The notes below the pieces were generated by a model. The model was not told the origin of the DNA and did no database searches. It saw only the letters and a program-made list of their open reading frames with translations. Below are positions 1 to 64,000 of a DNA stretch of 64,000 nucleotides, piece by piece. The DNA is from Chondrosia reniformis (Eukaryota > Porifera > Demospongiae > Chondrillida > Chondrillidae). The stretch is from contig OX359196.1 in the NCBI GenBank assembly GCA_947172415.1, forward strand, positions 5,953,901-6,017,900, read 5' to 3'. Position 1 is the first letter of the stretch. Every line of letters starts with the position of its first letter. The translations under genes were made by a program, and so were the position numbers.

Positions 1-154
1 CAAGCTAGAAAGAAAAAAATGCTACATCAATCTTAATATCAAAATTGGAGTACAACATGGATATATAAAAGGATTAGCCTTGTAAGTTGCAAGTCTATAA
101 AATGAATGTTATCTGCAATATGCATGTACCCAGATTTACTGCAAAAGGACTTAC

Positions 155-3100
155 TGATGAATTAAACCCAAACAGGACAGAGTGCCATTGTTTGTCACTC
201 AGTGATTCAGCATTGTAGGCTACAGAAGTCACATCTGTGCCTCCTCTAGAAAGTGAGAGTAGTAACTTTCCACTGACCACTTCTAGGGTAAGCTTATCTG
301 AATCTTCTCTGTCATATCGCCCAAACAACAGGAGCAAACCATTATTTTCATTAGTAGCAAATTCTAAGTAAACTGAAAGATTTACTTGACTATTAATGCT
401 TGAAAATATTCCATAACCTGGTCTCTCAATATTTCCTAGGATGACTTCGCATTTTGGCCCCTGGTGACCTTTAGGACAGGAACAGGTATAGCCAGGTCTC
501 TGCCTAATGCATTTGCCTCCATGTTGACATGGATTTGGAGAGCAAAAATTGATACACTTTGCTACTTCATCTTCTGTCACACAATCCTCTTCATCAGTAC
601 AATTTTGAAGGTCACACTTTGAAGGCTTGTTCTTGTCATAGATAAAGACACTGCAGTCTGCACCAGTATAGCCTTCAGGACAAGTACATTGATAGTTATC
701 ACCTGAAGGGGTACAAGAACCTCCATGTTTGCATGGATTCTGTGAGCAAGCAGTCACATGATCACTGCTAACTTCACAAATTTTTCCTGTTTTACCAAGA
801 GGACAGCTACACGTGAAACCAACATGACTATCTGTACAGGTACCACCATTACATTCAGTGAATTGACAGAACTGGCTTTCAGTTGGAATTGAGCAAAATC
901 TTCCTACAAAGTTAGTGCCACATTCACAATTTAAACCATCAGTATCTAGTCCACAAGTTGCTCCATTCATGCAGCCAAAGTCCCCACAAGCAGTGAGATT
1001 CACATTACATTTGTTGCCATCAAAGTCACTTCCAAGGGGACATTTACAATGGTATCCTTCATCAGAGTTTACACAGTGCATGGGATTGGGACATGGGCTG
1101 GAAATACACTCATCTAATGAACCTAATTCACAATCTCCACCTGAATATCCTGGCAAACACTCACAATCATAGTCCCAAACAGCAGTAGGAGAAACAATAT
1201 TTTCAGGCAATGACTGTGAGTGGTATAAAGGAAGTATGGTGGCTATGATATTGCGACACAAACCATTGCCTCCACAAGGCTCACCAACACAGGCATCTAG
1301 CAATTCAGTTACAATATTAAATCCTTCTTTAGCAAAATCATCTCTGTTGATATGAATGAGGTGTCTCAAGAGTTCTGGGTTGTTGAATTCACCATCTTGA
1401 AGTGGCTCCACTACAGATACATCTACTTCGTCTAGGAAACCATCAGGACCGGGTTGAACACTCAGAACTATGAGGTTCATTGAAGGCATTACTGCCGTAA
1501 AACCATTTATCATCCTCAAAAAGTTTTCTACTGTCATATCTCTGATTCTGATTGTTATACTGTTAGTAATGTGAGCCTTAGTAATGTAATCTACTACAAT
1601 CTTTACAGACGACAAAGCCCAAGTAGAAAACTCTGTGACATTAACTTCAAATGTATAGTGTCCAACTTTGGGATTGGCCTGAGATGAAATAGATCCATTA
1701 GTATGGAGCAAGAACTGGCCACTTGTTTCTGGTTTATGAATTGTGTAAGTGTGATCATTGACCAAATCGGGGTCATTACCATTGATGTAGCCGATAATGG
1801 ATGCTGGATGCACATCACCAAGGTGATAGATAGTGATATCAGTGTGGCCTCCAGAAGTTGGTCGATTGTCATTGACATCTTCAATTTCAACAGTTATAAA
1901 AGTGGTTCCCGTTAGAGAAGGCTCTCCATGATCTTCAGCTATGATGATAAGACGAAATTTTGGAGTAGTTTCTCTGTCAAATGATTTTGTTGAACTCAGT
2001 ATACCTGTAAATCGATCTAACTGGAAGCCATCATTATCGTTCCTATTTTGAATTTCAAATGTAATTGCATTTTGGTCTGTGACTGTGTCAATGTCAGTGG
2101 CTATAATGGTAGCAATGGTCATAGATGAAGGTCCATTTTCAGGTAAAATATATGTAGCATTAGGAGGTGAAAACCTTGGGGCCACATCATTAACATCTGT
2201 CAAGGTTACGTTGACCCTTCGTGTATCCGAGAGAGAGGATCCAGAGCTATCCTCTTCATTTTCAGCTCTGACCTCAAAAATATGGCTCCTTTTCATTTCA
2301 AAATCTAGCTGTTGAGCTATAGAAATCTCTCCAGTTTTACTGTTTATGGTAAACTGTGGAATGGAGGCTACGATTGAATAAATAATTGCTCCGGCAGCAC
2401 CCCCAGTATCTCTGTCCTGAGCCTCTACTTGAAGAATAATTGTTCCAACTGCTGTATTTTCTGGAATTATTTCCAAGTAGGCACTTCTTGTGAAGATGGG
2501 GCGGTTGTCGTTTTCATCTATAACAGTAATAAATAGTGTGGCTCTGGCACTTTTTGGTTCTGTTCCTCCGTCATAAGCAACTAAACTGAGATTGTATGTT
2601 TGCACTGATTCAAAGTCTAGTTTAGAATTTATTCTTATTATTCCAGAATGAGGATCCACGGTAAAGTCTTCTGCACCACTTTCAATAGCATAAAAAATGT
2701 CAGCATTAGATCCAATATCCTGATCTACGGCAACTACTGTAAGCACTTCTGACTCTACATCAGCAGTCTCTGACACTGGTACACTGTATGTCATATGCTC
2801 AAATGCTGGAGAATGATCATTTTGGTCCAATACTGTTATGGCCACTTCAGCAGTGCTGGATAAGGAGGGAGTTCCCTGGTCACTAGCACTAACCAAAATG
2901 GTGTAGTGATCCACTGTCTCACGGTCAAGGGGGCCAATTGTTACTATCAAGCCAGAAAAGGGATAAATGTAAAAGGGAAGTTCAGACACTGTTGAGACAT
3001 TATCTTCTGCTATCCTGCCACCAATTATTTCATACATGATCAATCCACCAAGTCCTGAATCAGGGTCAGAGGCTAATATCTTAATCACATTTGTGAGATT

Positions 3101-6100
3101 TTGTCTGTTTTCTGTCACATTTCCAGTTAACAGTGACTGGGAAAAGCTTGGAAATTCATCGTTGGTGTCATTGATGTTCACTCTCACTGGAACTAAGACT
3201 TCATGTTCACCATCACTAGCAACTACTTGAACCTCCAGACTTTGTGATGACTCATAGTCTGGCGAAATTCTGAAACTGACTTCACCAGAACTGGAATTGA
3301 TACTGAAATTAGCACTACTGGGTCCAGATAAAATGGAGTAAGAGATGTCGCCTATCTGGTCAACATCAGTGGCATGTACAGCTAATAAAGGAATGCCAAT
3401 AACAGCATTCTCCACAGCAACTACTGTGTAAAGGGACTTACTAAACACAGGTTGCACATCATTAACATCCAACACTGTCACAGTTAACTGAATAGTTGCT
3501 CTGTTTGTTCCATCATAAGCATCCACTGTGATATTATGAGTCTCTTGTGTCTCTCTATCAAGCAACTTGACCACTCTAACAGTTCCATCTTCCTCATCTA
3601 TTTGAAAGTTCTCTGATCCTTTAAGTGAATAAACTACCTGAGCATTCTCCTCAGAGTCCTTATCAGTAGCTGTGAGGATTACAATCTCATCGCCAATTTC
3701 AGCATCTTCGTTGATGGTGACTGTTTTAGTGGTGTTCATGAAAACAGGTGGGTTGTCATTGACATCTAGGATACGAACCTGTACTTGTAGAGTACCAGAA
3801 CTTTCCATTTGAGGTGTACCACCATCAAAAGCTCGGATTTCAAATATAAATATATCTCTTGTCTCCCTATCAATTGATGTAGTTGTAAGTATCTGGCCAT
3901 TCGCAGCGACCACAAACGGAACATCACCTGTCTCTATTTGATATCTGACAGTGCCATTTTCTCCAGCATCGCCATCTTGAGCTTCCACAAGTTCTTGTCC
4001 AACAGTGTAGCGTGTCACTGGAGTGTTAGGGGGCTCGTTTTCTCTTACTTGCGCTTGAAAAAATGATTCAGTAAAGAATGGAGCTTCATCATTAATATCA
4101 CCAACAGTGACTGTAACTGTAACAGAGTTTTTCAAAATTCTAAAATCTGATGTAATATACTCTGCTATAACTGAAAACACTTGCTCATCTGTGTCTTCTC
4201 TGTCTATATCCTTTTTTAAAGAAATTATACCAGAGTCCTGATCTATATCAAAGTTACTGTTTTTGGGGAAAACCCTATATCTTATACTGGCATCTGGTAG
4301 GTCTGGTAGGGTGGCAGATATTTGACCAACAGACATATCATTATTGTTCGGCTCTGTCACTGTAAAGGTATAGCTGCTTTGAGTAAATTCTGGTGACGTG
4401 TCAGCTTCATTAAGGATGTCAATAGTAAACAGCACAGAATTAGACATAGGAACAGCTCCACCATCTGTTGCTATTATGTAGAATGTGTATTTGTTCTGGC
4501 TTTCAAAATTGGGTGTGGCTCTAGTTTTAATCTCACCTGAAGGCTCAATGAAAAAGGGGAATTGATTTCTGTCTAAAGGAGCAGGTTGTGTGATTGTTCC
4601 TAAAGTATATGTCACAGTCCCATTGCTCCCTTGGTCACTGTCCACTGCCCTGACAGTGGCTACAACAGCTCCCACAGAAACACTCTCACTAACCTGTGCA
4701 GAATATTCAACACTACCATCAAACACAGGGGCATTGTCATTCTCATCAAGAACTAATACTCTCACAAGAGCATTACTAGTAAACCTTCCATCAGTCACAA
4801 AAACTCTAAACTCAATAACAGGTTCAACTTCCCTATTCAAAGATTGAGTAACAAAGATGGTGCCATCATTCGAATTGATTATAAATTGCACCAAGTCAGA
4901 TGGAAGTTTATACTCAAGGTTGTCAGTTATTCTGTCTTGGTCTGTTGCAGATACTTGAAGTATTGAATGAATACCAATAATATTCTCAGTTATGTTAACC
5001 TCATACACGTCGTCTGTAAAGACAGGCGGGTTATCATTGATATCAGTGACAAAGATCAGAACAGCAGCATTACTTGTAAAGTTGCCATCGGTAGCACCAA
5101 CAGTGATGTTGTACTGAGTTAACAATAACCCAGGTCCACCGAGATTTAGTCTGATATCACCACTTTGTCGGTCGATACTGAAGATTGGACTACCAGATGA
5201 AATGAAATAGGTCACAGCGTCACCATCAGCATCACTAGCTGACACTGTTCCTACTATACTACCATGATGAGCCGTCTCCTGTACTGAGAATAGAAAGGGA
5301 TTACTGAGAAATGATGGGGGGTTATCATTGACATTGATTACAGAGAGTCTAACAGTTGTTGAACCAGTGAGGCTGGGAATGCCACTGTCAACAGCTTCTA
5401 TAATGAACTCGTATATAGGAAAGCTTTCATAGTCAATGTTGTCTATAAGGATGATCTGGCCTGTGTCTGAATCAATATCAAAGATACTTTTGTGCTGTGA
5501 GTTCATTGACAGTGAGTAACTAAGTTGGGAGTTAGGTGTGCTTGGTGCATCTAAATCAGAAGCTGTGACAGTAGTCACTTGGGTTCCAAGTTTAGCATCT
5601 TCGCTACCAGGAATAGGATAAAGACTGGAGGAGAAAATTGGAGGGTTATCATTGTAGTCAAGCACGTTGATAGTCAAAGTTGTAAATCCAGAAGAGCCTT
5701 CATCTAGTGTGGGATCTGAAGCCTTAATTGTTAGGATAAATTTAGACTGCATTTCATAGTCTAATTCCCTTGCTACTGTTACCTCCCCAGTATAAAAATC
5801 CACATTAAACTGGATAATGTCCCCACCTGTTTCTGCAGTATAAGTTACAAATCCACCCTGTGAGCGTACAGTTGCTGCTACTGTTGTAACATAGGCACCT
5901 ATCAGAGCATTTTCAGGTACTGAAGCTCTATAGCTGGTATTGTCAAAACGGGGAGCTCTCGAATCAACTATACTTACATTTACAAAGGTTGTACTCATGA
6001 GTGCAGGAGTTCCGTGATCAGAGGCTTCTATTGTGAGACTAATTGTACGTCCAGGAGGAAGATCAGTCAAGCCATTTGCTACAGTAATCTCGCCACTGAT

Positions 6101-9100
6101 GCTGTTGATGGAAAAATGGTCAAAATTTCCACTTGTAAGTCTGTACAATATTCGTCCTCCTTCACCTAAATCACTATCTTCTGCTGTAACCCTTATTACA
6201 TGTTCTCCACTGGTAACATCATTGGTAAGGAATACAATGTATGGTTCATTGAGAAACTGAGGAGTATTATCATTCACATCTATTACAGTTACCATAATAA
6301 ATAGGTCGGCTATAATACTAGAATCTGATTGGTGTTTTGCCTGAATAGCCAGCTGGTATTGATCAATTGATTCATGATCCAGACTTTCTTGAAGACGTAC
6401 TGCTCCAGTTACAGAGTTGACAATAAAGGGTGATCCTACTGTTGTTATACTATACCCTACGACACTTCCACTGATCCCAGGATGAACCAAATTAGGACGC
6501 AGAAGAACAGTTGAGAGCTCCTCACTTTCTAGGACACTCAGAGTATCAATGGAAGGATCAAAGTAAAAATTGGATAAGGGACAGTTCCTGACAGTAATTT
6601 TGACAAATGTTGTAGCAGATAATTGTGGTACTCCATTATCAAATGCTCTTACTTCTAGCATATTAAAAGGTTGTGGATTGTAGGTGCTAGTAAGTCTTAT
6701 AACACCCGAAGAATCAATTCCAAAGTTCCCTGCCTCATTTCCATTTCTAATTTCAAAATCAACCACACCACCATCTCCTGGATCCAAGTCCGCAGCATAT
6801 ACTTTTGTCACTTTTGTGTTGAGCAAAGTGGGTGTCAAAAGTACAGAAGAATAATTGTTCTGACTGAAGACTGGATTTTCATCATTTGCGTCAGTAATGT
6901 CTAGATGAACATGATGGATAGACAGTTGCATAGGAGATCCCACATCGCTGGCTGCAATGAAAAAATCAAATTGTTTTTTGCCTCTATCAAAATCTACTCC
7001 CGTTAGGAGAGTGATGCTTCCAGATGTAGAAATATCAAAGACTTCAGAAGCTTCATTGGACAGTATGACTACAGTATCCACAGCACCACTGCCACCACCA
7101 GCATCTGGATCTGTGAAGGAGAGGGTTGCTATCTGAGACAATGCTAATGAAGCTTCTGAGAAATTCATTGCAAAGTGCTTTCCATCCAGCGGCATTGGAG
7201 GGTTGTCATTCACATCTGATACAATTACTGTGAAACTGACAGAATTTGAGACTTTTGGATTTTTAAAGTAATGCACAGCAGCTGTCAGGGAATACAGTTC
7301 ATTTTGTTCTCTATCCAATTCACTTGTAGTCCAAACTAACCCAGTTTTCTGATCAATCCAAAAGTGTCCCTCCTCATTTCCGCTCACCAGCCTGTAATAC
7401 AAGGTAGCCTTGGTGTCTACAGATAGTGATGTAACATAAGTATTGAAAGGAAGGTTTTCCTTAATTGTGACTGAGTTTGGATTAAGGATAGATGGAGGGC
7501 TTGAGTAATCAGGCAGCACATGTATAAGAACAGTAACCATGGTGTTCAGACTGACAGTGCTTCTATCAGCTGCTATAACAGTCAGGTTGTAGACTGGTTG
7601 CTGGGCAAAGTTTAGTGCTTGTATTGTAGACAGACTTCCTGTTATTCTGCCTATGCTAAACACTTTGTTACTTTGTTGTAGACTATAATCTATAGTTCCA
7701 TTGCTACCCAGATCAAGATCATATCCTGGCACACTGAAGATGTAACTGCCAGGTGGGGTACTTTCACTAACAGTGATACTGAACATGTCCTCTGTAAAGG
7801 ATGGAACAAAATTGTTGATATCAGTAACATTAATTTCAATTCTGCAATAATTTATCAATGATGGAGAACCCCTATCGCTAGCCCTAATAGTTACTGTGAA
7901 GCCCGGGTTCTCCTCTCTATTCAGATCTCCTTTCAGAACTAAGTTCTTTGATGATATCTGAAATAGACCATCTGGAGATGTAGTATCTACAATTTGTAAA
8001 TCCACTTCAGAATTACTGTTTAAATCTAAATCTGAAATGTCAACATTATCAACAACGGAATCAAGTGATGCATCTTCTGGAATTTCAAATCTGTAAATGC
8101 TTTGTGAGAAGATGGGTCTGACATCATTGACATCAGCTATATCAACTGTTAATGCATACAGGGCAGTGTTTTGACCATCCCAGGCCTCTATCCTTAAGAG
8201 AAACTGTGAAACAAGCTCTCGATCTAGTAGCTTAGCAACAAAGATGTCACCTGTGTTAGGATGGATGGCAAAGTATTTCAATGCAGTATCAGTAGGTGTG
8301 GAAGAATCCAAGAGGCGGTACACTAAAATACCACTGTCTGAATCACTGGCTGTGGCCGTTGCTACAATATCACCAATGGCTTTGTCTTCTGTAACTGAAA
8401 TGTCATCTGAAGTTGATGTAAATTGAGGATCTTCAGCAAATCCACTTGGTGAAATTACTTGAATAGTAACATTTGAATTTGTTGTAAATCCATTATTGTC
8501 GTTTGCTATAATTCCAACTGCATAAGTCCCTTCAACCAAACTGACTGAAGTAGAGTATATTTCCCCATTTGAGGAGACAGAAAATTGAGCACTGGGCGGA
8601 GATTCACTCTCAATTGTAACTCTACCAAAATTATCTGGATCATCTAAATCACCTGCAACTACCTTAACAACTGGTCTGGACATGGGATGGCTGGTAAAAA
8701 CTGAAATTGAGTATGGGCTGGGATAAAATACAGGCCTGTGATTATTTTTATCAACTACTGAGACTAGGACTAGTGTGTGACTGAAGTAGGTTGGGAAATC
8801 TTCAGAATGTGCAGAAACTTCAAGCTGATACTGTTTGGCTAGATTTCTGTTTATCGAAGCAGAAGCAACAGTTAGGACTCCAGAAGATGAGTTGAGATTG
8901 AACACATTGGTTTCGGAGATCAGAGAGTAGATGATGCTGGAATGATATCTGTCTTCTATAACAGTAACAACACCAACAAATGTGTCCAAAGATGTTAATT
9001 CCTCAACTGAAAAAGAGTAGACTGGAGAGGTAAACTTTGGCAAGAGAGGAGATGAAGACACACTTATAAGAACTTGCATAAAGGTTGATAGAGGAATAGC

Positions 9101-12100
9101 TGACTGATCTGTTATTTGGAGATTTAAAATGAACAAACTCTCTGGTGTTGCCAGCTTTCTTAAAAGATAGAGATCTCCATTAGAGCTATCAATTCTAAAA
9201 TAAGGAATACCAGATCCACCAGTGATGCCATAGTTAACGGCATCTCCATTTTTGTCAGTTGTTGGGAAGGTGGCAATAACATAATCAACTGATGTGTTTC
9301 CTAAAATAGATATACTAGTTGGAGTTTGAGGAAATTGTGGTGGCAGTGTGTTGGTTCTGGTGTCCAACACGTGGATGAATATGGTAGTCTCTGCTGATTT
9401 AAAGGGAGCAGCCATATTGGTTGCTTGAACCTTAAACGAGTCGAATGGGACAGAACTGTAATCCAACACTTGTTTCAAATATAAAAATCCAGAATTGGGA
9501 TGAATTCCCCACAGAGATGCATTACTTTGCATGGAAATGGTGTAGCTAACAGCTGCATTATATCCTTCATCGTTATCAGTTGCCTTGACAGCAAAGAATG
9601 GAGAGTTGATAGGATGGTCATCTGAGACATTTATTACATACTGTTCTTCAAGAATAGGAGGCTCATCATTTTCATCAGAAACAGTGATATGCAATATTGC
9701 AGTAGCTGTTCTTCCTGGTGTTCCAGAATCTGCAGCAGTTACCTCTAAGTAATATTCTGAGGTATCTTCTCTGTCGAGCATCACACTGCTGGTGACAGCC
9801 CCAGTATTATCAATGACAAAATGGCTGCTTAACAAGGAATAGGTCAGAGAATTGCCTTCCCTATCTAGGTCATAGGCACTCACAGTTCCTACAAAAGTGC
9901 CTGGGTCTAAGTTCTCGGGAATTGAGTGATGAAATATCAATGAGGAAAACTGTGGAATGTGATCATTCACATTCAGTATCTGAATTACTACAGTTAGTGA
10001 AGAAGCAGAAGTAGAGATACCCCTCTCAATCGCTTCTATCTCCAGTTGATATAATGTGTTTCCAGTCTCATAGTCCAAATCCTTGACAACCACAAGGTCA
10101 CCTGACAGGCCATTGAGAGCAAAGACTCCATCCTCATTTCCTGACATAATTGAGTAGTATATATCTGAGTTAACAGGTGAATCTTCATCTTCTGCTTCCA
10201 CTTTGTGAACTATTTGACCTCTTGGTGTATTTTCTTTGATTCTGATTGTTCTGGAACTTGGATTAAACCTGGGAGGATTATCATTAACATCAATCACTTG
10301 AATTGAGATTTCAACAGTACTTGTCACAGAAATTGGACTGTCAAATGGAGGATTACCAGCTACAACTGTTAGGTTATAGAGATCCATACTTTCTCTATCT
10401 AGTGTAACTAATTCTGAGATATAAATATCTCCGGTTTCAGAGTTAATTGTAAAGTGACTATCACTGTTACCCTTCAAAATATCATATGCAATCACTCCAG
10501 GGTCACCATTGTCTTCATCTTCTGCCTTCACTGAGATAACATGCGTCAATGGAGGCGAGTCTTCCTCTATTCCAACAAGATTGACTTCAGATAGAAAGAG
10601 TGGAGGCTCGTTAACTGGAGTCACAGTGAAAAGGACTGACGCTGGATTAGATTGTGGATTTTCACTAGTGTCATACACCAAAATATCTAAATTATAGTTC
10701 CTTGGGCCATTGTCATAATCAAGCTCCTTACTTAGATGAATAGCACCTCCTGTTTCAGATATTCTGAATCGATTTCCAATGTTTCCATTCAGGATACAGT
10801 AGGATAGTCTTCCGTGGATACCTACATCTAAATCTGAAGCTGAAACACTGGTTAGGAGAGTACCAGGTGCTGTGTCTTCTTGAACTGAAAGCATCATCTG
10901 CTGGCCAGTATCCGGGATAGCATTAGTAAGATCCAGTAAGACTATTCTCAGGGTTGTCTCTGAACTCAGAGAGGGCTTATTTGAATCAGTTGCTACAATA
11001 CCAATAGTCGTCTCTGATGTTGAAGGGAGTTGTGCTACTTGGATAATTCCTGTTTCAGCATCAATGGAGAAATGAGAGTTTGAGGTCGTAAAGGAATAAG
11101 TGGTTATTGCATTTATTCCTTTATCCTTATCAATAGCTTTAGCTTTGAAAACTACTGTTCCCACAGGAGAGTTGCTATAGATTTCTATACTGTAGTTAGG
11201 ACTGTCAAACTTAGGTGCATGGTTATTGATATCCGTAATTAGTACAGTAATTGAACACCTAAAAAAATTACTGCTATATCTTGCCAAGATGGTGAGGAAA
11301 AGCGACTGCCTCACTTCCAAATCAAAGATTGAGGAAAAGCCATTTCTAATGTGTACCTCATTAGTACCAAAGAAGAAGAATGGAGCAGAATATTCTGTTG
11401 TTTCAAGAGTGTAAGACAAAGGGATACCCTTAAAACTCTCGTCTAGTGTCAAATGTTGAGCACTGCCAATAGATTGTTCTGGAACATACCATGTGTATTG
11501 ACAAACATAGTCTTCGATTGGTTGAGTAAGGGAAGCTCCACTGAAGGAATATCTTGGTTCATAGATGGTAATCTCTAGTAACTGATGGGCAACTAGCTCT
11601 GGGTGTCCAGAAATAGAAGCTGTAACATTAAGAGAATAAACTGAAGGAGAAGCTCCCAAGGGATTCATAAGGGTCAGTTTGCCATTCTCCTGATTAATGG
11701 CAAAGAGAGATGGTAAAGTATCTGAAGCGTATCTTGCAGAATTAACTTCAGTTGAAGCAGTGAACTGATAGATTGTAGCACCAACTTGTAAATTACGTGG
11801 TATTAAAACCTGGTCAGTTTGTGTAGAAAATGTAGGAGCTGTTGGTTCTGGTTCGGTCACTGTCACCCTCAAAGTTACTGATGAAGATAGAGATGTCTGT
11901 GTTCTGTCACGAGCTACTATATTGAAACTATAAAGGATGCCCTCTGCCAGTGAGCCAGTTACATATAAATCACCTTTAGCTGTGTCCAGAAGGAACGCTC
12001 CAGTGACAGCTCCACTGTATGTAACAAGCCCATTAAAGCCAGCATCTCTGTGAGTGACTGCCACTGAGCCTACCAGAGAACCAATCTCTGTATTCTTTGG

Positions 12101-14473
12101 TACCTGAAATGGAAGACTGCTAACTGTTCCGTAACTTATACTGGTATCTTTTACATCCACCACTATCACCCGTAAAGTAACTGTATTACTGTCTTCTGAA
12201 GTGATTATACTCAAGTTATAGTTGGATTGCATCTCGCGATCCAGCACAGACCCAGGTGATGTTGATACCTGGCCTGTAGTGCTGTTAATGACAAAATGAC
12301 CGTGATTGTTTCCAGATGTAATTTTAAATTTCACTCTTGCCCCTCCTTCATCAGCATCAGACAGTGATAATCGGGGACAAAATTGCTGATTACCAACCCC
12401 TTCCTTGAGGAAACAAGGGCATCCTATTTCGTCTATAACTGGAGGATTATCGTCAGCATCAGTGAGGGTTATTCTGATGTGCGCCTCAGAAAAGAGTGCA
12501 AAGGGATAGCCATAATCGGAAGCTCTAACAGTTACGTCAATCACTCTAAATTTTTCATAGTCAAGTGATCTGTTTCCGGAAGCATATAATTCTCCAGTAA
12601 AACTATTTATTCTCACTACATTAGGGCTGGCCTGTACAATTGAGTAAGAGATTCTGCCATTGCAGCCATCATCATTATCAACAGCTGCAAATGTATAAAT
12701 TGGATCATTGGGGCTGAAATTCTCAGCAATAATCAAGCTTACTTCAGGAGTAAAGCTGCGGACAGGTGGGGCTTCTAGTGGTGTTGGATTTGTGAATACT
12801 GGAGGAGCTGCATTAAAACTGAGAGTAGTTATTGTAAGAGAGGCTGAGGTAGCTAAACCTCTGCCATCTTCATCAGTGGCTACCATAATCAAGGTTGTTG
12901 AAGACGTCCCAAAAGGTACTTCCTTTCTGGTGAAGATGGAGCCAGTTAGAGGATCAATCTTGAACAGAGGGGAAGGGCTGCTTAAAGCAAAGGTCACATT
13001 TACATTCATTCCGAGGTCTTTATCTGTTACTATGGGAATAAAGATTGCTACATTTTCAGGAGTGCCTTCATACACGTAGACTTCATAAGAGGTTTCAGAA
13101 AATTCAGGTGGATTGTCATTAATGTCAGTCAACATGATGAATATATCAGTTGTATTGTCAAACCTCCCATCTTGATCGTATGTTATAGTGACTACCAAAG
13201 CAATTTCACTGCTGTATTTCTCTCTGCTAATATCTCCATTTATTATCAATTGATATAAGAAATTACTTCTTGAAGGGGGTTGTCCCTCAAATAAAGCAAA
13301 TAGGTTGCTAGCAAAGCCATCCAGATTAAGAAGTGGCAATAAGGTAGAATTTATTTCAATATCTATTAAACTTGTGCCACTTGGCAAATGTTCAGTAACA
13401 GTAATGTTAGTGCTGCTAAAGGTAACTGTAGGCAAGCTTGCAGCTGAGTCAACAACCTGCACTGTTACAGAGGTCTTGGCCGAGAGGGGAGGGCTGCCGT
13501 CATCATAAGCAACAATTATTAATGTTATGGTTTCGTCCTCAAGAGATAGTAGGGAGGTTGAGACAATAAGTTCACCAGTAACAGACTCAACCCGAAAGTA
13601 TTCATTTGCCTCCTTCAAACGATATCTAACAAAATTATTCACACCATCCCCATCTGTTGCTGTGACATTGCCAAGTTTAGTTCCAATGGCAGCTGTATTA
13701 TCAACAGAAAATTCTCTGTCATCAGTAGTGAATTCAGGTTGGTACTCATTCACATCTAATACAGTGACAATAACAGTAGTAGTATCATTGTATGAAGCAT
13801 CTAATGGATGGGAAGCTACCACAGTCAAGTGGTAAGTATCCATGGTCTCCACATCCAGGGCAACCGTGGTAATGATAGTTGGGATTGACATACAGTGAAT
13901 TGTCTCTGTAACAATATCAAATTTATCTGTTTCTGACGTCAAATGGTAGAGTAAAGGTGTGAATTTTCCATCAGATGCACTAACTGCCACAAAGCCCTCT
14001 AACATACTAACAGCTGCATTAGTACTGTTTTCAAGGACACTCCCATAGTACTCTCCTCTGATGTATGTTACTTCAGTGGGGTTGGAATAAATATTTATTG
14101 TTACTATTTCTGCAAAATCCACATTGTTGCGTTCATAAACAATTACACATCCATAGGCTTGTACACCAACTAAATTCTCCTCATTAATGCAAAAAGGAGG
14201 ACCCTTTAATAAATTTTGAGGGAGGGGCCCTAGGGAAATAAATTTACCAGATTGTATTCCAAAGGTATTATTTGGGCAGGTTTTGGGTACCAATTGTGAT
14301 GAAATGCTATAATCAATTGAATGTCGACTTCCACCAAGAATAACTGGGAGATTTAGAAGTACATTTCCTTCTGAGAGAGAAGACACATGCCTACTTACGG
14401 AAATAGCAAAAACTCTGTTTTGCGAATTGTGTGAAAAAGCCAGTAACACCAGTGTGAACAATATGTATATCAT
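155..14473 (-). CDS. Fat-like giant cadherin, 5' part (3' end beyond window)
   Basis: Single exon of 14.3 kb starting with an ATG at 14473 and a hydrophobic signal peptide (about residues 1-23). The extracellular chain holds about 39 tandem cadherin repeats, counted from recurring linker motifs such as DxNDNxP and LDRE/LDYE. They are followed near residues 4300-4385 by a region like the one that follows the last cadherin repeat in Fat proteins (ends in ILSVQP-like VLSVQPG), then about seven EGF modules (4390-4680) with CxCxxGYxGxxC spacing, then a LamG domain cut at residue 4773. A splice donor GTAAGT starts at 154, so the open frame below that is intron. Membrane segment and tail must lie outside the window. 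Fat proteins are cell-surface adhesion and planar-polarity receptors; order EC-EGF-LamG fits Fat rather than Dachsous, which lacks EGF and LamG. Several repeats have degenerate calcium motifs. The family call is fairly sure, the exact orthology is not. Confidence 0.9.
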
Positions 14474-14675
14474 TTTGTCAAGTTAGGATCTTTATCACTT
14501 CTGCTTCCCATTTAAGAGAACTAAGTATTATTTCCAAACATTAAATGCAACCTGGGAAAACAAAAACAAACAAAAATAAACAAAAACATCCATTAAGTAC
14601 ATACTGAAAATCACTTTGTGAACGCAAATATGCAGATCTACATCACTTTCCTACATACTACATCCATTTAACAGT

Positions 14676-14840
14676 AAAAGGCCTATGGGAAACTAAACCT
14701 AGTGAGAGCTGTGGATGAGGATACAGGAGTCTTCTCGTCATGCTTCTCCTCCACTGGGCCAGACAGCTACTTCCGGGAATACCACCCTTCATCAGTGACC
14801 CTGGAAGTCTTTCTGAAAGTTCATTGAATCCTTAGATCCC
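14676..14840 (+). repeat. Dispersed short repeat, copy A (full-length type)
   Basis: About 165 bp that is clearly similar over its whole length to 36254-36423, with partial copies at 50560-50622 and 57348-57442. Shared blocks include AGGCCTAT near the start, CCACTGGGCCAGACA in the middle and AATCCTTAGATCC at the end. No open reading frame; looks like a SINE- or MITE-type non-autonomous element, but I see no A/B box and no clear target duplication. Confidence 0.75.
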
Positions 14841-15041
14841 CATATGTAAATATATCACCAAGTATTCACATTGGCACTTATATATTGTCATTTACATATC
14901 ACTTGCTATCAACCATATTCTGTATATAGCTTGTTATATGTTTGTACATATTTATATATCACATTTATTATAGTGTATATCACTACAGATACATTTACAA
15001 TTCCAAAATTTCAAGAAGGGAGGGGGCAAGATTTTCAAATG

Positions 15042-15057
15042 CCCCCCCCCCCCCCCC
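15042..15057 (+). repeat. Poly-C tract
   Basis: Run of 16 consecutive C following a purine-rich stretch. Simple sequence in intergenic DNA; its length may be unreliable in assembly. Confidence 0.9.
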
Positions 15058-16603
15058 TAAATGCACACCTGTTATATACGTATACCACTTTAATGTTACA
15101 TCATCATAGGAGAAAGTTAAAGGTCATGTGATGTCATGGATGATTAAACAATTACATACCTATTTAGATATAAACAATATATCCCATACATCAACCTCCA
15201 TATATCATGTATCCATACAGCATTTTAGAATACACATGATAGCATTGAGTGAAAAAAGATATCTCAAACTTCAAATAGACAGAACAATTTTAGAGATGCA
15301 TTTTTAATCTACTTTGTTGATATATGATAAAGTTTAGCTTGATAAGAACAATTCACAGCCATGCATTGAATAGGTGCATGCAACATGTGCAACAAAATGG
15401 CGGCATTTCACTGTAATACTTTTAAGGAGCCTACCAAATAGTGACATATAGCTGCAGACAGCCATATTTAACTATTATCTTGAAAATGAATGCTGCCATT
15501 ATCATTCTCTGTCACAAGCTTTATACTCTTGCTATCAATGATCATAATCTAGTAACATTTACGTTAAAAGTCTACAAAAGCACTCATCTTGCTGTTTGTT
15601 TAGAAGTTAATGTGCAAATTGCACTTTATAGGGAACTGCTATAGTCACCCATACAATCTAAAAATTGGTGTCATTAAAACATGAACCGAATTAAATTGAT
15701 AACTGATAAATCAAAGAGGGCTAATTTAATAAGCGAAAGCCAAGGTGTCAGTCGAGACAAGCTCGGAAATAACCCTTTCTGTGTTCAGATGGTTTACATG
15801 GTAAAACCTTACAAGGGCACCTTAAGTGTCTGTGGGTCGTTACAGTAACCAACTCTAGATAGCAGTAGACTAAATTTCCCCCTAAAATAACTAAAGGCAG
15901 TGTAGTTTATTAAATTAATATAGATTTCCGTAGAAGGAGCAAGCTAAATTAACTCTTTGATTATTCAGTAACACTGAAATGCGATACTATTAGTAGAAAT
16001 ATAATAAATAACAGAATAAGTAATAGCATTAATTGTAAAGTTCACGTCAAGCTTGCCTATATATGCCTTGATCAACGGCTGATGGAAGCTGCCGGTGCGC
16101 CAGTAAGCTTTCTTTAATCCTTCTCTTTCCACCAAGCGAACAAACCTATGCTAGTCAGTCACTCGCCGAAAGGAACCAAACGCACAAAGGGCTGATATAC
16201 GTAGGATGTCCAGAATTTAAGGAATTCGAGAGGCGTTCTGCGAAACCACAAAAGTGCTAATGGAAACCCCCGTATGTAGATAGGGCTGGGCCGTCACCAG
16301 TCGGTTACTAAAATAATGTTGGACAGGGGCGGCGGCAGCTCCTAAAAGAGAACTGGTTGGCAAAAACCTTTTACACTACCACTATACTACTACTGAATTT
16401 GTTGAAAAGTATCATTAGTGGGAAGAGGGGGCTAAGCTCCCGCACATTGGTAAATGGAGCTTACACTACTAAATTTGTAGAGCTAGAGACGCAAGGGCTA
16501 TCGAGGCCACCAGAAAGAGGTTTGACAGACAAATATTTTAGGACATAGTCTATATCGATTAATAAAACGTTTTTCGGTAATCGTTGCTTTTGTAAATGTG
16601 AAA

Positions 16604-19438
16604 ATGGCGACGTACAAAGTGCAGCTAGCAGACGATGTAGATGGCGAATTGCAGGAACCCTTGCCCATAGGTAACTTTAGTCAAATCATCTACTACACTG
16701 ATACGTTAATAATGTTATTGTACTCCTTCAATCTAGTGAAGCAGGGAGGTTTAATTGGCTTGAAAAGATCTAATATGGAATACGGTTTGTACCACGGAAA
16801 CTTACCTAACACGAAGAAGAGACGATATTTAGTGAGTTATATTTATGAATTGTTTTCTAATCTGGGGGTGAATTCCTTTATCAAGTTCTCTTTAGTGTCT
16901 CATTTCTTTTATTGATTCAGATAGCCGAGCGGGGTAACCCTGGTGAAAAGATAATCCTCGCTGGTAGTAACTTCGGAGAAGCCTCCAAACAAACTGTTCC
17001 CTCTGCATGCAAGTGGGTCTTTTAATCAATGCCCTATGACTCTTCCTTTTTGAATCAATTTGCTCAATGCCCTATGATTCTTCCTTTTTGAATCAATTTG
17101 CTCAATGCCCTATGACTCTTTCTTTTTGAATCAATTTGCTCAATGCCCTATGACTCTTTCTTTTTGAATCAATTTGCTCAATGCCCTATGACTCTTCCTT
17201 TTTGAATCAATTTGCTCAATGCCCTATGACTCTTCCTTTTTGAATCAATTTGCTCAATGCCCTATGACTCTTCCTTTTTGAATCAATTTGCTCAATGCCC
17301 TATGACTCTTCCTTTTTGAATCAATTTGCTCAATGCCCTATGACTCTTTCTTTTTCCCCCTTTTTTCCTAGGTATTTGTTGGGCGTGAGGAGCAAATCCA
17401 CTCGAACATTACAAGTGTATCGGTCCCAGTTATTTAATGTGAGACCAATTTTAGAAGGTTTGTGTGCATTTTTATGTTAAAAATTTTAATGCGTCCATCC
17501 TCCTTTTTCCGTCTAGATGAAGAAATAGCTGATGTTAACAAAGATAAGACTTTTATGGAGAAAGTTGTTCAAATAACAGAATCCTTTGGAAGTGAGAAGA
17601 AGAAACGAGCAGTTGTAACAATTCAGAGAAATAGACTCGACAGTTCCATGCTTAATGAAACCATTGTGCCAGCCATCCAGCACGCAGAAAACCAAAGCAA
17701 GAGTGAAGCAGGTTTGTATACTACTTTAGACTTTATTGGGCATGTGACTACCGTGTGACTATCCCATTCAAGGTTTATTTTAGGGGGGCAGGGGAAAGGG
17801 GCATTGTAGTAGAGTGCCACCTCAAAATTTTGCCATATTGTATTCCAACCGCTTGTGATATTTCTAAGAGAAACCCTGCCATGGCAAATGTATTTTAAAT
17901 ATTTACATCTGTTAGATAATGTTGTCATGGATACACTCCACATTCCACCATGCAACAAGGAAGCAGAAAAAGCAAGTGATGTCTATAAGCTAGCAGATAG
18001 TATCCTTGAGATCTTCCCTGCTGGATACTTTATATATGCAGTTAATCGCAACTGAATTTAGAACATTCAATTTGTGGTGTAGTTTTGTAGAATTTATTGT
18101 CCTTAGCTTTAAAAGTTGTATCAGACAGTGAACTTGAGGCTCTGAATGAGCTGGCACAGACTGCCTTGTCTCAAGTTTACAAGGAAGCTAAAGAATGGAA
18201 AAAAGAGAAAAAGTTAGTAGTACTATCATTTATGCACAAGTTATGATCAAACAATTGCACTTATCGCTATGAATTATGGAGTCTTCTCTACAGGTATCCT
18301 GATGTAGTCATCAGTCAGCTGAAACTGCTAGCTGGGAGTTCAAGAAAATTGAACCAACTCCACAAAGCAAGATGTCTCCTATATAGTTCATGCCTTATGC
18401 ACTTGTATAAACTAGATGGAAAGGATCTTAGAAATAAGGGTACTTAACATATACATATGTTTCTACTCACTGTATATCTAAATAGTAATGTTAAAAAGTA
18501 GTAAAATTTGCTAGTTCAAGACTGGGATCATAATGTTAATATTTATATAAATATTAACTTGAACAGTATTGAAAAGCCTTTAATATTTGTATTAAATGCT
18601 TTCTGATAGGACCTCAGTTTTCAGATGATATTCCGTTGACTGTCAGAGAAAGTATCTTGTCAAAATATACAACTACAGCTCCTGGAAAAAATAAGAAGAT
18701 TTCAATGTCAAAACAGCAAAGAGACAGGGTGCTAAATTATCTTCTGGTGTTGTTATTGATAATCTTTGAGTATACCTTTGATTTTTCACTTCTAATGAGT
18801 GATCTCAAAGTCACCCAGCACAAGTTAGTACTAGTAACCTATTAAAGGTCTTGAATAAGGTGCAATTAAAATGGAGTCACTGGGCTGCATGTTACAGACT
18901 AAATTACCTATAGTTTGGGTGTTCTATTGGTACCTCATTTGGTCAGGGGTTACTCAATAACAGTATTCATGAGTAATTTAATTATATTCACAGTCTTTGA
19001 TTAGTAGCTGTGAATTATATTCATAGTTTTGAAAGAGTAAACTCCAACTGAAAGGGTTATATACGTACATATATGGTAATACTTGTATAATCATAGCTCT
19101 ATATATGATATAATGTATGTGGAATTGTATTAAAATTTAGTTCCCATGACCCTCCTATGAATTAAGTATTTATAATATTATATGTTATTGTTGTTGGTGT
19201 ATAGTATAATACTTGTGGTTTGATTATCAAAAAAATTGTAAGATTGCTAAAAAAAAGGATTTATATATGTATTACAATATCTTGTGTGACCAGGTTGAAG
19301 CTACACTTAAAAGCTCTTGGATGTAGTGTTGCCAGTAGAAGAGGAGCATCATCAGATACAATGCAACCCTGCACGGCCATTTTATCAATACCACTTGACT
19401 TTCCAAAGCCACAACACAAGAAACCCAAGGGAAATTGA
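16604..19438 (+). CDS. POLR1E: RNA polymerase I subunit A49/PAF53 (POLR1E)
   Basis: Ten exons: 16604-16670, 16737-16831, 16921-17012, 17372-17457, 17517-17711, 17916-17999, 18116-18212, 18294-18439, 18610-18823, 19294-19438; phase is kept at every junction and the product is 406 aa, close to the family length of about 420. The subunit pairs with A34.5/CAST in the Pol I dimerisation module and stimulates rRNA transcription in the nucleolus. The N-terminal half matches the family barrel: the GSNFG block, then a YLLGVRS strand and LQVYRSQLFNVRP (compare VYDAELFNMQP in vertebrates). The KKKRAV block, the LHIPPC-DVYKL block and the C-terminal winged-helix part (RCLLYSSCLMHLYK, then DFSLLMSDLKVT) follow in the expected order. 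An intron holds a 38-bp minisatellite. Recognised from sequence memory, not from a search. Confidence 0.9.
17024..17356 (+). repeat. Intronic minisatellite, 38-bp unit, about 8-9 copies
   Basis: Tandem copies of a 38-bp unit (AATCAATTTGCTC, then AATGCCCTATGACTC, then a T-rich end) fill nearly all of POLR1E intron 3 (17013-17371). Copies are almost identical, varying mainly C/T in the pyrimidine run. The array's own pyrimidine-rich end runs into the polypyrimidine tract of the 3' splice site. Confidence 0.95.
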
Positions 19439-19767
19439 ACTCAATATCATAAAATTGCTCTTTGTTATTTTGTTTGCTTTTTAGATTCATGTGAATATTA
19501 AATTGTTCAATATAAATTCATGAAAATCACTTTGTCAGAGATTTAGATTGTCAATTTAAACAAATTGCATAAAATCAATACTTACAAAAGATATATTAGC
19601 ACACAAATGGACCGCCACATTGTATGGGAGATCACATGACTGGTGCAGTACATATGCAAGTTGCATGTGTAATTACAGATTCAAAGAAATATACATATAG
19701 AATTCAAAGTCAATATTAATGAATTGAAAAAAAGCAAAGTGACTGCACAAATTCAGAATGTTATCGA
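19439..19767. other. Convergent 3' flank of POLR1E and cadherin 2
   Basis: 329 bp between two facing stop codons. AT-rich, with no coding exon or repeat that I can see; it must hold the 3' UTR ends of both genes. Confidence 0.6.
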
Positions 19768-22700
19768 TCAGACATCAATAGTGGATTTTTCGGAATCATG
19801 TTCAAAAGGTTGGGGCAGCCCACTCTGAAAGTTATCTTTATTTTTGTTATCATAGTGACCAACATAGCTATTTTGGTAATGAGGATAATGATTGTCATCC
19901 ATCAGTGGATGAGATGACGGTAAATAAAAACTATCATCAAAGGTGGGCATTTCAGGATGGTAACTTTCATGCCTTGCCAATGCAGCTAAGGACACTTGTG
20001 GAGAAACTGCTGTGACACCATGACTCTTATGTGACTGATGGCTTGGTGAGTGAGAAGGTAGTCCTGTGTATCTCTGAGGTATTTGACGGCTGTCAGACAT
20101 TTCTTCATAATCTGGAACATCTCCTTCCAAGCCTTGTGTTGGAGAAACAAAGGTTTTCTTCTTAGACCTTGGGCTTTCAAAGAAATACCTACTTCCCTGA
20201 CCCGGAGGGCTTCTAGCAACTCTTTCAGCAACATGTCTACCTGGTGATCTGACGCCTTCTGCAGCATGTCTATTTGGTGATCTGATGCCTTCCGCAGCAT
20301 GTCTACTTGGTGATCTGACGCCTTCTGTAACATGTCTACTTGGTGATCTGACGCCTTCTGTAACATGTCTACTTGGTGATCTGACGCCTTCTGCAGCATG
20401 TCTATTTGGTGATCTGATGCCTTCTGCAGCATGTCTACTTGGTGATCTGACGCCTTCTGTAACATGTCTACTTGGTGATCTGACGCCTTCTGTAACATGT
20501 CTACTTGGTGATCTGACGCCATCTACATGATGTCTATGGGGAGACCTTGGTGGTTCGTGCATTAGCCTAGGATAGCTTCCAAAGGTATCTTCCTCTGCAA
20601 AGCTGGGAGGACTCAGTGAAGCCTCTGTATGTCTGGGACTTATGCGAGGTGAATGATTATCAACCAGTCTAGCAGGAATCCTCAAAGTTGGGACACTGTC
20701 TTCAAGCCCGTTTTGGAGCTGTTTTGGATTCTCTCCAACTTGTTGTGTGACAGTCTGAAGACTCAAAGGACTACGGCCTTCATTTGTCCCATTTTTGTGA
20801 CTGCTATTTTGTTGTGGAAATGCTTGCTTCTTAGTCTTCCTAATAGAGCTTGGTGGGTGGGAACCTCCTGGTCTAGAGGGCAGATGTCTTGTGGGGGACC
20901 ACGGTTGGATGCCATGGGGCGGATGGGGCAGATAATTAGGATAGTGACGATTGTTGTGAGGATAGTTACCCTTAGGTCTCCAAGGAGGTGTATTATAAGT
21001 GGGTGTGTGATGATGTCTATTAGTCTTGTAATTCAATGTGTCATCAGTGACTACTGAGAGGTGTTCCGTTCCAGCCTCCTCCTCCACGCCTCCCTGGACA
21101 GTCACATCACCGTAGCGATTTTCTACAGCACTGCTCACAACACTTGTTGAGGAGCTAGGAGGTTCCATTAACCAGTATGGCTCTGATAACAACTGTGAGA
21201 GCCCAAGAGTGCGATCATCGGTATCTACGGAAGGTTTCATGCGAACAGCCTCCTCCCAGTAATCATTTGGTGTCACATGAGCTGCAGAGAGCGATTTTAG
21301 CATGTCAACAGGCTGTACAGGTGATGCTTCATGTCTCTTATCATGAACATCACTTTCTTCATTGCCTTGGTTGGAATTAGTCAGGTCTTCCAAAGAAGGA
21401 GAGAGCACACCGGCCTGGGAATCTCTGATTCTAAGGGGATCCATAACACTAGCTTCAGTCGATGTGATTGAGTCTCGATTTGTTGAATGTACCTTCCTAA
21501 TTAGTGCCCTAGAGGGAGGTCTATGATGGGATGTTGCATTTAGGGAGGAGCTGCCTTCAGAAAGAGGCAAGGTAGACTCATCTGAGTAGCAGTCTTTGAT
21601 ATCAGTTGAGCTTCCCTCTGGAAGAGGCATATCACTATGGAAACCAGTTTCAGCTGACGTATTTGAATGGTCATGAAAATGGTAGGCTTCATGGAGAGAA
21701 GGTGACTCAATGGAGGCCTGGATCATATGGAATACCTCGTTCCCTGAATGACGTCTCTTTTCTTCCTCTTCAGGATGTGTTTCTCCGTATTCGTCATTAT
21801 AGGCCACAACACTAGCAGTTTCATGGCCCAAACTGCTGTTACTGTTGACAGTGAATATCCTCTTGTATTTCCTGTACCGGACGCAACAACAGCAGACAAT
21901 CAGTAAGACGATAGCAGAGACAAGTAAAACACTAACTGCTGTTGGAATGCCAATAATGAGATATATAATAAAGGATTCATCCTGAGTGTTACATTGGCCA
22001 GCATCAGACAAAGCTTTGACTGAATGAGAGATATTAGTCAATTGTTGTTGAGATTCACTGAGAGATAGCTTTATGTGATTAACAGTTAAGTCCTTTAGAC
22101 ATCCCTTGAAAGGCGATAGGTTTTTTATTATTGTGTTTGACATTTTGATTTCGTCACTCCTATCTATGGGTAACCCACCAATAAACAGCAAAGAAGAATG
22201 GACAACAATGCTTTCCAAATCATTAATCCTAGTTGAGGAACCTGAACTTCCTCCAGATGTACATGTTACAATGTTGTCCTTCTGTGTGACAGTCACTTGA
22301 TGCAAGCTGCCATCAGAAACAGGATTGGATAAAACAATACGTCTTAGAAATTCTGGTGAACTTAATGAAATGTAGTAATTCAATTTTCCTTCTTCAAGCT
22401 ATAAATGGAAGGAGAATAATAAGACATGTTTTGGCTAATGGAACAAAAAATATATCAGGTACAAACAGCTGGTTTTACAGTACATACTACTAGTAAGTAG
22501 TGCCACTAAAGTGTCTTATGTATATAGTTATCCACTCTATGCTAATGTGATCTAAAACAGCACCATCTCATTAACCTCACTAGCTATGGACTGTGCCTGA
22601 TAACTTACAAAAATGCAGACTGTGCTTACAGATCTAAGATGCCTACAATAACTAAGTAACTGACCTCCAAAAATACACCAGGTGATGCAGATACCAGTGG

Positions 22701-25700
22701 GTGATAGTAACCATAGTAACACTATGCAATGTCACTATAATATCAAGGTTTTATTTGGGGGGAAGGGGGAGGGCTTGTTAACAAAATATATTTAGACATT
22801 GTATAATTTGAGTTAGAAAATATGTTTCAGTGATACTTTATAAAGCATGTCAAATTGTGAGCTCACCCAAAAAAAAAAACCTAATGGGCATAAATGTTTT
22901 AATAACCAATCAAATAATCTAAAAAACATGGATGACACCAATATGATACCAAGGAAAAATATTTGCTATGGAATGTTTTCCTAGATCTACGTATTAGGAC
23001 AAACCTATAGAGCTTTAAATGCATTATTAACTGCTAAGCTGGTTACTATCATAAACTTACATATAGGATATGGTAGTTTTTCTGATTGAAGATGGCAAGG
23101 ATAATCCCATTTTGTGAGGAAGTTTGAAACTGTAATGTTAACTGAAAGGCTGTTTCAGTTAGTGCTGCCCTCTTTGTGGTTTCAGATGTTTCTCCTCGCT
23201 GGAGAACCTAGTGTATATAAATGGCAAACACGTTATTCAATATATATAAATAGATACCTACCTATTTACTTTATACTCCTAAACTTTATTAATGGTTTAG
23301 AAACTATATCTGAAAGGAAATACACACATTTAAAGATTGCGTATCACGTGAATAACAATAAACACATTTTTCTACGTGCTACATCTACCTATTCTAGAGT
23401 AAAAGGTTTATATACAGTATAGGAACTAAAGCTGGTGAGAGCCTTTGACATGTACATACGTATATAAAGACAGTGTTAAATGACACTCACTTCAGAATAA
23501 AAGAAGAAATCTCTATGAAATCTAATCATTGTGTATCCTTGGCCACTATAGCTCTGGAAAGTGGCTACATCTAAAGTAAATGAGATTCATGTCATTAAAT
23601 GAGGACTATCTTGTCAATTATGTGCAAATTACAGCCTACATGCATATGTTACGATATTTAGAGGAATTTATTTTAAGGGGGTTCAGTCCAAAATTGTTGT
23701 CATCTTTATACTTGGCTTGATGAACATTTGGTTTACTAAGAATTTAGTTTACAGAAACTTCCCTAAGTATTTCTAAATAAACAGATTGTAACAATAATTC
23801 ATTCTCACCATTGCTACAAGAAGAAGCCAATCGATCACTGACATATTCGCAAGTTTCTACTAGTATGTTTTGACAAGAGACACAAGAAACTGAAGATAGG
23901 GGTGATGGTGATATTGTGTTCATGCTTGGGTCACACTGATTGGAGGCTGTGTAAGATCCCTCTGGTATGGTAACTGCCTGGTTATTCCAGGCAATATTGC
24001 CAAGACAACCAATAAAGTCATAATATCTAAGGTTGAGTTCCACAGAAACCTCATTAAAGCTTTCCAAGCCAGCAAAAGCAGAGAATGAATTAGCCTCGTT
24101 TGTAAGGTTCCTAAAGATGTGATAGAAAAATACTATATTACTTGTACTAGGGGCTAAAATACGTACATCTAGCAGCTGTTATGCAAGTCAAACATAACAG
24201 GTCCATTAACCTCTGGTGACCTGGATATACAGTACAGAGATCTAGGAATATCAGTGAAGGGTTGAGATAATCATTCATACATGTATGTTGTCAGTTTCAA
24301 GGGTTACTTGACAAAAGATTAAGTTATTCAGAGAATGTCAAGCCTTGTACAGTACACAATGTGAATCTATTAGTAGTCAACTTTACATCCTGGACCGAAA
24401 TAGAATTTAATCCAAATAACACAGACTTACCCAGATCACAAATGCTTTGAAGAAACAATTTCATTAAGGATAATTCATTTGTTTAGCTGACATAAATATT
24501 ACAAGAACACACCTTCTGGGCCTCACAGTCAGCTGCTGTGAATTATCCCAGAGTTGGGGGTCAACTTTAATTCATTGCATTTCGATGAGGTAATATCCCT
24601 GTGACAACTCATGCGTGACAACATACATACTCCCACCCTCATACTTCAAACTATTTCTACAGGGAGTTCTCATTATTAGAGAGTTTTCCCTTGGGGTCAA
24701 ACAGTAACACACAATACATTTAATGCCATTAAAAAGTAAGTACAGTTCTTATTCATTACATTCCGAATATTAAATACAGGTAATTTGGAGCTCCTTTAAA
24801 TACATACAAAAGGTATATGAGCAATAGAATTCATGCAGGGATACAAGAGATATTATGTGTATTAAGTGTACATAAGTTAGAACAATATACAAGAGAATAA
24901 CATGGGTACATTATATTATTACTATGATGTCAATTTAGCTACGTACGTACGTATGTGTATACATGGGATTGAGAATGATTGGCTTGCAGTTGAAAAGTAC
25001 TTTACAAATCACATAATATTTAGACTCCTCAAAGGAGTATATTAACTTCAATACTAAACAGGACACCTGTAGGTTTTTAATTACTTGGCTGGATCATACA
25101 GCTATGTTATCAGACTAGCTGTCTCATGAAAAAAAAACAAATACTTGAACCAACAGTTGTACCTGATTTAACACTACAAATCACATACAAATGACTGTCT
25201 CTCCTCAAAGGCTTTCAGTTGAACTCAAATTCAATGGTCAGTGTCCATATACAAGCATTTCAGAACCAGACTTACACTGTCAATTCATCATAACTTCTCG
25301 ATGCCACCACAAGCTCCTCAACTTCCAATTCAAATTTACCATTCTAAAATCAGAGATAGAGGCATACGTCATATTCACATTAAGTCATTAAGTAGCATAC
25401 GAACCTGTACATTCAGCTACGTATGTATTTGGGTTAATAAGGATCATATGTACATACCTCAAAAGGTATGGTGAATGGATAGTACATTTTAACTGAGATC
25501 ATGGTACAGTAAATCATTATCAGGATGGGTTCTAGCTTAGTGCCACATAATCTCTGAAGGAATGCAGTTGTACTAATTGTCATCCTCATTTAAAGAAATA
25601 CATTAACAAACATACGTATCTAGATACCTTCTTTTAAAATTAAAACTATTTATGAAGCTATTTAGAATAAAAAAACCCTTTTACATGGACTGAATTACAT

Positions 25701-28700
25701 GTAGAAATGTAACTGCACATTAGAGAAATTGAATGCACAAAGTGATCACAATAACTTTAAAAGTTATGTATGCCATATTTGGTAAAGCACATGTGTGCGT
25801 GGAATTCCTTACTACTAAATATGTAACACTCAGGTCTGAAGGTCTACATTCACCAGCTTTAGGTCAGTAAATAGAGAAAAGGAATTTGGTGATTGGTAGA
25901 CTAGGAATTAAAACATAAACAGGACATGACTAAGTCAGACCTGTAAGAATTAGGATTCTGGGAATCAATCACTAAAGGAAATGAGGAATGTGATATCAGT
26001 CAGCCGGTATTACAAACAAGAAGCTACAAAGTATAACTGTAAAGCAACCTGAGGCGAGGATGAGTACGTATGTCTACTGTACACATATTATCAACAGAAA
26101 TGTTTATAAGCACATGTAAATGTAAATAAAAGTAATAATTTGCTGATATACGTATGTATTACCAACCTCAGGCTACAATAATTAACCAATTAAGATAAGT
26201 ACAATGTAGAAATACTAGCTGTGGGGAGGTGTTACATGGTGTTTACAAGTTTGGTTGGGCCAATATAGTGTCTCATTACAGGTTCAGTGGCTCCTGTATG
26301 CTAAAGTTGCCTTTAGTCCAGATTACTATGGCAACTGATGCATGTAACTATAGAAACTTTACTACACTGTAGGCTTCAATAAAGGAATTGAAACTATTTG
26401 TAAGAAACAGGCAGCTCTTTGTGCTACTATGGTCAAAACAAATATTTAAACGTGAAAACAGATAATATATATAAAACTACAAAGGCATGAACTTGAAAAA
26501 CAAATAACTTAGGAAAAATATCTTTGTTTATCAATGTATATGTGTATAAGGCCTCCAAAAACAACTACATTCCACACCATAAACTATTTGTACCTTATAT
26601 ACCCCATAATTACAATACATATTAATTACACTAGCAAATTACCATACCTCTAAATGAATAGTTATTCTGTTCCAGGAATCCTCTTGGATATCATTTGAAC
26701 TACTAGCTAATACGCCATTTACATTTGCTAACATGGCCTTCTTGTCAATAAGTTGTAGGGCAAGATGGCTATTTTTAAATTTTTGATAGAATAGGAGGCC
26801 ACTTTTGTCATTTGTGAAAATATCAAAAGAGAGGCTAGCTGAGTTAGATGTCAGATCAAGAAGTGGAAAGAGGAACTTTGCATGTCTGTTTCTTTCAAAT
26901 GAAAAGGGTTTTTGCTGACAGTTATGGCCGCCGTATCCGTGTGGACAGTGACAATGGTATATACGACTTCTATTCACTCCTTCACATATTCCATCATTGA
27001 GACAAGGGCTATTGTAACAAGGATCATTGGGAGTGTCACACAACTTCCCGAAATGAGTACTGGGGCAGGCACAGGAATAACCATATCTGACATTGCTACA
27101 TGTTCCACTATTCAAGCAAGGATCACTGGCACAGGAATTTTGTACAAAATGTACAGTGATGTTCAGTCTGGATTCAGCAGGAGGTGTGCGGACATCTTTG
27201 GCCATTACCTTGCAATGTATTGGATCAGTAAAGTTCATTTTATTGAGATAGAAGAGCTCTCCAGTGTCTCTGTTTACATCCAAAAAGGAAGTGGGTATTA
27301 GGCCAACACAATCCATGGAGTACTCTATTTTATCTCCCTCCTCATCCACAGCAGTGAAGCTGGCTATGGGAACACCTCCAGTTTCAGTATTGAAATAAAT
27401 GTCAACATCAGTTTCTACTGAGGGTAGGAATTTTGGGGCTTCATTAACATCAATCACATTTATAATCATTTCTGTGCTATTGGCCCGCCCTCCACCATCT
27501 GTTGCATTTATAATAAGGTGGATTTCTTTTAGTTCTTCACTTTCATAATTTAGTCCTTGGGTTAGCAGTATGGTCCCACTGGAACTATTGATAAGGAATA
27601 GGTCTCCAGCTGCATATGGCTCATACTGTACAATAGAATATACTACCGTACCATTACTACCAGCATCTGAATCGTAAGCCTTTACCACTGCTATCTCACT
27701 GCCTATGGAAATGGATTCATTAACTGAGATTTCATAAACAGCCTGTGTAAATACTGGAGTATTGTCATTTTCATCTAATATCACTACAGTCACATAAACC
27801 GTATCAATGGCTCCAGTACTATCATTAGCACGGATAGTTATATTAATTTCGGGTATCACTTCCCTATCAATTTTTTCTTTTATGTGGAATTTTAATATTT
27901 TAAATTGGCTAATTATCATAAATTTGATGTTGCCTTTGATATTAGATGGTGAAATTTCAGATGAAAATTTAGGTTGTCCTTCTGAGTTTATGATTTTCAT
28001 TGCCAACAGAGAGTTATTAGGAACATTTTCCATGAAATATTGGTACCTTGGGACAGGGACAGTGCCATCCCTACTAAGAACTATCTGAAGAGCTTGGTCA
28101 GAAATAAAATCAACAGTTACAAGAACCGATGCCTGGGGCACATCAATTTCGGAATCTTCAGAATGATAGCTGGCATAGACCCTGAAACTAGCCCTTGCTT
28201 TTGTTGGTAGTTCCTTTAAAGAGATCTCACCAGAAGTTTCATTTATTGTAAAATACATTAGTGTATCAGCATAGGACTCATCACCCTCATCAAAAAAGTA
28301 TATAACATAATTACTATTGGCTGAGGACGGAGACACAGCATTTACCTGACCCACTATTTTTCCAGGCTGTGCTGATTTTGAAACAGTAAATACATAGCTG
28401 GTTTCAACAAACATCGGAGGACCAATGGCTACAATGCTGACGTTAACCAGTATTACACGACTGCTAGATTTTGACACTTTAGTCCCCTGATCCCTTGCCT
28501 CTAACTCGATGGGATAAGAACCACTGCTCTGTGGCGAGTGTTTTAGTGAGAGCTGATAAACCAGACTATCACCAGGATTAGGAGGAAGGATGTCAAAGTA
28601 ACCCTGCTCATTTCCACTGATTATGGAAAACCCTATAGTCCCATTTTCTCCTTTGTCAGGGTCCATTGCAGAAAGTTTGAATATGGGTCCTAGTTGGTTG

Positions 28701-29225
28701 CCGGAAATTGAAATTGATGGCAAAAGATTCATAAATTGAGGAGCGTTATCATTGATATCTGTTACTGAAATCTGTACGCTTAGAGAAGACATTGCATTAT
28801 TCAAACTGTAACTGATAGTGTAAGTCTTCATGTCTTCTCCATACAAGCTAACCATTGCTTCTCTGTCTAGTGTACCATTCGTTAGGATTTCTCCGGTCGG
28901 GCTTATTAGAAAGAAATTGTCTACTTCTTCAAAACTGTGCAAAACGAAAATATAAATAAAAGTTATCAGGTATTCTACCACAAATAGATAACTTAATTTG
29001 CACAGTAAAGTAGAGTACATTTAATATTTATCTAATGGTATAACGAGAAATAACTATAAAATTGCTGGCATCTAGGACTCACGCATAGTTAGTAGCTCCG
29101 TCAATGTGGATGTTCTTAACCGAATGGTTTGGAGGTACTCCTTCCTCCACGTCCACATAATATTGTTGAGAACGCGATATTGCAACAAGAATAGCAAATA
29201 GGGAAACTAATAAAGCGTTCTTCAT
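19768..29225 (-). CDS. Transmembrane cadherin with EGF and LamG domains
   Basis: Exons read on the minus strand: 29225-29083 (ATG, signal peptide), 28934-26648, one unresolved small exon, 24110-23809, 23570-23491, 23129-23061, 22398-19768; about 1,845 aa. The ectodomain has about six cadherin repeats (DINDNAPQF, DENDNTPVF, DVNEAPKF linkers), two EGF modules (about 27150-26915) and two LamG-like domains spread over the small exons. One membrane helix lies at about 21969-21890, ending in a CCCC cluster followed by basic residues. The roughly 660-residue cytoplasmic tail is Ser/Pro/His-rich with an 11-residue repeat. I see no beta-catenin-binding motif of classical cadherins. Likely a cell-surface adhesion receptor; ligand and tail partner unknown. 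The exon joining 26648 to 24110 must have length 2 modulo 3 and is not certain. Confidence 0.87.
20225..20530 (-). repeat. 33-bp coding repeat in cadherin tail
   Basis: About nine in-frame copies of a 33-bp unit encoding an 11-residue motif of the type VTEGVRSPSRH. Units come as two VTEG, one AAEG-IRSPNRH and one AAEG-VRSPSRH, and this block of four (132 bp) occurs twice in a row, so there is a higher-order repeat. Each unit has an RSPxR core that could be a proline-directed kinase or 14-3-3 type site (inference). Confidence 0.93.
22399..23060. other. Intron of cadherin 2
   Basis: Intron between exons 23129-23061 and 22398-19768 with good splice sites (GTAAGT and TTTATAG on the minus strand). 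AT-rich, with a short A run and a G-rich patch near 22757; no gene or repeat array seen. Confidence 0.7.
24111..26647 (-). other. Large intronic region of cadherin 2 with an unplaced small exon
   Basis: The upstream exon ends in phase 0 and the downstream exon starts needing two bases, so a small exon must lie here. Two candidates satisfy phase and splice sites: 24535-24513 (23 nt, CACAG before, GTGTGT after) and 25492-25458 (35 nt, CTCAG before, GTATGT after). Neither gives a clearly better LamG strand, so I leave it open. The rest is AT-rich with many TACGTA-type motifs and no other gene. Confidence 0.4.
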
Positions 29226-30260
29226 TACTTCACCAGTCATAATCCGCTTCTCAACTGATCATCCTGTTAGCGATCGAGCATTCTGCGGCATTTGAGCTAT
29301 TTCCTCATAAATAAATTCATAGACGCCTAAACACTATTCATAGTTATCCTAAGCATTCCTAAATTGTAAATATGGTGGATTTCTCAAATCTTTTGAATGT
29401 AAGCTTTTGAAAGGATCATCTTTAGAGCGTCTGAAGACGCAGTTTGTTGTTTTTTCTTTGCTGTCAGACGAGTCACTGAAGAAGACCCTCAGGGTCGAAA
29501 CGTCTGACAGCAAAGAAGAAACAAACTGCGTTTTTTAGACGCTCTAAAAGTCGAAAGATGATCCTTTCAAAATATAGGTTCGACGCAGTTAGAAGGAATC
29601 CTTACTCTATTAAGACTTTCTTCTAGTGACATTTTCATTGTACATTCAGAGAAGGAATGGTCCTTTAAATTTGTTTTTGTATTTGGTTAAAGTGGTGTTA
29701 ACAGAAAGAGGGATTGGTCATAGCATTAATGTTGCAGTATATTGGGCCAAAAATTATACACTAAAGATGGCTTTCTAATGTTCAAACTCATATTTTCAAA
29801 AGAGCACAGTATAGAAGTAGAGCATATATAGATTGCATTTAGAGACATCTGGTTCCTTCTTCCTTCTGGGTTTGGGATTGATGCCTGGGGTGTGGCTATA
29901 GTCGGGAAATATCTTGCCAACAGGGTTAATGATATTCATATATAGCAGCTGACTCAGCAAACTTGGAGAATGAGTTTGCATTTACATTCTAGGGCATGCC
30001 TCAGGAAACTTCAGAATGCTTTATGTATCAACATTTATGTAGATGTACTGCATTCAGTAAGATAGACTATTTTTTAAATGTATGCACATATACGTACATA
30101 TATATAGAGCGAGGATCCTGGAATGTTCATCCCTGGTCCACAAATTTTGTGCACTAAGTTGATAACAAATTGTACACAAAATCTTGATCCAACAAATTCT
30201 TACATGAATTATCTAATCCAAAATAGTTGAACATGGAAACACAAGAGAAACAAAGGAAGG
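29226..30260. other. Upstream region of cadherin 2 and 3' flank of GRAF-like gene
   Basis: About 1 kb between two genes on the minus strand. It holds a foldback element (29405-29571) and otherwise AT-rich sequence. The promoter of the second cadherin and the 3' UTR of the GRAF-like gene must both fall here. Confidence 0.6.
29405..29571. mobile_element. Foldback (MITE-like) element with ribozyme-like loop
   Basis: An imperfect inverted repeat of about 167 bp: left arm 29405-29470, right arm 29501-29571, matching over about 65 bp with small gaps (outer ends TTTTGAAAGGATCATCTTT and its complement, inner ends GCTGTCAGACG and its complement). The 30-base centre contains CACTGAAGA, a perfect 5-bp stem GACCC/GGGTC with loop TCA, then GAAA. 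It encodes nothing. It sits about 180 bp upstream of the cadherin 2 start codon. Confidence 0.8.
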
Positions 30261-33200
30261 TCAGTTGAGCTTATCAGGTAAAAATTCAATGTAGTTGTAG
30301 GGAACTAGTCCTGACTCTCCATTAACTAAATTGGCTTGGTACCATCCATCTTCTTCTGTCTGGACAACTAAGGGAAATAACATATACGTACGTACTTACT
30401 ATGATAGGTGTGCTAGTTGCTATGATAGGTGTGCTAGTTACTATGATAGGTGTGCTAGTTGCTATGATAAATGTGCTAGTTGCTATGATAGGTGTGCTAG
30501 TTGCTATGATAAATGTGCTAGTTGCTATGATAGGTGTGCTAGTTACTATGATAGGTGTGCTAGTTGCTATGATAGGTGTGCTAGTTGCTATGATAGGTGT
30601 GCTAGTTACTATGATAGGTGTGCTAGTTGCTATGATAGGTGTGCTAGTTGCTATGATAGGTGTGCTAGTTGCTATGATAGGTGTGCTAGTTGCTATGATA
30701 GGTGTGCTAGTTGCTATGATAGGTGTGCTAGTTGCTATGATAGGTGTGCTAGTTGCATGATAGGTGCGCTAGTTGCTATGATAGGTGTGCTAGTTGCTAT
30801 GATAGGTGTGCTAGTTGCTATGATAGGTGTGCTAGTTGCATGATAGGTGCGCTAGTTGCTATGATAGGTGTGCTAGTTGCTATGATAAATGTGCTAGTTG
30901 CTATGATAGGTGTGCTAGTTGCTATGATAAATGTGCTAGTTGCTATGATAGGTGTGCTAGTTGCTATGATAGGTGCGCTAGTTGCTATGATAGGTGTGCT
31001 AGTTGCTATGATAGGTGTGCTAGTTGCTATGATAGGTGTGCTAGTTGCTATGATAGGTGTGCTAGTTGCTATGATAGGTGTGCTAGTTGCTATGATAGGT
31101 GTGCTAGTTGCTATGATAGGTGTGCTAGTTGCTATGATAGGTGTGCTAGTTACTATGATAGGTGTGCTAGTTGCTATGATAAATGTGCTAGTTGCTATGA
31201 TAGGTGTGCTAGTTGCTATGATAAATGTGCTAGTTGCTATGATAGGTGTGCTAGTTGCTATGATAAATGTGCTAGTTGCTATGATAGGTGTGCTAGTTAC
31301 TATGATAGGTGTGCTAGTTGCTATGATAGGTGTGCTAGTTGCTATGATAGGTGTGCTAGTTACTATGATAGGTGTGCTAGTTGCTATGATAGGTGTGCTA
31401 GTTGCTATGATAGGTGTGCTAGTTGCTATGATAGGTGTGCTAGTTGCTATGATAGGTGTGCTAGTTGCTATGATAGGTGTGCTAGTTGCATGATAGGTGC
31501 GCTAGTTGCTATGATAGGTGTGCTAGTTGCTATGATAGGTGTGCTAGTTGCTATGATAGGTGTGCTAGTTGCATGATAGGTGCGCTAGTTGCTATGATAG
31601 GTGTGCTAGTTGCTATGATAAATGTGCTAGTTGCTATGATAGGTGTGCTAGTTGCTATGATAGGTGTGCTAGTTGCTATGATAGGTGTGCTAGTTGCATG
31701 ATAGGTGCGCTAGTTGCTATGATAGGTGTGCTAGTTGCTATGATAGGTGTGCTAGTTGCTATGATAGGTGTGCTAGTTGCATGATAGGTGCGCTAGTTGC
31801 TATGATAGGTGTGCTAGTTGCTATGATAAATGTGCTAGTTGCATGATAGGTGCGCTAGTTGCTATGATAGGTGTGCTAGTTGCTATGATAGGTGTGCTAG
31901 TTGCTATGATAGGTGTGCTAGTTGCATGATAGGTGCGCTAGTTGCTATGATAGGTGTGCTAGTTGCTATGATAGGTGTGCTAGTTGCTATGATAGGTGTG
32001 CTAGTTGCTATGATAGGTGTGCTAGTTGCATGATAGGTGCGCTAGTTGCTATGATAGGTGTGCTAGTTGCTATGATAGGTGTGCTAGTTGCTATGATAAA
32101 TGTGCTAGTTGCTATGATAGGTGCGCTAGTTGCTATGATAGGTGTGCTAGTTGCTATGATAGGTGTGCTAGTTGCTATGATAGGTGTGCTAGTTGCATGA
32201 TAGGTGCGCTAGTTGCTATGATAGGTGTGCTAGTTGCTATGATAAATGTGCTAGTTGCTATGATAGGTGTGCTAGTTGCTATGATAAATGTGCTAGTTGC
32301 TATGATAGGTGTGCTAGTTGCTATGATAGGTGCGCTAGTTGCTATGATAGGTGTGCTAGTTGCTATGATAGGTGTGCTAGTTGCTATGATAGGTGTGCTA
32401 GTTGCTATGATAGGTGTGCTAGTTGCTATGATAGGTGCGCTAGTTGCTATGATAGGTGTGCTAGTTGCTATGATAGGTGTGCTAGTTGCTATGATAGGTG
32501 TGCTAGTTGCTATGATAGGTGTGCTAGTTGCTATGATAGGTGTGCTAGTTGCTATGATAAATGTGCTAGTTGCTGCACATACCATTGAGAAGAACATCTC
32601 CTTTCCTAAAAGTCAGTTCAGCAGGATCATCAGAAGTACAATCAAACACAGCCTTTGCCTTTTTCCCCTCACTCTTCCACATTTCTTTGAAGCGTTCATC
32701 TTCTCCAGGAACAGATGCTTCCTTTAGGAGCTCCTCGGAGTTACTGTTGCTATAGTGTGCCTTATTGTCCTTTGTTTCAGGTAGATTCTGTTCTGTAGCA
32801 CTCTTCTCTTGAAGTTTGTTTTCTCTCGAAATATTGAAGCCTAGAGAATACAAGGAGACAGTGATGAACAGTCAGACAAGATGTACAAACTAGCTGCCTT
32901 ACTTCCAGTTGACGTCCTTGGTTTTGCCTGCAGGATTGGTGGCTTCTTAGACACTTTACCAGGACCATTAGCAGCAGAATTGCCTTCTGTGAGTGATCCC
33001 CGCTTCCCCTTTGGTCCATCTGGTGGGGGAGGAGGCGGTCTACTTGGGGGTGGGTAGGAGGGCATCCGGGTAACATCTCCACCTTCAGGTGTCTTCTTCT
33101 TGGAAAACTGTGGTGATTGCTGCAGGCTTCCTGCTCGTTGGAGGGGTAGCTCATCCCCGCTTGGGAGGGAAGATGAAGTTCCTGTTTTCTTTAAAATGGC

Positions 33201-36200
33201 AGGTGAAGACTGCTCACTAGGGTCCCTTATACCCTCAAACATCTACAAAAATAAATAGAATACACAGACTTTGCATCAAAATTGATAAGCCACAGCAGCA
33301 ATAGTAGTAGCACATGGAAGCATTGCACAGAAAAGTAAATTTGAAGTTTAAAATCTTATTTCCAACTGGTAAATTGACAGAGAAAAAGTGCACGATTTCA
33401 GCACTGCAGAACCGACATGTACATACATGAGCACTTTCTGTTTTATAGGCTTACATTTACCTCATCAACATGATCAATGAGAACTTCTACAACTTTGTTC
33501 TGATGCTTCAGGTCAATAATGGTTGCCACTGTTTCTCGTTCTGGCCTCATTAAAGTAGGCCCAAAGCAGACAGCAAGATTACTTGGCTTCATGAAATTCT
33601 TATCTGAATGACTGGAAACCCTGAAAAGCATAAAGAATACTTACTGCATATACACAAGTGAAGTGTTACAGAGAGGCTGTTATGCAATTCCCAAAATTGA
33701 TCAGGTGCAACATATAAAGACCAACTTCAAGCTTTGCAACCTACAAGCCTCAAACTGTTTTATTTTGTGTGGAATTATGTTGTGCATGTACACATGGAAC
33801 TAATCTGAAGACTCTTGCATAAAACAGGTAGAATACATACGTACATATGTGTACACCTCTACGGGCCATATTTGGAACACCTCTATGGACTGTATTGGAC
33901 GACCTCTATGGGCCATATTTGGCATGTAGAGTTTTTCAATAAATTTAGGTCAACTGAAGAGTGAAGGTAAAACAGATGTTGCTTCAATACAATTGTCTCG
34001 TAACTATTCAAAAATACATCAATATTGCTCAATAGGATAATTTACATCAGTAAGTGACCTTTTAGTAGTATACTAGACTTTAACATTTAGTCAACATTGT
34101 GATCTTACATACAATACAAGATGATGAATAATAAATTCAGTTTAGTTTGGTACACATTACAAGTCTACAAAATGGGCCAGTCACAGATGGGCCAGTCAAA
34201 CAGCCGTATAAGGTACCATAACTCACTTTGCTAAATGATTCACCAGTAGTTTGAGGACCTCCTGGTTGAGAGTTGGAAGAGAGACAATCAAATCTTTAAT
34301 GGACTCTCTCCTTTTCCCCTCATCATTCACTTCTACAGTGTAGATACAAGAAAAATGGCTGACAGGACCCACCACAGAAAAAGGAACCATCATGATAGGA
34401 CTTACTAGCTGCCTCAATGAAACTGTTGTGGAGGTCAAAGGTCAGCAGTGGCTCTGATAGTTGTTTGCTATGGAGAAAGAGAACCACATTAATGGTATGT
34501 AGGGCAGTATTGGGTAGGGTGGGAGGGAGGTGGGGCGACATTGGGTAGGGTGGGATGGAGGTGGGGCGACATTGGGTAGGGTGGGATGGAGGTGGGGCGG
34601 CATTGGGTAGGGTGGGATGGAGGTGGGGCGGCATTGGGTAGGGTGGGATGGAGGTGGGGCGACATTGGGTAGGGTGGGATGGAGGTGGGGCGACATTGGG
34701 TAGGGTGGGATGGAGGTGGGGCGGCATTGGGTAGGGTGGGATGGAGGTGGGGCGGCATTGGGTAGGGTGGGATGGAGGTGGGATGGACATTGGGTAGGGT
34801 GGGATGGAGGTGGGGCGACATTGGGTAGGGTGGGATGGAGGTGGGGCGACATTGGGTAGGGTGGGATGGAGGTGGGGCGACATTGGGATGGAGGTGGGGC
34901 GGCATTGGGTAGGGTGGGATGGAGGTGGGGCGGCATTGGGTAGGGTGGGATGGAGGTGGGGCGACATTGGGTAGGGTGGGATGGATGGACATTGGGTAGG
35001 GTGGGATGGAGGTGGGGCGACATTGGGTAGGGTGGGATGGAGGTGGGGCGACATTGGGTAGGGTGGGATGGAGGTGGGGCGACATTGGGTAGGGTGGGAT
35101 GGAGGTGGGGCGACATTGGGTAGGGTGGGATGGAGGTGGGGCGACATTGGGTAGGGTGGGATGGAGGTGGGGCAGCATTGGGTAGGGTGGGATGGAGGTG
35201 GGGCAGCATTGGGTAGGGTGGGATGGAGGTGGGGCAGGATGGATACTTAATATACATAAGTAAGATGTACATATGTAATAACTGAGATAGGATACATATC
35301 AAGCAGGTGCATGCATGTACATAACTGGAAATACACACCTAAAGTAGTACTTGATGGCGCTGCAAATTATGTGAATATCCCATTCATTTGGGTCATCTAG
35401 GTTTGGTGGAAACTGCTTTCCTTTTGAAAGAAAAGAAAAGTTCCAAACTTGAAAGTATGGAATTGTGTATGTATGCTTTGAGTACCAATGGCATCTTTCA
35501 TTAGTTTTATGGCCCTGTTGACCTGTCCTGGCTTTCTGTACACACCTTCCTCATCCAAACCTCTCTCTTCAACAATATCAATAAACTTCTTAATTCCATT
35601 AACAGCAGCAAGTGTCAGTACTCCAGCTGGAAATGCGGATAGTTGTGGGAAGTGGAGAGGCGGGGGAAGTGGAGAGGCGGGGGAAGTGAAGAGGCGGGGG
35701 AAGTGGAGAGGCGGGGGAAGTGGAGAGGCAGGGGAAGTGGAGAGGCGGGGGAAGTGGAGAGGCGGGGGAAGTGGAGAGGCGGGGGAAGTGGAGAGGCGGG
35801 GGAAGTGGAGAGGCGGGGGAAGTGGAGAGGCGGGGGAAGTGGAGAGGCGGGGGAAGTGGAGAGGCGGGGGAAGTGGAGAGGCGGGGGAAGTGGAGAGGCG
35901 GGGAAAGTGGATAGGTGGAGGAAGTGGAGAGGTGAAGAGGAGATGTGATGAATGGTGAATGGATTAGGGTATATGTACATACGTACATTTATCCGAACGG
36001 GTAGGCATTACTGCATACACCTGGTACAATAAAGAAGGGAACATCACTATTAAATATTTGTAAAACTAAAAGGTATACAAGTTATGAGACTTACTGGTTC
36101 TTTTCCTTCCATTGCATCCATCCATTTCCCTCTGTCATTATTTGATATTGCTTGCACGACAACCTTCTTTGTGGTTCCTTCTGACCTAAAATAATGAGCC

Positions 36201-39200
36201 ACGAGTAATTTAAAACACCATTTCCTACATATGTACTATGTCTAATATATAGTTAAAGGCCTATAGGGACTGACACCTAGTGATAGCTTTGGATAAGGAT
36301 ACAAGAGTCTTTATTCTTCTACTCCACTGGGCCAGACAACTGTTTCTGGGAATACCTCCCTTCCTTAGTGAGTGACTGACCTTGGGAGCCTTTCTATAAG
36401 CTCTTCTTTGAATCCTTAGATCCAATGCATTGAACACCTCCATATTGTTTGTATATATGTGAACATACACAGCATAGTAAATGTGATAAACAAAGTTTAA
36501 AACTAACTGGTTAGGAATCAGCTCAATTTCCATGCAAAACTTTCTGTCCACCTCATCATGTTTGCTTCTGATGCAGCTCTTCACTAGCATAAAGTCTTTC
36601 TACACAAGAAATACATTCCAAAAGTGGTAGCAACAAAGCTGCAAGTGAAACAGATTAACGTACACAGAATTGTCCTTTGCCATCTACTGATATCAATCTC
36701 AACAGTCCAGACTCCTGAGGTCTCTTCTTGAACTGTGCAAAGTACCTCACCCAGCTGGACTGCGCCAGAACACCGATTCCAATTCTCCTCTCATGTACCA
36801 TCAGGTGCCCTTGTATTTTGTAGTCAGGGTGCTGGGAGAGCATCTCCTGGGCCTTGGTCAACACCTGGGTCTTTAAATCATACCGTTTCTTTGTTCCCTC
36901 CAAATACACATCTCTCAGCTATAGATACAACAGATAATTGCTTACTCTGGTCTTCCCAGAAATATATGGTATGTGTAGCTAGCTTACCAGTTGCACCTTA
37001 TGCTGGACCCTATCTACAAATGGCTTCAAACTTGATGTTGTATCGTAGGCTTGGTGGAAGAATGTAGTTATGTCACTAAAGTAACCTATTATCTACACAA
37101 TTGGAAACATTGGATGTCAGTCAATCAAACCACAAGTTGTTCATATCTAAAGATGGATGAATGGTAGGAGGGTGCTAATTAATTGGGGGTAATTCCCCTC
37201 TACCAGCATGTCTCCAATGCTTAGGTAAAATAGAATAAGGGACACTGGGATGTTGCCCATTTAATGAATGATACACTCCAAACTGTGTAGATATGTGTAC
37301 ATACGTATCTATACGTACAACAACAAGTTTACATATAACTTTAATAGGTGCAAATGTGGACTACATTAGTCTAATGTACGTAAGAGCTTGTGGTACATTC
37401 ATATATGTACGTGTCATATAAATGCATGTCCATGTACTAATAATTGCCAACAGACCACCTCTTTCACTTACCTAATAGATTTTCTGTTATACTGATTGTG
37501 TATTTTTATTGTACAGTGTTCTCAGTAGGGGGTGTGGTGGGCTAACAGTGTTCTCAGGGGGTGTGGTGGGCTAACAGTGTTCTCAGTGGGTGTGGTGGGC
37601 TTACAGTGTTCTCAGTAGGGGGTGTGGTGGGCTAACAGTGTTCTCAGGGGGTGTGGTGGGCTAACAGTGTTCTCAGGGGGTGTGGTGGGCTTACAGTGTT
37701 CTCAGTAGGGGGTGTGGTGGGCTAACAGTGTTCTCAGGGGGTGTGGTGGGCTAACAGTGTTCTCAGCAGGGGGTGTGGTGGGCTAACAGTGTTCTCAGTA
37801 GGGGGTGTGGTGGGCTTACTGGTTCCATGAGTTCATACTGCTTCTGGGAGTGAATGTCCTGCATCAGACACACATACTGGAAGGCTGTCTGCTGGAAAGC
37901 TCCGTACTCCTTGACAGGCATCTCATCCTATGAGGTCACATACAGAGAAGTCAACCTTCAAGTGCTCAGACAAGATCTCACTAGAAATGTGTTCCACTCA
38001 CTTCTACAACTCTATCTCCCTTTCTAGATCCCTGGGAAAGTATCTTCTCCAAGGACTGGTAGTACTTCTCTGATGCCTTTTCATATTTCTTTCTTGCCTC
38101 CTAGCAACCAATTACATCAACAATTCCAATTCTACACATACAATTAATACTGGTTGCTAGTGTATTTGTAAGGTTACCTTGCACTCTTGTATGTTGTCCT
38201 TTCTGAATGCTTCTAAATTTCTGACCAATCGATGGGTCATGGTTGTGATCTAAAACAGGTGACAGAACAGCACATAAAATAGAGCAAAGTGAACAAGAGG
38301 CGGCCACACACCAAAGCAGCCCTCGATTCTTCAATGATCTGTAGGGTATCTGAGAATTTTTGCAGTGATTCAACTGTAGGGGGCAGGGCAAGGGAGGTGA
38401 AAGGTTATTTAAGTCATGTGACTATCACATGGGTGGTTACCAAGCAGCTGTTCATCTTCTGATTTTTCACTGCCTTCTGTCTCAAAGGAGAACTTTCCCA
38501 CAGCAGCGGCAAATGACTTTTGAGCATTGGAGTATTCTAGTCAATAAATCCAAACAGTCAATTATTGAAAGAATGCAAGTACATACATACGTATTTACTG
38601 AATAAACTGTACATCACACGAGTATATATTATGAGTAACAACCCAAAACATGTACATAAGGTGGCATTCCACTGATGAAGTTCCGTGGACCGAAACGCCA
38701 TTAAATTCTTGTTTCATAACACTACGGAAGCCCAACAATTAACCGTTATTTATTCAACGTAGCGATGAACCTCTACTCTATCATGTACATAGAGGGAACT
38801 GAAAATGGAATAAATCACAATTTGGATCTAACACTTATACTCATATAGTACATACATATCTGCCTCTAATATACGTATGCTGTATTCTAATAAGAGCCAA
38901 TCCCTATACACACTACGTAATCTTTAGCATAACCTATCTATAGCAAATCATATAATTAAGGTTACATCCATTTTCAATATGACCTCTACGCATAACATCT
39001 ACATATATAGGCATACTATATAGAGCATAGAAAGTCAGTGCATAAAATATGCAAATATCCAATAGAAACTTTTAAGAAGTGAAAAACAGTGAATATGACT
39101 AACTATAACAACAGCAACAGAGGTCAAATACTTCACACACATACACAAACACTCATACACTCACACACACACCATTCCATTACATTCTTTCCCTAATCCT

Positions 39201-39604
39201 CATAAGGATGTACATACACACATACACACATACTCACACACACACTCACACACACTCACACACACTCACACACACACATACGTACGCATATACGTATGTA
39301 TGCACACATCATATACAAATATTAATTTCTTATAATAGTACTGAATATTCACTTGGTTGCAATAGCCAGATAGCTCCAAATATCCCTAAATTTCGTTAGT
39401 ACATATTTCTACATACATACATGATATAGTGTCAATATATGTGTACCTACCTTCAGTAGCTTGTATCATCCTCTGACACTCCTTAAGCAGAGCCTTTAAA
39501 CCTTCTGAATTACTCTTCAGTTCCTTCTCATAGATGGCAATGTTTTCTCTGAAGGTTGGGCTGTCGAGGTAACACTCTAGATATTCCAGGGGAGGAAGAC
39601 CCAT
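30261..39604 (-). CDS. GRAF-family BAR-PH-RhoGAP-SH3 protein
   Basis: Nineteen exons, all phase-consistent, giving 807 aa (GRAF1/ARHGAP26 is about 760-815): 39604-39451, 38536-38441, 38373-38312, 38249-38178, 38100-38002, 37927-37820, 37092-36988, 36918-36664, 36599-36508, 36185-36095, 36020-35987, 35626-35486, 35420-35339, 34467-34406, 34332-34227, 33620-33461, 33242-32903, 32840-32583, 30367-30261. The start MGLPPLEYLECYLDSP matches GRAF/oligophrenin N-termini. Domains in order: BAR (1-240), PH (260-375), RhoGAP (390-570) with arginine finger in EGVYRKPG and the PSNLAVCFGPTLMRP block, proline-rich linker, C-terminal SH3 (EDGWYQANLVNG, PYNYIEFL). The family inactivates RhoA/Cdc42 at curved endocytic membranes. 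Having an SH3 favours GRAF over oligophrenin, which lacks one. Four introns are filled with different minisatellites. Confidence 0.93.
30399..32574 (+). repeat. 21-bp minisatellite, about 104 copies, filling an intron
   Basis: Tandem array of CTATGATAGGTGTGCTAGTTG occupying nearly all of the last intron of the GRAF-like gene (30368-32582): it begins about 10 bp inside the 5' splice site and ends about 30 bp from the 3' one. Variants are ATAAATG for ATAGGTG, GTTAC for GTTGC, GGTGCGC for GGTGTGC, and a 20-bp unit lacking one T (TTGCATGATAGG). Because 21 is divisible by 3, long meaningless open frames appear on both strands. Confidence 0.98.
34503..35246 (+). repeat. 31-bp G-rich minisatellite, about 24 copies
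   Basis: Tandem array of a 31-bp unit (GGTAGGGTGGGATGGAGG, then TGGGGCGACATTG) in GRAF-like intron 34468-35338. Each unit has at least five G runs on the plus strand. Shortened units occur near 34780, 34885 and 34985. The gene is on the minus strand, so the transcript is C-rich and the template strand is G-rich. Confidence 0.97.
35644..35935 (+). repeat. 17-bp purine-rich minisatellite, about 17 copies
   Basis: Near-perfect tandem copies of GGGGGAAGTGGAGAGGC in GRAF-like intron 35627-35986, with decay at the right end. The plus strand is all purine apart from one T and one C per unit. Confidence 0.97.
36254..36423 (+). repeat. Dispersed short repeat, copy B
   Basis: Near full-length copy of the repeat at 14676-14840, inserted across the end of GRAF-like intron 36186-36507 and antisense to that gene. 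Shares the start AAAGGCCTATAGGG, the core CCACTGGGCCAGACA and the end AATCCTTAGATCC. Confidence 0.75.
37513..37815 (+). repeat. 29/32-bp minisatellite, about 10 copies
   Basis: Tandem units AGTGTTCTCAG(TAG)GGGGTGTGGTGGGCTAAC in GRAF-like intron 37093-37819. Units alternate between a form with an extra TAG (32 bp) and one without (29 bp). The last unit ends with the gene's own 5' splice site (GTAAGC on the minus strand); internal units carry GTAAGC or GTTAGC at the same place. Confidence 0.95.
38661..38701 (+). other. Hammerhead-core-like motif in an intron
   Basis: TGGC, then CACTGATGAAG, then a short stem with GTCC-type pairing (TTCC/GGAC), then CGAAAC and GCCA, the outer TGGC/GCCA being complementary. 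The motif CACTGAWGAAG-stem-CGAAACG is shared with the centre of the foldback at 29405-29571. It contains the CUGANGA and GAAA boxes of hammerhead ribozymes but has an extra A before stem II and no visible stem I. Confidence 0.5.
39131..39306 (+). repeat. CA-rich microsatellite
   Basis: Interrupted (CA)n/(ACTC)n simple repeat ending in TACGTATGTATGC, within GRAF-like intron 38537-39450. Confidence 0.9.
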
Positions 39605-41155
39605 GGCTTTCTTCTCTTCAGAAGTCTCAACCACAGGTGGCAGTAAATCAGCAGCTAAGAGTTAAAAAAGGGTTGCTAAAACTAATGTATCTTAATTGAT
39701 TCATTATCTACTAACTGTACGTATGTATCTTCACTTATTCCTACTATAAAGAAACAAGACATACATACTTCTTCACTATAAACTTACAACCCTCATATAA
39801 AGAATTAAAAATGGGTGCTGAGGAAAGCCTCTTCAGGTGATAAAAGGACATTTCTCTATATATTTAAAACACTCCAAAAACTTCTTCTACTTAGGCTATT
39901 CAGAGTCACATTGAATATGAATGAAGACGAACTAGACCTCTTTTAGCTCTACTATTGAGGATGTATATTGAAACTGAAAACTTACCACAGCATATTGTAA
40001 CTCTGGTAGAAGAACAATAATAAACTTTGAACAGGATAAACATATAGCAATACTTGTATATTTAAATGTAATATTAGACTGGCACATATAGGCATAACAT
40101 ACAGATTCTATATGGCCATGCAATACTGTAACTACGTATATAGGGTATACCATTATCTCACAAAAAATGATGACAGTAATAAAAACCATATTAGGAGTCA
40201 AAATGACAAAATGGCGGATGATGTTATACTTAATAGCAACATACATATGTACATTGAAACATGAATTGATGAGCAAATGCCAAGAGGTTGTCCAACATCA
40301 AAATAGAAGAAAGAAATTTTGTTTGTACATAAGATTCTTGGAATCCAGATTCATAGAATATGCTACTTGGCTTCTGCCCTTATTACCTTAAGGCAAAGGT
40401 GCTGTGTACTTTAAGCCACAGCAATAATATATACGGTTGCAGACTACCAACCTTCCCTATCAGTAAAGGATTCAAACATCTCAGATTCTGGAATCAACTA
40501 AGAAAGCTATTCTTATCTTGTGTACACATTTAAAGATAAGGTGATATACCCAATAAATCAAAAATGCTATTTTATCGGTTTTCTAACCATAGAGCAAACA
40601 TTTCCTTTTCTGATTGCTCATTGGCTTAAGCTGAAGGCAGATTTCCCATACATCGAGGGAGATACTATATATTAACCACTCTAAACTAATTGTAGGAAAA
40701 GGGGACCCGATAAAATAAACTGCAGTAGTGATTAAACTTGTGAAAACGTATCAAGTGAAATTGAGCAAATATTTTGATTAAGCTTTTACAATAGTGTTGA
40801 CTACAGCGTTTCCTTAAAAGCACAAAATCAAACGAAATCATAAACAACTAAACTTACAGCTGAAATATGGTAAAATCCACAAACCGAAACTAACCTTATA
40901 AAATTGCGCTATTATACTTAATGACGATTTACCAAATCTCTTTCCTTGACTTCTTTGTCTGGAAATCACCTGAAAATCTTTCCCCGTTCCTGATGCGATT
41001 TAGCAAATTACGACACCACACCATCCTGACGTCAGCATAGATTACTCCCAAAGACTCGTTTCTATTATAGGTCTTTGAAATCAGTTTGTAAATTTCACGT
41101 GACTCGGTCCTAGTAGATTAGAGAAGAGACTTGAGAGGAGATCAATCTCAGCAGC
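39605..41155. promoter_or_regulatory. Divergent 5' region of GRAF-like gene and Rab9
   Basis: No coding exon. On the minus strand a splice acceptor (CTCTTAG) near 39657 lies before the GRAF-like start codon and a donor (CAGCT, then GTAAGT) near 40858 lies upstream, which suggests a 5' UTR exon and a 1.2-kb leader intron. The shared promoter would then be about 40870-41150. Confidence 0.5.
41027..41034. promoter_or_regulatory. CRE-like palindrome TGACGTCA
   Basis: A perfect CREB/ATF consensus site in the short divergent promoter between the GRAF-like gene and Rab9, about 120 bp upstream of the Rab9 start codon. The match is seen directly; its use is inference. Confidence 0.5.
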
Positions 41156-41782
41156 ATGTCAGTGCCACTCATATTAAAGGTCGTGTTACTGGGTGACGGC
41201 GGTGTCGGGAAATCCTCGCTAATGCAACGTTTTGTTCACGATAAATTTGATTCGAACCATTATCATACTATTGGGGTTGAGTTTCTCACTCAGGAATTAA
41301 CTATTGAAAATGTCCACTATACTCTACAGATTTGGGATACCGCGGGCCAGGAACGATTCAAGTCTCTTCGTACGCCCTTCTATCGTGGAACAGACTGTTG
41401 TTTGTTAGTATATGCAGTCGACGATTATCAAAGTTTTTGTAATTTGGAGTTATGGAAAAAGGAGTTCTTTTATTATGCCGACATCGATGACCAAGAAAAG
41501 TTTCCATTCGTTATCCTAGGCAACAAGGTGGACATGGAGGACCACCAGGTGGACCCTGAACACGTCAGGAAGTGGTGCCAAGAAAATGGGGACCTCAGGC
41601 ATTTCGAAACTAGTGCTAAAACGTCGAGGAATGTATCAGAAGCATTCAGTGCAGCTGTCAGAGCTTTAATAGACAGTAACAGAATTGAGGGCTTAACAGA
41701 GAAGAAACGGCAAGATGTTGTCAATGGATTAGACACGCAGATTCACATTAGGAGAAACGATTCGTGTTGTTCCAGAAGTTAA
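41156..41782 (+). CDS. RAB9: Rab9 small GTPase
   Basis: Intronless 208-aa Rab protein. Motifs seen: P-loop GDGGVGKS (13-20), TIGVEF (switch I region, 38-43), WDTAGQE (60-66), NKVD (123-126), and ETSAK. The Rab9-type stretch LRTPFYRGTDCCLLVYAVDD and WKKEFFYYADI separate it from Rab7. Rab9 acts on late endosomes in retrograde transport to the trans-Golgi. The C-terminus ends CCSRS, so the double cysteine for geranylgeranylation is followed by three residues instead of being terminal. The lack of introns is notable next to intron-rich neighbours but many Rab9 genes have an uninterrupted coding exon. Confidence 0.95.
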   Translation: MSVPLILKVVLLGDGGVGKSSLMQRFVHDKFDSNHYHTIGVEFLTQELTIENVHYTLQIWDTAGQERFKSLRTPFYRGTDCCLLVYAVDDYQSFCNLELWKKEFFYYADIDDQEKFPFVILGNKVDMEDHQVDPEHVRKWCQENGDLRHFETSAKTSRNVSEAFSAAVRALIDSNRIEGLTEKKRQDVVNGLDTQIHIRRNDSCCSRS

Positions 41783-41831
41783 ACATTACACATTTCAGAT
41801 GTATATACATACCTTATAAAACTCTAGAATT

Positions 41832-41837
41832 AATAAA
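41832..41837 (+). terminator. Poly(A) signal AATAAA of Rab9
   Basis: AATAAA 50 bp after the Rab9 stop codon. An AATAAA on the opposite strand at 41870-41865 probably serves the convergent KLHL gene, so the two 3' ends are expected to touch or overlap. Confidence 0.65.
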
Positions 41838-41973
41838 ACAAAAATGCTTACATTGGGAATTGATTTTATTTTTGTATGGTTATTAACATATACGTATGCA
41901 TATTTTGAATTATGAACTTGTGTCCACTGTTGAGATGATTTGAATTAAATCATGTTTTCATAGATCCACTCTG

Positions 41974-44579
41974 TTAATCTTCACCTTCAAATCCAGGAAC
42001 CTGATCTACAGGGATCTTGAATACTGCGCAGCCAGCCCCTGCTCTACCAGACACCATCTTGCTGACAAAGTCCCACTGGTCCTTTTCCTCATTGTAGCAC
42101 TCCATTGCATCGAGGTAAGCATTCCCATTGTAGCCCCCAATGACATAGAGCTGGTTGCCATAGACAACAGTGCTGCAAGCATCCCGAGGGCAGGAGAGTG
42201 GGGAGACCATGGACCACTGGTTGGTCATTGCATCATAGACCTCCACCGAGTCCAAAGGAGTGCTGTTGTCGTGGCCTCCGACAGCATACAACCTTCCACT
42301 GAATGCAGACAGACTGATACATCCTCTCTTGGTGGCCATTGAGGGAATCTGCATCCACTTGTTTGTGTGAGGGTCGTAGCACTCTGCCGAGTTCAGACAT
42401 GACATGCTGTCTCTCCCTCCCACTGCATACAGCTTGCTATTCAGGACAGTGAGTCCTGCAGTACTGCGAGCACAATTCATTGGGGCTATGTGAGACCAGC
42501 GGTCCGTATCAGGATCATATCTGGGAGGAAGAGAGGGAAACAGCAATTGTACCTCAACTACCAGTTTAATTAATTGTGAGGGTTACTTTAGGAAGCATGT
42601 TTATCCCAGTAGCTGCAATATATTCATAACAGAACCATGATTAGTAATGCAACACATTCAACGCTTGTGATGAAATGTACGTATTAAATTTTATAATTAA
42701 TTAGTTAAGAGTTACAGCGGGTGAATTGTACTGGTTGATTAATCACAAGCATACTCTGACTTTAACATATTGTAATGATTTCATCATTTAGCACATTCAC
42801 TTGATTTTATTTACATAGCAACCATGTGGGTGGTCACAGCTTCAGTTATTTGTTGTGTTTCATTCCAATATAACCTCTTGTGTGTTAGTCTAAAGCGCAG
42901 AGCAAATAAGGCAGGTACATTTTTGTTTTGAGAAATCCAAACACCCTTCAAACAAACACATGCAAGATTTGGAAAACATGCAGTACAAAGTACACATGCA
43001 GTTGGTTAGAATGTGTAAAACTAGCAAAAAGGTTTCATACGAAAAGGAAAATGACGAACTTTACTTCCTTAAAATTACTAGTTAACATTTCATATACAAA
43101 TTATCTTACTAATCCAATATATATTCAGTATATATTCAATCAATAAGGGTACCACTTCAATTACATCTGCCTATAAAATTAAAGGTTCAATTTGCAGCTG
43201 GTATACATGTGATACAATATGTTGACACAGGTACAACTGACTGAATACACACTAATGCACATTCCACACTAATTAGCTTTTGAACACAACAAATGGAAAA
43301 TTGAGTTAATCCCATTAGTACTATATACTACAACCTTCATTCAGGAGATTCTGACTGACCTTTCTACTGAGCTCAGGTATGACCAGCCATCATGACCTCC
43401 GACTGCATACATAGGGTGGTCTATTGCTGCCACGCTAACTCCATGCCTAGGTGTGCACATTGTGGACACCGAAGTCCACTCGCCAGTGTGGGGGTTGTAT
43501 CTGTCGACTGAATTCAATGTGCGCAGTCCATCCCTTCCTCCCACGATGTAGATGTGCTTGCCAATGACTGTCAATCCAAACTGGAGCCTCTTCTGAGGAG
43601 TTCTTGTGTGACTCAGTCTGTGCCACTTGTGTCTCCGTGCTTGGAAACACTCAATGCTCATGGACTCCATTCGAGAGTCAATCCCTCCCACTGCAAATAG
43701 CGTGCCTATGGTAGACCAACGCATTTTAGGGGCAAGTGACCTCTGCCGGCGCTCTGGTAGGGCGTGGTATATCATGGCATTCATTGTCATTAGGAGGCAG
43801 TCACGGTCACGAGTGAAGAGAGTGTTTGGTAGAATCCTATCCACAATGAAGCCGGCCGGAAGATGGGGCAAGCGGATGCAGTTTAGAAGCTTACTAATAT
43901 ACTGGAGCCGCTCGGATGGCTTAAAACACAGCCACAGAAGCATTGCTTCAAAAACATCTTCTTCTTTGCTGACATTCAGGTAATCACTGTGCAGCAGATG
44001 GATGACGTGGTCGATAGGTAGATGGAGGTACTCCTCGTGTTTAACAACCTCAAGGAAGTGTTCCTGGATATAGTCCTCCGCGACCGACTGCAGCGATTGG
44101 CAGCCGTGAGATGCTGCGAATGAAGCGATGCCCAAGCAGTTGGATACATGAATCTGCTCCCTTAAGAAGTCGGCGCATTTCTTCACTACAGCCGACACTT
44201 GTAGTATAGCGGCTGCTTTCATCAGAGATTGTACGTTCGTTTCGTCGATCAATATAGTCATATCATAGGCGTAGTTAACTAGTGCTCTAACAGCTTCGCC
44301 TTCGACATCGTGAAGCTCTATTACGGATAGATCCTTCTCCTTCATTGGATTGCGAAACATAGCCAGGAAATACGGGCTAAATGCGGATAATACCAGGCGA
44401 TGCGCCTTGATATCCTTATCACCAACTCTAAGTATAACATCGCAAAACTGTCCTTCCTTCCTCATCGTGTCCATATTCTCTAGTAGTTCTAGGGAATGGG
44501 CGAAGACTGGGTTTCCATCTCCAGTTTTATTTCTCGTCTCTTCGAGTTGGTTTATTGAAGACGAAGAGCTTGCTTCCAT
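41974..44579 (-). CDS. BTB-BACK-Kelch protein, KLHL1/4/5 type
   Basis: Two exons, 44579-43360 and 42520-41974, giving 588 aa. BTB domain at about residues 36-145 (GQFCDVILRV, AHRLVLSAFSPYF), BACK domain to about 260, then six kelch repeats with paired GG (AVGGHDGWSYLSSVER, AVGGRD, VIGGYNGNAYLDAME). The intron splits kelch repeats cleanly (donor GTCAGT). Such proteins are substrate receptors of Cullin-3 ubiquitin ligases, and KLHL4/5 relatives also bind actin. The closest family by the block RLQFGLTVIGKHIYIVGGRDGL is KLHL1/4/5. I chose the ATG at 44579; the frame stays open upstream without another ATG. Only 180 bp separate this start from the KAT6 stop codon. Confidence 0.92.
42521..43359 (-). 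other. Intron of KLHL gene
   Basis: 839-bp AT-rich intron with no gene, array or recognisable element that I can see. Confidence 0.7.
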
Positions 44580-44759
44580 ATGTTGATGGCCCTGGGCCCA
44601 CGTAGGCACGAAGTACGCCGTTCTGAACCAGTTGGTCCTATAAGGTTGTTTACATTTATACGGGTTTCAAATTCCCACTTTCAAATTGGCACTGAATCTA
44701 AATTAATAGAGTTACAGGTAATCAGTGTGGTATGCACTAAACAGATGAGTTGTATGTCA

Positions 44760-47700
44760 TTACATGCTATTGTTTTGCGACTGTGAAACACTCCCTTCAG
44801 CATGTTCTGGTAGCGGGTCATGCGAAGTGGTAGGCAGCTGTGAATTGACATCTGGTAAATTCCCAAGTGAAGAAATGAATTGAGAAGATTGGTACACTAA
44901 AGGTGAAGTGTTCATTTTCAACTGATGCTGCAGGTAGGCTTGCCTAAGAAAATGTTGTGAAGTCTTGCTCCAATTAGCTGGGGACGCAAAGCTAGGATGT
45001 GTTGATGTAGACTGCGAAGATACTTCAAGAATGCTACTCACATTAAACGAAGTATTCTCATTAGAGGTAACAGCAGTTGACTGCATGCCAGGCTGGGGGT
45101 GTGGCTGGAGGGTGTGGTGTGCAGGAAGAGGAGTTGAAGCGTGAGACATGGCCAGGCGTTGCACTGTCCAGCTAGGTCCTTCAGGTCCCGGCATCAGTCG
45201 GTATTGCATTTGAGATGGAAACATGTTCTGGTCATATGTAGAGTGGCCATACAGAGCAGGGTAGTGTCTCACGGGAGGATATGACCATGTGTTGCCAGAA
45301 AACTGGTCCCTATAGGGCTGGATGGTCCGGGATGGAGATCCTTGTGTGTTTATTCTGCTGTAAGGGGGAATTATAGCTGGAATGTGATGCTCCATGCTGG
45401 ACTGCTGGTACTGCTGGTTGTTAGCGTAAACAGGATAGCTGGCCATAGGGAATTGGTTCTGCAGGGCTGGGTCAGCTGGCTGCTGTGATAAGGGAAGATA
45501 TTGGTTTTGAACCTGATTCACTGGATCTGCCCATCTCGTCAAGTCAGGGTTTGACCTATGGTGGATATTTTGAGGGGAAGCTTGATAATGCTGTGGAGGA
45601 TGAGGCTGCATGGTGGGTGGAATTCTTGGCTCCTGCCAGGAGGTGGCTGGTGGGTATTCTGATTGGCTTGGCTCTTCACTTGCAGACTGACTTGCTTTCT
45701 CCTCTGATCCCAAATCGCTTGGTGGTTCTGTCAGTGGATGCTGCTCAGGGACAGATTCTTGGCTCGTGAGTGTCAGGTTGTCTGATCCATCACTGATAAC
45801 TCGAGAGCGATCCACCCTTGAATGATGGCTGATTTCTTCATCAGATTCTTCAGTAGTCTCTGGTTTATGCAGTTCAGGTGTGATTGATGGCTTAGTGTTT
45901 AGCTGAACAATGGCCACTTCGTCATCTTGCTCAGGAAGTGCCTCCATGGGAACAGATTTTGACTGTCTCCTAAAGGACTTCCGGGGTGACCTGGACTTAC
46001 GTCCTCGAGTGCCCTTACTACTGAAAGAAGCCTTTTCAGTAGTTGATCTACCTCCTGGTGTAGGTTCCTCTTCTGGGTCCAAACCAGATAGTGGGTCTTC
46101 TGGATCACTACTTGCTGAGCTAGTGAGGGTGCCTTTAAAGCTACGACTCCTTCTCGGTTCTGTTTTGATTCCCAATGTGAAGTAATAGTCACCAACCAAA
46201 TGGATCTGAGAACGTGTCCTTCCTATAATAAAGATTGATCATTTGAATGCATAGAAAATGAATAACCAGCCTATCTAAAAAGGTATTCATAACTACACAA
46301 ATACTATGGGATACTGCATACTGGAGACACAATAAAAAGGCTCAACTTCAGCTACTTTAAAGAATTAAAATCAAACGACTATCCCTAAACCTAAGCACAT
46401 ATCCATTTAGAAGAAATCACTATCATCTAATATACGTGTACAAAAAGTTATGCATTATACTATTGCACAACCATCCAAGGTCTGGCTGTGTGAGGTGAGG
46501 GCTTACCAGATATGTTAGCTGTCAGCACAGTAGGCTCCACTTGGGTCTCATCTACTAAAAGTGGCTGGTTGGAATCTGTCTCAAACACTTTTTCTCCTTC
46601 TACAAGCTTCTGTGTGGCCTCTTCCTTCTGCTTGATGGCCCTACTGCGTCTGATTGCCATGCGACTTCTTGTCAGCTTACTTTTGTTTAGTCTTAGGCTC
46701 TCCCTGCTTGCCACTAGTTTTCTAACTTTAGATTTGGCAACAGCAGAACTGACAGTTTCCTTTTCAGTCGAGTCCTGTTGATCTGGCAAGTCAGACTGGG
46801 CTTCTTCTTTCCTGTTTTGCTGTTGCCTCTTAGCCCTCTTTCTGTCCCAGGGATTACTCCTTATGCGCCGCCGACGTGTAGGAGCCACACATTTTTTCTT
46901 GGAAGCTGGGGTAACAGGTTCACTGGAGTCTTTATCCATTTCTGCATTCTCTTGCTTGTCCTCAACTTTATCTGCTTCCTCCTCCACTTCTACAACAGGT
47001 TCTTCAAAAGCATCATCTGAGAGCGGCGAAGGAGGATCTTTTCTTTTAGGAGTCTTCTGAGGGGAAACAGGTTCTAGAGTAAGCATGGGAGCTTCGTCCT
47101 CACTGGGAACCTTAGCAGGACTACTTGTGTCCTTCACGTCCTCCAGCTTGACTTCATTCTCGACTTCCTCCTCTGCAGCTGAGCTTGTGGACAGGATCTG
47201 GGTCTTGTTAACTGGAGGCGACCATCTGAGACATTCAGGATGAAGCTGAATCCGTTTGGTCTTGGCATTGCGCAGCTTTTCCATGTGTTGTTCCACAAGT
47301 TTGAGATTCTTTACAAGTACAACATTGCCTTCTGGTTTTAATTTGAGGAGACCCAAACGTTGGAGGGTTTCAGCAATGTCGTGGGGATCCATTCCAGTAT
47401 CCTCACTGATCTTTCGAATGCTGACCTGCTCCCCTTGGTATGAGGCAATGTACTCCAACACAACACTCTTCCAGTAGCTGTGGTACGACAGCTTTCCCAA
47501 GTCAGAGAGGGGCTTCTCTGGTGAGCCAGGCTGGCCTTCGATCCTTGACAACAGGTAGCTGAAATCTATCAAGTATCGTCCATATCCCATCTTCTGATAC
47601 TGTGGCATCACCATGATACAGGAGACATTGTACTTTTGTTGGCAGGCTTTCTCCTTGGAGAAGTATCCCACAAGGTGGCAGCCCTTGCGATCATTCTGGG

Positions 47701-49237
47701 TGAGGACATAAAAGAGAAATGGCTCCACGTCATAGTATAGGGTCTTGTGATCAAGAAATAGCTTGGCAAGAAGACAGAGATTCTGGCAATAGATTTTACT
47801 AACCACTCCATCCACTTCAAAAATGGAGCGATCATCTTTACGATATATCTCGTTAGCTGGAGGATGAAACCATTTGCACTTGGTACGATGTCGCTCAAGT
47901 ATACTTGCACTCTTTACATACTTTAGGCAGAACTCACAGATGTACAACTTGGGCAGCATGGCGTATTCCTGGGGGTAGGGGGAGGAAAACCAAGTCTTAA
48001 TGCGATATTTGCCTATCTCTATCATAGGTGGGGTACGCAGGCCGGAGAGTCCTCCTTGGGACGCTTTTGCTGCTTCAATTGAACTGGTCATTAGCTCCAT
48101 TGCATTGATCTGTGCTTTCTTAAACAGCTCAAAGTCTTCCTCAGTGACCCCAGGAGGGAGACCATCTTTGGATCTGTCTTCTTCATCATCATCATAATAT
48201 CTCCTGTCATAAATATCTTTCCTTTTCTTCCGATGAGAATAGGACAACCTGGATGGTCGCTTGAGGAAGGAAACACCAAGAAACAAAGGATCTAGGTCAC
48301 CGGCTCTCCCTCCACCTCTCTTACGGTTTGGCTCAGGGACACACACGGGACAGATCCATTTCCCTTCAGGCAGGGCGGGAAGAGGCGGGTCCAGGCAAGC
48401 CATGTGAAATCCCTTATCACAGGCATCACAGAAAAGGAGATTGTCTGCATCAGCTGACTCATTGCAGTAATGACAGGACTTGCATTCTAAACACTGCCAC
48501 GGACTAGCTCGTATCCTCTCCACAAGCTCAGGAGCATACTTGAGACAAGATGGATGAGCACTGTTCCCACAGTCATGGCAAGAAATGAATTTCTCCTTCT
48601 TTCCGTCCCTGTTACTCTCTTCATCTTCAAGACAAAAACTACAAACAGCACTGGGTGGAGTCTTTGGATCTGGGAAAGGGTGAACAGGTGTGATCGGAAT
48701 CTTGTACAGTTTCCCCTGCTTTTCAATGATATAGAGATCAATTGATTGTTCAATAGCTCGTTCAAGTTCACTACGAAAGGCCTCATCGGCACACAAACCA
48801 TACTCTTGACTAATTGACTCCTCGATTTCCTTTATTGCCGATCCAGGCCCTCCAAGAAGCAAAATAGTCTTTTTGATCATTCTCCTAAGGTCGACAGCTC
48901 TGGTCACGTGACTCTGGGGATTCCTATGCATATCAGGATCCCTGTATGTTGCCAAACCTTGATTGATGACTTTAATAACTTTACCCATTCGAACAGCCAT
49001 TTGCAGTACCTCTAAAGTTTGCTCGCGACTAAAATTGTGAAAGTTTTTCATGTAAGTTGCAATACGATCGTCTCCTGGTCGTTGTTTCTGTCCCTTTATA
49101 CGTCTAATACCAGCCAGTAGATATTGACAAACTTTCTTGTCTTCGCTAGAGAAACTTTCTTTTATAGCTGCACCATTCAAGGCCCTTTCCTGGTCCTCGT
49201 CTTTGTGGAATTTACTGCCCCTTTTAAAACGTGGCAT
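44760..49237 (-). CDS. KAT6: MYST histone acetyltransferase KAT6 (MOZ/MORF)
   Basis: Two coding exons, 49237-46507 and 46222-44760, giving 1,397 aa. Domains in order: N-terminal winged-helix region (20-100), H15-like helix region (110-180), double PHD finger (199-300, eight-Cys/His patterns CSFC..HDC..C and CHYC..CDAC..C), MYST domain (405-680) with C2HC finger CEFC..H..C, acetyl-CoA loop QYQKMGYGRYL and the catalytic Glu in GSPEKPLSDLG. After it come acidic and Lys/Arg-rich stretches and a Ser/Pro/Gln/Met-rich tail. KAT6 acetylates histone H3 in the BRPF-ING5-MEAF6 complex. Vertebrate KAT6A/B are about 2,000 aa, so this one has a shorter C-terminal half. A leader intron (donor near 49341, acceptor TTTTTGCAG at 49239) appears to end one base before the ATG. 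Confidence 0.95.
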
Positions 49238-49238
49238 T

Positions 49239-49482
49239 CTGCAAAAATGCATACAGGGAAACTTTGTGACACTACACAAATAGTTCATCCAAGTACGTTT
49301 ATGAGTTATTAGCAATCAAATTTTGTGATTTTTAAAAATACCTTTTAAAATCGACCTTCTTCAGTACCTAAAATCCTAATTCAAGCGACGCCTTAGAAAA
49401 CTGATCTGCGCCTTGTTTGTGAAGCAAATGGGGGCTTCCCTACTAATCAGCCTCTTGACCACGCCTTTTCTTCCTGTTCAAT
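49239..49482. promoter_or_regulatory. Divergent KAT6/RPS3 promoter
   Basis: About 245 bp between the start codons of KAT6 (minus) and RPS3 (plus), including the KAT6 leader intron. The usable promoter is therefore around 49345-49475. It holds CG-containing stretches (GCGACGCC near 49384) and no obvious TATA box. Confidence 0.55.
49464..49474 (+). promoter_or_regulatory. Putative 5' TOP / TCT initiator of RPS3
   Basis: Pyrimidine run CCTTTTCTTCC starting 19 bp before the RPS3 ATG, the usual place and form of the terminal oligopyrimidine start of ribosomal protein mRNAs. It implies a leader of under 20 nt, controlled by mTOR-type translation (known for the family). Confidence 0.6.
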
Positions 49483-50856
49483 ATGGCGACTGGTGTAAGC
49501 AAGAAAAGGAAGGTAAGGATCGTTTTAATCCTCTCTCTGTATTAAATTTATTTTTATCTAGCGACTCTGAAAAAGGCAGTTTACGATTGTTATTGTTGCA
49601 TTAATGACTTGTTTTCTGCTACTTCGTTTCGAAGTTGTTTCACGATCTTGTGCTACCACGTGGGTTACTGTGTTCTCTTCGTGATTACTTTCTGCTATAG
49701 TTTGTTTCCGACGGGGTGTTTAAAGCAGAATTAAACGATTTTCTCCAAAAAGAGCTTTCTGAAGATGGCTACAGTGGAGTTGAGGTACGCGTAACTCCTA
49801 CAAAGACGGAGATAATTATCCTCGCCACGAGAACCCAAAGTGTTTTAGGCGAAAAGGGCAGAAGAATTAGAGAGTTAACTGCACTTGTTCAGAAGAGATT
49901 CAAGTACGCAGAAGGAAGTGTTGAAGTGGGTTGAAAAATGAAATTTTAGCTTTACCAATATGTATCTTTGTTCATGTATTGCAACTACGTGTATACGCAG
50001 CTGTATGCAGAGAAAGTTGCATCCCGAGGATTGTGTGCGATTGCGCAATGCGAATCATTACGGTACAAGTTGCTGGGAGGTCTGGCTGTCCGTAGGGCAT
50101 GTTATGGTGTTTTGAGATTCATCATGGAAAGTGGAGCCAAGGGTTGTGAAATCATTGTGTCTGGTAAACTGAGAGGCCAGAGAGCCAAGTCAATGAAGTT
50201 TGTCGATGGGTTAATGATCCACACTGGAAACCCTTGTAGAGACTACATTGACAAGGCCTGTACTCATGTATTGTTGAGACAAGGTTAGTTATGGATGTAT
50301 TGCTTATGTAGTATATCTGCAAGGCATGTGTACATACGTATTTGATAGGGGGCCATTTTAAAGGGATGCCAAAAAAGCTAAATGCTTTTGTGTACATATA
50401 TTGTTCATCAACTGAAATTTATTCTGAAAACCACTGCCAAAATTTTATCCTTGACAGATGACAGTTTCACTCAGATATACCTGATTAACTCGTGTGAAAT
50501 CTGTACATAATTGTACATGAAAAAAACCTAATACACCATTTTACTATACCTACTCTGTAAAAAAGCCTATAGGGAACTAAACCTGGAGAGAGCTTTGGAT
50601 GAAGATACAGGTCCTGGAGTCTCATACATGTATGTATGCATGTACGTATGTAGGTGTTCTGGGAATAAAGGTGAAGATCATGCTGCCTCACGATCCAACC
50701 GGTAAGACAGGACCCAAGAAGCCTCTCCCAGATAATGTCCAGGTAGTTGAGCCAAAGGCAGAAGGTACATTAGAAACACCCTACTCTGAGCAGAAGCTTG
50801 GTAAACCAGCTTTTGAACAGCCTCCAGCCCAACCAGTTCAACAGCAACCAATATAA
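49483..50856 (+). CDS. RPS3: 40S ribosomal protein S3 (uS3)
   Basis: Four exons, 49483-49512, 49701-49925, 50001-50283, 50654-50856, giving 246 aa (vertebrate 243). KH domain with [10 protein letters not shown] and the [16 protein letters not shown] block, then the uS3 core [18 protein letters not shown] and [15 protein letters not shown]. Component of the small-subunit mRNA entry channel. The C-terminal tail is Pro/Gln-rich as usual. The first intron follows a short 10-residue exon, as in other animals. Intron 3 contains a partial copy of the dispersed repeat. Confidence 0.97.
50560..50622 (+). repeat. Dispersed short repeat, partial copy C
   Basis: First 60 bp of the family (AAGCCTATAGGGAACTAAACC, then AGCTTTGGATGAAGATACAGG) in RPS3 intron 3, truncated at the right where it meets a TACGTATG-rich stretch. 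Confidence 0.65.
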
Positions 50857-51078
50857 GGTGAGCCAGCTTTTATATAGTGCACCTTATTAACCTATGGTGA
50901 ATGCCCACTTTTATATCTTTTTATAGAGTATGAATAGTTGAAGCAATGGAACTTTGTGAATTTGTGTTGTTTTAATAATTAAAACAAAATTTTGAATTCA
51001 GTGATTTTCGACTTAATCTACTAAGAAATTAGATTTAATCATAATTCTAAGAGATATATATGTAGTTTACAATCAATT

Positions 51079-52336
51079 TCAATTATCTTGGGAATGGAGA
51101 CCTTCAAGCCATTCTGCTGCATTGTGTGATACTTCTTCAAGCTTTCCCTCCAATTCTTTGATTGTTGGCTGAATCGTTGTACTGTTATCACTGAAGTACT
51201 GCAGTAGGGCTCTGTTGAAAATCATCAACTGATTATGCATAACTTGGACCTAAATGGAAAGAGACCTTAGGTAACCTTCAATTTCTATAGAGTTGACTCT
51301 TTTTAATGCCCACCACCAACATCTATGTATTCCCCAGTTATTAAGTTTGTATGCTTCAGTTGTTAATTTATATGCTCCAGTTGATGTATGTACATATGTT
51401 CCAGTTGATGTATGTTCATATGCTCCAGCTATTATATCTTTGCATGCTGCAGTTCTATTTGCATATGATTTCAGTGATAAGTGTGCCAATCCTACTATAG
51501 TGACATATATTACATACCTTGTTAGTGTTGAGAAGCTTGATTTTCATGTCTACATCATGACGCAATTGTTCAAATCTGGCCTTCTCTTGCTCAAATTCAG
51601 CAACCAGTGCCTCATATTTGGCCTGACCTGTAGGAGTAGTTGGCGGAGCTTTCTGTGCCTTCTCAACCTCATTTCTTGATGCATCATAAGCCAAACGTGT
51701 CGTTTCATAGTGCTTTATGGTTTCCAAAGTGTCCTCAATAGTCTTGTGGACTAGAGTCTCCATTTTCTGCTTAAATGCTTTCAGTTGGAGGACCAGCTCT
51801 TCAGTATGTTTGGATATCCCCTTTTGGATTTTACTGCTGTATTCGAACTCTAAAGCCAATTCAGGAGCCTTCACACTTAAAAAGGCAAAATTTTCTGCCA
51901 TTGATTTTTGGGACATTGCTACCACTTCCATGTTCATTATCATCTGACTAGTAAGATACAGAAGTTGGCCAAATTTTCGTTGTGTGTCTCTGAGAACCTC
52001 GATCCTCGAATCCAAGGCCATATCCACGGTCTTTGCGGATCTACCTAGTTTCTCGTTCAGCATTTGTTTTGTACATTTGATCTGAGTGTGGCTCCACTGC
52101 CTAAAGACCTGAAGCTTTGACTGACTTCGCGGTCTAGTTTCCAGCACCGTACCCTCTATAGCGCCAGTATAGGCGAGCTGGGGCTCGTCATCGGGAGTCT
52201 GGTTATCGTGTTTGGGAAGTCCTTCCATGGGAGAAACGTCTATGACAGCTCGTTCTTGTTCAAGGTCAACGTTTTCAAGATTTGAGTCATCATACGTCCC
52301 ATTCTCTTGCCAATCTGCCGGCCCGCCTTCAGCCAT
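51079..52336 (-). CDS. ARFIP: Arfaptin (ARFIP)
   Basis: Two exons, 52336-51518 and 51249-51079, giving 329 aa (vertebrate ARFIP1/2 are about 340-373). An acidic N-terminal region (1-70) is followed by the AH/BAR crescent domain: KLQVFRQWSHTQIKCTKQML is the conserved amphipathic entry helix, then long coiled coil ending with FEQLRHDVDMKIKLLNTNK and, in exon 2, VQVMHNQLMIFNRALLQYF. Arfaptins bind Arl1, Arf and Rac1 GTPases and curve trans-Golgi membranes. The stop codon faces that of RPS3 at 223 bp distance. Confidence 0.95.
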
Positions 52337-53559
52337 TTTGGAAGCAGATTTCCTTTTTAGGGATTAACAATAATACGGTGGTAAAAACGATGACGAACCG
52401 CAAATACGGCTGTATTTGTTTCCTGTAGTCGACTTGAATATGGCTGTCTTTCAGTAACTTCTCCGATTGTGATCCACAGTTTTGTCTTCAAATATCGGGT
52501 AAGTAATCTATATTCTAGCCTTTTATCCGCGGTTAGTGATTCATTATTACCTTTACGAAATGGCAATAAGTCCCAGCGATATCGAAGTGTCGTTTTTAGA
52601 TCTTTGTTTGTCTGCTCGTTTTCGAGTTTATAGTTAAGTGAACCTTCTTGGAAGAAGTCGTCGTACCACTCTAACCAGGCGAAGGACCACTAGAAGTATT
52701 GACCAGTCTGTAGTGATACAGTGATGGCACCACTCGAGATTGAATCGTGTGTATACGCTGTGCGTCTAACAATAGATGTATGACCGAGTTGTTATAGACC
52801 ATAGTTTATACAGCGCCTTTATGTCGATGCTAAAGCGTTCGCAGTGCTTTCGAAAATTGTTATGATTTTAGCTTTGAGTCTATTTCACCTGCGAAATGTT
52901 TTGATTTCACATTGAACTTTTATTCTTTATAATTTGTCATATGCGTGGGACGTGTACAGGATCTGTGGACTAGTTTTTTTATAAGTTTTCAACTACAGTT
53001 AGAAGCCACAGGTATGACGTAGTCTTTTGGAGTGCGCTTTTCATCAAAGTTAATTCAGAAGCACTGTTATGTTACTGTTTGGCTAGAGAAGTGCCTAGTA
53101 GGTGATGCGTAAATATATAAGGATTCTCTGTCGTCTATTTAAGTAGTTACAGTTCTGGAATACACAATGGACTTCTTGATCAATCATAAAACAGTATCAC
53201 TGGCTTAGGAGATACTGAACTGATGATTGATTGATTGATTATACTATGTACTAGACCCTGAGTACAGGGATACGCTGTGTTTGCTAGTAGCTTCCATGTA
53301 GTGGTATCGTAGCTGATATAACAGGATGGTTACATGTTAAAATTAGTTTTTGAGTACATATAGTAGGGTTTGCATGCATTAGGACAAGAGACTTCCTACA
53401 GTAGAGTTGTGGTGAGACCGTATTCAGCTGAAATACTTAATTAAGAATTATACCATTACCTCCATTGTTTTGAATAATTAACCGCTTGAATAATTACTGT
53501 AGATTGTTTAGAGGAGAACTTGTATACTTGGCAGATTCCAATTCTACTGTAACTTACTT
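52337..53559. other. Divergent region between arfaptin and Tec-like kinase
   Basis: 1.2 kb, head-to-head, AT-rich with no supported coding exon. Contains a short (ATTG)n run near 53224. It probably holds both promoters and a long Tec leader, as the last 150 bp before the Tec ATG has no upstream features I recognise. Confidence 0.55.
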
Positions 53560-57760
<4,201 letters not shown>

Positions 57761-58186
57761 CTGTGTTCTTGTTTTGTTATCAAAATTATCAATGACACTT
57801 GCAATATATTTTCAACATCGAGTTACATTTCATTGTAATTAGGAGCTTTGCCTGGTCTTAGCTTTGCATACATACAGTGGTGTGAACATTTCCCAGTGTT
57901 CCTTTATGCTGTGTTCATATATGTATTTGTTACCATGGCTCCCTTTGTATTTAATGACCAATTTTATTGTTTTCGTAACAATGCACCGATGTACGTATGC
58001 TGTAGTGTCTATAATTTCGTTTATTATTATAATATTCTACGTGTATATAACTACGGGCGTCGTTTGAATAAAAACGTCTTCATTAAGTGTTGAATAGCCA
58101 GCTATAGCTACATGCAGTGTCAGAATGTGCATGGGCGGTGCTGTCGCAAAAGGTGGGCGGAACGAATATCATAAACAATTTTGAAC
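57761..58186 (+). other. 3' flank of Tec-like gene and acyl-CoA synthetase promoter
   Basis: 426 bp between two plus-strand genes. AATAAA at 58067-58072 is the likely Tec poly(A) signal, which leaves only about 115 bp for the next gene's promoter. The tract before the next ATG holds GGGCGG at 58133-58138 and GGGCGG at 58155-58160 (GC-box-like). Confidence 0.55.
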
Positions 58187-61100
58187 ATGTCCACTTCAGA
58201 TGTTATAACGTTTGGGCAAGTTAGGCACGAAAGCGATGAAGAAGATGGTAAGAATCTATTGTAAAGGTGTATAGGCTGAAGCTTAAGAATGGTATTACCA
58301 CAGATATGGACCTACCCGAAGAGCTGCGAGGTACCCTACCGGAAGGACCTGCAAATCCGTTTGAAAAGGAGATGCGAAAAGAGAAACAGCGACGTCGAAT
58401 GAAAGTAGTCGAGGAAGACAACGAATTGTTAACAGAGTCTGATACAACTTTGGAAGCCACTTCAGGGTTAAACCTAGGTGTCAGGTCAAAATCCAGTCTT
58501 GGGACAGGGTCCAAGTAAGTAAAGATTATTTCTGAAGAGAGGAATAAGATACCTATTAGCATGGTTCATTTATCGTAGAATACAACCAGACCTATCCTCA
58601 AAGGGTATAATTGACGAAGCTGAAGAATTTAGTGATGAAGTAGAGTATGAAGATGAGGGTGATGATGAAGGAGAAGGGGAAGATGATGAGATGGAGAACA
58701 GTAATGAAGAGAAGGCAGAAAGCTTGCCACTCCTTGATGAAAACTTGAAAGAGGAAATCTTTTTACCAAAGAGGGAAAATATAAGAACTGCAGATCCAAC
58801 AAAGCGTAAGATGTTCTTTCCTAGAGTTTCACCCTCAGGCTAGTGATGTTGATTAATGTGTGCACCTCCAGCTGTTGACATTGACATGGGAATGGAAGGT
58901 ATAACTGCTATTGCTCCAAAAACAATTCCAATGATGTTCCAAGAAGCAGCTTTAAGGAATCCAAAAGCTATTGCCATTAAGATGAGGTATAGTGAGGAAT
59001 CCTTGAAGTGTTACACTTATCAAGAATACTTGAATTTCTCAATGCAAATAGCAAGAGCATTAACAAAGGTATTATAATAATAAAGTGCTCACATTTATAT
59101 AAATAAGAAGTAGGATTTTATATCTTTATAAGGAGCACTATCTGTACTTGATACCTGCACATGTAGACCTCTCCCCAAAGACTGTGAAACTGTAGAATAG
59201 TGATAATTTCTTTTCTCTTAGATTGGTGTGTTTCCTCAAAGCAGGGTCAGCATCTTGGGACATAGCTGCCCAAAGTGGTTGGCTACTTGCTTGGGTACCA
59301 TCATAGCAGGGTTAGCTGATGCACGCACATAGAACCCTTAGAGAAACTGATGACTGATAGCTTTAAATTTCAGTCTATATGCATAACAGATATCACTATA
59401 TGTAAAATATAAATAATACATAAAAAGTGTATATACGTAGGCAATTTGAAGCATATTTATTTATTCTTATGATTGCCTTACACTCCTAAATACCTCACCA
59501 ATATGCCAACTTTGTGTTTACATGTGACCATAAGCCATACTTAAATGAAACCTCTAACATCCTTTGATCTGATTTCCAGGAGTATGTTTGTTGGAATGGA
59601 CCCTATGTGGACAGTTGAAGAGTGCCAAGAGGCTCTGTCGGCATGTGGAGCTAACTTGTGTATAGTTGAAGACATGTATCAGTTTGAAAAGATTTATCAG
59701 GTTGGGCTGAAGTTACTATGAAGTGAATCTATTATATTCATAATTTTGTATATTCTTAGGTGTGGCCAGATGTACCCCACTTGAATGCCATAGTCATTTG
59801 GAGAGGACAGCCATTGGAAAAATTAAATCGAGTTTACAGTGTTAGTATCTAGTGTATGAAAATGTCATTGTCCATCAGTGGTACTTTTGTTAATTTTGTT
59901 AGTGGTCAGAATTTTTGCTTCAAGCAGATAAAATAACTCCTAAGACAATAGACATTGTCACAGCAAAACAAAGGCCAAACTTTCCAGCTGGTATTGTGCT
60001 AACGGTAAGGTTTAGCACAATTCTTTAGTGCTGCAACTATTACTTATATAAGGTTCTTCTTCTTTGCACACAGTGTGGGTCAACTGGGAAAAGAAAGGCA
60101 CCCATACTTACCCATGATAATGTGAGTACATTGGATCTATAACATGAGATAATTTTGGACGAGTATGCTGCTCTTCCTTCACATTATACTCTTTTCCTGA
60201 TGAAAAGCTGATTCTAGGAATTCCAATTTAGCAACAATGATCTTTTGAATGACTTTATGTGTATGTCTGTATGACATCATCCTCATTGTTCTTACAGATT
60301 ATCTGGACAGTTCAATCACTTTGTGAGTCATACAAAGGAGTCATTGGTCCCCAGTTGTCTGTGATGAGTTACCTCCCCCTTGCTACCGCTCAAGTGCTGG
60401 TTTGTCAAAGCACCGGATTTTAGTATATTCACTACAATTTTTCCATGTGTTCCCCTTTACTTACTAACTTGTTGCTGGTTGGCCAACTTCTCTTGATCAC
60501 ACAAAGGAACTTTTGCCATCTTTATATATTTAAGTAATAAGAGGAATGAGTCATTAGACCATCTAATTAAATATATATTAACTAGTGTTTGGCTCACTAG
60601 TGTACTATTATTCACTAATTTGTGTATGTTCACAGATAATAGATATTTTTCTGCCAATTATCTGTGGTGGGACTACATACATTGCCAGAAAGGATGTTTG
60701 GCAGGGAAGTTTAAATGCACGAATCAAAGAATCCCAGCCAACCCTATTCTATGGATTGCCAGGGTTTGTGGCACATAAGATCAAATGTACTATTGAATGA
60801 TAACATTCACTTGAGTGACTTGGTAACTTTATAGCACATGGATGAGGCTATTAGAGAAGATAGATTCTTCAGAAAATAAGGGAGCAATTGAGAAAAAACT
60901 GGATGAATGGGCTAAGAAAAAGAGCCTTGAAAAGAATTATTCTTCACAAAAGAAGTAAGAAATCGTCATGTTTGCACTTACATATTTATGTTCAAGTTAT
61001 ATGCCTAATTGACTTACATAGGGAGGGATCTTCTCTTTCCTTTGGATTAGCTGATATTCTTGTTTTAAAAAAGGTACATGCATGTAAAATAATGTGAATA

Positions 61101-62686
61101 CTAGCTAGTCACTGGAAATTTCAAGTACGACTACCAAGTGATCAAAGTTTTATCTTAGTTTGTATATTGACATCATAACCTTTTCAGGTAGCAAATGTAT
61201 TGTAAACATAATGTGTGCCTTATATTCATTGAGTCAATATTCATTCGAATTTAGGCTCGTGAAGCTATTGGCCTGAAAAGCTGTAAACTGTTTCTGATTG
61301 GTTCAGATTCTGCACCTCCAGAGCTGCTGGAGTACTTTACAAGCATAGACATCCCCATTAGGGAAGTATATGGGTTGGCTGAGAGCTCTGGATTTGCCTC
61401 TGTGAATGGTGTAAATCTAGATCAATTCAAGGAACGTTCCATAGGGAGGGAAATGACTGGTGTTGCAATGAAAATTGGAAAGAAAGACTCTGCTGGTAAT
61501 GGAGAGGTAAGTCTGGTTTTGCCATGATTTTCACTTTATAACAATGCATGCTGTGTTTAGATCCTAGTTAAGGGACGCAACGTCTTCAGTGGTTACTATG
61601 GAGATGAAGAAGGAACTGCCTTAAAGATTGATGATGATGGTTGGCTACATACTGGTGATGTTGGTCAACTTGATGAAGATGGATTCTATAGGCTCCTAGC
61701 ACGATCAGAAGGTTATCCTTAGAGCTTCAAAAATCGCTTGCTTGCTACTTTACTTTCTTAAATCTTCACTTTAGATATACTGGTCACAACCGTTGGGGAA
61801 TTTGTTTTTCCAGGTCCTATAGAAGAGGTATTAAGGTCTTTTATTCCATTTGCTGGATATGTAGCTCTTGTGGGAAGAAATAAGAAGTATCTGACATGTC
61901 TTCTCACGTTCAAAGTGAGTTAAATTTCCTACTTTAGTCAACTTTGAGTGACCTACAGTTAAGTTTATCTCATGCAGGGTTACTAATTTGTAGATCTGTA
62001 GTCAGTCACAAACAATACACTATTCAAATTATCAACTATATAAACAGAATTAATACATGATTACATTGTTGCTTTTCTAAAGTGTGCATTGGATCCAGAA
62101 ACTGATCAACCTCTCGACCAGCTGAGTGAGGACGCCCTAGCTGCGATGCAGAGAATGGGGAAAGATTTTACCAAGCCATCTGACATCCTGGATGCTGAGG
62201 ATGAACAAATCAGTCAAGTGATCATTGATGCTATCACTCGCTACAACCAGGCCATTGCCATTTCATACAATCAAAAGGTGAGAGTTTAAAAGTGAGTGTA
62301 GATATACAGTTAGACCCAGCTATCTGACCCCAACTTATGCAGAAACAAGAATTCATCCTCAATCTTATCTGTTATATCTAAATTGAAACCTGATTTATAT
62401 AGTACTTAATCGTCTAAACTTTTTGATGTAATCAGGTATCTTAAGGCTAATTGTAATTATAAAAGTAGAATATTTCTCTATTTATAGATATTGAAATTTC
62501 ACATCTTGGAGTCTGATTTATCAGCGGCCACTGGAGAATTAGGTGTGGTTTTCAAGGCACATCGAATGTAATGTATACTTATAACCACGTTCATCACTTG
62601 TTACAGGTCCTAACGGTAAATTGAAACGTGACTACATCGTGGAAAAGTACAAGGAAGAGATTGATATGATGTATGGAGATTCATAA
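58187..62686 (+). CDS. Bubblegum-type acyl-CoA synthetase, divergent
   Basis: Nineteen exons with consistent phase, 803 aa: 58187-58247, 58304-58514, 58579-58805, 58872-59068, 59222-59310, 59580-59700, 59760-59840, 59903-60004, 60074-60121, 60298-60399, 60636-60763, 60835-60954, 61022-61073, 61255-61506, 61561-61711, 61775-61914, 62083-62277, 62488-62542, 62607-62686. Adenylate-forming fold: MSYLPLATAQVL, YGLAESSG, GWLHTGDVGQLDEDGF, and the ACSBG C-terminus (LDQLSEDAL to GELGPNGKLKRDYIVEKYKE). The family (ACSBG1/2) activates long-chain fatty acids. Two things are odd: an acidic, low-complexity N-terminal extension of about 165 residues, and degraded nucleotide motifs (CGSTGKRKAP in place of SGTTGxPKG; GEFVFPGPIE in place of GENVxPxxVE, with the lysine just before it replaced). 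It may have altered or no catalysis. Confidence 0.88.
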
Positions 62687-62715
62687 TCCTTATAACTCAG
62701 CAAAAAAAAAGAAAA

Positions 62716-63035
62716 CTATTTTTGCTTGTGTTCATCTACGCTAGTTTCTTCCTTCCATGCTATATATACAAAAAATCCTATTAAAATATGTACAGCTATA
62801 ACGGCAGCGACAGCTCCTGTAATCGCTGTACCCGATGACGACGCAAATCCTAGCAGACCTATAAGTAATCAATCCAAATATCATGTAAAGATCTCATTGG
62901 TAAAAAACAGCCAACCGCCTAACCTTCTAATACTATGCTTTTTGTAACGTAGTAACTGAGCAGAGGCAGAACGACCATTCCTCCAGTAAACAGGAGGAGA
63001 AGTTTGAAGGACCTTACCGTGACGGGATCCACCAT
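62716..63035 (-). CDS. VMA21: V-ATPase assembly factor VMA21
   Basis: Two small exons, 63035-62924 and 62858-62716, giving 84 aa (human 101). Starts MVDPVTVRSFKLLLLFTGG; two membrane helices (FKLLLLFTGGMVVLPLLSYY and AAVIAVHILIGFFVYIAW) separated by a short luminal loop, with the family hallmarks TKSIVLEG and VYIAWKEE. Ends DEHKQK, a lysine-rich C-terminus fit for ER retrieval. VMA21 escorts assembly of the Vo proton channel in the ER. The 65-bp intron has GTTAGG and TTATAG sites. The gene is easily missed since neither exon is long. Its stop codon lies 29 bp from the acyl-CoA synthetase stop. Confidence 0.93.
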
Positions 63036-63136
63036 TGCCGTTCAAGAGTGTAGTTTTGCGTTTTATAAAGCGCACTTACAGCGTCTGGCTATGGTGGCAT
63101 GTGGCGTAATAATTAGATCATCAATTTTCCAATAAA
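63036..63136. promoter_or_regulatory. 101-bp bidirectional promoter of VMA21 and NIPA
   Basis: Only 101 bp separate the divergent start codons of VMA21 (minus) and the NIPA-like gene (plus). Transcription starts for both must fall here or inside the opposite gene. It contains TTTATAAA at 63061-63068, a TATA-like element readable on both strands. Confidence 0.6.
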
Positions 63137-63939
63137 ATGGCGTCACTAGTGACTTTACCGATGAATTGTGTACGTAGCTCTGAAGAGATGGCATATTCAT
63201 CTGATTATTTGATAGGCCTCATGCTTGCGGTGAGTTCAAGCATATTCATTGGTGCCAGCTTCATCATAAAGAAGAAGGGCCTACTTAAAGTGGCAAGGAA
63301 CTCGAATAGTCGAGCTGGTAAGAAACATACTGTCTCTATACGGAGAGCGATCACATATCCTTTCTCTTTTGCTCAAAGGGAAGGGCGGCTATGCGTATTT
63401 AAAGGAGTGGCTGTGGTGGGTGGGGCTTCTCACAAGTAAGCACCTAAAGTTGTGTGAATACTACCTGTATCATGATGATACATTAGTTACACATCGATAT
63501 ATATTATAACTGTACTTGTAGTAGGTGGCCTAGTGTAAGGTGTAAGGTGTATGGATAGATTATGGTTGTGTTAAGTAAGACACTGATGTCATCACGATGC
63601 ACTCAGTTCTTATTTTGTATCTTTTAGTGGGCGTTGGTGAGGGAGCTAACTTTATAGCATTTGGCTTTGCTCCAGCTGGTCTGGTGGCTACATTAGGCGC
63701 TCTCAGTGTGCTGGTTGGGTGAGTGGGACAGCCTCGCTAGATTTAACAGATGTGCCTCACCAGCCTTTCTCTGTGTAGGGCCGTGCTCTCCTCGTACCTT
63801 CTGAAGGAGAGGCTGAACCTGTATGGGAAGATTGGCTGTACCTTATGTCTGCTTGGATCCACTATTGTGGTCATTAACACTCCAGCTGAAAGAGAAATAG
63901 ATAGCCTAGCAACCATGCAAGCCATGCTGTTGCAACCAG
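63137..63939 (+). CDS. NIPA-type magnesium transporter, N-terminal part
   Basis: Four exons visible, 63137-63317, 63379-63435, 63628-63718, 63779-63939, the last ending with donor GTATGT in phase 1, so the gene continues past the right edge; 163 residues seen. Motifs of the NIPA family (DUF803, ten-helix fold): [93 protein letters not shown]. These are membrane segments of a Mg2+ transporter of endosomes and plasma membrane. It resembles NIPA2/NIPA1 more than the longer-tailed NIPAL proteins, but the C-terminus is not available to decide. Confidence 0.92.
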
Positions 63940-64000
63940 GTATGTGTATATAAATATATGTGTATACAACTAGTGTATGGAGAAGTATGCTGTGTTCTAT

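Follow-up and report, generated by a model that had tools for sequence, protein, structure and literature searches.

The question raised by this locus in the kidney sponge Chondrosia reniformis is why one gene should carry four different tandem arrays in four of its introns. The window, a stretch of 64,000 nucleotides on chromosome 8 (C8:5953901-6017900; the genome comprises 117.4 Mb in 15 contigs), holds on its minus strand a gene of the GRAF/OPHN1 type with a BAR-PH-RhoGAP-SH3 architecture (CDS 30261..39604, 19 exons, 807 aa). By the exon model, the frame runs unbroken over the 19 exons from the ATG at 39604 to the stop at 30261, and the exons flanking the arrays are intact, as a first, sequence-only reading of the locus had stated. 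The donor of intron 17 was shifted by 3 bases in this model, and the resulting 807-aa product was used for the domain scan. Pfam profiles for BAR_3 (7e-55), RhoGAP (2e-38), and SH3 (5e-10) confirmed the earlier identification as a GRAF-like RhoGAP; a PH domain (0.005) was found at the expected position with 17.8 bits, below the curated cut-off of 25.1. The four domains follow the order BAR, PH, RhoGAP, SH3 that marks the GRAF/OPHN1 RhoGAP family. The analysis covers one haplotype of one individual, and an alternate haplotype is deposited as GCA_947172445.1 (PMC12181767).

Ten of the 18 introns of the GRAF-type gene are only 62-77 bp long, and the four that bear arrays, all of them GT-AG, measure 2215, 871, 360, and 727 bp. 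Tandem Repeats Finder and the exon model together reproduced the four different arrays of the first reading (units of 21, 31, 17, and 29/32 bp), with intron coordinates that agree with that reading to the base. Array 1 (30399..32574) comprises 104.1 copies of a 21-bp unit at 94% matches and nearly fills intron 18 (30368..32582, minus strand, 2215 bp), leaving 39 bp outside the array, or 60 bp if one unit is included. Array 2 (34509..35235) has a 31-bp unit in about 23 copies, with a best fit of 62 bp x 12, and lies in intron 13 (34468..35338, minus strand, 871 bp, from the exon model). Array 3 (35647..35932), 16.8 copies of a 17-bp unit, ends 20 bp from the acceptor of intron 11 (35627..35986, minus strand, 360 bp), of which 74 bp lie outside the array. 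Array 4 (37512..37819; 37512-37816 by Tandem Repeats Finder) consists of ten copies of a 29/32-bp unit counted from the donor GT of intron 6 (37093..37819, minus strand, 727 bp, from the exon model). A small array of about three copies of a unit of about 23 bp is also present in intron 15 (33844..33922). Stripped of their arrays, introns 18 and 11 would be about the size of the common introns of the gene.

In form these arrays are minisatellites. Their units fall within the range of about 10-100 bp and are arranged head-to-tail in about 10 to 104 copies; they include variant repeats, block duplications, and higher-order periods, and each unit is specific to its locus rather than part of a dispersed family. 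The 104 units of array 1 fall into five main variants, with a recurring block of 14 units, a result that 14 of 1000 shuffles equalled; a higher-order period of 90 bp (97%, Tandem Repeats Finder) is seen in array 4. We regard this as modest to good evidence that blocks were duplicated inside arrays 1 and 4, the signal in array 1 being the modest one. The gene lies 2.14 Mb inward of the chromosome end, outside the terminal position typical of subtelomeric hypervariable minisatellites.

A genome similarity search, which ignores very common words, returned no match to array 1 but array 1 itself. For arrays 2, 3, and 4 it gave only arrays of 68-79% similarity, at four, ten, and one places, respectively. 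The four arrays did not match one another in these searches, and a shared ancestry of their units was therefore rejected. Because array 1 is unmatched and the others have only loosely similar counterparts, local duplication is favored over transposition. The lengths of the array-bearing introns (360-2215 bp, versus 62-77 bp in 10 of the 18 introns) would be in keeping with arrays that had been transposed in or that are relics of mobile or intron-generating elements, but the genome searches revealed no dispersed family built on these units, and no unit recurs at many loci in the manner of an introner or transposon. An origin of this kind is very unlikely. The sequence-only reading had also asked whether the arrays might be an artefact of assembly, and misassembly of long tandem arrays can happen. 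Here, however, the variant units are well resolved and the reads, averaging about 13 kb, far exceed the 2.2-kb array. The assembly was built from PacBio HiFi data (10.31 Gb in 0.80 million reads) and is reported to have a primary QV of 69.8 (PMC12181767), and we consider the probability of artefact close to negligible.

To set a base rate, we sampled 25 stretches, each of 10 kb, at positions that were fixed rather than random (1.0 Mb on 14 contigs and 4.5 Mb on 11). Seven of these were satellite-rich and were set aside before counting, and the 180 kb counted (18 x 10 kb) contained 13 arrays with a period of 10-100 and a score of at least 200, three of which scored at least 500. The window contains six arrays scoring at least 200 and five scoring at least 500, and the four arrays of the GRAF-type gene all score at least 530. 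At the threshold of 200, the earlier statement that no other gene of the window has more than one array holds: the other two are at 17026-17355 and 20224-20536. The first of these (17026..17355, 38-bp unit, Tandem Repeats Finder) is likewise large and lies in an intron of a POLR1E (RPA49)-like gene on the plus strand (Pfam RNA_pol_I_A49, 5e-18). This intron, placed by eye at 17010-17371, has about 32 bp outside the array, and its gene-finder version is wider (16967-17516).

The gene finder, a small hidden Markov model, was first fitted to the window and then self-trained, with arrays masked; it recovers most exons of its training gene, and the intron counts that it provides are rough. Among predicted introns outside the GRAF-type gene, 12 of 182 contained an array with a score of at least 200, one of which we read as exonic, and 1 of 182 contained an array of at least 500. 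If introns were independent, the chance that at least four of 18 would bear an array is 0.027 at a score of at least 200 and 2.6e-6 at a score of at least 500; scaled by intron bases, the same chance is 0.0024 and 1.7e-7. These arrays are clustered, however. In 38.0 kb surrounding 12 arrays, chosen because their sequences resemble arrays 2 and 3, we found 12 further arrays with a score of at least 200, or 3.2 versus 0.72 per 10 kb. Such clustering weakens the improbability of four large arrays that was computed under independence, with the caveat that the clustering rate is that of arrays scoring at least 200 and not of the large class. Since eight of the 12 loci, accounting for 10 of the 12 further arrays, lie no more than 1.2 Mb from a chromosome end, clustering at the position of the GRAF-type gene may be overstated. 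In a list of 31 arrays, merged by eye from similarity hits and from those among 186 pattern matches (C1-C10 span) that were listed, 21 were in the terminal 1.2 Mb of a chromosome, where 28% would be expected (P = 5e-6 among the matches listed). Human minisatellites are likewise described as concentrated near chromosome ends (PMC2065792).

Other genes also have more than one array. In an aconitase gene (stretch L032), a 26-bp array separates the exons that correspond to profile positions 320-406 and 407-433; 45- and 67-bp arrays, both purine-rich, follow further on (the 67-bp array scoring 194), and a 23-bp array lies beside another exon. At least two introns of this gene contain arrays. In stretch L014, three arrays lie within 8 kb. 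Together with the tudor-domain open reading frame described below, these cases indicate that several different arrays per gene recur in C. reniformis. The sequence-only reading had presented the gene as exceptional and would have given up the claim if most genes of this genome carried several such arrays. This is true in part, as arrays are frequent and clustered elsewhere in the genome. What stays unusual is that all four arrays of the GRAF-type gene are large, which is improbable if introns are independent, and a second gene with four large arrays was absent from the stretches read.

The sequence-only reading had also suggested that arrays may expand only within introns, and this view does not hold up well. 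An array with an in-frame 33-bp unit (20224..20536, minus strand) lies within an open reading frame (19768-22398) for a laminin-G-domain protein, and the frame is identical on either side of the array. In stretch L031, an 882-codon frame with a tudor domain spans arrays of 24, 30, and 18 bp and the sequence between these arrays is open as well, while a 28-bp array is found just upstream of this open reading frame in a predicted intron. Because the frames stay open through and between the arrays, we read those at 20224-20536 and in L031 as exonic, which is probable though short of proof, and arrays probably grow in exons too. Against this reading, the gene finder, run with arrays masked, placed introns over both. 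Single-base codon changes among the units of the four open-frame arrays were non-synonymous in 18 of 20 cases and synonymous in two, giving no sign of codon-level constraint in these arrays. The unit length was a multiple of 3 in all four open-frame arrays versus two of eight intronic ones (P = 0.06), a contrast with some circularity in it, since it was the open frame that prompted the exonic call.

The position of the arrays relative to splice sites was examined by measuring the distance from each array edge to the 5' and 3' splice sites, which was 8 and 31 bp for array 1, 103 and 41 bp for array 2, and 54 and 20 bp for array 3. Under uniform placement these distances have P values of 0.43, 0.57, and 0.55, compared to 0.017 for array 4, and the combined value is 0.14. 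The earlier suggestion that all four arrays are bounded by splice sites therefore survives for array 4, which reaches its donor, and not for arrays 1-3, which are within chance. Introns 18 and 11 seem array-bounded because they contain little else: 39 and 74 bp, respectively, once the array is taken away.

On the sense strand, the junction into the first copy of array 4 is CCA|GTAAG and the one that follows the last copy is CT|GTACAA. The first copy opens with the donor GTAAG itself. This exact start gives each of the ten copies a donor-like GT, as GTAAG or GTTAG, at offsets of 0, 32, 64, 93, 125, 154, 183, 215, 244, and 273 bp. These sites score 6.0-8.7 bits (one at 8.7, two at 8.3, and seven at 6.0); the reference set of 213 donors, rough and partly self-trained, has quartiles of 5.7, 7.4, and 8.6 bits. 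The idea that units include splice-site sequence is correct for the unit of array 4. It does not carry over to the genome, where the donor motif GGTAAGT in tandem triples gave 186 matches versus 242 for the reversed control, in a test that tallied overlapping matches rather than arrays and in which a few large arrays therefore weigh heavily. Genome-wide enrichment of the donor motif in arrays was rejected by this control. If arrays nucleated preferentially at 5' splice sites, with units that carry the donor and introns that grow inward from it, the start of array 4 and its ten scoring copies would be explained, as would arrays L008:7100-7290 and L009:2921-3072, which by eye seem to begin in an exon and to copy the exon-intron junction. 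We find this improbable: the reversed control shows no excess, three of the four arrays in the GRAF-type gene are at chance distances from splice sites, and the L008 and L009 arrays have weak donor scores, up to 4.2 inside the arrays.

Each of the nine donors that follow the first in array 4 is computed to lead to a premature stop if used, and these donors could therefore matter solely as competitors. It is conceivable, and in our view doubtful to a similar degree, that array 4 is a ladder of ten 5' splice sites that arose from a duplication begun on the donor and from which the spliceosome must choose the exon-proximal copy. The weaker GTTAG in seven of the nine decoys would then reflect selection against competition, and copy number would tune the share of mis-spliced, decayed transcripts. 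Slightly less probable still is that the arrays act as functional regulators of splicing or length in the GRAF-type gene, as is reported for VNTR6-1 in TERT intron 6. With ten competing donors in intron 6, nine of them leading to a premature stop, donor choice would set the amount of good mRNA, and intronic VNTRs are reported to be able to change splicing (PMC11830802). The four units are mutually unrelated, however, comparable arrays occur in unrelated genes, and RNA pairing between different arrays, calculated for 125-nt pieces, was no better than for shuffled sequence. Bridging of introns by array RNA was rejected on this last result. Array 1 RNA does pair with itself (z = -9.5, 125-nt pieces), because its unit contains short palindromes.

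The sense strand of all four arrays in the GRAF-type gene, that of array 3 included, is C-rich and G-poor, while other predicted introns have C and G fractions of 0.17 and 0.18. Across 15 predicted intronic arrays with a score of at least 200 (samples and window, without 20224-20536), 11 were C-rich and four G-rich, a bias that is not significant by sign test. The array adjoining the aconitase exon L032:415-627 is G-rich in its sense strand, and arrays on L035 and L038 are as well if the predicted strands are correct. Sense C-richness as a general rule was rejected on these grounds.

Several known systems bear comparison. Human MUC2 is described as having seven intronic and two exonic minisatellites with a Tandem Repeats Finder score >300, eight of them without similarity to known minisatellites and with up to 115 copies (PMC2065792). 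It is a direct precedent for many minisatellites in one gene. MUC2 is, however, subtelomeric, with six of eight minisatellites polymorphic, whereas the GRAF-type gene is far from the chromosome end and its arrays are known from one haplotype. Human TERT intron 6 has two minisatellites, VNTR6-1 and VNTR6-2, of 38 and 36 bp (PMC11830802), and so also combines two intronic arrays in one gene; there, deletion demonstrated an effect on splicing, which for the arrays described here would be hypothetical. CeRep25B is an intronic minisatellite of C. elegans found near splice decisions (PMC4039745), but it is a named family recurring across genes and the arrays of the GRAF-type gene are locus-specific and mutually unrelated. 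In reported cases where tandem duplication created or altered introns (PMC4974935, PMC2809761), the duplicated segment takes in a splice site, which is also true of array 4; array 4 differs in making no new intron, and its first donor is presumably still in use. Minisatellite repeats inside a sponge intron are already published: those in an ATP synthase beta intron of Leucetta chagosensis differ between populations (PMC2267160). That report, as far as it was available, concerns a single intron, uses the repeats only as indels for phylogeography, and reports no gene with several arrays. By analogy with these systems, in which MUC2 and sponge-intron arrays vary and TERT arrays alter splicing, both behaviors would be possible for the GRAF-type gene.

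Taken together, the data suggest, with a probability of roughly 85%, that the four arrays arose independently as minisatellites, each expanding by tandem duplication at its own site inside an intron, in a genome with frequent and clustered minisatellites of sizeable length. Copies within the arrays share variants and blocks, and the exons of the gene are unbroken. Arrays would expand locally via replication slippage, unequal exchange, or break repair, and selection would purge expansions that harm the frame or splice signals and tolerate the others; such selection alone could give the impression that arrays are restricted to introns. The probable seed of array 4 was a duplication beginning at the donor GTA, a triplet that also follows the last copy, so that the donor was copied into every unit, and the first duplication may have used the GTA shared by both ends. 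We found no support for a function of the four arrays, and none is needed to explain them.

In the literature searched, mostly outside subscription journals, we found no description of a sponge gene with multiple arrays. The present case documents, in a chromosome-level sponge genome, that frequent, clustered, locus-specific minisatellites fill near-minimal introns while exons remain intact. It is also a warning about base rates, as an array-rich intron in C. reniformis is not evidence of function. Array 4, with ten near-identical tandem 5' splice sites facing one acceptor, offers a ready test case, and if many genes of C. reniformis do duplicate exon-intron junctions, they would provide a natural series for studying how the first among near-identical donors is chosen.

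Like the GRAF/OPHN1-type gene with its four different intronic minisatellites (window 30261-39604, minus strand), the aconitase gene in L032, a genome stretch read outside the window (C9:208550-211700), carries several arrays in one gene. Its 26-, 45- and 67-bp arrays are located between exons, the latter two both being purine-rich, and a 23-bp array adjoins a different exon. Within the window, the intron of the POLR1E (RPA49)-like gene consists almost entirely of a 38-bp array (17026-17355), the final copy of which enters the polypyrimidine tract and which leaves only ~32 bp of intron outside it. In two further stretches, the units of the arrays at L008:7100-7290 (5.2 copies) and L009:2921-3072 (2.9 copies) seem to take in the exon end together with the donor, such that the exon-intron junction is itself repeated.

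The 25 sampled 10-kb stretches also contained satellites. Among the 14 taken at 1.0 Mb, five (L003, L005, L010, L013 and L015) held a ~170-bp satellite, present as 340-bp dimers, whose copies are related at 76-94% identity. At the 4.5 Mb positions on chromosomes 1, 3 and 6 (L017, L018 and L025), a degenerate 13-bp satellite was observed; these copies are related to one another at 70-72% identity and are possibly centromeric. Separately, a ~2-kb array with a CCACACCCC-rich unit of ~28 bp lies ~0.4 Mb from a chromosome end (L002, C6:407057-410291).

Arrays were also found in open reading frames. An 882-codon Tudor-domain ORF (L031:498-3146, in C8:216800-219950) traverses three distinct arrays (24, 30 and 18 bp) within 1.2 kb. 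In the window, a 33-bp array of 9.5 copies (20224-20536, minus strand) lies inside the open frame of a laminin-G-domain protein (ORF 19768-22398), where it appears to be encoded on the cytoplasmic side of the protein and probably represents a repeat growing within an exon.
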